In this document: one piece after another, positions 1 through 64,000 of the stretch
Layout of the letters: the number at the start of each line of letters is the position of its first letter
Numbering within the stretch: the stretch's first letter is position 1
Assembly (NCBI GenBank): GCA_009869945.1
Contig: WIXG01000172.1
Coordinates: 98,762 to 162,761 of the forward strand
Direction of reading: 5' to 3'
Length of the DNA stretch: 64,000 bases
From: Mesaphorura yosii
Taxonomy: Eukaryota > Arthropoda > Collembola > Poduromorpha > Tullbergiidae
Made by a program: the position numbers and the translations under genes
Notes under the pieces: model-generated
The model's input: the letters and a program-made list of their open reading frames with translations, nothing else
Told to the model about the DNA's origin: nothing
Databases searched by the model: none

Positions 1-67
1 TTCTTGTCTATTGCCTCTATTTTGAAGCGAAATTCTTAATCCCTGATTAGACAAGAGGATTTTGCAG

Positions 68-1071
68 TATGACATTGACGAGATGCTCTACAATGCAATT
101 TCTCCATTTCAACATATCCAAATTGCGCATTCCAAGACGTACGGGAATATGTTGATTCTGGATGGAGACCCAAGTAAGAATCCTTTTGCGTATACACAGA
201 CGTTTTTCTCAAAACTGTATCGTTTTGCGATTTCTGGCAGATCTTGCCGAATCAGATCTGATTTACACTGAATCAATAATGAGGCGCGGAGTGGAAGTCT
301 ATGAGGGAAAGGAAATTCTTCTTTTGGGCGGAGGAGACGGCGGACTGCTTCGAGAGCTTTTGAAGGAGAATCCGAAGCAAGTAACCATGATTGAGGTAGG
401 AAGATTAAAATATCATTTGTGACTCGAGTTCAAGTGCCTAATTAATGATGCCGCATATTGCGTCAATTCTAGATTGACGAAATGGTGATTGACGCGTGCA
501 AGAAACATCTACGAAGTGTCTGCGGCGACGTGCTGGACAATCTGTCTAGGGACAATTACGAGGTAAATTGATAAGTACCCCACACACTGAGGATTCCCGA
601 GGACTCCAATATTTATTCGTTCACTTTAATTAGATAATCATTGACGACTGCCTTCCTCATTTACTTCATCTGCGTGAGGCGGGCATCACATTTGACTACA
701 TTTTTGATGATCTGACAACAATCCCTGTCAATGGAAATACTGATGAAGATGTGAGCACATATTTTACGTAATCTGGTAATATTCGCGAAGCGGGATTTTA
801 ATTTGACGCGTCTGTCTAGAAATCATTGCTGGAGCTCCAGCAAAGTGTCCTGCAGTCTGCCTGCGCCTTGCTCAAGCCAAACACTGGAATACTGATGGCC
901 CATGGACCCGGAGCGTCAGGCCTTGATTCGACGAAGCTTTTCGAGGAGATTCTGTACAAGTCGGTCGGACCAACGTCGAAAATCAAGCTGAATAAGCAAA
1001 CTGTTTTTGTGCCGTCGTTCATGGAGAATTGGAGCTTTTACAAAGTCGAAGTTCAAAGTATCTACGCATAA
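68..1071 (+). CDS. SMS: Spermine synthase, 3' part (5' exons lie outside the window)
   Basis: Five exons join in phase: 68-173, 241-395, 473-562, 634-750 and 820-1071 (stop TAA). They give the C-terminal 239 residues. The enzyme transfers an aminopropyl group from decarboxylated S-adenosylmethionine to spermidine, making spermine in the cytosol. Seen in the sequence: the beta-barrel entry (YDIDE, then [12 protein letters not shown]), the [10 protein letters not shown] stretch made across the first junction, the cofactor loop LLLGGGDGG, the acidic [16 protein letters not shown] region made across the second junction, IIIDDC, and FDYIFDDLT. The last exon ends with [17 protein letters not shown], which resembles the end of animal SMS and is longer than in spermidine synthase. 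The N-terminal dimerisation domain is missing because the window begins inside the gene. A possible ATTAAA poly(A) signal is at 1158-1163. Confidence 0.93.
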
Positions 1072-4000
1072 AATTATCGCCAAGCCAAAACATCACGTAT
1101 CGAACGCATATGATTACCATTAACTTTACCACTATTATCTGTATTATTTTGCAGTTGATTAAACTTTGTACCATATTCATTCAGTTTCTTTCCGTGTTTA
1201 CTGACTGAATTTCCTCAATACACGATTGCGGGTTGTTTTCAGCCATGTGTTTGTATTTACTTTTTGCCGTGCCGAACCATTTACTGTCTTGCCTGGTCTC
1301 CGTCAATCACTCACAGCAGCAGAACACAAACACAACAATAACAAAAGAATACCGCAACAGGTGTACTGATAAATATTTGCCTTAGAGTCATGGCTGTGCT
1401 TTGTAGCAATTGTTTTACTGCTGCAGGCAAAAGAAACCCAGCTCAACTCAGAACTCCGCCTGCATTGAGACTGAGTCCAGAGAGTACCCAATTTCAATAA
1501 GGAATTTAAATGCGTCTGGCTCAGGCTGGCCTCTCGGGCACTTAAGATACTTAATAAGCAAGGCGAGTACAAGAGTACAAGTACAGCAGGTAAGAAAATT
1601 CTTCAGTTCAAAATCTCACGATGGTAATCGCAATCGTAGCCTCACTTTACGGCTGACACTGCTTTACAACAAGCAATCCACCTTCTTTTAATGAGACACT
1701 CAACAGCATCGGCATCAGCACCAGCATGTTAAAAGCTAGTGGATTCATCGTAGCAGAGATTCACTGCCACGGTCATTCAACTACCTACGCGAAACGCGAC
1801 TCATGCACTTGTACAGGATCGGAGCATCCGTACAACGCATGAATCCAAAATCCGCATCCCTCAGCCCAGGCATTGCAATTACAATTTCAACCTGTTCATC
1901 ATTTTAAAGCTCTGGCCGTGGCCGTAGCCATAAACCATAGCCATAATCTGTTAGTCTTCAGCCGCTGCCCTGTACTGTGTTGTACTGGCAGAATAATTTT
2001 GACAGATTTCCATTTATTTGTGAGCCTATTCAGTTAAATATTGACGATACTCGGCTACCTTCAAGTGTTACGTGAGTGTATTTCAAGCTTTAGTTCTGAC
2101 AATGCATAGAACATTGAATTTAAATCAGGGCAGAGCAAGCAATTAAAAGAAGTCATTCATTATCGCCGCAGCAAAGTTGCCGACAAATTGAATGAATATC
2201 ACATCATATGTTCAATTAGTTCATCGGTGTCCGTGTGTATTGATTAACCAATTCACCAGAATCAAGAATTGAACACCGCCTCAGCCTCCTATTAATAATT
2301 CACCGAGAAAGGTGGCCAATTACATAATTTGGAGCAGTCTGAGAGTTTGAATCCTTCATTAAGAGAAGAATCAGCAGCAGGGAATCAGAAAATAGCGTTG
2401 TGTCCATGAAACGTTGCAAGAATCTCGTCTTCTCAATGTAATTTAAAATCTTACGCATTTACAAAAGAAACGCAGCGACGACGCCGGGAACTGAACGGGA
2501 ACAAAACCTGCGTCAGTGACATTTCTGACTGAAAAGTCAAAGTCGTGACTTTGGGTTAGCGTTCACGCATTGATCAAAACAGGTTGTTGTTATTGATCGC
2601 AGTCGTACTCGGACAGTCTATTGTTTATCATCGTGCGAGAATCGTTTGGGGAATAATTAATTAAAATTACAGACAGCAGCAACAGCAGACGCCGTAAATC
2701 TAAGAAGTGTATGACCAAGCCAAGTTTCTATCTCATCTCAGCCCATACTTCATCCTCCGATTGTCATCTCCTTCGTCGTATCGCCAGTCACCGCATCGTA
2801 TCTTCGTGTGTCGTGTCTTCATATCATATGCTCATATGTGATGGTTTATTGCTTTGCGGATGCTGCTGCTTGTGTCTTTTGTCCATTGACCTGACTCTGA
2901 CGATTCCACACACTTGAAGCCTGAAGACTCGTACACAAAAAGAGTACGCACATTCCTATTGCCGACTATTGTTGCAGTGATTCTCGAGTGCAGTGCATAT
3001 TTTGATTGTTGTGTGTTGTCGGCTGGTTCATTCTTAAACTCAAAGTGTTAGCCTACTTTTACTCCACATCGCAGCACGGCGCGGCACGGTTTGCTCAAGA
3101 AATTTAAATTAATATTTTCAACAGTGCAGCCACCACTCCAAGAAAGTTGTTTCCCGGCAGTATTGTTTAACATTGTTGTAATTGTAAGAGTAATCGTAAT
3201 TTAATATGTAAAAGGGAAACGCGTACTCGTACTCGTCCTCATCGCGTAGTTCGTATTTGTATTATTCACATTTCGCATTCCAACCAGCCACGCCAAGCCA
3301 CGCCACGCGGACGAGCCTTCGATTGAGCTATTATTTGTAATTTGTATTACAACAATGCAATAATGAAGCATGTGAAACTCAAGAAACACGATACACGAAC
3401 GGCCTTAGCAGGGCACGGCAGAGCAAAAGGAAGAAGCGAAATTTTGAACAAGTGAATGGGATTTCGCATCGAATTCCTTTCTGTACAAGTTTCACTCACG
3501 AAACTCGCAACGCAGCGCAACACATGTCTGGGTACATTGTGCATGTGTTACAAATTGACATGAATCTGTTTACATTTACATTTTCATTTCACAAGTGCTT
3601 GTAAAATCAGCGTACCGCACCAAAGAACAAGTGGAAGAAGCGCAGTCACCAGTGTTCTTGTGAAACGGTTCCTTTTCCTGTGAAATTTATCCGGAAAGAG
3701 CCGGAATCGAAAAGTGCAGGCGCCCTTCTGACACAACCCGGCAGCAGCACGGCAGTCCACAGCCCAGAATTATTTTTAACAGAAGAAGCAGCAGGAACAG
3801 CGACCTTTTTGTCATGGTCCTTCGTCCGTTCGTCCTCAAAAGGGTCGTACAAAGCATTTATTGAGGCAACCATCCTCGTCAATGGTAAATTGAATTCATT
3901 GACCATAATTGTACGTCTTGGCTTGAGGCTTGGGTCGTCTGCATAATAACGGTTGAGTTCTCAATCACGACTTTTATGGAGATTGGCCACTGGCGTCCCT

Positions 4001-5255
4001 GAAATTCTCACATTACATTGCATTGAATTCATAAAAATGCTTAGTGCTTGGACTTGGAAGAAGCTTCTTTGTGCGTGAAAACATAGAAATTCTGTGAACA
4101 GATTAAAACATTCCGTGCTTCATGCCAAATGCTAAATGCCATGCGTTTGGCATTTGAAAACTGATTGACACAGTTTACGAGTAGAATTCAGTGCGTAGGC
4201 ACGCGAACTCTGTTAAGTCATGAAGTTAAGCTGAGTTTGCACTCGCTGGAAAAAATTACTGGAGTTTTGAAGGCCAGATTACCTGCTGACACTGATGCTG
4301 AAGCTGCCTTAATTGCCCTGCCAAGCCATAACCATAATAATAAATTGCAATTACGTATTATATGCCCTTATACAGATAAAAAATCTCACTACTACGCTTA
4401 CAAAGTACAGCAGGGAATAATACATTCCACATGTGCGCACGCTATACACTAATTTACATACGGAATAAGTATAAGTACGTTCATGTGAATCTGTGAATGT
4501 AGAATTCGAATTCACAACTTAGCCGAGCAGAGCAGGAGCAAAACTTGATTCTGATTTGCTGTTTCTTGTTTGTGCTGTGGCCGAGTTCAGACATTCAGAA
4601 ATTATCGAAGAGGAAAGACTTCTTTTGTTTTGTTTCTTCGTAATCGCAAGAAATCGCAATCAAGCTTGAAAGACAGGACAAGTGAAATACAACACTAACA
4701 CGACGATCGACGACGAGATACAAGTTGTAAACGAAAGTGAACGTGACAAGAGGTCTCACCAAGACTACAAGACGTCCGCGTCAGCAGCGAATCCAATCGA
4801 CAGAGTCAGTCTGCCTTGACTAGTTGTTGTCGTGCATATGTTATATATGCAGTATTGTGCGGTGCAGTAATTAACAGATTTCGAAGATTACAACACGGAA
4901 TCAGAGAGCAGATGGATTATCGAAAGTGAAAATTAAATAATTAATAAGAAATTATCGATATTTGATATTTATGAGGCGAAGTGTTCAATAAATCGCCAAC
5001 TGGGAGCTATCAACTGAAATCTCAAGAGTGAGTCTCAGGAGTCAAGCTCTACAAGCCAGAAAAAGTGAAAGCAGTCGGTGGTCGGCGCAGTTCACATCGA
5101 TAGTTTGGAATCGATCAACTGTTCATCTCAACTCGGTCTGGTCGGGCAAAACTGGCAATAATCACTTATGTATGGATTTGACAAGGAACCTGGGTTCGGA
5201 GGAGTAGTCATTGTCTTCCAGGGGTAGAAGCACGTGAAGGATTCTTCCAATTCCA
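1072..5255. other. Intergenic region and probable 5' flank of the RalGDS-like gene
   Basis: No ORF here resembles a protein, and no tRNA-like A/B box pair was seen. The stretch is moderately AT-rich with scattered CAG-rich patches. A short inverted repeat (AAATGCCA at 4134-4141 against TGGCATTT at 4148-4155) is the only local structure noted. The promoter and 5' UTR of the next gene should lie in the right part, but no convincing TATA/initiator pair could be picked. Confidence 0.5.
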
Positions 5256-8200
5256 ATGGACCCGGCGGATTCTCCAAATCCAGGAAATGTAAGTGCGTCT
5301 CAATTTTCGAAACCTGCAACCTTATCCAGAGACAATGAGTCATAGCGACAACAGCAGCAAACAGACGTGATTCATGTTGTATGAATAATGAGGATCTAAT
5401 TAGTTATTTTTATCATTTCCCTGAAACACTGGAGGAAAGATACCTATCGCGCCAGCCGAGTGTCGTGCGAGGCTTTATCATAAAGCGTGCACTGCATGAA
5501 AACCATGAGCCCAGACTAATTATGACATGACATGTAATTAAAGAGTCATGTTGACTTTGACATGTATTCGTGAGAATCTGCTGCGGCTACGCGGATGATG
5601 AGAACCAGAAAGGCCAATCTGTCATCCACTTCATGGGAAATGATTCCAGACAACTTCCCAAAGACAAGACTATATAAGAGGTCTCACATTAGAATTTTAT
5701 TATTAGCCTGAGAAGAGTTTATAACTTTCAAGAAGGATAATTTACAAAGAGAAGGTTTTATAACGATTACATTACAGTCAAAGTTTTGAAGGTGATTCTC
5801 CAAACCGCCGGGCGTCTGATGTTGATTTTGAACGAAAACATCTTCTTTCTAGCTTCTGTGATTCTGCGCTCGTTGGTGGGACTCTTCATTGGGCCGTATG
5901 CTAAGTTCAGTTAAGGGTCGGAACTCGATCCAGCCTCAGTTGAATGCGCTTCTTCGCAGTAGCCTTGATTCCTCGAATTGATTTCCAAGCGCGTTTGGAT
6001 TTCTTGAAGAGGGAGTACTTTGTTTCTGCGAACAAGTTTTCCGGTGGTGTAGATGGTGCAATCAGACACTTAGTTTCAGAATCATTTTCCAATTGCAACA
6101 TGTGAAAATAAATCAATTCTTCTGTCAATTCATGCGCTAGTTGTTCCAGAACCAGGAGCTTCCTCATTTGCTCAGTGGGATCCTTCACCTCCTCGAGGTT
6201 TCTCTGCTTTCTCAACCGTGCCCGCAAGAACACTATTGTCGAGTTTGGCGTCTCCGATTCCGACGTCATAAAACCCAAATTCAGTCGATGGTAGTTTCCA
6301 GTCTGAACTTCTTCAACCAACTTAGAATTCGGCGTGATTTCCGGAGAATCCGCTTAGCAGCGTCCTTAACTGGTCGTATTCATACTTCAAGTGCACGTGC
6401 TCCGTCGCGTGCCTTGCGCAAGTTTGTCTTGGCTCAATCGTGATCTGCTCTGTTCGCCTTGCATCGGGTTTAAGTTTCTTCTCGGCATAAACAATCGGCG
6501 GTGATTGGAGAATATTCCACGCCGGGACAACTGGAACCTCTGTTAAATTCTGAGCGGACGGGGTTGAACTGTCTTGAAGCGCATGGCCATGGATGGCGGA
6601 GGTCGACCAGGTCGATGATGAAAGACGTTGTCCACGTTTCCAATTTGTGCCAACCTTCTCTTCTTGATAGGCGACTGGAGCTGGAACACAATCTAATAGT
6701 TTCTGAAAGGATGAGGTGTTGGACGACTTGTCCACGATGGCGCTATTCTAGCCTTTTACCTTTTCCCAACTCCACTTCATCTTCAGGAGTCTGAAAATGC
6801 GATGAATGGCCATGTACTATTGCGGCCGCTGGCCCGGGAACCGGAAGTTCTGTTTTGTTGACATTGACATTCCTTCGAAATGCGGGAGGCTTGGGTTTAG
6901 GCGCAACCCAAATCGACTCCATTTCACGTGTGTGCGGGTGAAGAAAACTTTATCAGTTTGCCGAGTACCGCTCCACAGCTTGCTTGCAGTTATTCAAAGT
7001 CGTTAGAGCTAGTAAAATCATGCAAGATAAGAGCTGAAGTAGCATGGTTTTTGGTCCACCCAAAATTAATGAACGCTACGATGCAGTTAACTCGCCTTGG
7101 AGACAAAAAATACAGGTCCCCCATATCATACCAGGAAATTATACGGCAAAATGAAAGATTAGAAGAGAAACGACGGCACCAATAACTTTATTACAAGTGA
7201 GCGTTAATTAACAACAATGAACAATTTATTAACCACAACTTATGCCAATATAAGTTAAATATAAATGTGTCACGGGCTTCAGAACTGCTCCATGCTCTCC
7301 TCCAAATTGATTCACTCGAAAAAAACATTTTCCGCCCAGTTGGGAAAAATGTTGTTTATTTTCACGCTAATTGGTAAGTGAGCGAACTTTATTATATAAT
7401 TTACTAGCGTTCATTAACTTTGGGTCCACCCCTGTCTCGAGAATGTGCAAGTACAACAAAATGTACCAGTGAATAGTTACTAAGGTTGTCTCATTTTAAT
7501 TATTGAACTCCTCCTCCTCAAGAGCACATTGAATTGAGCCAAAATATTTCATATTTTACGTCTTGTTGCAGGAAGGCTCAAGGCACTGGGGAGAAGAAGT
7601 CGAGGAGGACGCTGTCTGGGGAGTGTACTTAAAGAAAGTCCGCTACCAGAGACCTTCGTCAATTGTGCAGATTGTGCAGCCTGCCGGTGGGCACCATCAT
7701 GGTGGAAGGCATAATAACTACAACACGAACGGGACCAGCAATCTCGGAGGCCATGTCCTCGTCTATAATCACCAGCCTCATGTTCAAAGAAAGCCCACTA
7801 CTCGCCCGCACAAGAAATACTCGACATCAACCTCAGATTACACTCATGACGGTGGTCGTGGCGCCGGGAGCGGACGAGCCATGCGAGAAATTGGCGAAGA
7901 TCAGGTGGACGGGCCAGGGGATGATGACAACGGCGAGATTGCCCACTTGATGTGGGAAACCGTCAAGATTCGTGTACTTCGAGCTGGATCCTTACGCAAA
8001 ATTATTGAGGCCATTGCAAACGAAGACTCTGACGTTCAGGTCAAGCCCGTTGAACTTGAGAAAATTGTAATTGAGCAATTGAATTGATTCAAATAATTCA
8101 ATTGCTTTCTTGGTTTCGGTATTTGCAGGCTACGCACTTGAGCGTCTTTCTAGCAACTTACCGTGCCTTCGCCACTCCACAAGATGTGATTCACGATATT

Positions 8201-10396
8201 TTCCAGATTTATCGGGGCTCGAAGTCAGAATTGCTGACAAAGTAAGATTTTTCACTCACGCCTCGGTTCATGCGATACATTTCCCAAAATAATCATTTTG
8301 GTACACCTTTTCAGGGCAATGCTGGACTGTCTCAACGTCTGGCTCGACTCGTACTCTGAAGACTTTGAACCGGGTGCCGACGGCTACGATTGTCTGCGAA
8401 AATTAATCCTGCCTTTTGCTCAAGAAGAGTCTCTGACATCGTTAGCACTCAAAATTCAATACAAACTGCGGTCGAGGAGAAAAATGAAGAAGTCCGTCTC
8501 AGTTCATTCACTGCGCACATACTCGCCTTTGAATATTAAACTCTACACGCTGCACGCGATACCCGAAACTCATTTCGCTCAACAATTAACCTACTCTGAT
8601 AAGGAACTCTTCTTGAATTTGCGTGTGTGGGAATGCCTTGGTGGTCTGTGGAAGCGAAGATGTGGCTGCGCCTCAGTTGTGGCGACGGTCGAACAATTCA
8701 ATGCTCTCAGCGGGCGTGTCGTAGCCACAATTTTGCTGGATGGGCTCGCAACACTTCATCAAAGAGCGAAGATTGTGGACAAATGGATTCGAATTGCACA
8801 GGTAAATTGCCCTTTGCCTTTGCCCGAAAAGAGCCGTTTCTAGAAAATTTATGACAAATCATTTTGAATTTTAGGAGCTTCGCGTTCTCAAGAACTTCTC
8901 ATCACTCAAGGCCATAATCTCCGCGCTGGAGTCAAACCCAATATTTCGCCTCACAAAAGTGTGGCAACTGATTTCAAAAGACAGGCTTGTAATTTACTCA
9001 CAACTCGCGCAGATATTCTCCGAAGAAAATAACCGCATGGCACAAAGAAGCATTCTGGAAGCTGAAGGCACTGCAAAGTTTTCGACATCAGCCGTTGCCG
9101 TATCGAGAAATCCGAAGGACAAAAATCGTTTCTTCTCCCGTGCTGTTAAGGGTGGTGCTGGTGGCCAAGGTACACTGACCAGAGACCACGGGAAACGTGG
9201 CCCTTCAATTGAGTATGACTCGCCCAATGGTACAATTCCTTACTTGGGAACATTTCTGACTGATTTGACATTCATCGACGCTGCCATTCCCGACCGAGTT
9301 CGTAATAATCTGCACAACTTTGACAAACGAAAGAAAGAGTTTGAGATTCTTGCGCAGGTGAGTCAAATTGTTTGGTCTTTGCAACTGTTGGAGAGTTTCT
9401 CGATGTTGAATTTTCTTCTGTTACAGTTAAAATTACTTCAAGGCTCGGCCAAAGGCTATCGATTGGAAGAGGATCCTTACTTTACATTATGGTTCAATTC
9501 GCTAATGGTGCTGGATGACAAGGCCGCGTACGAGCTCTCTTTAACAATTCAACACGAAAAGACGCCAATTAAAGGGCATCGTAAGAGCGATTCATTTGCT
9601 TCAAACTCGTCGTCTGAGAATCCGGATGGAGTAATACAGAGAAAGGTACGTGCAAAGTGTTAGTGAAAACTTAAGTTTGTTGCACATGAACTAAATCACG
9701 ATCTCGCCTTGACTTTCAATTCGCAATTCGCAGGGCTCAATTCCAAGCTCAAACGAGAGCTCGTCGCTGTTTTACACAAACAACGTAATCACAAATGGCA
9801 ACGTAAGCGTCGCAACCAGAAATAGCACTGGAAGCAACAACAGCAGCAGCAACAGTCTGCTTTCTCCGTCAACGTCCTCTGCCAACATCAATGCAAAGTC
9901 ACCTCCGCCTCATGCAGCAAGCCCTTCCGGCTCCGCTGCGGCGGCGAGTGCAATACTACCACCGACCGAGACATCAATCGTGGTCAAAGTCTCGTCCCCA
10001 TCGAAAGATGCAATCATGTACAAATCAATTTTGATCGGCAACTCTGACCACACACTTCAAGTTATCAGCCAAGCGCTTGACAAACTCGACTTGACACCAG
10101 CTGACCCGAAGAAATACAACCTCGTTCAAATCTTGCCACACAAAGAACTCAAGTTTCCTATCAATGCTAACATATTTTATGCGCTGGACACGTCGAGCTC
10201 AACGCCCGGAGATATTAGACTGGAAGTCAGAGCGATTTGCGGCAACATGGGCGCTCCGAAACCACCGGAACCAATTCTGAGTTTAAGCGGCAGCAATAAT
10301 AATAATGATGCTCAGAAACTTTCACTTAACAGCAGCCACACGAGCAGTGGAAGTGGATTGACGAACGGAAACGCTACAAATAGTAAAAGCTATTAG
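5256..10396 (+). CDS. Ral guanine nucleotide dissociation stimulator (RalGDS/RGL family)
   Basis: Seven coding exons: 5256-5288, 7572-8039, 8129-8241, 8315-8801, 8875-9357, 9427-9645 and 9734-10396, about 821 residues, all junctions in phase. The family activates Ral GTPases at membranes downstream of Ras. The start ATG at 5256 has an in-frame stop just upstream (5235). Exon 2 opens with GSRHWGEEVEEDAVWGVYLK, the element before the exchange module in RalGDS/RGL. A His/Asn/Gly-rich insert (HHHGG, NNYNTNG) follows. The RalGEF-N (REM) segment starts at about residue 140 (VKIRVLRAGSLRKIIEAI) and continues as LSVFLATYRAF. The CDC25-type catalytic domain covers about 280-530, with HFAQQLTYSDKELF, NFSSLKAIISALES and GTIPYLGTFLTDL. 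A Ser/Asn-rich linker leads to the C-terminal Ras-association domain (about 680-775, MYKSILIGNSDHTLQVISQAL). Intron 9358-9426 is a multiple of three and open, so a naive ORF reads through it. AATAAA is at 10575-10580. Intron 1 (2.3 kb) contains other candidate genes. Confidence 0.93.
5907..6922 (-). CDS. Uncharacterised protein nested antisense in RalGDS-like intron 1
   Basis: Not assigned to a family. Exon 1 (6922-6760) starts ATG and encodes a Pro/Lys-rich N-terminus (MESIWVAPKPKPPAFRRNVN). A canonical donor (G|GTAAAAG) joins in phase to an acceptor ending ...CTATTAG, giving exon 2 from 6692 (DCVPAPVAYQEEKVG). That frame stays open to a TAA at 6322, ending ...GFSGNHAEF. The downstream frame (from 6320 or 6302 to 5907) is offset by one and encodes about 135 residues with a charged, probably helical stretch (RARLRKQRNLEEVKDPTEQM) and a basic tail (KKSKRAWKSIRGIKATAKKR). 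The two parts connect either by a weak phase-0 intron (CAC|GTGCAC at about 6397 to an AG at 6321 or 6303), or by a one-base frameshift near 6322-6326. The second reading gives a natural-looking ...EFKLVEEVQTG. The length would be about 290-310 residues. Composition and consistent phase at the first junction argue for a real or recently lost gene. Function is unknown. Confidence 0.55.
7044..7185 (+). pseudogene. Tiny ORF (about 46 residues) with a one-base offset in an A6 run
   Basis: ATG at 7044 opens MVFGPPKINERYDAVNSPWR, then reaches QK and an A6 run at 7105-7110. In the genomic frame it soon ends (36 residues). If one A were absent the protein would continue into the next frame as KYRSPISYQEIIRQNERLEE and stop at 7183-7185. 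Both halves have strongly protein-like composition and adjoin exactly at the homopolymer. This suggests an indel error in the assembly, a recent pseudogene, or a programmed slip. It lies 121 bp upstream of and divergent from the antisense gene starting at 6922, so the two could share a promoter. The product is not recognised; a small soluble or mitochondrial protein is possible but unproven. Confidence 0.4.
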
Positions 10397-10645
10397 GAAA
10401 TACAATTAACTCAGGTGGAATTCTCAAACCTTAAAAGGGATCTGTGATAAATTCTTTGAATACTGAGTACATAAATGAATTTATCAATGAATGCAAGTAC
10501 CTCAGGCTTAAACATGCTGTTAGAATATATTAGAAATGAGAAATAACTTGTATTTTGTTTAATGAAGTATACTCAATAAAAATGACATTCTATATTGACT
10601 GTAACATTGCTTGTTAATCATTTCACCCTCTGGCGACGCAAGTGC
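10397..10645. other. Convergent 3' ends of the RalGDS-like gene and MRPS11
   Basis: Only 249 bp separate the two stop codons. The RalGDS-like AATAAA is at 10575-10580. No minus-strand AATAAA lies before it; the nearest minus ATTAAA is at about 10559-10564. The two 3' UTRs therefore probably overlap. Confidence 0.6.
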
Positions 10646-11428
10646 CTATAATTTTCGTTGCTTCTTCGCACGTGGAGGATAAAAGCTTATTCTAGTTGTA
10701 TCAGTCACTGAAACTACGTCCATTCCAGCCATTTGGAGGCCTTTTACTGAGCTAATGCGTCCTGGCCCCAGTCCTTGTACTACGACGCGAATAGTTTTAA
10801 CGCCTTTCTCCTTCAGCATCTGCAATTTGAACGGAACTTGAAGTCAGACGAATAGCGCAGCCAAAGCTGTAAAAACTGAGATGGATCGCTGGTTGACTTA
10901 CATTAGCGTGTGTAATTGCTGTGGCTTGGGCTGCAATGTTTGTCCCTTTCCTTGTATTCTTAAAGCCTTCCAGCCCACATGTCCGAAGAGCTAAGTGCTT
11001 GTGAGAGTGAGCCTTCACGGTTAACATGATTGTGTTATTCGGTGTCGCCTTGATGTGGCAAATTGGCAGGTCGTCGAATCTGATGCCATTAAACACTCTG
11101 TTGGGTGTCAGGTGGTCAGGAAACATATCGTCTTTGCTGTAATTAGAAAATTGCCAGTTCAACTGCTGTTGTGAAATGAAACCTTCATGAAGGCCAGCCA
11201 GCAAAATTGAGAACTTTACCTTCTAGAAATTAGGTCAATGTCCATTACAGTTTCTCCTTGGTTGCCCATGTCTTTGCGAGGAGTGGACTGGATCAGTTCT
11301 CTTCTGTCGTCTGCCTTCCACCGCATGGAGCCGATCGGGCTTAGGCAGGAATTGCATAACGCACCGTTGACTTGAATTAATGAGGAAAGTGCGCGCGTGT
11401 ATTTTGTTAACATCTTCTGGACAATCAT
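10646..11428 (-). CDS. MRPS11: Mitochondrial small-subunit ribosomal protein uS11m
   Basis: Three exons on the minus strand join in phase: 11428-11220, 11136-10902 and 10819-10646 (TAG), giving 205 residues. The protein binds the platform of the mitochondrial 28S subunit near the mRNA exit site. The uS11 core is clear: GIRFDDLPICHIKATPNNT, the motif RKGTNIAAQATAITHAN, then KTIRVVVQGLGPGR and a basic C-terminus (PPRAKKQRKL). The first exon supplies a basic, poorly conserved N-terminus (MIVQKMLTKYTRALSSL) suited to be a mitochondrial targeting peptide. Both introns are short (83 and 82 bp). It is divergent from the SNX3-like gene (841 bp between start codons), so a shared promoter region is possible. 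Confidence 0.94.
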
Positions 11429-12269
11429 TCTCTCTTGATGCTAATACTCCGTGAACTTAGTTAACTAACATCCAAAAGTATAATCCGCTTCTAGTCTCAC
11501 TTCGACCCAAAGTCACTGAAAAATGCAACTCAAATTAGATTTCGACGCAGGTGCAGTGCTCACGCATATTTCAGTTGATTCTAGAAAGCGTTACTGAATT
11601 CTCTTCGTTCGGAATTAGATTAAAGGAGATAAACATACAGGGTAAGCGTTTCACTGGTTAATTATTGCAACTTGGAGTGGAGAACTTTTGTCACTTGCCA
11701 ACAAGAAGTCTGCTAAAGTTTAGCAATGGATTGTGTACGGTTTCGCCGCTTTTTGTTCTTTTCCGCTCGCAGGCTTTAACACGGAGAGCATTGGACTTTA
11801 CAGTTTCGCAGCGAATCGCATAGCACCGAACAGATGGATTGTTCTACGAAAGTTAAATGGGCGGTGCAGCAGGAGCAGCAGCACACAATTTACATTTTTG
11901 CTGCATAATTCGTCTACGTAGACTTGTGCTCGTCATCAGTGTAATTTATAATTAATTAACTTGTTCAGAGGTTAACAGGCTAATGCTCGCAGTTCCCCTT
12001 GGTTTAGGATTTCAGCAGAGACGTGCTGCTTTTTAGGAAAGCAACACCCAAGTATTAATCGCTTGCAAATCGTAAAATACAGTAAACGGTTTGCGCATTC
12101 TGGGCTAATACGTCTCATAATTGTACTTTAGATTAGATTCAGATAAGATTTTGCTGCTTACTATTAACAAGATCCTGTGCGTACCTTACTAGTTCTTACT
12201 TTTTCTACTACTTACTGAAATTCAAAACTGCTGGCACCAGTCGAAGGATCCAAGATCTAGGCCTAAATC
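11429..12269. other. Head-to-head intergenic region between MRPS11 and the SNX3-like gene
   Basis: 841 bp without a coding signal, serving as the upstream region of both divergent housekeeping genes. No TATA box is obvious, as is usual for such genes. Confidence 0.5.
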
Positions 12270-14714
12270 ATGGAAGCGACCAGACGCCTGAATGTAAAGA
12301 AACAAACCTTAGACGACGCGTACGCTGCACCAGCGAATTTTCTGGAGATTGATGTCATAAATCCAGTAAGTGAAATATTTATTACAAATGTTAGTAAGTA
12401 AACGTATGAGTAACTAATAAGTGAAATAATAAGCAACCCAGACTGAAACAGTAAGTAATTGAAACCTTACATTAACCTAATCTTTCTTGAGCACGTAATA
12501 GTCGATTTTAAGCTGCTTGTTTGGTTTAGGCTTTCCATGTTCATGTTCCGATCTGCTCTAGCTCTCCAACCGCTCTGTATTTCGGGTTTCCGAGTAGTGT
12601 GTAAGCAGGGGTAGTATTTTAGTCCGCATTCATCCCAGGAGACAAAATAGGGGCAGTTGTTCGGCAGCTGATTTAGCGGTTGCAAATTCTTGTAAAGTCA
12701 TTCCCTGTTTACGGCCATTCTTCTCGATTTTAATTAACCATGACGAAACGGCACGTATTTTCATGATGTTGATAGGTGGAGGAGTATCCCAAGAAAAGTT
12801 GATATCCCAATGTACACCAGTAAGTCGTAATTAGTATTCCATTTGGACCTCATGAACTTCCAGACATTGTCCAACGCAACCGTAGGCAACATCAGCAGAA
12901 AATATACTGTTCGTTTGCGAGTGTTACTGGCATTGCTCGGGGCCGACATCATGACTTTGAAGTCCCTCTTCACACCTTCAGTGTCGACCGGAAGCGGTCC
13001 ATTTTCTTGTGAGTTGAAGATGATGCTTGGGCACGGTTTAATTGGACGGAGAGGCTATTGTCTTTAATCTTCTGCAATTTTGCCTGGTACCTGCGTCATT
13101 TCAAGACCTGTTTTAATATTTCTCCTAGTCATAATGTTTGTAGTATTTTTCGTTGGTATACTTACGAGCTCACGCTTGTTTCCATTCAGTTGTGCCTTAA
13201 GTTCTGGGAAATGGCGCTTAACATGAAGTATCATAAGATTTTGATTGGCGATTTTAGTCGAGAAGCTGCACTTAACCCCATTCGCGACCACTTCACAAAT
13301 CAGTGCTTTTATCTTTGGAGTAGTGGTGGTTGTATGAACCTTGTAATTGTGATTTACCTGGTTGGGCCATCCTTATGAAAATTAGGATACAGAAGCTGCT
13401 CGTAGATTTATTCACTAAATAACAAGTAGTACTGAATTAATATTAATGCACCGGGCCTGAACAGACAGACGCGCAGAGTAATGAAGATTAATCTTCAGCT
13501 GAAAATTGGTTCAGAGAACTTTGTTTTTCATATTCTTCACACAATCACTCCATTCTTTCAATTCTCCATTCATTCATCCAAGAATGTTCATTTCGAATTC
13601 AATCACTTGCGAATTCATTTTAAAAAGTTTGCGTATATTCGAGAAGCATATCCATTTTATTATATCATGTTTGTGTTTGTTACAGGTCACGCATGGAATT
13701 GGAAACAAGCGATACTCAGACTATGAAGTCAGGCTGAGGGTAAGTTCTAATTGAACGCTTCAAAGATAGAGTAGACGCCATAAATTTCAATTTAGCCATC
13801 CAGTCGGGTCCATCTTCCGCGGCTAGTTTTGAACTCATGCTTTAGAAGGTTGAAAGAATTTACAAGAAAAAATAGTTATATTATTGAGGAGCTTGAAACG
13901 ATTGAGGTTGAGTGTCTCAACTTGAGAATTGAATTGGCCTAAGAATCGGGCGGAAGCCAAGAGCCGGATGACAGATAAGAAAGAACCGAGTAAGAAAATT
14001 AAGAATTATGAACTGATTACAGAAGTATTTGCGTATGCTCGTTGAGCTCAATCCATTGATTGAGATCTAGGAATTTTGGGATAATGCTCTGACAGTTCTG
14101 ATTCTGGTAACCTTTTAAGTTTTTACTTGTTTTGCTTTAGACTAACCTACCTGTATTCCGGATTAAGGAATCTTCTGTACGGAGGAGGTAAAATAATGAC
14201 AAAGTCCATTTCCATCAAGGTTTTACTGCAGGAATCTTCTTATTTAATTGCAACTTTTGTTAATTGCTCCAGGTACTCAGATTTCGAATGGCTTCGGGGA
14301 GAGCTGGAAAGAGACTCAAAAATTGTCGTGCCCCCACTTCCGTCGAAAGCGTGGAAGAGACAATTGCCATTCAGGTATTCGCAATTTGCTTAATGGGTTT
14401 GTTGGTTGTTGGATCGCATGTTAAATTGCGATGGTGCCGTGTCTCTTGCAGATCTGATGAAGGAATTTTCGACGAAGATTTCATTGAGGACCGGAGAAAA
14501 GGACTAGAAATATTTGTCAACAAGTATGACATCGAAAATACTTTCTGCTTTGTCCAGTTCACGGCATTTCACCTTGAAAACACTACTTTTATTTCCTGCT
14601 TTCAGAATTGCCGGACATCCTTTGGCTCAGAACGAAAAGTGTCTGCATATGTTTCTTCAAGACCCAATCATCGATAAAAACTACGTTCCCGGAAAGATGA
14701 GGAACGTACAGTGA
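12270..14714 (+). CDS. SNX3/SNX12-type sorting nexin (PX-domain protein)
   Basis: Six exons: 12270-12365, 13686-13739, 14141-14187, 14273-14374, 14452-14523 and 14606-14714 (TGA), all in phase, 159 residues against about 162 for vertebrate SNX3. The family binds phosphatidylinositol 3-phosphate on early endosomes and works with retromer in recycling cargo such as Wntless. The N-terminus reads TRRLNVKKQTLDDAY then NFLEIDVINP. The PX domain contains RRRYSDFEWLRGELERDSK (the basic lipid-contact motif), VVPPLPSKAWKRQLPFR (the conserved Pro-rich loop), the basic segment EDRRKGLEIFVNKIAGHPLA and the C-terminal HMFLQDPIIDKNYVPGK. Intron 1 (1320 bp) is unusually long for the gene and carries antisense coding-like segments. 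Possible poly(A) signals are at 14907-14912 and 14957-14962. Confidence 0.95.
12477..13370 (-). CDS. Possible multi-exon gene or decayed gene nested antisense in SNX3 intron 1
   Basis: Several adjacent minus-strand stretches read like protein, but the start and all splice joins are unresolved. About 13360-13180: ...VNHNYKVHTTTTPKIKALIC, then a finger-like C-x8-C-x14-H-x3-H segment (VKCSFSTKIANQNLMILHVK RH), ending KREL before a GTAAGT donor. From about 13050 leftward: RPIKPCPSIIFNSQENGPLP, VDTEGVKRDFKVMMSAPSN, then TVYFLLMLPTVALDNVWKFM. About 12810-12640: GVHWDINFSWDTPPPINIMK and a Lys-rich helix-like run. 12557-12477: after a ...GCTAG acceptor, SRSEHEHGKPKPNKQLKID YYVLKKD and stop. The BED/C2H2-like finger suggests a DNA-binding protein or a domesticated or decaying transposase, but no family could be named. 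Low AT-driven chance ORFs cannot be excluded for individual pieces. Confidence 0.35.
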
Positions 14715-16665
14715 ATTGAATGAGCGATGGAATGGAACAATCAGCCCTCCTCCTTCGGACTTTTTTTTTCGATTGTAATAATGTGTAAAAGCGTGGATCA
14801 GGAGCTCTTACATGTTTATTGAATTATTTTTGGGCATTCCAATCAAATAATTGTCCACGTACTACAATTTTCTCGACTTATCCAAGTTTCGGTTAGTAGG
14901 AACTCTAATAAATCCTGAACATTGTTTAGGTTAGTTAATTAATTACATGAAAAGTTAATAAACCAAAAATTCTATGGTCTTGTCATCATTGTGACTTGGA
15001 ATTTCCGAATTCCTAGCTCGGCTGTGGCTACTAGGTAGTTGGCTGTTCGCGCCCGACGCCTGAAGCATCGTTCGTTTCTCATACAAACTAGGATTGAAGA
15101 TATCTGGATGGCGTTCGTAATTTCATTTCCTGATGAGTTGATCGCTTAATTTTACTGCTTGAGCAATTCTTCAAAAAAAAAATTCACTCTTCACCAGGAT
15201 TAACATGAGCTCATTTTTAAGCATGCAACGCACTGAATGACTTGACTGCACATTTTTGCAGGTGATCCCATTCTCGCATGGACGTATTACGAAACAGCGT
15301 GTGAGATTTGAGATCATTAAACGCACTTATGACTCATAAACCTTATGCACATGATGCACTGAATAATTTTTGTGCATGCCTTCATGTTTCTCAGGCTTGC
15401 TCGGTAGTCGACAAGTCGACGCGGCAAGTTCCTCGACTGAGGTAGTAAAATGAAAGTTGGCGAGAGTTTGCTTGAGACGCATTGCGCAGTGTAGTTGTAA
15501 AATTTAATTTGGACTTCGCGTGCTTATGCCATAATGCCGTGCACTGTGCGCCTTCAGCCTCAATTCACTGCTTTAAGATGCATTTCTACCTTTTATACAA
15601 CACTTCCTTCGCTTTCACATTTTGACGTAACAACGTCCATGCCGTGTCCGCAACACAGCGGCGGCTTGCATTACGCTTACGCACTTAATTGTTGGGGAAA
15701 AAAAATGAAATATGGGCATGAGGTAGGCCGAGGGTCTTTGGTAAGACAACATTTGCTAATGTGCATCAGTCTAATCTGAGATTTGGTTCAGTTCTTAGCA
15801 ATTCTGCTGAATTCTCCGAGTTTTGTCTCATTTTACTACTTGTTGTTGCTGAATCTGCCTCGGTTCGTGTTGCGTATTCGTAATTCGTATGCTCATACCA
15901 CGCGACGCGACTAGAAACAAACGCAACAAGCGATTACGACCTGTCATCCGCGTCTGCAGGATCGATGAGTGATTGAATCCATGAATATCGAACACTTTGC
16001 GAGTTGAGGAGTTTTCCGCATTCTTCTGTGTAATCAACACTTGTTCCTAGTTCCTGTACATCGGACCATAAACCTTGATTAATAATTCACACGGCTTACG
16101 TTCAAAAGCCTTGGTGACGCTAAATATCGACGTCGACGTCAAATTTACGATACAAACTGAGCTGGGGAGAACTCATATTGAATATTTGCTTTACGGAACC
16201 GGGGATTATTGGGACAAGACTCTGACGTGTCACAACACGAACAGCCTTGAGGAAGAGAAAAAGAACCCATTTGCGAATTATAAACCCAAACACGTCAAAT
16301 ACCAAAGCTTGACAAGAGCTGGAGGAATTTTGCATTTGCATATAACGGCAACCGGTTTTAAACAATCCACGTTCGCATTTCGCGTACTTCCATCTGCGCT
16401 GGGGCTTGGTTGGTTCCGGCTTTTCATCTTGACAAACGGAGCAGCTGCCACACACGTAGACGACTGTGGAGTGTGGAGTCTCAACTTTCGCTAGGCGTAG
16501 AATCGCAGAGCAAGTCGGTGAGTCATTCATTCAGTTGTTGCTTGCGTGCGAGTCGTCGCACATCAATCTCATAATCAACTATTTTTATTTTTTGTGCGCT
16601 ATGGATTCACATTTCTTGGAATCTGTAGCACGTCGTGTTCGTGTCGTATATTCATCGTTTCGTAA
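14715..16665. other. Intergenic region upstream of the ABCA transporter
   Basis: Contains the SNX3-like 3' UTR (two AATAAA strings at 14907 and 14957). Two overlapping opposite-strand ORFs of about 137 codons near 16075-16530 show no family resemblance and no splice support, and are not called. The promoter of the ABCA gene must lie in the right half; no clear TATA box was found. Confidence 0.5.
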
Positions 16666-19600
16666 ATGAATTGCTGTGATCTGAGCCTAACCAAACCATT
16701 GCTGGAAGGCGGTGATTCACAAAGCAGTAGTGCACATACCAACACAAACAGCGGCCGACGCAGGAAAAAACAGTCGTTCTTTAGTGGTGGGCGGAGGAGG
16801 TTGCGGAGTTCTAGTCTGGGCAATAATTCATACTTCAATAACAACAATACGAAAAGACGAAGCAACAATAGTGGAGACTACTCCGAGTTTGAGTTGGAAG
16901 AGGACGACGACGAAGACGTCGAATTCGTGATGGGGATAAACAAAGGTGAGTTCTGGAGAGAACGGTGACAGTGACAACCAATTGCAGGTGTATTAAAAGC
17001 CTTTATGATGCTTTATGCAAGTCAAATGCTGAGTTACTGTTTGGAGTTGAGACCGGTGTGTGTGAGCTAAAATTAAAGTTGTTCAGGTTGAGGAGCGATG
17101 CACGAAAGAAAGCGAGTGTGCAAACGCTCCCGGCGTCATACCTTCGATTTTCAACCCAAGCGAAGTATCGATTTCGCCTTTCCACAAGCTCTGCATTCTT
17201 GAATAATCTTTAGTTTGAAGAAATATTTCAGTATCATGAAGTTTGTTGCACCCGGCAGCGGGTTACTCACTTCGGGTTCGGGCTGCTCCTTTGCGAATCC
17301 ACGACAGAATCCCTCTATCAAAATCCCCCCGCGACAACGTTACGCTCCTTCGCAATGGTGCATGACTCACGTTTCCCGTCAAGACACAAGAAAATAGTAA
17401 AGGTGCAGGAGAAATGGCAGGCAGATGATCACTCATTTCTCTTTGTTTCCAGAATCATGTATGCTGACCTTCCGGAGGATTTATCTCCTGTTATGGAAGA
17501 ACTTCTTGTTTCGTCGTCGTCACTACATTGTCACTGCGTGCGAAATTATTCTACCAACCCTGTTTGCGATACTCATGGCTTTCATCCGAACGCAAGTACC
17601 TGAAGGACAAAAGGCAGACTTTCCGAATGGGACCACTTATCCGCTAGTCAGCGAAACAGTACGTTGAAGTGGCTCGGCTCAGGCTGTCCGGTTGTCCCAT
17701 GGTCTCGAGTTTAAATACCATTTCCTTCTAATTGTCCATGTTCATAGGCGATGCTAACCAGTACAGGTCACGTATTCTCTTGCCACAATGGCCATGGCTG
17801 CACAATAGCGTATGCTCCGAGAAACGCCCGTGTGGACGATATAATGAACCGAGTGCGAGAACACATTCCTGTATATAGTAGCCGGGAAAAATTTGGTAAG
17901 TCCTTGATTCCTAAAACCTCTCAATGTAATGCCAAGCCAAGTAGCTTGCGACACCAAACCAGGACCAACATTTTAATATACGTGTCAAGTATTGCATGCA
18001 TCCCGACTCGAGTTCTTTGAATTGCAAAAAATTGAGTTGGCCGACTTGGATATCAGATAGTCATGATCGGGAAACTTTCAGCATGTATCATTAGTCATTG
18101 GTGATTAAAATCGTATTTGCGTGCTGGTTTGTGCACACGCAAATCGACCGCGTCTCGCATGTTCAGATTTCCGTACAATGCGTTTAGATGATGAGCATGC
18201 GTGGAAACTCGGGGTAGCATGAGACTTCAGATTATCACCGACTACGGATTATATTGGTCTTGTTGGTTAATTTTTGCATTCGGCCCTGTCATTTAATGCC
18301 GATTAAAGTCCCGTCGGTGTCCAGCTTGGCTTTATCGTCCGGTCCTGATTCTCTTAACTTTCGCATTTGTCACTTCCTGCAGGCCTGATGAGCTTCGAAA
18401 CAGAGGCAGAAATCGAGCTTTACGTGTCGGAGTCTTCTCTCAACAGTACATACGACCATATAAAAGCAGCGGTCGTTTTCACGGGAGGAATACCTGACAC
18501 AAGTTTGCCTTTCGAGTCCAAAATATCATATAAGATACGCTTCGTTGACAATTTCGCGTTGCCGAGCACTGGAGAGCTTGTTGAACGGTTCCAGTTTCCG
18601 GGCCCAGTCGACCGTAAGCCAATTATTGCCTATTGTGCTGGCGCACCGGAGCACGCTAATTTAAATGTGGTGTTTTGCTTTTGCTCGTGTTCACAGAAAA
18701 CATTCTGACGTACGTTGGTGAGGGCTTCTCTGGACTGCAAATTGCCATTGACAAAGTCCTCATAAGCAGTATCACGAATGAAACTCCAGCAGATGTAAGC
18801 CGCATGCCAAATTTTTTCGTATCATGTTCCGCTAGTCACTACAACTGGCGAACTGGCCTGCACTGATTGAATTTCAGATTAATACGCAAGGATTTCCTTA
18901 CCCGCCATTTGTTCGCATTCTTGACTTTAACATGATTTATGGAATCCTGCTCCCACAACTTTTAGTGATTGGATTCATTTTCATCGTGCCGTCAATTATA
19001 CGAAATGTGGTTTCGGAGAAAGAGACCGGAATAAAGGTGTCGGTTCCAGCACTTCCAAATTTCAAGCGCACGCGTTAATTGTGACTAAATGAAATGAACA
19101 GGAACTCATGAAAATGATGGGATTGCCAAATTGGATGCATTGGCTTGGCTGGATGCTGAATTCATTAATTATTCTCGCGCTGAGCGTAACCATCGTCATT
19201 TTTCTCTACTTCATTCCATTTAACGAGAAAACCGGCGCCGTGCTAATTCACAGCGACCCTACGCTGTGGTGGTTTGTGTTGATGCTTTATGCTATGTCGG
19301 CGACATCGTTCTGCTTCTTTGTGTCAGCATTCTTTCAAAGACGTAAGTCATCATTGAGTAAGTTGAATTGATTATGAGGAAATGTTTATTTATTGTTTAT
19401 ATTAAAACAGCAACGCTGGCGATTACGGCTGGAACTGTGCTGTGGTTAGCAAGCTACTATGCAATTTCACAGCCATTGGATCAGAAATATCAAAACCTGG
19501 CTTTTTCGACGAAAATGCTGTCCGCTTTGGCTCCTAACGCGGCTTTGCATTGGGCGATTAAGGCAATGAGTGCGTTGGAAGGAAAAGGTTCGAGAATTTA

Positions 19601-22600
19601 TTCAGAATCTCATGAACCATAATCATGAGCCGAATATCTTCATGTTTAGTAAATGTGTGTGATTGATTTTTCTTCGTATTACAGCGGCTGGGGCAAAGTG
19701 GAGCAACCTCTTTCAACCTTTGAGCTCAATCGATGATCTTTCAGTGGGTTACATGTGCGTCATGTTCGTTGTCGACACAATCATGTACCTGGCATTGACA
19801 ATTTACTTTGAAAACATTATCCCAAGAGAATTTGGTGTCCGAAAGTCGTGGTATTACATTTTCAAGGTGAGTTGTATGTTGAATATTTCATGCACCCGAA
19901 CAAATTACTAGAAAGGAATTAGTTCTTAAGAAGTTTAGGCTGACCTTTAGAAGTAATATGTTTTAGCTTGCGTGTACCATTACGAAGTTCAGGCCATACC
20001 TCTATGACGCTTTAGAAAATGACATGGAAGATTGCTGCATAAAATTGTCACGAAGAAGGCTCACGCGAAAATATGATGTACTACGCTTCTATTTTGCAGC
20101 CATCAACCTGGATTGGCCATAGGAAAATTGGGCCTAGTAGAGCAGCGTCAAGCGAAAGCCGACGAAGAAGCTTTAGTGAAGGCCGACCTGGCTTTGAACC
20201 AGAACAGAATGGACTCGTCCCTGGAGTTGTAATTGATGGACTCACGAAGAAATTCAGCGGTGGAAAGATGGCAGTGGATGGAGTCTGTTTGAAAATGTAT
20301 GACGGAGAAATCATGGCTCTTCTTGGGCACAACGGAGCCGGCAAAACAACGACCATGTCCATGTTAACAGGTAATTGTACTGTCGGTTCTTTCGTCAGTT
20401 AAGATTGTGAGCAGTATCAAGTTACAGTTGAATATGTTCGTAGGACTTTTTGCTCCAACAAGTGGAACAGCCATTGTGCACGGGTACGACATAAACAATT
20501 CGATGGATAAAGTACGACAAAATTTGGGCTTGTGTCCCCAGCATAATATGCTTTTTGACAAGCTAACCGTTGAAGAACACTTGGTATTCTTCGGACGGGT
20601 AAGAAACTGCCTCAATTTGAAATCTTGTGGGTGGTTTGTATGACTAATTCATTACAATGCATATTATAGTTGAAAGGTTTGACTTCGTCACAAGCAAAAG
20701 GAGAAATGAAGTCACTGCTTGAAAAATTACAACTACGCGAAAAGCGCAAAACTCTCTCGGCAGCACTCTCCGGAGGACAGAAGAGGAAGCTGTCACTTGG
20801 AATAGCGTTGATTGGTGGGACCAAGGTAGTAATTCTAGACGAGCCGACTTCGGGAATGGACCCGGAAGCCAGACGCGCGATTTGGGACCTTCTGCTCGAA
20901 ATGCGTGGCGAAAGAACTATAATTCTCACGACGCATTTCATGGAAGAAGCTGATGTCCTTGGAGATAAAATTGCGATAATGGCCGCTGGAAAAGTCAAGT
21001 GTCACGGAACAGCCATGTTCTTGAAGAGATTTTATGGGGCTGGCTACACCTTGAAGATTTCCACAAGTACAAAAGTCGCATCCACAAAAGATAATATCCT
21101 GCAGACCGTGCAGAAATATATCCCCAATGCAAGCTTCAGATTACAACAATCGTCTAACGCTGCAGAAATGGCCATTGTCCTTCCGAGCGAAAACAGGGAC
21201 GCTACAAGACAATTTGCTCCAATGTTCACTGAGCTTACACAAAGAAAGGCGGATCTTGAGATTCAGACTATTGGAATGTCGTTAACTACAATGGACGAAG
21301 TATTCGTAAAGTGAGTGGACAGAAAAGGAACTATAATCAATGCCAAATTAAGATTACACCAATGTGTTGTGGTATAAATATTTTAGGGTTGGAGAACTGG
21401 AGCAAGAAGAGTCGGAACCTGTCTCGAGCAGAATGGAGACGTCCTGTGACGGGACACGTAACGGAGATAGCCCCAATGGTCCACCGCCATGTAAGTTTCA
21501 ACGCTCACAATGCGTCATCAAACTTTTATGATGACTAATTTTATTTACCCCGTACAGTGATCCGCCAGCCTAAAATATCTGGGCTTGCCCTGTCAACTCA
21601 ACAGTTTTGGTGTCTCCTGGTCAAACGATTCCTTTACACTTTGAGAAGACGGACACTCTTCATTAGCCAGTTTGTCATGCCCATTCTGTTGCTGATTTGT
21701 GCAATTGTGCTGAGCAATCGTGGTTTCGTACCGACACAAAACCATCCACCCTTAAAAATGAGTCTTGACGCGTACAAGGATCCAAGAGCACCTTACAGAG
21801 ACACTGATAAGGTAAAAAAAAACACCCGTTTTTACTTGAAGACATTGCAAATTTTTCTCATTTTCAAATTATTGAACACTATTAATTTCAAAATGACCGA
21901 AAGTCAAGCTGATTAGTGCTAACCCACTGATTTTATAAGGATTTTTAACTGACCAGATACTGGAGCACTTGCGGCTACTTGTTTTTTCCAAAATAAACAA
22001 CTCCAGACTTGTTTATTTTGTTCTTGTTTATAAAGATCTCGCGCGGCTGATTTTTTAAACTTGTTTAAAATTTTCGTTGTTTATAAGCAGAAAGTTGTTT
22101 AAAAACAACTGGCGTGTGGTGTACTATTGCTAATGGTTATAAAGGAATGATTTTTTTAGGAAATGGGAAATGCATACGGTAAAATTGTTGGATCGGCTGG
22201 TGTACCCCTGGGCGGTCCAATTATAGACGAGCTAATCCAGTTTGGGAAAGACGATCTAGCCAGTTACCGAGAACGCTACATCGTTGGAGCAGAATTTAAC
22301 AGTTCATCAAATGCAACAGCTTTATTCTCGTCCATTCCTCTTCACGCGTCGCCGCTTGCCATTAACCTCGTCTCCAATGCTATTCTAAACTCGATAGCTG
22401 CAAAAACTGGAAAATCTGACTACTCAATCGAAATGACGGTGCACCCAATGGAGACCAGTACCTACACAATTTTGGAGGCGGCCAAACCCGACCCAATCTT
22501 TGCTACTACATTCGTTCCAATACTGTTTGGAATATTCCTGCCTATTGGTTTGGCACTTTTTGCAGCTACATACATCGTATTTCCTATCGAGGAAAGATTG

Positions 22601-24848
22601 TGCAAGGTAAATGCGCTCAATAACTCACTTGAAATTTCAAGAAGTAATTAACATGTTTTGATTAGGCCAAGCAATTGCAAATGATGACTGGTGTGAATCC
22701 TCTGACGTTCTGGGGATCGTCATTCGTGTGGGACTTCTTTGTGATGACCATCTTGATATGTCTCATGTTGCTGTGTTTCCCGATTTTCCAAGACTTTGGT
22801 GCATTCACTCCGAATGGTGGCGGCGGTGTAATTTTTCTTATCCTCATGGTGTATGGATTCTCAGCGATCTCATTTTCTTATCTGGTCAGCCTCTTTGCCG
22901 GCACAGTTCCGGGCGGATTCTCGCTGGTCACAACCATCCACATATTTACGGGTACATATATTTCAAGTTTTTATCACGGAATCTTCACACCATATTTCAT
23001 TAAGTTTTGTAAATACCAATGTAATAATTTTTATTCACCTGCACCATTCACTACAGGAATGATTATGTCATTGGTTGTGTACATCTTGGAAACAAATGGC
23101 TTGGCTGACAAAACCTGGACTGCGCGCCACATCGGAAGGCTATTTCCAACGTTTGGAGCGTCCGTCTGTTTGATGAGATACACATCGATTGCCACAGCCA
23201 ACAGCCGCTGCAATATCTTGTCCGACAAGGCGAAGGAATTAGTTTGCAATCCTCACTTAACAATTGACCCCACTCTGAGACAGTGCTGTGCAAACTGCGC
23301 AGAATTTGGCAGCTGCTTCGAACCACAAGCATACTTAAAATGGAAAGATGAAAGCCTCAGATTTATGCAAGACGTACCCGGAATTGGGCAAGATCTCTTC
23401 TACCTGTTCCTGATTGGAGTTGTATACAAGATATTGCTTATCATCATTGAGTATGGTGTTCTCAAAGTTGTTCTTGGGATGATTTTCAAGTCAGACAAAG
23501 ATTCGTTTCAATTAACAACTGATGACGAGGATGTCATCAACGAGAAGAGACGTGTTGACGCTCTTGTTAGACAAGGTGAGCTCGAAAAATACCACCGGTG
23601 ACTTGTGCCTTAAATTTAAATTGCGAATAGTTTAAAATGGTCTAATTTTCACAGGTCGAACTGGCGAAGATGTCTTCATTGTTGAAAACTTATGCAAGAG
23701 TTACGGATCCTTTGCTGCCGTCTCAAACTTGAGCTTTGGCGTACATCATTGCGAGTGCTTTGGATTGCTTGGAGTAAACGGAGCCGGCAAGACGACAACG
23801 TTCAGAAGTAAGCGAGCACTGGTAATGGGAGAATGTTTTGTAGTGCTGAAATCTAATACATTGCTGACATATGATTAACTGACAGTGTTGACTGGCGACG
23901 AGATTCGATCCGACGGAAATGTCTATAGCATGATGTACAACTTACTCAGGAATCGAAAGTCATTCCTGGCAAACATTGGCTACTGTCCCCAATTCGATGG
24001 GATCGTCGGGGTGCTGACTGGCCGAGAAATGTTACAGCTGTTTGCAAGATTACGTGGAATTCGTCCCGAATACATTGCGCGTGAAACTGACAAATGGCTG
24101 AATAAGCTTGGACTTACTGAAAGTGGCGACGTTCAGTGTAGAAAGTACAGCGGAGGCATGAAGCGACGTCTGAGCGCGGCGATGGCGATGATTGGAGACA
24201 GTCCGATAATTTTGCTGGATGAGCCTACTTCTGGGGTAGACCCGATAGCAAGAAGACAGTTTTGGGAAGTTATCAACTCGGTCAAGGAAACAGGTCAAGC
24301 CGTGATCCTCACTTCTCACAGTATGGAAGAGTGTGAAGCACTCTGCTCGAGGTTGGGAATCATGGTCAACGGACAGTTTCAGTGCTTGGGTGGAGTGCAG
24401 CATCTGAAGAATAAGTTTGCACAAGGATTCAGCTTGCTGATTAAGCTAAAACCGTCCATTCCGCCAAACTCGCCTGAATTGACAACTCTTTGCCATGATA
24501 TTAGCAATAAGTTCAATCCTTGTGTTCTGAAAGATCGACATCAGGTAACTTACGCTTGCTCAATTACTGTGCCTATTAGAGTGAAAAACAGTTTGATAAA
24601 ATAATTTCATTTTTTTGCAGAACATGTTGCAATATCAAGTGCTCAACACAAACATTCCGTGGGACATGCTCTTTAAGACAATGGAAAGTCTGAGAGATCA
24701 GTATGAAAACCTAATTGAAGACTACTCCGTCAACGAGACGACGCTGGAAGAAGTATTTTTATCCTTCGCCAGGCAGCAGTATCCCGAGCGACAAGCTAAC
24801 GTTTCATTTCTTAAGAAATTAGTGACCTGCCAATGTTGTAGCAAGTAG
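16666..24848 (+). CDS. Full-length ABC transporter, subfamily A (ABCA3-like)
   Basis: Twenty exons, all phase-consistent, about 1812 residues: 16666-16945, 17453-17658, 17748-17895, 18383-18613, 18697-18794, 18878-19036, 19102-19342, 19411-19587, 19685-19866, 20100-20370, 20444-20598, 20670-21310, 21387-21490, 21558-21811, 22160-22606, 22666-22951, 23057-23575, 23655-23807, 23886-24544 and 24621-24848. ABCA proteins move lipids across membranes of the endosome/lysosome system or cell surface. Order: a 93-residue N-terminal extension (twin Cys, Arg/Lys-rich, Asn-rich, acidic), first membrane helix ([18 protein letters not shown]), a short extracellular loop, a helix bundle, NBD1 with Walker [10 protein letters not shown] (about 650), signature LSGGQKRKL and Walker [14 protein letters not shown]. 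Then the second membrane half, NBD2 with [18 protein letters not shown] and [13 protein letters not shown], ending with the family's [18 protein letters not shown]. Intron 22952-23056 is 105 bp, open and in frame: it would add 35 unlikely residues if read through. AATAAA is at 25045-25050. Confidence 0.95.
16946..17452. other. ABCA intron 1 (507 bp)
   Basis: Bounded by G|GTGAGT and TTTCCAG|AA. It separates the unusual N-terminal extension from the first membrane helix. No internal coding segment is supported. A small alternative start exon inside it cannot be excluded. Confidence 0.6.
17896..18382. other. ABCA intron 3 (487 bp)
   Basis: Bounded by G|GTAAGT and CCTGCAG|GC in the first extracellular loop. 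Nothing notable was seen inside. Its length, against about 70 bp for most introns of the gene, leaves room for an overlooked loop exon. Confidence 0.55.
21812..22159. repeat. ABCA intron 14 with two perfect inverted repeats
   Basis: A 348-bp AT-rich intron. It holds a 12-bp perfect inverted repeat, CAAAATAAACAA (21989-22000) against TTGTTTATTTTG (22009-22020), with an 8-bp spacer. A second, AGTTGTTT/AAACAACT, lies at 22093-22110. Direct repeats of TTGTTTAT-like words lie between them. This looks like a small fold-back insertion, but no target duplication was identified. Confidence 0.45.
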
Positions 24849-25044
24849 TGGCTTTGAATCTCATTCACTCTGTCTGGTGCGTATCTCATTTAATTAATTT
24901 AACGTTCCTTTTTTAGTGTTAGCAACTCTTTGCTTAAGAGAATGGTGCCAGATCCTAATTAATTGTGATAATTTTCCTGGCCAGACTTGTATTCGTGTGA
25001 TATTTCTTAGATCTTGTCGTTTATCATTTTTCTATTCACGAGAT

Positions 25045-25252
25045 AATAAAATTGCAATAAAATAGTAAGTTTATTCTGTTTATACATCATTGGACCAATT
25101 CGTCCTTAAGTGGTGACAGCAACACCTTACCTATAGAGTTCTCATGATAAAGGTGCTATGAATTCTTGTGTTTAACGGCTTTGAGCTGCTTTACTAGCCA
25201 GACAGCACAACTAAAAGTGTCGCGGTCGCAGTTCAATACTTTTGTATTTATT
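25045..25252. terminator. Convergent poly(A) signals of the ABCA and ZAD-finger genes
   Basis: AATAAA on the plus strand at 25045-25050 serves the ABCA gene, 197 bp past its stop. TTTATT at 25247-25252 is AATAAA on the minus strand, 71 bp past the stop of the ZAD-finger gene. The transcripts end tail to tail about 200 bp apart. Confidence 0.6.
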
Positions 25253-25322
25253 CATTGCTGCGAGCTGGTTCTAACAACCAAAATTTGACTAACCAGTTAA
25301 TCAGTTTCATCGTTAATCTCTA

Positions 25323-27766
25323 CTATTTCTGACTTTCTGTTTCTATTTCGGCATTGGGCGTTGATTCTGGACTTTGGCAAGTCAGCGGGGGAATGGAAGT
25401 CTCGTCAAGTCGCGCAGGACCCACTGGAGTAAGAGTGGCAGTTGCTGTATTAAGTTCTACGTTAATAAACTGTGTCCCCAACTTGTCCGTGTTGTCTATC
25501 GTGGCAAAAGCAACTTGGTCCAAGTTCGTCATCATTTGATACGAACCATCCGGACCTCGTACTTCAATCGCTTGGTTGTCTTCCAATGTCACGGTAAAAA
25601 TGGGCAGATTCTCGGGGTAGATGTAGATTACTTGCTGATCTTGATCGTCAGTACAAGCTGCAGAAGTCTGAATAATCGTCGGACGAATTGAAATGGCTTC
25701 CGTTGAAACTCGTTCCAGACTTTCTTCTTGGGGAACTGATGCATTCAATGCGCTTTCTTTATTCGGTTCACTTGTTGCTACTGGCGTCGGCGGCCGCGAG
25801 TCGTCCTCTGTGTGAATCTTCTTGTGTTTCTCACAATTTGCACTGTTGCTGAACGATCTTTCACAAATGTGGCACTTGAACGGTTTCTCACCGGTATGAA
25901 CCCGCAGGTGAATCTTCAACGCGTCCTTTGTGATGAACCCTTTGTTACATATATCACACACCACGTCTCGTTGATTGTGATGGCGTTTCATGTGATGTTT
26001 GAATGATACCGAGTGACAAATCCCTTTGCCTGTGCAGAAAAATGTCTGATTTAGCACAGATGTCCACGAGTCACAAACAAATGCAGAGAGGGAAGATAAA
26101 CATACCGCAAATATCACAGAAGAATGACTTGATGTTGTTGTGACTGTTCTCGTGCATCTTCAGCTGAGTGGACGTGACGAATCGCTTTCCACAGTCCGGC
26201 CACTTGCACTGATGGCGTCGTTCTCCCGTGTGCGTACGCCGATGCTCCCGCATGTTACTCAGCTGGGTAAATGCTTTATTGCAGAAGTCACAAACGTATG
26301 GTTTCTCATTCGTGTGAAGCCTCATGTGAGCCTTCAGACTGGAGTTGAGAGTAAATTGGCCACCACAAACGTCACACCGAATTGCGTTGGATTTTTCACG
26401 GTGAGTCGAAGCTCTGTGTGTGTAAAGACTTGACCTGAAAGTAATTACACGCTTACATTCTGGATTAATATTGAATATTAATATTCATTTCACATTTCTT
26501 ACTTGTTTTTAAACTTGGCTGTGCAGAGATCGCATTTGAAGGGTTGTTCAGTGGAATGGGAGTGTATGTGATTGGCTAACAAAGTCTTGCTTACGAAAGG
26601 TTTGCCACAAACTTCGCATTTGAACGGGATGCTTTTAGTTGGGTCCCCATGATGCACGGTGCGGTGATATTTTAGTGAGTCTTTGCGCACAAATGCCTTA
26701 TCACAGTCGTTACATTTAAACTTGGCTCGAGTGTTGTCTTTCCTTTTGCCTACTCTTCTTCCACCTCGCTTGCCAAAGCCAAGCTGCTTCATTTGAGAAC
26801 GAATTTTCATGTGACCTGTTCGGACATTTGAGTCACTTTCATCTTCACTACGGATGTCAGGCTGTTCGTCGTCGTCGGCAAAACTTATCACATTCTCTCC
26901 GTCAGTCTTAGTTTGTATCTCAGTTGTTTGTTTATCATTGTCATAATTTCCCGAGTCATTCTTCTCTGAATGGATATCAATATTTTGTTCTGAAACTTCT
27001 TCTATAAATCCTTCAAGTTGTTTTTCTTCAACGAACACTGACGCTGAATAGCGTTGTGGAGCTTTGCTGATTCTTTTTGGCTTTTCCGAACGATTTGGCT
27101 TGGGTTCCAAACTTCCAACACTAGTCCCAGCCGTACTGCTGGAAATCTGTCCACTCTTCTTAGGTCTTCCTCTCCTTCTGGGGAGAGTTGGAGGATCCGC
27201 GTTTGTCTCATCGCGTCTAACCTCCTGAGCACAGGAACTCGCTTTTGATGTTGTGGAAGTAGTCTGGTTGATGATGCTAAGAAGCAGTCGTTGGCCTTCC
27301 ATTATACGGCTGAAAAAACGAATGGTATCTTCTAGCAAAACAAAGCATGGAGAGCATATCACTTGAGGGTAGTAAAGATCAGTTTTGTGCACCTGGAACA
27401 TCAAACATCGCTTTTACACAATAGCTCAACCACAAGTAAATTCATGTAGGATTTACTTTAATGGGCAAATATCGATTTATCAAGTCGCAAAGTGTATCTT
27501 CCTTTTGCGCATCTCCTTCACCACAGTCCCGATTAGAAGCTTTCTTGAACCCTGCTGACCTGTCATAGATTTGGAAGACCTTGGCACTCGAACCAGGAGG
27601 ATCGTCGACTCCTTGGAAGGCAAGACAAGGCAAACCAGTCTTAGAAATATTAAGTTCTGGTTAGTAAACCGAGATGTAACGAATACTTACCCGGCTCACA
27701 CGTCCCACAGAGGCGACAGGTGTTTGAGTCACGCAGTTCTTCCTTCGAGATGCCAATGCCAGTCAT
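25323..27766 (-). CDS. ZAD-type C2H2 zinc-finger transcription factor with AT-hook
   Basis: Five minus-strand exons: 27766-27691, 27611-27457, 27392-26503, 26434-26106 and 26029-25323 (stop), phase-consistent, about 718 residues. The N-terminal ZAD is split over three exons: CRLCG in exon 1, KVFQIYD and [11 protein letters not shown] in exon 2, and [20 protein letters not shown] in exon 3, supplying the paired Cys residues that bind zinc and allow dimerisation. An acidic linker holds an AT-hook ([10 protein letters not shown]). Nine C2H2 fingers follow, beginning [82 protein letters not shown] and [11 protein letters not shown] 170-residue acidic/Gln-rich tail ([18 protein letters not shown]) may be an activation region. 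ZAD fingers are mostly arthropod DNA-binding proteins. The exon 2 acceptor was placed at the pyrimidine-rich ...CCTTCCAAG because only it keeps phase. Confidence 0.92.
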
Positions 27767-28099
27767 TCCAGCGAACTAACGCTTCCCGTGAAACGGCTAA
27801 CTTAATGCAATTAAAATAAAAACTTTCAGAGATTCAGATTGATTCGTAATGCCTATGTTTATTGATCGTTCGATCAGCTGCGTATGCTTTTTGCCACTCA
27901 AGTCTGAGACAAGGATGAAGGCGGAGTTTCTTTCGTTTCATTCTTAGCGAGAAGTGAATTTGAGTGTTTTTGGACCATTTCTACTTAAAATGAACACAAT
28001 CTGTTTACTGAATGAATTCTCACTCCAGGTACACGACTAAATAAAATGAACTAATAGTTAATATCACTTTACAATGAGATGCACTAGATTCTACGTACA

Positions 28100-29565
28100 C
28101 TATAACCCGAGCAGAATGAAGACTTGCGTAAATTCTTCGTAGAACGTAAAAGTGAGAGCTGTGGTCACGATTGCTTTGATTGCACTCGGAAAGTAGCCCT
28201 TGTATAATGCCAGGGGCCCTTCTTCGACGATCGTCCTCTTGAAACAGTCAATTAAGCCAGTGTACATCTCCACCTATAAAATGTAATTAAAAACGATGAA
28301 AACTATATCATAGCGGAGAATCGCAGCTTGATCTTTTACCTTTCCAAATGAACGACGAGCTTCTTCAAAACCTTGAACCTGTAAACGCTTCTTCACAAGA
28401 TCAAGTGGATAAATTACAGTTTTTGCTGTCAGCCCAGCTGCTCCTCCACAAATAAGATTTCCTGCGACGGGTAATTTGCTCTTGGGTTCTGCAGACATGA
28501 AAGAAGTCAAACAATGGATTTACTGTTAGAGAATACTAAAACAGTGACTTTGACAAAGAACACTCGCCTTGACTAGAAATTGCCCAATAGGCACTGGAAA
28601 AGATGTGAAATGTGCCAAACTGAATGCCAGTATGAGGCATGATTTGTAGAAGATTCGCTAGCAATCCCTTGTACAAGGAGAGAATGCCTTCATTTTTCGT
28701 CATTGTTATAAGTGCGTGAGTAATGCCACGATAAAGCTGCAAGCAAACAATTGGGTACCATTTGAGTCATTTGGGATCGAGTTCTTGAAAAATTCCCTTT
28801 GTCCCTAACCTTCGGCTCTCCTTGTCCAACCAGGCGGGTCCGTATTGTGTCACATGGCATAGAGACCACGGTTGCAGCCGCCCCGCTGAGGGATCCACAT
28901 AGAAAGTTGATGACCCATTCTGTGTTCGGGTCAGCATCCGTTGTGCTTCCTCTTCTAGACGTACGTTGCAACTTTGTGAGATATTCATAAGTGCTGAACT
29001 GTAATAAATGAAATAAAATGAGTTACATATTACAATCTGAGCTCCGAGATTCAGGCAATGGCAATGACTCGTCACTTGTCTAATTCTCTAATCATTTTCA
29101 GACCAAAGCAAATCAGCGACGAGACAATTTCACACGTCGAGTCATATCATCTCAATTTTTAATACAAGAAATGAAAAAGTGAAGCAGTATGAACTGTCAT
29201 TCTCTTACTTGAGCAAGTCCGTAGATCCCAGAGAGCAATTGAGCCGGAATATGTCCTTTCCACAAGGCGTGATATTTTTCTTCCCTCAAAATACGTCGAA
29301 AGGCTTGACTCAGGTTCCAATAGTAATTTGTGTTACTGGGTGCAATGGGCTCGTGTTGCAACTGAATTAAATGAAGAATTTACGATTTCCCTTCTTCAAA
29401 GCACTGCACTTCAGCGCTTTTAGTGACTCTGAATACCTGGAATCGTATCTTCAGCACATCCAGGGGCTGAGACAGAAATCTCGTCAGGGCTCCGCTGAGG
29501 ACACCGGCTGTGCCTATCCACAACGGTGATAATTGATGTTCTTTCTTCTCATTGTATCCTACCAT
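28100..29565 (-). CDS. SLC25A19: Mitochondrial thiamine pyrophosphate carrier
   Basis: Six minus-strand exons: 29565-29437, 29361-29209, 28998-28810, 28736-28568, 28488-28340 and 28273-28100 (TAG), giving 320 residues, the usual size. The carrier imports thiamine pyrophosphate across the inner mitochondrial membrane. Three mitochondrial-carrier repeats are visible through their P-x-[DE]-x-x-[KR] motifs: [22 protein letters not shown] and [32 protein letters not shown] and [14 protein letters not shown] match the TPP carrier subfamily better than other SLC25 groups. The fourth intron begins GC rather than GT (CAAG|GCGAGTG, donor at 28567) yet is phase-consistent with the ...CTGCAG acceptor. 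A minus-strand AATAAA lies at 27858-27863. The gene runs in the same direction as the ZAD-finger gene, whose start codon is 333 bp downstream. Confidence 0.94.
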
Positions 29566-32500
29566 TTAGTGAATTCAAATGCCAAAGTCAGTCAGTGAAA
29601 TTAGGCAAAATAGTCGTATTTCATCGCTGCTTTATCCATTTCATATCAGGACGTGAAAACTGGACGTTTTTGAAGTTAGTGAGATTTAACACCAACACCT
29701 GAAAATAAAGAATCTGGATAAGAGATGGTTATGATTGTCGGAAGCATACAAACATTAACATTGCAATTTCGGAGCTCATTAAACGTAATATATCGTTCAG
29801 TCTCTCATTCATCGGGTTTCATATTCTCCTCCTCGCGTGCAATATACTTTGCAAAATATATTCAAGACCAAATACAGATTCAGATTCAAAATGCGTTGCG
29901 TGCAAGATACAGGTTCAGACAGTTAGCCCGATTCCCGATTGAACATGAACCATTTTAAGGTACCGGCATGTAAAAGTAAAAGTTGTACCTGAAACGCTGA
30001 AACTGAAGCTCATAGTCGCAACTCTTTCTACTCTTCAATTGAACATTGCCAATTGTTACGTGGTTGATTGCTCACTTCCGCGTCAGTGCTCAAAATCAAG
30101 TGCAACTGCAATGAAATGCGCGGTGTGAATATTTCTCACATTATTTACCCGTAAAAAGTGCAATCTTCATTCAGTAATTACTTCTACGAATTCAAGCATT
30201 GAAGAATTTGATCCAATTCAGCCTTGCCCTGCCACGCATGACTTTGTTCCTGGAAATGATTTCCTAACCCTAACAATTTAACTGCACGCGCGTGCAATTT
30301 CGCCTTTCGCGTAAATGATTGCCAATACAAAAAGCCAGATGCAAAATAGCAAAAAGAAAATGAAAATCAAAGTCACAGTTCATTTTTTGCATGATCACGA
30401 TTTTTATGTCGTCTCAACCCAACGAAAACGCTACACCGTCCACCCTCATTGTTGCTTTGCTGTGCTTGTTAAAATGTGATGAAAACTTTAAACCCTCGAC
30501 TTTAAATACAAAATGTCAATGTCAGTGTCAGAAAATGCGAGTCAACAACAAGACAGCAAGATTCATTTTCGAAGAGTTGAAAGAATGACACGACTTCCCA
30601 AAAAGTCATTGTAACCCAAGTTAACCTCAGCAACCTCGGCCCATCATCAACCTTTGAACATCCAACTACGCAACTTTATTTGGACGCGCACAACGCACGA
30701 GTACGGCCCGGCCGCTCTTTTAAAGATTCTGTAACCATTGCATTGTCATGTTTTGGTATTCTTACAACGTGCTTATTTGCAGTTTGCACATTATGACCAT
30801 AAAGTATCATTTATTCATTTCTTGTGCGACACGCTGAGAAAGGTTATATCATTTATCATTACAGTCAACTTACTCTTACCCTTCTCTGCTCAAATCTATT
30901 TACTTACATAACTTAATCTGAGTTCTACTCTCGAGTAAATTCACTTTCATTACAGTTACAACAACGAGTTTTTAAACTTACAATCAGCAGTCTCCAAGCG
31001 TCTGTTGCCTTTTCGCACCTTTTCCTTTCGTTCAACGTTTAAGCGGTTCCTTTTGCGACTTTATTGTCACAGGCTTAGCAGGACCAAAGCATCAATGCCT
31101 CTGCCTCACCTGTGATAATTTGCCTTGTCATTTAGTGTCTGTTGAAATGCAATGGTTAATGACCTGGCGCTTGCAGATTTAAACCCATAAAGCACACAAT
31201 TGTTTGATGTGCAATTTTCACGTTCCAAAAATGGTAAACACTTTTCGTGTCTTCTATCTCATTTTCTACGCCTAAAACTATGCAAGATTAATTGAACTCA
31301 AAATTCGGTAATAATAATTTCATTTCATGTCAATACAAGATATAAAGTCACAAAAAATTCTCAACGCAATGCAGCACACGCATTGTGTCTTAATAAGTTG
31401 AGGCACGGTCCGGCTCGTGGCGACTCATAAATCCGCAAATTCTGTCAGGCGACTCGCGTCACTCGCGACTCGCGTGAATTATGATTATGACTTTGTGTAC
31501 CTGAACTTGGGTTCATGCTCGATTCATTATTATTCTGCCAGCCAGCAGCAACGACTCAATTTGCACATCGTATGTACATAAATATAAACACTTAAGTCAC
31601 CTGCCGGCTATCGCATTTAATCTTTTCACGAACGCAATGCAATCTTAGTCCAAAAAGTTTAGTCCGCCAAATTCTTTGACAGGATAATCGCCGTCGCGTA
31701 CTTTTATGGTGCTAAATCAATTAGCACGAGAATGAACCAAAGAAACTTGCAGTAGAATTTCCACTTCTGTGTTTTGTTGCCGCAGTTAACGAATTGCAAC
31801 TCGCGTGTCCAGCCAATTTACATGAACGAAGCTAATTACCGAACACCGAACTGGTCCTCCTCAAAACTCAAAGTGGTAACTTTATTTTTATTGTTGCACC
31901 GGTGCAGTGCATCTCATTTTTGTGTCAGTCAACTTTTCACTTTACTCCTAAGCAACCGAAAGCCGAAAGAGAATCCAACAGGCATTTTGTCTCATTTTTG
32001 CATTTTGTTATATTGTCATATTACCTTTACCCTCACGAGAATTAACTGCAGAGATATTCTCATTTCGCATGCTAAAAGCTAAAGCTGAGTTGTGACTTGT
32101 ACGAGACTCGACAAGTCTTTTGCCGTTGCCACTTACGCTGGTTGTAACTTTGTGTTTGCGTGCAGCTTCAATTGTTGGCTATCTCACTGAACTGAAACTG
32201 CGTCCTAGTCTACACTTGAATCAGTGCGACTAAATTGACAGACAGCGATAGCAATATTCTAGGAGGCACGGTTCCAGTATCGTCAGACCCTATTAGGTAA
32301 CTTGAAACTGGGAATTGTTCAATTAGCTAATTTTAATCCCGTTAGTGATGCAACATGAGTTCTTAACACAGAGCTAAATGTAGTTAGTGTAAAAAAAATT
32401 GCTCGGAGTCTTTAAAGCTTAAGTGGCTATTACAATGTGCTAGACTTTTTAATTGCGATGCTGAACACCGAACCCTTTTCGTTAGCTTCAATTATAGATA

Positions 32501-33028
32501 ATTAATTAAGCCTTAAGTGTGTGTTAGTGTTTATGATTACGTACCCAAATTTGATCTGTTGAAATTGCCTAATAGAATCCTATCTTTTTGCGCTCTTCCA
32601 GTTTTACCCAGGAATTGGCATTATCTGACAATAGGTACTTAACCGAGGTAATTACAACTGCGCTTTGATTAATTACACTTGTCGTTTACTCACGGTTGCG
32701 AACGTCAAAATTAATTGAGCCACTAACTTTCGTGCTCGGGTTCTCAACGTTGATAAAAAGATTCAAAAATTAAATTCGTAGCAGGACGCACATGATCGCA
32801 CGTGTAAATGAGTAGCACTCCGGAGCGTCCAGCAAGTTTCTTTGTCCAGCGCATCGTGACTTCTTCCTTGCGTTATTGGCAATTAACATACCAGTGCAGT
32901 AATAAGTTTGCCTTATCTTCGCAGTTGTTTTTGCTGAATTGTCTGAACTGGCAGAAGGGGCTAATTCAAGCCTGATGCTGCAAACACGTAGCTAGTGGGA
33001 TAAAATTAGAAGAATTCACCGACGGAAG
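29566..33028. other. Intergenic region, 3.4 kb
   Basis: No convincing gene. All ORFs are short, lack family resemblance and carry AT-rich composition. This is the upstream region of both the divergent carrier gene and the astacin gene. No strong repeat or inverted repeat was noted. Confidence 0.5.
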
Positions 33029-34439
33029 ATGAGAGAACAATTTCTCCTTTCTGTCTGCCCTGTGCTGGCAGCACTAATGATATTCTCCCAGTTCCAGTCA
33101 ACATCGAGTCGTGTTCAAATCCCAACTAAGAAAATTGAAGAACTTATCTCCAAAGCACGTAAGCACGAAACAAATGTTCAGACACGAATTTGGTTTCACT
33201 TTCTTACCTTTTCAGTCGTTGAGACAATCGCGCAGAGGCAGCGAGACCTGCTTGAATTTGAATACGCCGAGATGATGGAGACTCAAGACCCGGAAGTGTA
33301 TCCAGGCTTCTACGAAGGGGACATGGCTGGTGTTGATGAGGTAAGGCTTAGTTTTTAGGTTTACTGGCCAATCTCAATGTAATGTCTCGACTTTCCCGAC
33401 TTTATAATCGCAGAAATCACGCCTTGGACTGAATTTTGCCAATTTTCCCGAGAGACAATGGCCCAACTATACTGTGCCATATATAATTAGTCCAACATAT
33501 TGTAAGTTAGATGCCAAGGTTTTACTCTACTGGCTGCAAGCAAAATCTTTGATCGACTGCTACTGTTACACTTCCAGTACCTGAAGAATTCATGATGATT
33601 CAGACTGCATTTCGCATTCTAAGCTTTTACACATGCATTAAGTTTGTGGAATGGGATGGACACGCACAGGACTACCTCGTCGTGTGGCCAGTTGAGAAAC
33701 CAGCAGGGTCCGTTACTTTATTCGAATTTCTGATTTGATTCCAGCAAATCTTCCATGTTCAAATGTTTCTGCAAATTACTTGATTTTATATATTCACTTA
33801 TAATCACAGTTGCTGGTCTTACGTCGGAAGGCTCGGTGGCCCACAAATCATCAGTCTGCAGAGGCCAGATCTCAAGTCGCCTCAGTGCTTTGCAGGCATT
33901 GGCCGTCCACTGCACGAAATTATGCATGCGCTGGGAATATTCCATGAACAATCAAGGCCGGACCGAGATAAATACGTGTCGATTGTGAAAAGCAACGTAT
34001 TGAAAGGTATTTCGTAATCAGACTTTCTGCTGCACCGTCAATTACGAATTGTTTCTAATCTGCAGGTTTCTTAAATAACTTTGATAAAATTGAGACAAAG
34101 AACGTGACGATGGCGTACGGCTACGATTACAACAGTATCATGCATTATGGCGTGAACTTCTTCAGGTAAAGCAACGTAACTAATCGCATCACTTTTTCAA
34201 TATTCAATTACAAGATCGATGTAGTAATCATAATTACAATTATACGCAGTAAAAACAGGAGGATGGCGACCCTCGTCCCGAAGCAAAAGTTGCGTGGTCG
34301 ACCCGTACCAATTGGACAACGAATTAATTTAAGTAAACTAGACTGCTTAAAACTTAACGCTTTATACGGCTGCTTCGATATCTCGGCATTTCATAAACGG
34401 CAGTACACAACATTTTGTAATTTTCTCGGGTTATTTTAA
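33029..34439 (+). CDS. Secreted astacin-family zinc metalloprotease
   Basis: Seven exons: 33029-33158, 33216-33340, 33414-33501, 33578-33707, 33810-34006, 34066-34165 and 34250-34439, all in phase, 319 residues. It is expected to be a secreted endopeptidase. The N-terminus is a signal peptide (hydrophobic core LLSVCPVLAALMIF), followed by a short propeptide that includes YPGFYEGDM (an aspartate-switch-like region). The mature domain starts near QWPNYTVPYIIS. The zinc motif HEIMHALGIFHE fits HExxHxxGxxHE in full, followed by QSRPDRDKYV. The Met-turn is SIMHYG. CWSYVGRLGG and the closing PIGQRINLSKLDCLKLNALY then GC are also typical. After the last Cys the frame adds about 20 atypical residues and stops at 34437. 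An AATAAA at 34438-34443 overlaps the stop codon. A second frame open from 34351 to about 34608 is Cys-rich (see findings), so the true C-terminus is uncertain. Confidence 0.93.
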
Positions 34440-34745
34440 TAAATGCAACAAATTGGAATTGGCTTGTGATTCATGCGGATATTATTGCGGCTCATGGCAG
34501 ACCCACGAAGATCTGATCCTAGGGGCCTCTACAGTTACCCTGCACAACATGGTGACAGAAGACAATAAACGGTCCCATGTCGCAGTGTCTAAAGTTAATG
34601 GACGATAACTTGTAACAATTTGGTTCAGTAACTTAGGCCGTGTCATTGTCAGCATCAACACAGATCGACGGAATTTTAATAAGTATGAGGTGATAAGCCA
34701 GCATTCGAAACGTGACCATTAACTAAACGTGCTGAGGACCCGAGA
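34440..34745. other. Short spacer between the astacin and SENP genes
   Basis: The two genes run in the same direction with only 306 bp between stop and start. The spacer holds the astacin poly(A) signal, the alternative Cys-rich frame, and whatever promoter drives the protease downstream. Confidence 0.5.
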
Positions 34746-36141
34746 ATGACTCCAACCAAAACCCGCATGCGTCGAAATCCTCCGCGATCCTGTCGATCGA
34801 AGCCCTCGACCGGTGGTGTGAGCATCAGCACCAAGACCAAGACCGAGACTGAAACAACGAGGTCCATCAAAGAGAATGAATCGTCCGCTGACGTGGACGC
34901 GTATGACCCGTTGGCTGCTAGCTACGCCAACGCCGGTGCGGGTTCGAAAGAGCAAAAAGTTTGCGAATTTGTGGTAGTGGTAAGGGACGCTCAGCCAGAG
35001 CCGCCAGCAGGCACAAAAATTGTACCAAGCCAAGAAATTGTGGTGCCCAATGAATGGCCGCCATTGACAGAAAAGATGAAGGCCGATATTGACGAAGTTG
35101 TAAGTGATTAGTGGCAGCAAGAGAAATTAAATATTGTGCAGCAACTTAATATTGTTACCAGCTAGAGAAACCTGAAAACTACGTCCTAGCGCGCAGTGGG
35201 CTGAGAGTCGCAGACTTGCATGATTTCACAGATGGCGAATGGTTGAATGACACGGTAAAAATCTTGCTGGAAAGGAAACTGAGACTCTGCCCGAGTGCCG
35301 AGCCGCCATTGTCATTTCAAGTTTGCAGGTTTTTTACGCAGATCATTGACTATTACCTATTTCTCATCTCACAACGGAGTGAAGACACAGACGAGCTGCG
35401 ATCGGTGTACGCTGTCGGAACTGCCATCGTGAAGCTGCTGCACCGAAAGAGATACCAAGACCTGGAGCTTGATAACGATGTAAAAAGTGCAAGCGTATAG
35501 TTAATTAGGTTGCTGCTGCTAATCCAAATCTAATTCTTATTGATTGCAGGTGAACATCTTTGATTTCGCATTGATTTTCTTCCCCATCCACATCAGCAAT
35601 CACTGGAGGCTGGTGGCAGTGGACTTGGACTCAAAAATTATCACGGCCTTTGATTCCTTGGGAATAAGCAATTTACGAAGTCTGAATGTAAGCTCGTCCT
35701 GGCAATGGTAATCTGTAAATATTACTATGACTAGTGTTAATTTGCATTGTTCAACAGGTAATCGAGAGCTTTCTGGTGAAAGAATTCAAAAGAGTTCGTG
35801 GGGACGATCAGTCTGCTGCAGAATACTTTACAGGCTGGAGAAAGTTGAACCATAAGAACACGGAACAGCCACTACAGCACAATAACAGCGATTGTGGGGT
35901 GTTCCTCCTGCAATTCGCCGACCACTTAGCTCGTGATAAGCCATTTGATTTTACGCAGCGCCATACTTCTTACTTTCGGCGGCTCATGACGTACGAAGTA
36001 ATTGAGGGCAAACTGTTATCTCACAACGTAAAGGAAAATATTGAAAATGAAGGCAACGGTAGTGGAAATGACAGTGACATGGACGCAGAGTGTGAGGGAG
36101 AGGACGAAGGCGGTCAAGACGGAACTGACGCAGAGGAGTAA
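34746..36141 (+). CDS. SENP/Ulp1-type SUMO-specific cysteine protease
   Basis: Five exons: 34746-35099, 35162-35254, 35342-35479, 35550-35687 and 35758-36141 (TAA), in phase, 368 residues. Such enzymes mature SUMO precursors and strip SUMO from targets, usually in or near the nucleus. The first exon is a basic, Thr/Lys-rich disordered region. The C48 peptidase domain opens with LHDFTDGEWLNDTIIDYYLF; only the acceptor at 35341 gives this family sequence. It continues with the catalytic His-Trp (HISNHWRLVAVDLD), the Asp (TAFDSLG), and the Gln/Cys block PLQHNNSDCGVFLLQFADHL, so the full His-Asp-Gln-Cys set is present. RDKPFDFTQ and FRRLMTYEVIEGKLL match SENP1/2-like enzymes. An acidic tail of about 40 residues (DSDMDAECEGEDEGG) is unusual. 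It converges with the finger gene on the other strand. Confidence 0.93.
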
Positions 36142-36468
36142 CGAGTCACTGCACATGTACAAAAAAAACGCTCGACGCGGCGAGACGAATGAGATTCCAA
36201 ATTTATTTCAAGTTCTTTAGCATTTGAATGGTGTGATACAAAATGGGTAAACGATAAATGGGTCTGTGTAAAATTTAAAATATAGCCATTGCATCTTGCA
36301 TGAAGCTGAGGTGATGGAATTATATTGCTTGTAACCTTTAGAAGAAAGAATTTACAAGACTAATTCTACACTCTGGTCATAGCAGCAGGCGACATCACGT
36401 AATATTAAATCACAAGCTCGTGCAGGTGCTTTCCAGTTCCAGTGTTTGAGATTTGAGCTGCCTCTTCA
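36142..36468. other. Convergent 3' region of the SENP and four-finger genes
   Basis: A minus-strand AATAAA (TTTATT at 36202-36207) serves the four-finger gene. No plus-strand AATAAA precedes it, so the SENP transcript probably extends into the opposite gene's 3' UTR; an ATTAAA occurs near 36403. Confidence 0.45.
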
Positions 36469-39458
36469 TTATGCTTGATGCTTCGCTTCGTCCGGATGTT
36501 GAGCAATGAAATGCCGTTGCATGGTGACTTCGTACAGAAATCTAACGGGGCAACCAGTTTTCGACGGGCATCCATACGGCTTCTCTGCGTTTCCTCTACG
36601 AAATCTTCCTGCAAGTACAGCTCCAACTGGCTTAGGTTTTTGCTCAATCTGTTTCGGCTTCGTGTTCGCCTGAGGAGGCAGAAGCGAACGCCAAGTACGC
36701 GAAGGAGTGGTGAGATAAGGCAAAGGTTCATCCGGGTGTCTTCTGCGAAAATGTTTCAACATGTACTTTCGTTTCTCGAAGGTCACCGTGCAACCAGTCG
36801 TTGACGGGCATACAACTCTGTTGAACTGCTGTTGAACATTTTCAATGGTTTGAGTTTTTAGGCCAGATGAATTTGTTGCAAGTTCAGACTCCTTCTTCTT
36901 AGGCAGAGCATCTTTTTCATTTTCCTGTCGCACTTTCAGCTTCAGCGAAGGTCTGTTGGCAGTCTTAATCTTAATCGAGCGGGATGGGTCTTCTTTATTG
37001 ACTGGAATAATTGCTGCACTAATTGTGGATGGAATTCCAGAAGCAAGCAAAGCTTCCTTCGAATGTTTGTCACGGAAATGCTTCATCATCGTGTTCTCAT
37101 ACAAGAATCTCACGGGGCAGCCAGTCGCAGATGGGCAGCCGTACGGCTTCTTGTCATTCTCAACACTATATCGTCCACGTTTTTGTGGCGACGGCGGCGT
37201 TTGCGTCCTAATCCCATTGGCAGGAGCGTTTTTCATTTCGGGTGTGATTTCTTTATTGCCGGAGTCCGGCGGCATAATCTCATTTGGATGTTTAAGGCTG
37301 AAGTGTTTCAGCATTGTGGACTTGTACAGAAAGCGCACTGTACAGCCCGTGCGTGAAGGACATCCGTAGGGTTTCTTGTCATTGTCCATCTTGCGCTGAT
37401 TGAAATCTGCTGAGTTATAAAGTCTAGGGCGGTCAGTGTTCATTCTCAGCCTCGAATGGTTCATATTAAAGTCGTTAGAATATCGTCTCAGATCACTAGA
37501 AGACCCGCCACTGTCATCAATTCTACATGCTCGGAATTTTGATCTTGGGTGCAATGATAAAGGCACTACAGACGTCAGATGGTGAAGTGGTCTTGCTCTC
37601 TTTTGTTTCCAATGCTTTCTCTTCTTATGTCTCCCTTTGCCGTTGAACCCATCTTCATCCGAAGAAGTAGAATACTCCGTAATGTCACTGCTGCACCGTG
37701 ACTCTGACTTCAATTTTGAATTGTGTGATGAAGATTTTACATGCTGGGACTTGGAGTGTGCACGCGCACCATTCATTCTTGCATCATTGAGGTTTTCTAA
37801 TCTCCGAACACAAGTTTTGTGAAGCCATTCAAGCCAGTAATCACGCCCTTCTCCGTTCTCGTCGTACTTTGGTTCGGGCATAACTTCCTTCTCGAGCTTC
37901 CCATGAGCCGTCAATGATTTACTTCGAAGCCAGGATTTGATTGCGTAGTGAGTGCGACTGTAGTTTTCTTTCTTCCCGTTCAGGCTTGATACTAAACCCA
38001 CGAATCTCGTGACGTCCGTGTCTTTGACGCCAAAGTGAGTCAAAAACTTGGTGATAAAACCACACGAGGGACCGTGGAGCTCATTCGGTTGGGTTAGCAG
38101 GAACACCAATATTTGGTTCACGTGTTGCTTAATGCCCGGCATCATTGAATACTTTCGGATTGTCACCATGCGCGATTCGAGGTCATACTCCAAATCTTCT
38201 ATGTGACCGATCATGAGCTGAACTGGATGAACCCCTATCTCGGTGTTTGGCGACTGCGACCCATTCTCATTGTTTCTAACATGGTTCGTTTGGAACAAGG
38301 CAAGCTCCTTCCCAACAGCTTCACTTGGTGGAGTTGTTTCTTTCTCGAGTGTTTCTTCCAGCTCTTGTTTCGTTCCGTGCTTAGGCTAAAACGTCAACAT
38401 GGCCAGGCTATTATTAAGCCTCCTGTGTAAGATATTTCATGTTTTCAATAAAGTATTAAGAACCTACCTGATCATCAATTGGAATAGAGAAATTGAAGTC
38501 ATTTCCATGAAGTCGAACTCCCAAAAACAGAAACAACTGACGAATAGCACTTAAATCCGGATGATTCAATATGCTGGGATAATCATATGCGATGCTAAAG
38601 ACGGTTTTCCAGACCGTTACGGTCTGGCATGAGGGTAAAAATTGACCGTTGGGCAGTTTTTGCTCACATAAGGCTTGTATGCGGTGCTTCAAGTCTACAA
38701 TTACATCTGTGGAAACGAAAAGATATGGTCATTGAAACTTTCAATTCTTTTATCACCTACAGGTACATGATTTTCTTCCCACCATCATTGTCATCTAGTT
38801 CCGGATTCATTTCGGAATCTCCATCAGGTACTTCCTGTCTTTCGATTAAATCTGCACCAACAGGACCGAGACCATTGGAGTTTTCACCACAGTCCATCGG
38901 CACATGGATGTCAGTATCGGCTGGACATAGTTGGACAGATTACTTCATTTTCAGATTACAGATTATCGACTACTTTAAAAAAATCGAAGATTACAGATTG
39001 CAGATTACTTTTAAAATGGTAAGATTACAGATTACTTTTAAAAAAATTGAGATTACAGATTTAAGATTACTTTAAGGGTACAGATTACAAGATTTCAGAT
39101 TACTTTTTAAAAAGGGGAAACCCGTTGACCTATAGGGTTTGGTAGGGGGTTGAGGGCGGATTCTGACGTATTTTCAAACAAATGAGGTGTGAATTACTGC
39201 TGAGTTTGAATTTGTCACAAAAAACGCTTTGTTTCATGTTTGCACTGTTTAGGTGAGACACACTGATTTTTGTGCTGAGGCTACAGATTACAGATTATTT
39301 TGCAGTTTTCTCAGGTTGAGATTACAGATTGCAGATTGAAATGGTGACAGGTTACACCTTGCAATTGTAATCTGATTACTTTTAAGATTACAAATAATCT
39401 AAAATCAAAGTAATCTGCCCACCTATGCAGCTGAACCTTCTTCAGCATCGATTTCCAT
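36469..39458 (-). CDS. Uncharacterised protein with four C-x5-C-x12-H-x4-H zinc fingers
   Basis: Predicted minus-strand exons: 39458-39437, 38920-38783, 38706-38468 and 38385-36469, phase-consistent, about 771 residues. The start ATG at 39458 has an in-frame TGA upstream. The N-terminal half includes a possible globular region (GQFLPSCQTVTVWKTVFSIA, LSAIRQLFLFLGVRLHGNDF) and EGRDYWLEWLHKTCVRRLEN, followed by a Ser/Lys-rich linker. Four similar units lie near 37285-37380, 37061-37155, 36737-36813 and 36490-36585. Each reads CPSxTGCxVRFLYxxTMxKHF then HP; unit three is the most diverged (CTVTFEKRKYMLKHF). The spacing fits TFIIIA-type fingers, but the sequence is unlike standard C2H2 fingers and the usual TGEKPY linkers are absent. 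A nuclear nucleic-acid-binding role is inferred. No known family was recognised. The first intron coincides with a transposon insertion. The join at 38783 uses a weaker GTGGGA donor. Confidence 0.78.
38926..39427. mobile_element. hAT-like miniature transposon (non-autonomous) forming an intron
   Basis: A 502-bp element with no coding capacity. Its ends are imperfect inverted repeats: the left begins CATAGTTGGACAGATTACTT and the right, reverse-complemented, begins CATAGGTGGGCAGATTACTT; 27 of the first 33 bases match. The TAGGTGGGCA core resembles hAT-superfamily ends. The flanks are similar 8-mers, CGGCTGGA (38918-38925) and CAGCTGAA (39428-39435), 6 of 8 identical, fitting a diverged 8-bp target duplication as hAT elements make. 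The interior is built of imperfect AGATTACAGATTACTTTTAA units in both orientations. It interrupts codons of the four-finger gene on the minus strand. Confidence 0.7.
38945..39110. repeat. GATTACA-type imperfect tandem array inside the miniature element
   Basis: Repeated GATTACAGATTA and TTTTAAAA words alternate with a period of roughly 20-30 bp. A second, smaller group in mixed orientation lies at about 39285-39420. The array belongs to the interior of the mobile element rather than being a simple microsatellite. Confidence 0.6.
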
Positions 39459-42400
39459 TTTCAATTTGAAAGGACCTCTTTGAAACTTTGCGATGCGTCA
39501 AAACCAAGTTCTTTCCTGAAAAAGAGCAGGGTTAAATCATATCCGAGCGTATTTACTGAAATTACCTTTTTACGTGAGTTACGTACCTCCAATAACTCTT
39601 ATTAGCTGAGTTTTCTGGAAAAGACAAAACTCTCTCAGAAATTGCAGCAATTGCAAAGACCTACAAAACAAACCTCTCCTCGACGTGTGTTGTAGCTAGC
39701 GTTGTGCTCTCAGCGTGGTGAAGATAAGTTTAATCACAGTTAAGAAATAGAACCACTTAATAGTCGACATTTTATTAACAGATTGATTTGTAAAACAGTA
39801 GAGAAAATGAAACACTGTATTGCATTTTCATTTCCTGCAAGCAACAACGAAAAGAAATGCAACGCAGCACAACACACTTTAACTCAAACTCCCGCAAACT
39901 TTCATTTTGTGTTGATTCGATTCAAGGTCTTTTCGCGTACAGAAACGTACGCAAGGAAGCGCAAGAGGACTCTTTCCTCTTCGTCATCTTTGTTGTAGTT
40001 TCAACTTTATCAGTGAATCTGAAATCTGAACTGCATCTGCAGCTTACTTTCTTTGTCAGCAAGACTGGCGTGATGACAGGCGCAATTTGAAGAGTATTCC
40101 CCACGTTCATTATGAATTTTAGAAGGAAGTAATGAGATTGAGAAGAACGACGTTAATTTGGAGGATTCTCTCGTTCTAGCACAAAATTAGGCCAATCATA
40201 TCAATCCATTTAAGGTGTCTGCATGGATTGTGACTCATCCATTGAAATCGGCCAGTTTGCATGACTGAAATAATTGCTTCTAAAGATTGTTACTTTGTTC
40301 CTGATCTAAAGTCATGCGTATTTTTAAATAGCCTTTTGAATCATCAATCTCCGGTGCTAACCTCCAAGCCACGCGCGTCTAGCCGAAGTCATAAACGACA
40401 TGTACGTGACGACATATGTTTACATTTATTGCATTGCATTTTATTAACTTTAAAAAGAAATTAGTGTCCTGTAATGCATTAAAATCTGGAAACGGGAACC
40501 CACACACACGCACGGAATGCGAGCGTGACAGTGAAGCCAAACAATAAGCCATTTGTCAATTCACAGGAGGATAAAGTACGTTAAAATGCTACTGTCACGA
40601 TCACACACAGTGTGAACAAGAAGCAACAACGACAGTGATATTTGATGAATCTATTATCACAAACACGATTCACAATTCACACATGTGCATGAATGTTACA
40701 ATCATAAACAACAGCATTTGAGTTATTTATTTGTTGATTGCTGGACAGTTCAGAGCAGAATTAATCTGAAATATCTGGTTTGAGGTGGGTCTGGGTTGCT
40801 GGGATTTCTGATCGCAGATCCCGAATGAAAGGAAAATAACCGTGAGTGCCGTGAAAACAAACACCAGTCTCGATCGCACTAGGCTCATTAGCGTCAAGAC
40901 GTCTGTCAAGTACACAATCGATTTCATAATCCGAAGGGTGTGTGCAGCTTTTCCTAATCTGCATCCAAGATAGCTCTGAACTTTGAACGAAGGCTGTTTC
41001 TGCGTCTGTTTCCTGTAACCATGCTCCAACTGACAGCTGTGAACAAATTCAGCATGCAAATAGGCACATAACAATCAAATGTAGCAATACATTTTATACA
41101 TTCAGTAAATGACGACATTAGTTCGTATTGTATTCAAGCCAAGCCACGCGCCACAGAATTTACGCACTTGGCTGGATTTTTTTCATTTTTTAGGTCAGAA
41201 TCCCGAGTATGTAGAATTTAAAGTTTTCAAGACGTCAAGTTCCAGATAATCGAGTGGAAGATCCCGAATAAATTGAGTTTGTAAACTCGAAGTTCAAATA
41301 CTGAAGTTTCGAGAAGCGACAGCGAGAATTCCATTATCGTTCTTTCTACCGCACCTGGGCCATGAGCGAACAACAGCTAACCGGATTTTGTTGGGTTTCC
41401 AGGAGCGATAAGCTTGGAAAAGTGGTTACGGCAGGCCAGTCCGCGGTTGCAGGCTGCTCAATACATTTTAAAGCTTTGATGCTGACTCCCGGCTGCTCGG
41501 TTGTTGTTTGTTCTTTCTGAAGCGCGGCTATCATCTATCAAGTTGTTGTTGATGTTTGTGTTTGCGGCTTTAAGACGAAGCCTGCTTTCGGGCCGTGGAA
41601 TTTGGACCTGAACTTTGAATATTTACAGTAACGTAATAAACGTAAGAAGTTTCATGCCCGCCTCGTGTAACGCTCGTCTACGGGAGCAACGAGCAATAAT
41701 TGCAGTGCTGCAAAAACAGAAGCACCAGCGGACGAAGCTAATTTTACTAGATTCTATCTCTAGAATATATCTGTCGTGTCGGCAGCCAACTCGTGTGTCG
41801 TGAATGGACACATGTGTCGATTCCCGCTGGTAACTTTCCAATTTTTTTCGCGAAATGACTGAAATGGCAGCTAATTGACGGAGATTTATGTTCTAATGCA
41901 GCCAGACGCAGAGATAAAAACATAAAAAATCTACAAAGTGCACGAGCCGGGCTAGCCTGCCAATGTAAATAATTCCCAGCATAATTACGGCTGCCATTAT
42001 GAGGGCAATCATTAGACATTTACATTAGACACATGCTGACATTCCCCATTCCATGCCATTCCATATCGAGTGTATCGCAGTCACAGTCTTATATCAGCTG
42101 GGCCCGTCTGGATTGCAAAAACTCGATGAAACATGGCGTAAAGCGGAGGAAGGGAAAGCAAAGCAAACATGCTTGCATTTGCAAAATGTGCAGAACAGAA
42201 ACTGCACGGAGCCCGGGAGCCCGTAAAAGTAAAACCCGCAACCTTGAGCTCATGTTTCATCAGTTCAATGTCAATGCCACAGCTTGACACGGCTGGGCTC
42301 TTCTGAAGGCCCTAATGATGGATGTTGAAAGAATTGCACAGGAAGCGAGGAGCCAAGCACAATCGATAACACTTCACTTAAACCCATCTTTAAAGCCTAT

Positions 42401-44224
42401 GAGACTTCCTTTTGAGCTGCCGTGCCGCGCTGGAAAAGTGAAAGTGAAGTTCCTGGAATTTCGCTTGCGCGTTTCGCAAGCGACACGCAAACAACACATT
42501 CCATAATTATTGTGTCCATGTTTTCTCAAGAAATGAAAGGAAATGAACACAATCGCATCATTTATTCAAAAGTGGCCGCAGCAGCAGTCAAAACAATTCA
42601 AACCTGACATGCTTGTTGTTTCGACTTTCGACTGTTTGCAAATATCGAAAAATATCTAGAATTGAGAATTGTGAATTGTCGATTGGGTGGTACGTTTCGA
42701 TGACCCAACTAATTATCATTAAAGAAAATCGAGCCTACCTGTCGTGTCTGTTTGCGGAATAAACAATGACGATCGAAAACGAAAAGCATTGCCAAATGCC
42801 AAATGAATTCCTGGATCCCGACCACGGCCACGTCGCAAAAGTAAAACCGAATTCGAGTCGAAACTCAACAACACCTTTCATTCTCGCCATTGTCGCCATG
42901 CCAAATTGCCACAGCCATAACGCCATAAGCCACATTCACAATTCGCACAATGACAGGTTCCATGCAAATATTTCACGTTTCGCGTTACTCGTTCCTGTTG
43001 GCTGCGGTTGCTGGTTGCTGTTGTTGCCCGGATGTGTAGTACCATGCATTCCTTTCGTGCTGTGTCAAGTCTCATGCATACCAAATTCCAGCAGAGCACG
43101 AGCACTGTAATGCTCGCGTTAATCTTGTTTATGTCGTGTCCTGCCAATCCGGCGTTGCTGTTTGCTGTTTTCTGCTGTATTTTTTGCTTTTCGGAGCATT
43201 CCAAGAGAAAAAAAAGAACAGAGCAGAGAACAAGATGATGCCATTTGCAAATCACGACCAGTGAATGATCATGTCGCATCGGATCTCAATTCAATTAGTT
43301 CATAAAGAAATACAGCTCATGTTATTTTCCTTGTCGTGGTTCGTGTTCTGCTCTACTCTGCTCTTTGATCAGATTATCAGGCATCATTCCATCCCGTTCC
43401 AGATTCCATCACGACTCGGCTCTCGCCGTATCAGTATCAAAGCCTATTTTCATTTCTTTCGATTCATGTATCAAGTTCAAACCCAGCCAAGTCCACGTCC
43501 ACGATCCAAGTCTCAAAATTAATTACAGCGATTCTCTTTCATTCGCTGCCAGCGCATCGCAATCGCATGTCATGTCACGGCATTCGCACTCGCTGGTCCG
43601 TTCCCTCTCACTAGCTCATAAATCCTAAAATGGAAAAATAACATCAAAGCAATCAGCAGCGACTAGCGAACGGGAAAGGAAAGGGCACTTCAAGATCGTT
43701 TGAAGAATCAGCTCGTGACAGCAGCTTTGTTGTTGTTTACGAGTACGGAGTCCCAATCGAGTACAAATACGAAGACGTGTATGACGGTTTTGAATTACTG
43801 CTAAAGGGATTACGACTGTTTACCATGCGAATGCGAAACGCGAATGCGAAATAGGAAGCCATAGAGCTGCTTACTGACACTACCGTGCTTGATGCTTTCG
43901 GACGAAGCCACTCCGGGCTGAGATGGATTCGAAAAACATGCCCTAAAAGTAAAGCCTTTTTCTAGTATTCTTCTTCAGTATTTTGTATTGGAGAGAAACT
44001 ATAATTATAGCGTACGCGCTGCTGCTGATGCAGCGAGCTACAGATGTGGCATGGCTTGGTTTGGCTTCTTGTTCACTGTTCATTCGACTAGCTCGTGGCA
44101 TGGCATGGGTACATGCACTGCTAGCTTTAGCCAAGTCATTTTGCAATAGCACTTCAGTTTCAGAGTACGTGTACATGCTGTTGACGCTCAGTCGATTGCC
44201 CATCGCCTGGCTGTCTGCTTTAAA
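39459..44224. other. Intergenic region, 4.8 kb
   Basis: Holds the 5' UTR of the four-finger gene (a likely non-coding exon begins after TTTTTCAG near 39520) and the upstream region of paralogue A. ORFs here are short, overlap on both strands and resemble no family. A short CA-rich run lies near 40501. Confidence 0.5.
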
Positions 44225-44260
44225 TATAAATGTGCTTCACGCACCAACTTAACTTCAGTT
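44225..44260 (+). promoter_or_regulatory. Core promoter of paralogue A: TATA box plus initiator
   Basis: TATAAA at 44225-44230 and a TCAGTT initiator at 44255-44260, with the initiator A 32 bp after the first T of the TATA box. This is the normal arthropod spacing. The start codon follows 144 bp downstream. Paralogue B has the same arrangement. Confidence 0.7.
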
Positions 44261-44400
44261 GAGCGTCGACTTTCGTCCCGTCACAACAGCTTAAAGTTTT
44301 CACAACCTCTCGAGTAAGACTTCGAGTAAAAGCACTGAAGCAGTATAGTCAAGTCAAGAGTGAACATTTCACTTCTAAAGTGCTCAGTTCCAGTGAAGGA

Positions 44401-47400
44401 ATGAATTCAACTTGCATCCTGCCCCCAACAGCAGCAGCAACTACAGGAGCCCATAACAATCAGAACAACATACATCCAGCCCTTCGACCATCGACAATGC
44501 AGCAACAGCAACAATATCACGATCCCGGAAGCATGGACGCGTACCAGAGCGCAAACGAGTTGCTTCACGACACCGTGACGCTCCTAAGCGGAAACAAAGC
44601 CCCGACCAGGGTCATCCTGTCAGTATTCCGCACCACAGCCGATCACTTTGCACTCGTCTACCCCGATAACAGGTAAAAGTCTGAAAATTCATCTAATCTG
44701 TCGTTAGTCTAGGAAAAGGAAAATTGGTGCCATTATCGTTAGTAGTAAGAGCTGTCTTTATCATTGGCCCAGCTGGAGCCGGAGCCACGAGCCAATTTAC
44801 ACAGGCAACTCAGGCTGTAGTGAAATAAACGCAAAGGTTGAGGCAGGCTGAGAACTGAGACGAGTCTCGCCTCTGTTCCAACTGCGTTGAGAGGAAGTAA
44901 AAATTACTGTAATTACAATTTAGTAGTGTATTTACAGAATTTCCACACGTGCTGGTCATAAGTCATTAGTCACTTATAGTATTAGTCTCGTCTCAGGATC
45001 AATTTGCTAAGCTGGGATGATTGAAAGCCATAATGGTCAAGGCAGGATTCACAAAAAATTGTAGTTCTGGTCCAATACAGCACCAATCAATTAGGACACA
45101 CGAACTTCCTGCGTGATGCGCTGTAGCCAATACTTTATTAGTATTATTGCATTTTTGGTTTCAAGGATTTTCGGGCCCTGGCCAACTGGCCAGTGTTGTT
45201 GGCCAGGGCAAGACAGGATGCGCGTGGCCACTATCAATGTTGTTTTTCGATCACTGCATTCATTCATTATGGTGTAGTTGTTACATTTCCAATGCAATTA
45301 GTACGGTCTTATCTTACATCACGAATTCGCGTTCGAATATTGCGTATTTGATGCTTAAACCAACAGCAGGGCAAAACGGTTAATCAAGAATCAGTGAACA
45401 GAGTAAATTAACATTAACATTAGCTAATTACACGTCGTAGTCGCTGAATTGCAACTTGTTTCCTCAAATTGTAATAATTGTAATCGCATTCCTCATGTCT
45501 GACGTAAGTCACGCCATTCTTAACATGCACTCTGTACGCGTAGGAGAGTGTAATTTTAGTTTCAGGCTCGAAACGCATTGCATTGATTACATTTCCTTCA
45601 AGCCACCCCTTATGGTGGTGTCCTAAATTAATGCGAGCTGACCTATTTGCAACGGACTAATTCATCTTTGTGGCTTATTTGCTAATTTTGGTCTCCGGCC
45701 GCTTGCTGACTGCACGAAATGAGAAACCACCAGTATCATTTTTCATACAGCTTGGCTTACGTGCGACGAGAACATGCAAAAGATGAACATGACTGACAGC
45801 ACTCACTAAAAATAATATTGATGTAGTGCTGCAATGCAATACAGCTAGTGGTAGTGCGGGTCCTCAATTTAAATGGAAGCTAGAACTGGAACGAGCACGG
45901 CAGGGAACCGATTTGTACTTCCTCAAGACCGCCACGGGCCACAGACGAGGCCACAGTGCATCATTCGCTAAGTGCATGACGCGATTCTTAGAATTTGCGA
46001 ATTTTTGGCAAATCCACTCTATTTTCTGGCCTGCCTGGCTTTTGCCATGTTTTGTGACTTGCTCCAATTTTCTGTGAATGCAAGCAAATTCTTTCATTTT
46101 CCTCTGTGTGATTATGGCAGAAGTGACAGTTGTCTGTGCCAAAAACTTACCTCGGTCATTCCGCATTTTATGTCCCCATAAATTTAGCCTAGCCATCAGC
46201 ATCAAGATCAGAGCTAGACTGCACGGCGACGGCGGTGGAAATTCCACCCGAGAGTGGGATCAAAGGCCAAAGGTCTAAAATTAACCAAATCAGGGCAAGA
46301 TTGATAATGATTGAGTTCCCGTCTGTCTCATCTGAAAGAAACACAATCCATGCATGGCATTTCCTTGTCTTGTCTCATGCTGGCTAGCGTCTAGCGTATG
46401 AGCACTTCCAAGTGATAAATTTAGACGAAAGACCCGACCTAATGTGTTTGTAACCTATTTAAAGTTCAAAATCCACTGTGAGCTAGTATGAGCACGAGCA
46501 ATGGCTCGACTTATTGCGTGCTGGTTTTGTTTGTATTTGTGCCCTGGTTCCTTGTCTTAATGTCCTCATTCCAAATCGATTAAATAATTGTCTTTGCCGA
46601 AGGAAAATCCGCCCAACCCAGTCCAGCCCGAAGTAGTGACAATTGACAATAAAGTATGTCAAGCCAAGCACAAAACAAGTATTAATGTAATTGCAATTGC
46701 TCGTAGTTTCAAAGCTGAGTTGAATCGATCGAGTATTTGAATTCGGAGTTTCTGTTTAATATTTTAATATTCCATTGTTGTATAAAATGTATTAACCAAC
46801 TCCTACAACGGCGGCAATGCAGAATTCATTATTGATCAGCTTCTACAGATTTCCAATTAATTTTTGCACACGCACACACAGCACTCGAGCATGGACTACA
46901 CGCGTGCTCATGTTTTTGTTTTGGCTGATAGGAAAGGAATTTTACGAGCCTATTACGTTACTTCCTTATCCTTTTCCAATTAACGATTACATGGCCATGG
47001 CCACTTGACTTGTAATAATTGCTTGTTCTTCGGTTCAAGTTCAAGTATAATTACAATTACACACTTGTGGATGCATGCGCCAATACTTGATAGCTGCCCA
47101 GGCAAGTTCGTCGAAGCCGAAGGCTTTAGTGTTTAGTGCAAAAACACATGCACAGCACTCTCAACGCAGAAATAACTACTTCGAGCCTCGAAAATGCTGC
47201 ACTTGAATTAACTAAAAGTAAGTTTGAATTTGCAAGTCGCAGCTGCAAATATTAGAAACTAGAAATGGTTTCACTTTCTACATCCACCCCACGTATGGCG
47301 GCACGCAATGCGATAAGATCCGAATGTCACCTTGCAAATCATTCCAATTCACTGTCAAAACGAACGTTAATGGCTAGAATGACAATTAATCAAAAATGTA

Positions 47401-49379
47401 CGCTTTAATTGCCTTTTGACTATTTTGTTAATTAATTCAGTAGTGCATAACAATAATTCCCCATTCGCCTGTGTGAAACGAATAACGAAATGCGAATTGT
47501 GAAATTAAATCAAATGGTTGGAGAAATCCGGCTGTCAGCTGCCATAATTAAAAATTAAAATTGAAAGTGTGACTAAGCTTATGTCATCAGTAAATTGCAA
47601 ACCTACGGCAGTAATTAAAATTTCAGAGGGTAGATTTCAGTAGATTAGAGCTAGATGAGATCATACTTAAGATACGCGATAATGAAATCGTGATTAAATT
47701 ACGAAACTAATTGTATCGCTCCTTTTTCTGTTCTTTTTGCAGACGCAAAGCAGTCGCCATCAAACCAGCTGGCTGTATTAACCTTCGTAGCGTCACCTGC
47801 GAAGAGATCACGCTCGGAGCCGGTCTGAAAGGATTCACTCTTCGGCCGAAGGTAACTTTCCTCTTCCCAGCTGCCAATTTCGCATACAGTGGAATATTTT
47901 GCAATATGTTGAAAAAATTAATTTTCAAAAAGTGGCTTTGGTCATAGTCCAAGTACTCATGCAAGTGGCAAGTAGCAAGTTTTGATGAATGACGAGCGCG
48001 TGAATCGTGATTGAGTGTGAGATCTCGCACACCTGAAGACTTAATTGCTGGCGTCATAATTGCATAATGTTGTGTACCTGACAGGAGAAGCAGCAAGCAA
48101 AAGATGATCTCTTGCGCTTGTTTGCATTTTTGAATCGCCAGACTTCTTGTCGCCTTCGTACGTAATTGCACGCTTTGATTTTGAGCACGACAAAATTTCA
48201 ATTTTTGATTGACATTTGACACGACGATTCTTGCCGATGGCGTCATTCGCACCTGGTATCTGTTTTCTTTCAGTAGATCAGAAAACGGATTACTGCTGCA
48301 CGGCTAAAAATTACTACACCGCACCGTCTTCGTCAGCAAAAAATTAAATATTTATTACGCTGACGCTCAATGCTAGCACGTTCTTTCGTGTGGGTTTTCA
48401 TTCATTTGTTACCACTTGTCAGCAAAATGCAAAAGACACCATGAAACAATGCCAAAGGATATGAGTTTACAATTATTTATAAATATTATAATTCGCGAGT
48501 ATTTTCCAGAATCTGGGTTTTATTCTGGAAACGGCTGCACTTTTCTTAACTTTGTCTCATTCATTTGTCACGTTCCAACAATTTCGTGAAACATTTCTTC
48601 GGATTAGCATACAAAACGTGCGAGCAAAATGCAAAAATAATTGCCGAGTGATTTCACACTGCTTGCTTATTGAATATGCAACGCCAATTTGCAGGGAAGC
48701 TTTTGAATATGAAATCAGGCGTGCCTGTTTTTAAAAACAACTAAATTAATAATTAACAGCTGAAAAATATGATCGCCGCCAAAACAGAATAAAATTCCTT
48801 TGATAATTAATGTAAGTTGCTGCTTTGGTGAAAATTACTAATCTCATCACATTAGCGAGTTCTTCAAAAGCGTGTGCACTGTACACGTGAAGAAAGCTGA
48901 AACGCGACTCCTAACTGGTTATTTCCAGAGCGTACTCAATTGCGTAATAGCGTAATTAAGGTGATCTTGAAAATGTGATTAGAAATTCATGTAAATTAGA
49001 GCCAATTTGCATGAACTTGGACTATGAACTTGAATAATTGTACGCAAAATAATTGCGAAAATGCATCCAACCGAATTGTAATGAATTTCTGTCCTTTCTC
49101 TTGCAGAAATGTGATACTTCATCTGCAGCTTTGACTTTCATCTGCTCGGATGCGTCGCTTCTGCCGAAATGGATGGAAGCCTTATCTTCCCCCTCCGATA
49201 ACACATCCACTTCCCAGACAGCAGCAAACAATGGCCGCAACGGTCTGAAGAGAACCACCGCCACACACTTTACTCCCGGACCGGAAGAAGAGTCGGCTCC
49301 AGTCTACTACCGCCGCACCTCGCCAAGACTGAGCTCCCTCTCGTCATTGGACGAGGAAGACGAAGAGTATGACGAATAG
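44401..49379 (+). CDS. Small PH-like domain protein, paralogue A
   Basis: Three exons: 44401-44672, 47743-47851 and 49107-49379 (TAG), in phase, 217 residues. Exon 1 gives a low-complexity head (MNSTCILPPTAAATTGAH), the conserved HPALRPST and TVTLLSGN motifs, and the start of a beta-rich domain (RVILSVFRTTADHFALVYPD). Exon 2 (109 bp, the same length in B) gives GCINLRSVTCEEITLGAGLK and GFTLRPK. Exon 3 gives AALTFICSDASLLPKWMEAL, a final strand and an amphipathic helix with the Trp typical of PH folds, then a disordered tail ending LSSLDEEDEEYDE. The order of strands and helix suggests a PH/PTB-like module of about 110 residues, which would bind phosphoinositides or peptides; this is inference. 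Introns are long (3.1 and 1.3 kb). AATAAA is at 49891-49896. The start follows the paralogue alignment rather than the longer upstream frame. Confidence 0.82.
44673..47742. other. Paralogue A intron 1 (3.1 kb)
   Basis: Bounded by AG|GTAAAAG and TTTTTGCAG|A. No protein-like ORF is supported. A perfect 11-bp inverted repeat is at 45175-45209. The length suggests regulatory content. Confidence 0.6.
45175..45209. repeat. Perfect 11-bp inverted repeat
   Basis: GCCCTGGCCAA (45175-45185) and TTGGCCAGGGC (45199-45209) flank a 13-bp spacer that itself carries CTGGCCAG. It could form a hairpin or a set of binding sites for a dimeric factor. Confidence 0.6.
47852..49106. other. Paralogue A intron 2 (1.25 kb)
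   Basis: No coding signal. Its length is close to that of intron 2 of paralogue B (1.29 kb), although no obvious sequence similarity was noticed by eye. Confidence 0.5.
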
Positions 49380-49890
49380 GATTGCGACTTCGGTGCTTGT
49401 GCATGCATGGAGAAAGAATAATCTACCGTCTGCATACTTCAATTTATTGCAATTACATAATTATCATTACTTTGTTATTGTTCTTATGTAATTTGTACTA
49501 CTTCTGTACTGAAAGTTTACGTCTACGACTACAGCAAGCTTGATCTAGTTTTGTATTTGTATGCTGGCTGCTCTCATTTTGAAGAGAGACAAGACACATA
49601 AATTATATTGCCCTATTTAAATTTAGTCTCAGTTGCTTAATACTTGCAGTAGCAGTGGTTAGGAATTGAGTTGGTACTAGATTAGTGTTACAGCGATTAG
49701 TCACCCCAGTGCGGTTCCTTTCTTCTTTACTTCTTGATAGTTAGCAAGTGACTTGTGACTCTTGTTATGTAACGTTTAACGTCCCAGATTTGAACTATTG
49801 AACCCTCGTGTCGTCTTCGTCTTCGTATTTTATGGTACTCGATAAATATTGTACTGCGATGCCGTATTTTTATGCTTATGAATACATTTT

Positions 49891-49896
49891 AATAAA
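49891..49896 (+). terminator. Poly(A) signal of paralogue A
   Basis: AATAAA 512 bp past the stop, followed by T-rich sequence. Confidence 0.55.
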
Positions 49897-52800
49897 CAAA
49901 GTGAAAAGATTTATATTGGAATGTGAAATTTGTTTATATCCTGATTTAATTGAACACTGTTTGGATTGTATTGGTATTTAGCCCAGGGACGTGGGAATGA
50001 GCTTGGCTTGACGCTCACACGATTCTTACCATGTAGAATTCTCATCCTCGCGTTGTCATTCGCCAGAAAATCGCAATTTGCCATTTCGCGTCGCATTCTT
50101 TGAATTGTTTACCAGTCCATTCCCAATCACAATCGTAATTAATATTTAAGACGCGTATTTTAAGCATTCCAATCCGTTCAGAAGAAATGCTTAAATGACA
50201 TGTGTCAGGAGTCAAGACTCTTAACTGTTGTAATTTGTAAGTCAAGACGGTTCATCTTGTATGCAGTTGGCCTTTAGCATTTCGCTTTTCTCTTATCAGG
50301 CGACGAAGGCTTTAATCCAAATGTTGTTTACATGATCTCTGTAACCTCTTCCAAGATACGAGACGCAAGTACCTATTTGCTATTTATGAGAACATTCACT
50401 CATTCATTCATTTGGGCCTTCGCAGAATGAAATTAAATCTGCCGTGAAGATGAATGTATCAAATTGAAGCCAAAACGATGGCGAACTCTACGCGAGAACT
50501 GGATACTAAATATATGGCTTCCTGAAAACAAAACCAGGGTGTTGGAATTTCCGATGTAGCCGTCCGCTTTGTGAGTGTGAGGCGTGTTCTTGGCACGATC
50601 ATAACAAATTATCAGATTTCTGCGTATTTTCATCTTTAATCCTGCCAATCTCGAGTTCTGAGACCCGAGACAATGACGCGACTTAATTATTACCCGTGAA
50701 CCGCATCTCGTCGCGCGACTTTCTTGGAGCTCGGCTGCTTGTTGTCGCTGCGTTCTCACGAAAGACAAACAGATGACTCATGTTTAAAAATAGAAATTCA
50801 GAGAGAAATTAATTGGTCATAAGGATTACCACGAAGATGAGTATCAAGGTTCGTTTCCTTTGCCCGCCTGCCTGCCGCTATGATTTAATCAGTGCCACGT
50901 CTCCCTCTCTTTCATCAGTCACGTTCGCTTTTCTACCTTTATAAAATGCCACAGCCTACATCTAATCAAGTGACTAAATTGTTTGTTTCATTATTCGAAG
51001 AATATCTCCCGGCTTGGCCGATGAATTGGATTAATTAAAGCAATCGAATCGCAGAACTCATTCAGGCAATACACAATAGGCAGAGGAAACTCCAAGAAGT
51101 CAACTATTACACGAAGAGTCTTTTAGCCATGATTTACTGTGGTGGCACTGTGGATGACGCAATTGTGGAAGGTTATGAATCATGTGAATCTCGAAGACTC
51201 CAGGCCCAGCGTCCAGCCTTTAAAACCCGAGCCGAGGGTCAATCAATTCTGGAATTTTGACCTTGAACGAGCAAAAGATTAAATTAAAACCAAGTCCGGG
51301 TTGTCAACAAGTCACACCACGACGTGGTGGCGGTGGACATAAACGTCACGTAGCACAAGATAGAAGCGAGTAAATGAATACAATTAAGGCACAAATGGTA
51401 CGAATGGGTAAAGAAACCGCAGCGCAATCAACATCCTTTATCCAATTTGGGATGCGCAGCGCGAGCGAGCACGTTCACGGTGGATGCACATTTACGTAGA
51501 AAAGCCACATTTGAGTTTGACAAATGAGGAACATTGAAACTAAAACCACCGCATCGCAACGCTGTCAATTGCCAATACCGCCGTGATCGATTTCAAAACC
51601 GCACCGCGCAACATGCAAATGCAGTACAAAGCAAAGAGTTGTCCTAGATCAGCATTCTCAACTTAGACAGCAGTATTAAATCTTATTCGATGAGTGTAAA
51701 TGTGAATCATGTTCATTGTGTATATGATTAGCAGTTTTTCGCAGGATGTATTTTTTGCGGTATTGATGACGTACGAGCAAGCGATTGGGACATCAGCTCT
51801 CAGCATGAACGTACATGAACATACACGAATGAAGGATATCACAAAAAATGCTGGTAATAATTCGCATTCGCAATGCAACAGGTGTTTAATCTATTTTAGC
51901 AAGACAACGTAGCAGTTTCAGTGTCATGAGCATGATTGACGTATTACGACAAAGGAACGGGTTTTCCACGTAAAAGGAAATGCCTTGACAGCTCGCCTCC
52001 TCCTGCTGATGCTGGAGGATTTCGCTCTGGTTCCGAGAATTCCGGTATGCGATTGCAACGTGTCCGCTTTTACACTGATCAATGAATCAATGACGATGGC
52101 GATGACAGCATGCCATGCCAGCACCATATTTGTCGTTGTCACTAATCTAATCAATCAGTTGTTCGTACTCGTACTCGTAATTAGCAGGTAATGAAGTCAT
52201 CATTGTACGTTCGTAATGTTCTGGCACTTGAGATGAATTTCAAACGTATGGATGACTTAATTGGTTCGACTGGATGGTCTGGAGGTCTGGCCGGCCGGTC
52301 GATGCGACCGGCGTGAACCACAACATACTGACGTGAGCTGGATGACTAATCTCGCACTCGCCCTCGTAATCTGATCCAACTGGGTACTAGGATTATGGAT
52401 TATGGACACTCTAAGCCGTTGCAATGGAGTGTGCGTCCCACTTTCTAAATATTTACGTTTACGAGCACTCCAAGATTACGATTACGATGTAAGATCAACT
52501 GCAGTGTGGATTTAATTACAGTTACCGTGTAGAACCGCCGCTTGTGGAATGGTTGTTTGATGCGTGTCGTCCTACAGGTCATTCAATCATTCATCCGATA
52601 ATCCTCAATACTACTCCATAATTCGAATATTTACGCCTACCTTCGCTTCACGCGTTTTATGCCGGTGGCGTGGCGCCGTAATCTCTACCTCAGCCTCCAG
52701 TTCGTGCCTTCATCTTTGATGTTTGTACAGTATGTACCCCATTTTCGGGTCAACTCACGCGTCTGTTTGTGTTGTCAATACTGCAACCATTTGCTTTGCC

Positions 52801-55526
52801 ATGCCGTGCCTTGGATTTGTTTGATTTGGCGGATGACGTAATCGCAATCGTATCCAGCCATGAGCCATGCTCGGTCAAAGGGCTGACGTCTGTACTTTGA
52901 GGTCTGCGTCCTGTGGACGCGAACTGTGTAATTGGCATTCTCAACATTTTCATCTCATCATCTCCAGTGGTGTTTCTACGAAAAACGAACTATATCACTC
53001 TGCTACTTTGTACAAATCACTTGGTTTCGGTTGAAAGCTTTTGAGTTTCATGTTCCGTAGGTCTGCATTAATATTTCTCGTTAAATCAACAAAGCAGGTG
53101 AGTAGACCGAGACGGGAGTGGAGATTGAGTCCAGAGTTCACGAGCAAGCAATAAATTGAAGGGCAAAGTGCGTGCGTTCAAAGAGCAGGAGACACTTTCT
53201 TCAATTGAAAGGCAGTATCAAAGTATTACTTTATTCACAGTCGGAGAGCAGGCTCCAGTGATGTAAGTAAACGATGTTATGAGAACTATGCCTCTTTCAT
53301 TCCGAGCCGGAGTTCGAAGGTCACCGGGCCGTTGCCTGTGTAAAAGAAGAGTGAAGAGAATGAATCCTTTTGAGAGGCTGGAAATGTGAAATGTTAGGTT
53401 TATTGCTTATGCGCATGGACTTGGACTAGGACTAGTTGGAGCAGGACTTTGCTTCCTGCTATTTACCTGTCCAGGTCGTACTTTGGACCTGGAAAGACTC
53501 AAATTACGGTCAGTCACGTACAAAGTACAAATCTTGCAAGTCAATTAGTCCAAATTAGTCAATTGTACTTTGAACTTGGGCCCAGCCAAAAAAAAAGTCG
53601 ACGTCGGAACTCCGAACGCAGGCAGGCGGGAAAAACTTCCCAGACTATATTTTTTAATTGCCACTTGACTTGACTGAAAAGATTGCTTATGCTTTTATTA
53701 ATTTGTTCATCATCCTTTCTTCACATGAAGTCGGATAGCATTTGAAAGGAAAATGTAGTTCATTCATGTACAACAAAATGGAACAAGTGGAAATTTTGAG
53801 ACTCAAAACTCCAAAGCATGTTTTCTGATTCAGCGCTCTCGTCTGTCGCAAATTCATGACACTCGTTTCGTTTCTGCCGGCTTGCGAAATTTTCCACATT
53901 TTTAAGCGTTGAGCTTCTGGAATAATCCCTCCTGGATAATTGAATTAGGACTGATGTGAAACATTGTAAACAAGCTCTGTGTCAGTGAAGAGTGAACGTA
54001 AGTGTTTTTGAATTGACATTTAAGTGAAGAGACTGCTGTTTACTGGCATAAAGCGTTTTTAAATTGCAACAGAATCAAAGCAGAAAAGACGACGATTCAA
54101 GGCCAATTCGCCAATTTGAACTTGCAAAGAAGTTTTGCATTTTGCAGTTTAAGTTTACATTTTTTTATACTGAACTTTTCCATTAACCAGTAGCAAGCAA
54201 CAAGTCACGAACACCGTTGTGCGTGCATGTAGCATAACTAGGAACCTGCTGGACAAGTCCCGGTGATAGTTGATCATGCATCAACCTCATATGATGAATG
54301 ACGCGCGTCTCTCAGCAGCACAACAGTGGCGGCAGGAGCTGGAAAATTTGATGGTACATGGCGCTGTCAAGTTTCCACTTTTTTATGAGTCCACTAACTG
54401 GTACCAGAATTAAAACGAAGGACGCTCAACAATGAAAGTGTTGGGCTTCCTTTCAGTATGCATCAAACATAATTTTTTGGAAAGATGCAATCGTGTGACA
54501 AAATTCAGATGCGTGACCGTCTGATAGCAATCTGCTACTCCGACTGCGTCATAGTCATCGGGTCACCGAAATATTGACGGAATTGACCCTCGCATCCAAG
54601 GTCCAAGTCCAAAGATCGCCGTAATAATTGAGACAATTTACGAAAATGTCTCTTGCGTGATTGACTTGAGAAATTGTTATTTGGACCCGCGTGAAGAAAG
54701 TTTGTCGTCACAGTTCTCGAACGCTCGCATCGGATCTGATCGGTTCTGTACAGCAATTGCAATTGGTATGTTTCCTGTCAATTGATCTTGTCCTTCAAGA
54801 CCACATCACGACTCAAGAAAGCACTGGTTCGTGACAGAGATTGTATTGAGCGGCTGAATACGAAAATATCAGCAGAAATCGATGTTGTGACTGGATTAGG
54901 CAAGATTTTATTGAACTGAGGTCTATCACGGCAGGATAAATCGGAAATTGAAACCGAAACGGCACACGGGTAAATATTGGCACACGAGGCTTGTGACAGC
55001 GAATGCGTTGGTGAAATTCCCCGAACAAATCGGCCAACATGTCATGCCAGCCTGTCCCATTTGCTCAGCTTGCCTGCCGGCGACGTACAACCTGTAAAAT
55101 GCATCTGGCCCCATCGCATTCTTTTGTTATTCTTTGCTGGAAAAATTAGTCAAGCTTTCCGGTGCCAAAGTGCGATTTTTTCTCCCACAGTCTGGGAACA
55201 GTTTATTTGTCTTTTGCCAATATTGGATTAAGAAATAAAGCAGAGTCATGATCATGCGAAACCAAAACAATACACCAGAAAAACCCACATCACACCGGAC
55301 AAGTCCCAATTCTCAATGCTACACGGACTGTGGAATCACTTGATTCAAGCCAAAAACCCCAAGATTTAACTACGTAGTACAACAGAACGCCTCGTACGCG
55401 TGTACTGCGTGGTGGTTCAGGATGGTTTTTACCATTAGTTGCTCTGTCCCCACAATACAATAGCACTGGTAGCACAGCTGAGGCTGAGATAGAGATACTA
55501 TGTAGCCGGACGGGCTTTGGGAAACT
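49897..55526. other. Intergenic region between the two paralogues, 5.6 kb
   Basis: All ORFs are short and family-less. Scattered short tandem words occur (for example ACTCGTACTCGTA near 52165). This probably contains the enhancers of paralogue B, but none can be pointed to. Confidence 0.45.
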
Positions 55527-55563
55527 TATAAATTGATGCTGCACGTGGTGCGTACGATTCAGT
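55527..55563 (+). promoter_or_regulatory. Core promoter of paralogue B: TATA box plus initiator
   Basis: TATAAA at 55527-55532 and a TCAGT initiator at 55559-55563, with the initiator A 34 bp after the first T. The same layout as in paralogue A implies that the promoter was duplicated with the gene. The start codon lies 155 bp downstream. Confidence 0.7.
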
Positions 55564-55715
55564 ACAACTTGTACCTTTGTCAGTGACAGTCAAACCAAGC
55601 GAGCGAGCAGCATCCAGGTTAATCGTGAACGCGAAGCAGTCATCAACCACTTGCTATCTTTAATTCAGTGAACAACACCGCAAATAACGCAACTCCAGTT
55701 TACGTTAACGTAATT

Positions 55716-58700
55716 ATGAGTTCAGCCTGCATTCTGTCACCAATCTCGCAACAAGCGAACGGGGCCGCAGCAACAATGGCATCTTCCAGACTTCCGGCAA
55801 TTCATCCAGCACTTCGTCCATCCACGTCCACAAACATCAACAACAATGGAATGATCCAGGACAAGAATTACTACATGGACTCGTACCACCAGAGCTCCAG
55901 CGAGATCCTGAACGACACCGTTACGCTCCTGAGTGGAAACAATGGACCGAAGAGAGTAATTCTGTCGGTATTCCGCACGACGGTGGATCATTTTGCGCTC
56001 GTCTATCCTGATAACAGGTATGTCCGTTTCTAACCATGTTTATAGCTTTACTACCGGATTAGATTTTTATTGCTTGTCATTGCCACCGTATGCCATGCCA
56101 TGCCATTGCATGTTAACCCTGAAACCTTGTTATCGTTATCATATCGGCATTTGGTGTGATTTCCCTTCTGGCTGCTCTACGTGACAAAGGCGAAAGGTCA
56201 CAGCCCGTCATGTAGCAGTTCACTTACCATTAACATCAACTCGTACGGTTATTGCTTGGATTTTTATTTATAATTTAAGCAGTTGACCTTCTTACCCTCT
56301 GCATTCGTTAATTATGCAATGTATTGAGATTCATGTACCGACCATATCATTCGACATAGAGCATAGCAATAGAGTCTGGCCAGTCTGGTCAAAGGTTATG
56401 CTGAGTCGAATTGAAAACAACTTCAAGATACGAATACAAGTTGCTAGTTGCGAATTATAAGTAACTTTGCAATTCTGCGAAATAGCATCATAACGTATGA
56501 GCAACTGCTAACAGCAAAGGCAGGAAATGAGTCAAAGGCTCCTGGGAGCCATGAGCCATTGTACTTGAGAATGCGAATGTATGAAATGAAACACGCGAAC
56601 TTCGAACAGTTGAAGTTGAAGTGTTTATTGCACAAATCCACAATCACATCGTCACAAAGATAAGAATTTCATTTCATAGTAAAAATTCCTTTGACTTTGC
56701 ATTCTGCCTGTGATGTATTTCATCCCTCCGCTTTCTTCACGCTCCTTTGCTTATGTTATTACCTTTTAACGGTAACGTCGCATCTCATCTCTCATAGTCG
56801 AAATTTTTAAACGCAACATCTCATAACAATAACAATAAGCGTCTGCAGTTTGTCGAAAGTCGATTCGAAGACGCAAGACGTACACGGTGACTAACCACGC
56901 AAGAATGCAGAGTGCATTCATTCTGCGATTGAAGTGCCGGTGCCGTGGCAGGAAACAGGTTTCAAAAGCTCAAGATTGATTTGCGTTGCTCCATTCGTAC
57001 TTACTGGTTCAGCGTCAGCATTCCAATCGTTTTCAGCCCGGGTTCACCGTTCGCATTCTTTGAGCTGACGACACCGCGTCTTGGACTTTGAGCTATTTGC
57101 GTTTGTATTAAGAATTTGGGGTTGGTGTCTGTGACTGTGACTGCGATTTCACTTACTGCGGTTAAGCTTTGTTTGGATTGAAAATGCGTTCACGTCCACT
57201 TCAGAATGCAGATTCGTGTCAAGTGAAAAACAAAGGAAAAGGGCCGAGGACCACAGACTAAGAAAAGTACGGACAAAGACATGCAAACAATACGATAAAA
57301 GCTCAGGAATTAGAAAATTAGAATCTGAGACAGTTAAAGCATGATTTATGTTTTGAATTTCTTGAATTACCTTCATTCCTTCTTCAGTCTTTAAAATTTT
57401 ACACACGAAACGTTTGTAACTTATGGGTTCTGTTCGGATTCTTAAGCCAAATGAGCATATACATCATAATTAGAATAATTTCAGAAGCAAAAGCAAGGCC
57501 AAAGTCAGACACGAACGTGAACATTTTGAGCTTCCTTCCGTTTTGTTTATGCCTGCTGCATTAAAATTTAAAATATTGAAAGCCAAAACCTCGTTAATTC
57601 GCATTTGAATTTGTATGGTTCTGGTTTTGCAAAGTTTCTTTGCATGCAACACGCCAGACTTCTAGACTGCTCTTGAGAATTCGATGTGGCGTAATTCCTT
57701 CTAATATGCTTGTTGACTGTTGACGTAAACTGTGAACGAAACGAGAATTTATGAATATGGAGCAGCGACATTCTTCGCATTGTAAACAGATAAAAGACTT
57801 GAACGTGAACCGTGGCCGATAAGCGTGGGGCTCGAAACAGAAACGCGTAGTTTGTTTCCAAACAAATACGCGTAACATTACAAAATACAAAAATTTCTTT
57901 CTCGTCATCAGACTATGGGCCCGACTCCTTTTGTATTTGTTGATCTCGGCGTGGCGTAGATAGGTATCATATCATAATCCATAACATTTTCCTTGTACGG
58001 TAAATAAAGCGTAGCCAGTGCGAAGCGCGAATAATTGGTAAGGCTTCGGCGTTTGGAAAGTTTTAATTAGACAGCGGCTGGCACCAACAACAAGTAACAA
58101 AGTTTAAAGTTCCAGATTGCGAATGCGAAACTCTAGAAGACGAAGAAGATTGGATCATACTTGAGCTTGCGCGTGTTACTTAGGTGTTTCAGAAATAGGG
58201 CCAACTCTCCACACATTTTCTTATGAAAGTATGTCAAGTTAGATTGTTGATAATTACTGACGTTCTCTTACGCAATTATGCAATTGAGTAGAAGCAGACG
58301 CAGAGTAAAGAATAGGACTTTATTTATACGGTAGCTTGCACAACTTACATTTAGTTAACTTGACACCCAGCAGCAGCCCAATGGCCGAAGACATCTTAAA
58401 TTGAGAAAGGCACACGCGCATCACCAAATTGAACTTTGGCTAACTGCATGTGAGCAGTGCATGATGGATCCCCAGTCGCTATGCTGCACTAGCACTGATA
58501 TTTTCTTCCTTTACGAATACGATGATCGTGGACGGAGATGGAGGCATGTTTACGACATTTTCTGAATACTTTAAAGGTCTTCGAAGAATGAAGATGACTT
58601 GTTTACTCGCAACTTGTAAACTGCAACCAACTTTTGATTTGACTCAAGATTCTTGTGGCTTGTGTCTTCGCCTTCTTGACGGTATTGCACAATCCTTCGC

Positions 58701-61700
58701 GAATTACGAATTATGATGAATAATTAATGCGTTGCGGTTGCCTTCTCACATTTACTGGCAATGTGGCGTGGAATGGAATTTAACATGTTTTGAACGTAAA
58801 TTGATAAAATGCGCATCACGTACTTGAATGTACTTGAACTTTTCTAAATTTGGATGTCCATTTATACGAGCATTCGATTCTTTGATGGTATAGTGTGATT
58901 TCTATTTTTAGACGCGTGAATTCTCACAAGACGGCGATTTTGGCTTGAGTTTGCGCAAGTAAATACAAAGAAGTCATAAAATTTTAGAATTCTTTGTAAT
59001 TCCGCTGGAATTCACAGTCACACCGTCACACGTTTGATGGATGTCGGCGTTATAGAGACACGAGCAGATGAGTCCATGTGGACATTGGATTGTTTTAGTG
59101 GGAAGTCAGAGGCAGATAATAGACGAGAGCCCATACCAAAGCCAAGCCAAGCCCAAGAATTGCAAAATTCAAGGTCATAAAATCCAAAACGGCGAACTGC
59201 AAGCATTTCAACTTGTACTTGATAGCCAGTCTCCATTCCTCACTGCACTGCAAGCGCCAATTCGCAATTGATTGCTTTATTCACGCGACTTCATTGACAA
59301 TTCACATGTTCTGAGAATACAAAAGAATTGCTGACAATAGCACAACAATCACAGCACAGCCATGCAGCGTGCGTCTGCTTGTTTGATCAGGAAGACTATC
59401 ATTAAGATTGCGTAGATCATTTCAATGGAAATGTGTCCAAGTTATCCATTGTTGAATTCGCATTGCATCGCAACACGCATATACGCGTGATTAACTCGTC
59501 TAGACTCATCCAACTTTGTTGAAATGACTCCAAGTCCCATTCTCGTCTAGTCTCATCGAAACAGATGCATTCGCAACTCGCATCAGCATCAGCGAATGAA
59601 TGCATGGCAGAAAGATTCTCTTTCGTTGACCTTCACGTAGTTTCTGGTTCAAGAATTTTTTGTAAAATTCCACAAAGCAGAGCACTGAGCATGCTTAAAA
59701 AGAAGGAAGGCATCTTGTAGTGTAGCTGACGCTGAGAGCTTTGTACTTTACTTTCGCGTTCAATGTCATGATCATTCAGGGGCGAAATGCAAAGACGACA
59801 ACAGAAAAAAGGTTACAAACATCAACAACAAGACGTGAGCAGCTTCTTATTTTCTTTCCGTCCCATGCCTTGCCTTGCCCAATACCTTAATAAAAACACA
59901 AAGTACAATCCAAGGTTTATTAACACCTTCCTCGGTTGGCTGAGCGGCGAGCGCTCGTCACCTGGCTTAACAAATTGCATCACTCGCGAGAAATGTGAAT
60001 CATTCAAGAGTTACTGGGAAATGGGAAATGTCTCTTCATCTCTCCTCTTGCGTTACGAGCCATTTTTGTTGTACCTTACCCTATGCCAATGCCAATGATC
60101 ACGAGTACCATGCACGACCAGAATGAGCTTTTCTATTCTTCGGCGACTGGCGACGCACTGTGCATGTGCAGCGACTCACCGACTAATTTATTCTGAGTAC
60201 AAAGTTTTGTACAAACCATTCATAATTCACACTTTCTTGTTAAAATCTCATTCGTACTTGGAAATTGTTACCTGGCATAGCAAAGGAACAATGAAAAATG
60301 GAGTTTGGCTCGACATCGATGGCATATTACACGAGACATGCGCATGTTCAACTACAAACCGTGCCTAATTTCGGGCGGTGACGCGGTGTGTAGTGATTGA
60401 AGTCTCAATTCACGTTACGCGTTACACGTTACTCATCGCTGGCCCACTTTGTTTCCTCATCTTAATAAATTTTGGTGACGAGGCCTCAGCCACGACGCCA
60501 CGAGCCGTCTATTTTTAAATTTTATGCTCTGTCTGACGACAGCGTAGCCGTAAAATTGAAAGTACAAACCGACAGCCAACGGAATGTGGTTGGTAAACCA
60601 GCGAAGCCTGATCGTCGTTCGTCGTGACACAGATTTAGCGTCAATTCTTGGAGTTTGGAATCATAAACTTGTGATTATGTAGGACAGCTTTATTTTCGTC
60701 TTCACGATTTCATTTTATATGATCCAATCGAATCTTGCAGCTGCAGTTGTTGCAGCTGCAAGTGCAACTCGTACATGCATACTTTCGGCTTGGCTTGCAC
60801 AGAAACAATTGGCAATTGTGCCAGATTTACTTACTTTTGAGTTTAATTACATGGCGGTGTGATTTATGAACGATTAATGACGGTTAACATGTAAGATTGG
60901 CGTGGTGCAGGTGCAGGCAATCACTGACGCGCCGACGTGCCTCGCCATGCCGGTGCCGACCCATTTACGTTGGTGCAGCTCTTTAATTACTCTTTTTCTT
61001 AATTACAGACGCAAAATCGTGGCTTCAAAGCCGGTTGGGTGCATAAATCTTCGTGGAGTGACGTGTGAGGAGTCGGTGCTCGGAAATGGACTTAAAGGCT
61101 TCACTCTCCGACCAAAGGTAATTATAAATCCTAAAATCATATTCACGGATTCGCGAGTATTGCTATAATCTGTTCGCTGCTTGCTTTGCTTGACATTTGT
61201 TTTGACGGCTTTGAGTTATTTTTAGTTTGCTGTCTTACTATCGAATTTCGCATTTATGACGGCTACGATGCGATGGACAGATCGACAGGATGAGTGAACA
61301 GATGGGGTCTATTTTTAGCGTCGTCTCAGCCACCACGCGTAGGATTAAACGTTATTTTTAGCGTCTGTAAAGCCAGGGTTAAGGATTTTCTGCCAGTTAG
61401 GCTGCGACTGGGCCAGTCCAGAAAGGATTCCATGACCTCAATATCGCGGTTAAGGACACTGATAAGCTCAATAAGCTGATTTGTCGATCGATGAGGTAAT
61501 AAGCAGACATTGACAATAACGATTTAGAGATTTAACTCGGGTGCGTTGTCCTTGTCAATATATTTGGTATGAAATTCTGCTCTGTTACTACTTCGTAGTT
61601 CATAACTTCATCATTTCCAAGAGCTGGAATTGTATTCATCATTTATACAGACGTCATTCGCATAATTTTACGATTCAAATGCAGCATGCATGCAGTGAGC

Positions 61701-62650
61701 GAGTGAGTGGCTGTGGCTGGGACGGTGAATTTCGTTCAGAAACGAGTGCTGAATTAATTAGGATGAACAGTTGAGCGGCGTGCAGCTGAAAAATTTTCCG
61801 TTAACGTTTCTCTCGCGAGAACATGAAAGCACAAAGCATTTAGGGATATGCCCGGATAATGGCCATTCTGGCCGAGTTGGAAAGCAGCAGCCCAGCAACA
61901 GCTGGTTCATTTTGCATTCATGACCAGCCATAATTCTTACAGTAATTATTAATAATTAAGCTTTGGCAGAAGCTGTGCAAGTAAAGTTTAACGCGCCTAA
62001 TCTTAATTCTGGTATCAAGTTACATTTTCTGGGGAAGATTACAGAATTTTTCCATCCGCATGTGCTAAAAACAAGCGGAATTGCTCAAATAAGCACAGAA
62101 CTGATTTAGCATAGATTTTATGCACGGATCCACTTGGCTATTTTTCTAAAATCAACCAAGATTAATGTGCACGCATAACAGATTCTTGATTTACTGACTT
62201 GTTGCGATTCCTTCCGCTTTTTACATAATATTTATGCACGCCAAAAATAAGAACATTCGAGCGAGAATGCGAATGCGAAAGCTTGACGAATTCTGTGCCA
62301 ATTTCGACCACGCAACACGTGCACGTGTACTTCGCGGCTGCTGCTTTCTGTACACGCGTCGAGCTGTCTAACACGTTTTCTAACTCCGAATTTTCCGTTT
62401 CTCTTTGCAGAAGTGTGACACGTCATTCGCCGCACTCGTCTTCGTCTGCTCCGACGAGAACATGTTGCCAAAGTGGCTGGATGCGCTCTCACCACTTTCG
62501 TTCTCGTCCACTTCATTTTCGTCCTCGGGGATGGGAGCCAAGAATAATCAGAACGCATCTCCGCTCTCCCTGAGTGGGATCTCGTTGGCAAACAAGAGAA
62601 ACTCGTGCAGGCAGTCTTCGCTTCCTTCGCTGGAGGAAGAAGAAGAGTGA
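55716..62650 (+). CDS. Small PH-like domain protein, paralogue B
   Basis: Three exons: 55716-56017, 61009-61117 and 62411-62650 (TGA), in phase, 216 residues. The alignment with paralogue A is continuous: MSSACILSPISQ, IHPALRPST, EILNDTVTLLSGN, RVILSVFRTTVDHFALVYPD, GCINLRGVTCEESVLGNGLK, GFTLRPKKCDTSFAALVFVC and SDENMLPKWLDAL. Splice phases are identical and exon 2 is exactly 109 bp in both. The tail differs: Ser-rich, then NKRNSCRQSSLPSLEEEEE, again ending acidic. The conserved core and the variable head and tail suggest a binding module tuned separately in each copy. The fold is inferred to be PH-like. Introns are 5.0 and 1.3 kb. AATAAA is at 63189-63194. An in-frame GTG upstream is not used as start because the ATG at 55716 matches paralogue A. 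Confidence 0.82.
56018..61008. other. Paralogue B intron 1 (5.0 kb)
   Basis: Bounded by AG|GTATGT and TTAATTACAG|A. No protein-like ORF is supported on either strand. A striking palindrome with two E-boxes lies at 60734-60762. Confidence 0.6.
60734..60762. promoter_or_regulatory. Perfect 12-bp inverted repeat with two CAGCTG E-boxes
   Basis: CTTGCAGCTGCA and TGCAGCTGCAAG surround a 5-bp spacer (GTTGT). Each arm carries CAGCTG, the site bound by many bHLH dimers. It lies 250 bp upstream of exon 2 of paralogue B, within the intron. Confidence 0.45.
61118..62410. other. Paralogue B intron 2 (1.3 kb)
   Basis: Nothing coding was seen. Bounded by GTAATT and CTCTTTGCAG. Confidence 0.5.
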
Positions 62651-63188
62651 ACACTAGCAGCAGTCGTCAGCGCATAAATCAATCGCTAATCGCATTCTGG
62701 TGATTGGTGTTTACTGTCGTGTACCTGAGCTCTGTGCTGGACGAGGCGGCCGATGGTTGGACTCGTGACTTGGATTTTGGACTGCCAGTTAGGCATCTGC
62801 AGCATGCCAATTAGCAGGAGTTTTGGAGTCTGTGTCCGCGGGATGAATCTCGTTTCATGTTCCTATCTTATGGAGTTTTACGATCATTTGTGCATGCATT
62901 TGCGGAATTGCGTTACCTTTCGATAAGATTTTGTGAATGCGCAGTAGGTTAGCGTGAAATTAAATGCAAAGTAGGCTAGGATCTAATTGGTATTACGCTT
63001 TCTACGTCTTCGCTTTAGGAATTAAGAGTACTATTAATTACTTGTGCATGTAGTCAGTAGTGAGTAGGATAGTTTTTAGTCATACATAAATGTGTACGCT
63101 GCGGGAAGAGGCTGGCGAGCAGCTTTAGCTTTTTAATGTATTTATGATCCTTTTTATATCTGTCAAAACCGAAATTGTAATTACACTA

Positions 63189-63194
63189 AATAAA
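63189..63194 (+). terminator. Poly(A) signal of paralogue B
   Basis: AATAAA 539 bp past the stop, nearly the same distance as in paralogue A (512 bp). Confidence 0.55.
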
Positions 63195-64000
63195 GAGAAC
63201 TTGAATAATTGATGTCAACATGATGCAAATATCGCGAGTTCGTACCCAAATTTTTTACTGACGTTTTGCATTGATCTCACTCAACTGGACTCAATGGCTC
63301 GAAATTCGTTGCTGCTTTAAGGAAATGACATTCGCCATTCGCAATATCCAATTCTGTTCGAGCTTGGAGAAAGCCAATAGTCAATATTGGCTGTGAGTTC
63401 CTTTCACTCTGCACTCTGTTGAACGCTAAAGACTTTGATCCGCATGTCACAAATATTGACAGGTGGACAGATGACAAGAGGACACGAAAGGCAACAAATA
63501 AAATGCACATTGACCTAGGGAAAGAGTAGTTAAACCTTTATCGCTTTATCGGGAGCTGTTAATCGCTCATCATTGCATTTGCTCAAGCGATCAGTGGATC
63601 GTGATCCATAAAATGCGATAATTCATAATTCACGCTCACGGCTCACGTTTCAGCAACACAGCATCTCGTTAATGAACTTAAAGGTCCTTCCGCCAGTGCA
63701 CAAGGGAAATTAGTAATTAAATTCTTTGATGAGTTTCCTGCGAACCACGAGCCGTGATTATGATTCTTCGATTGCTGATTGTTGATCACAACGCTTATGA
63801 TTTTACTTTGTTCAATCCTTGTTCACGAGCTTTAGAGCTGTGCTACACCCCCTTCAAACAATTCCGCTTTTTGAGTAAAGCGCAGAGATGAGAGATGAGC
63901 GGAGGCTAAGAGAAGAGCCGATTCTATGAGAAGTGTGTGTCGTAAAGGCATACGAGGCCCACACAACCATGCTCAGTGTGTAGCGTGCAATGCTACGCCG
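63195..64000. other. Right-hand intergenic end
   Basis: No gene or notable repeat was seen in the last 800 bp. Confidence 0.5.

What the first reader, a model, noticed from the sequence alone, without database searches (positions are those of the whole stretch)
38918..39436. A miniature hAT-like transposon appears to have become an intron in a coding exon
On the minus strand the ORF reads ATG...GAA GAA GGT TCA GCT, is broken by the 502-bp element, and resumes in the same frame as GAT ACT GAC ATC after it. The element has 33-bp inverted ends (27 matches) and 8-bp flanks that agree at 6 of 8 positions. Splice sites sit in or next to the duplicated target: the donor G|GTTCAG starts at the edge of one copy, and the acceptor TCCAG| lies inside the other. 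Splicing there keeps frame and drops two codons relative to the inferred pre-insertion gene. This is how introner-like elements create introns. Without splicing, the element brings an in-frame TAG at once.
Basis: partly seen in the sequence, partly recalled or inferred. Interest (0 to 1): 0.87.

Follow-up and report, generated by a model that had tools for sequence, protein, structure and literature searches.

The report
Jumping-gene insert near a gene's start
A small, old jumping gene landed ten codons into what looks like the first coding piece of a gene, and the cell may cut it out of the message as a new intron; the insertion is real, but the cutting is not shown and the proposed cut site is weak.

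Summary
The element is real. On the minus strand a 502-bp insert (38926-39427) has 33-nt inverted ends (27/33 matching) and flanking octamers agreeing at 6/8. Two relatives in the same 93-Mb assembly have such ends with 7/8 and 8/8 duplications; a third is truncated. It is an old, low-copy hAT-like MITE: four insertions found, 79-85% identical to the window copy over their main pieces. Removing it restores one open frame.

The intron reading is only partly supported. The proposed donor AAG|GTTCAG ranks with ordinary GTs (66th percentile), while the element's end offers TAG|GTGGGC (97.5th), which leaves an in-frame TAG. A frame-keeping GT-AG pair turned up in 30% of same-orientation simulated insertions, though only 1.5% matched both observed scores. 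In favour, the predicted hairpin of the ends covers the rival donor more than the proposed one. Of three relatives, one lies between exons of a REEP5-like gene and two lie in no recognised gene. No RNA, orthologue or empty allele was available. If spliced, it repeats what maize Ds is reported to do: a new member of a known kind.

The parts
38926..39427 (-). hAT-like MITE, 502 bp, CATAGGTGGGC...CCAACTATG on the minus strand
   Evidence: Inverted repeat; relatives
39395..39427 (-). Inverted end, 5' side in the gene's direction
38926..38958 (+). Inverted end, 3' side in the gene's direction
39428..39435 (-). Target octamer TTCAGCTG
38918..38925 (-). Target octamer TCCAGCCG, 6/8 to the other copy
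38921..39436 (-). Candidate intron of 516 nt, GTTCAG...TCCAG, frame-keeping (inferred)
39417..39422 (-). Rival donor GTGGGC inside the element end; leaves TAG 39423-39425 in the upstream exon
39437..39515 (-). Putative exon with ATG at 39458-39456, up to the candidate donor
   Evidence: Strong 3' splice site before 39515; frame
38783..38920 (-). Rest of the interrupted exon; next in-frame ATG at 38897-38895
38707..38782 (-). Next, ordinary intron of the host gene (ATG|GTGGGA...CCACAG)
36469..38385 (-). Long downstream coding exon with repeated GCPS..GC zinc-finger-like units
   Evidence: start at 38385 read by eye from the splice site

Best explanation
An old, low-copy hAT-like MITE inserted with an 8-bp target duplication into the first coding exon of a single-copy gene, ten codons after the ATG. 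The gene most likely survived because the element is removed from the pre-mRNA. One target copy gives the 3' splice site (TCCAG), and the exon edge beside the other copy gives a weak 5' splice site (AAG|GTTCAG). The inverted ends fold the intron into a hairpin that covers the stronger but damaging donor TAG|GTGGGC. Shown: element, ends, duplications, relatives, frames. Inferred: transcription through it, splicing, choice of sites, any role of the hairpin.
For: Ends, duplications and relatives. The empty site is one open frame and splicing 39436-38921 keeps it. The upstream exon begins at a strong 3' splice site, 99.7th percentile, and must end somewhere. The ATG at 39458 reads AAAATGG. Only 105 of 7152 same-orientation simulated insertions have a frame-keeping pair that matches both observed scores. 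The hairpin folds better than all 100 shuffles, z -4.35. With flanks about 29.6-29.8 pairs form between the ends; summed over nine positions 3.7-4.0 are unpaired at the proposed donor and 1.3 at the rival donor (three contexts, no shuffle control). The element is old and the downstream coding exon is open.
Against: Donor score -3.5 is ordinary for any GT and the acceptor is modest, 91.8th percentile; the scoring tables are recalled, not trained on this species. The 11 candidate short introns all have GTA or GTG donors, partly by construction (donor score at least 0 required). By chance 2145 of 7152 same-orientation insertions have a frame-keeping pair and 1102 one of equal or better summed score. 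In the fold the G of the rival GT is itself unpaired, three bases of the proposed donor are almost fully paired, and the acceptor AG is mostly paired. Only ten codons lie upstream. No RNA, no orthologue.
Confidence: 0.35

Rival explanations
1. The element is spliced with its own donor TAG|GTGGGC. The first exon then ends in an 11-codon upstream reading frame and the protein starts at the downstream ATG (38897-38895), 17 codons shorter.
For: This donor scores 2.53, above the gene's own next donor GTGGGA at 1.99. A downstream in-frame ATG exists.
Against: The upstream ATG has a good context and would capture most ribosomes (established knowledge of scanning); an out-of-frame ATG precedes the downstream start (sequence); the donor lies in the stem of the predicted hairpin.
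Confidence: 0.22
2. The element is not spliced at all: it lies in the 5' leader, transcription or translation starts downstream of it, and the upstream ATG is not used, or the exon holding it is skipped by splicing from the strong donor at 39586.
For: Downstream ATG in frame; donor at 39586 scores 4.62, 99.3rd percentile; only ten codons lie upstream, too few to prove coding.
Against: Frame runs on across the empty site (one chance in three or so); the upstream exon has a strong 3' splice site.
Confidence: 0.3
3. A damaged or segregating allele: the insertion harms the gene and intact alleles exist.
For: No RNA or population data; one assembly only.
Against: Each flank is found once, no empty copy; ends and octamers have drifted and the downstream exon is open, which fits an old insertion.
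Confidence: 0.1

Closest known systems
Maize Dissociation (Ds, hAT) insertion that made an intron: Giroux et al. 1994 (seen only as a citation in PMC3443670 and PMC2586383; content recalled)
   Same: Small non-autonomous hAT-type element with 8-bp duplication in an exon, taken out by the spliceosome
   Different: Splicing is inferred here; unrelated element and organism
Introners (PMC9860276; passages and section 5 seen)
   Same: DNA-transposon ends and duplications; some families take one or both splice sites from the duplication or neighbouring exon
   Different: Introners are groups of similar introns; here four insertions were found, one of them a possible new intron
Transposon insertion as an intron-gain route (PMC3443670, passages and section 7 seen)
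   Same: Latent sites beside the insert may let it be spliced out nearly precisely
   Different: The textbook form duplicates AGGT so that the code is unchanged; here two codons would be lost
Daphnia intron gains flanked by short direct repeats (Li et al. 2009; not held; seen only as described in PMC3443670)
   Same: Putative new introns flanked by short repeats
   Different: Explained there by break repair; here a recognisable transposon family. That this genome is a cladoceran is my guess and was not tested

Membership tests
hAT-like MITE | 8-bp target duplication | tested here: met
   6/8 in the window, 7/8 at C235, 8/8 at C26; C255 lacks one end
hAT-like MITE | Inverted ends of hAT type (general motif recalled) | tested here: met
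   CATAGKTGGGC-like ends: six (0-2 mismatches), a seventh, shorter one at C26
hAT-like MITE | Autonomous hAT element with the same ends | tested here: not met
   39 hAT dimerisation domains; 30 of these loci scanned, at most about 1.5 kb each side. Seven of the 30 hold a loose match to the end; the one pair in the right orientation (L052) has flanks agreeing at 2/8. A missing partner is common for old MITEs, so hAT-like rests on ends and duplication
Introner family | Many similar introns in one genome | tested here: not met
   Four insertions; counts are lower bounds by the tool's own warning
Introner family | Splicing at or near the element edges | not testable with these tools
   No RNA data held
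Transposon-derived spliceosomal intron | Spliced reads, or orthologue without the intron | not testable with these tools
   No relative of the host protein besides the gene itself
Transposon-derived spliceosomal intron | GT-AG boundaries that keep the frame | tested here: inconclusive
   Present but donor weak and such pairs frequent by chance

The most novel reading that the evidence does not exclude
An animal hAT-type MITE became an intron in one step without splice sites of its own: both come from the duplicated target and its edge, and the RNA hairpin of its inverted ends makes a poor donor work by covering a better one inside the element. Any such MITE could then found an intron where the target holds a GT and a YAG in suitable phase.
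Probability: 0.15. Interest if true: 0.6.

Novelty: new member of a known kind. Interest (0 to 1): 0.36.

Why it matters
Single, datable cases of a named transposon turning into an intron in an animal are useful for asking where introns come from, and whether the hairpin of inverted ends helps a new intron survive before good splice sites evolve. One RT-PCR would decide this case.

Tried and rejected
An introner-style family was looked for and not found: end pattern with up to 2 mismatches gave 9 matches, 6 of them ends of the four insertions and 3 (C5, C103, C110) without the rest of the element, about what chance gives by my hand estimate, though the reversed control pattern gave 0; core pattern gave the three known copies and one 3-mismatch place, C420, in unrelated sequence; longer end pattern gave only the four insertions. 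An autonomous partner was not found. A paralogue, an empty copy or an orthologue of the host gene was not found. Pfam gave the host protein one match below cut-off. A species-own donor model from strong acceptors showed no donor enrichment and was dropped as uninformative; scores therefore use recalled tables. One search took a wrong ATG for the observed pairs; its 32.5% and 0.92% figures pool both orientations and were redone. In the other orientation one search gives 2508 of 7152 any, 31 both, 100 summed. The 18S search to learn the lineage failed twice. The literature searches were made; two of them returned nothing.

Full report
Observation. The insert at 38926-39427 is a 502-bp element with 33-nt inverted ends, 27/33 matching, and flanking octamers equal at 6/8. 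It is rich in GTAATCT/AGATTAC units. In the assembly that holds the window (93,006,257 bases, 1127 contigs) it has three relatives: C235:107302-107757, 456 bp, octamers 7/8; C26:15297-15643, 347 bp, octamers 8/8; and C255, which has one end only. Identity to the window copy is 81%, 85% and 79% over the main pieces, plus a 40-base piece of C26 at 93%. This is a small, old family of hAT-like non-autonomous elements. No hAT gene with these ends was found, so hAT-like rests on the ends and on the 8-bp duplication.

Host gene. On the minus strand a 5' exon ends at 39587 with a strong donor, followed by a strong acceptor before 39515. The exon from 39515 holds ATG 39458, in the context AAAATGG, with a TGA in frame upstream. 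Joined without the element, the frame runs open to 38783, where an ordinary intron follows (38707-38782); a further one lies at 38386-38467 (boundaries checked). The long exon after it encodes repeated GCPS..GC units; Pfam gave one match below cut-off. The gene is single-copy here, and each flank of the insert occurs once.

Splice sites. Donor AAG|GTTCAG scores -3.5, 66th percentile of 7312 GTs; TAG|GTGGGC in the element end scores 2.53, 97.5th; the acceptor TCCAG|CC scores 1.68, 91.8th of 7283 AGs (recalled tables). Of the donor-acceptor pairs listed (3 donors, 4 acceptors near the junctions) only 39436 with 38920 gives an open frame into the gene (MEIDAEEADTDIHVP...); the other 11 stop after 11 to 17 residues.

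Chance. The element was placed at each of 7152 positions in 11 open frames of the window that I took as coding. In the observed orientation 2145 (30%) have a frame-keeping GT-AG pair within about 12 nt, 1102 (15%) one with equal or better summed score, 105 (1.5%) one matching both scores; in the other orientation 2508, 100 and 31. So the mere existence of such a pair says little; the pair of scores says somewhat more, with thresholds set after the fact.

RNA fold. The element alone folds better than 100 of 100 shuffles (z -4.35), as expected of inverted ends. In three longer contexts about 29.6-29.8 pairs form between the ends. The nine donor positions have 3.7-4.0 unpaired at 39436 and 1.3 at 39422, but the G of the rival GT is unpaired and the acceptor AG is mostly paired. 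No shuffle control was run for this.

Other copies. C255 lies between a MASQFQ... exon and an exon matching TB2_DP1_HVA22 (E 5e-20; the match covers residues 73-126 of my joined protein, the first exon is assigned by recall). ORFs beside C26 and C235 gave no Pfam match (five tested). None is shown to be a new intron.

Known kinds. A review lists transposon insertion as a route of intron gain, with Zea among the cases and a Ds paper by Giroux et al. in its references (PMC3443670, passages and section 7). The introner survey reports families whose splice sites come from the duplication or neighbouring exon (PMC9860276, passages) and defines introners as groups of similar introns (section 5). This case would work like these, but membership among introners is not met.

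Verdict. Observation confirmed; interpretation plausible but unproven; a new member of a known kind if spliced.

Noticed in passing
G000:C255:57319-57574 (L020 4320-4575): Truncated relative of the element between two exons of a REEP5-like gene, an ordinary intronic insertion; an eEF2-like C-terminal exon lies nearby (L020 6189-6758).
   Followed up: partly
window 38950-39113 and 39275-39400: Many AGATTAC/GTAATCT units inside the element, in both orientations, like the subterminal repeats to which hAT transposases bind (recalled).
   Followed up: no
G000:C26:15297-15643: Relative with a perfect and palindromic 8-bp duplication ATTATAAT and an internally deleted right side.
   Followed up: partly
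window 36469-38298 (-): Host gene encodes several GCPS(x)TGC...H zinc-finger-like repeats and has no Pfam family above cut-off.
   Followed up: partly
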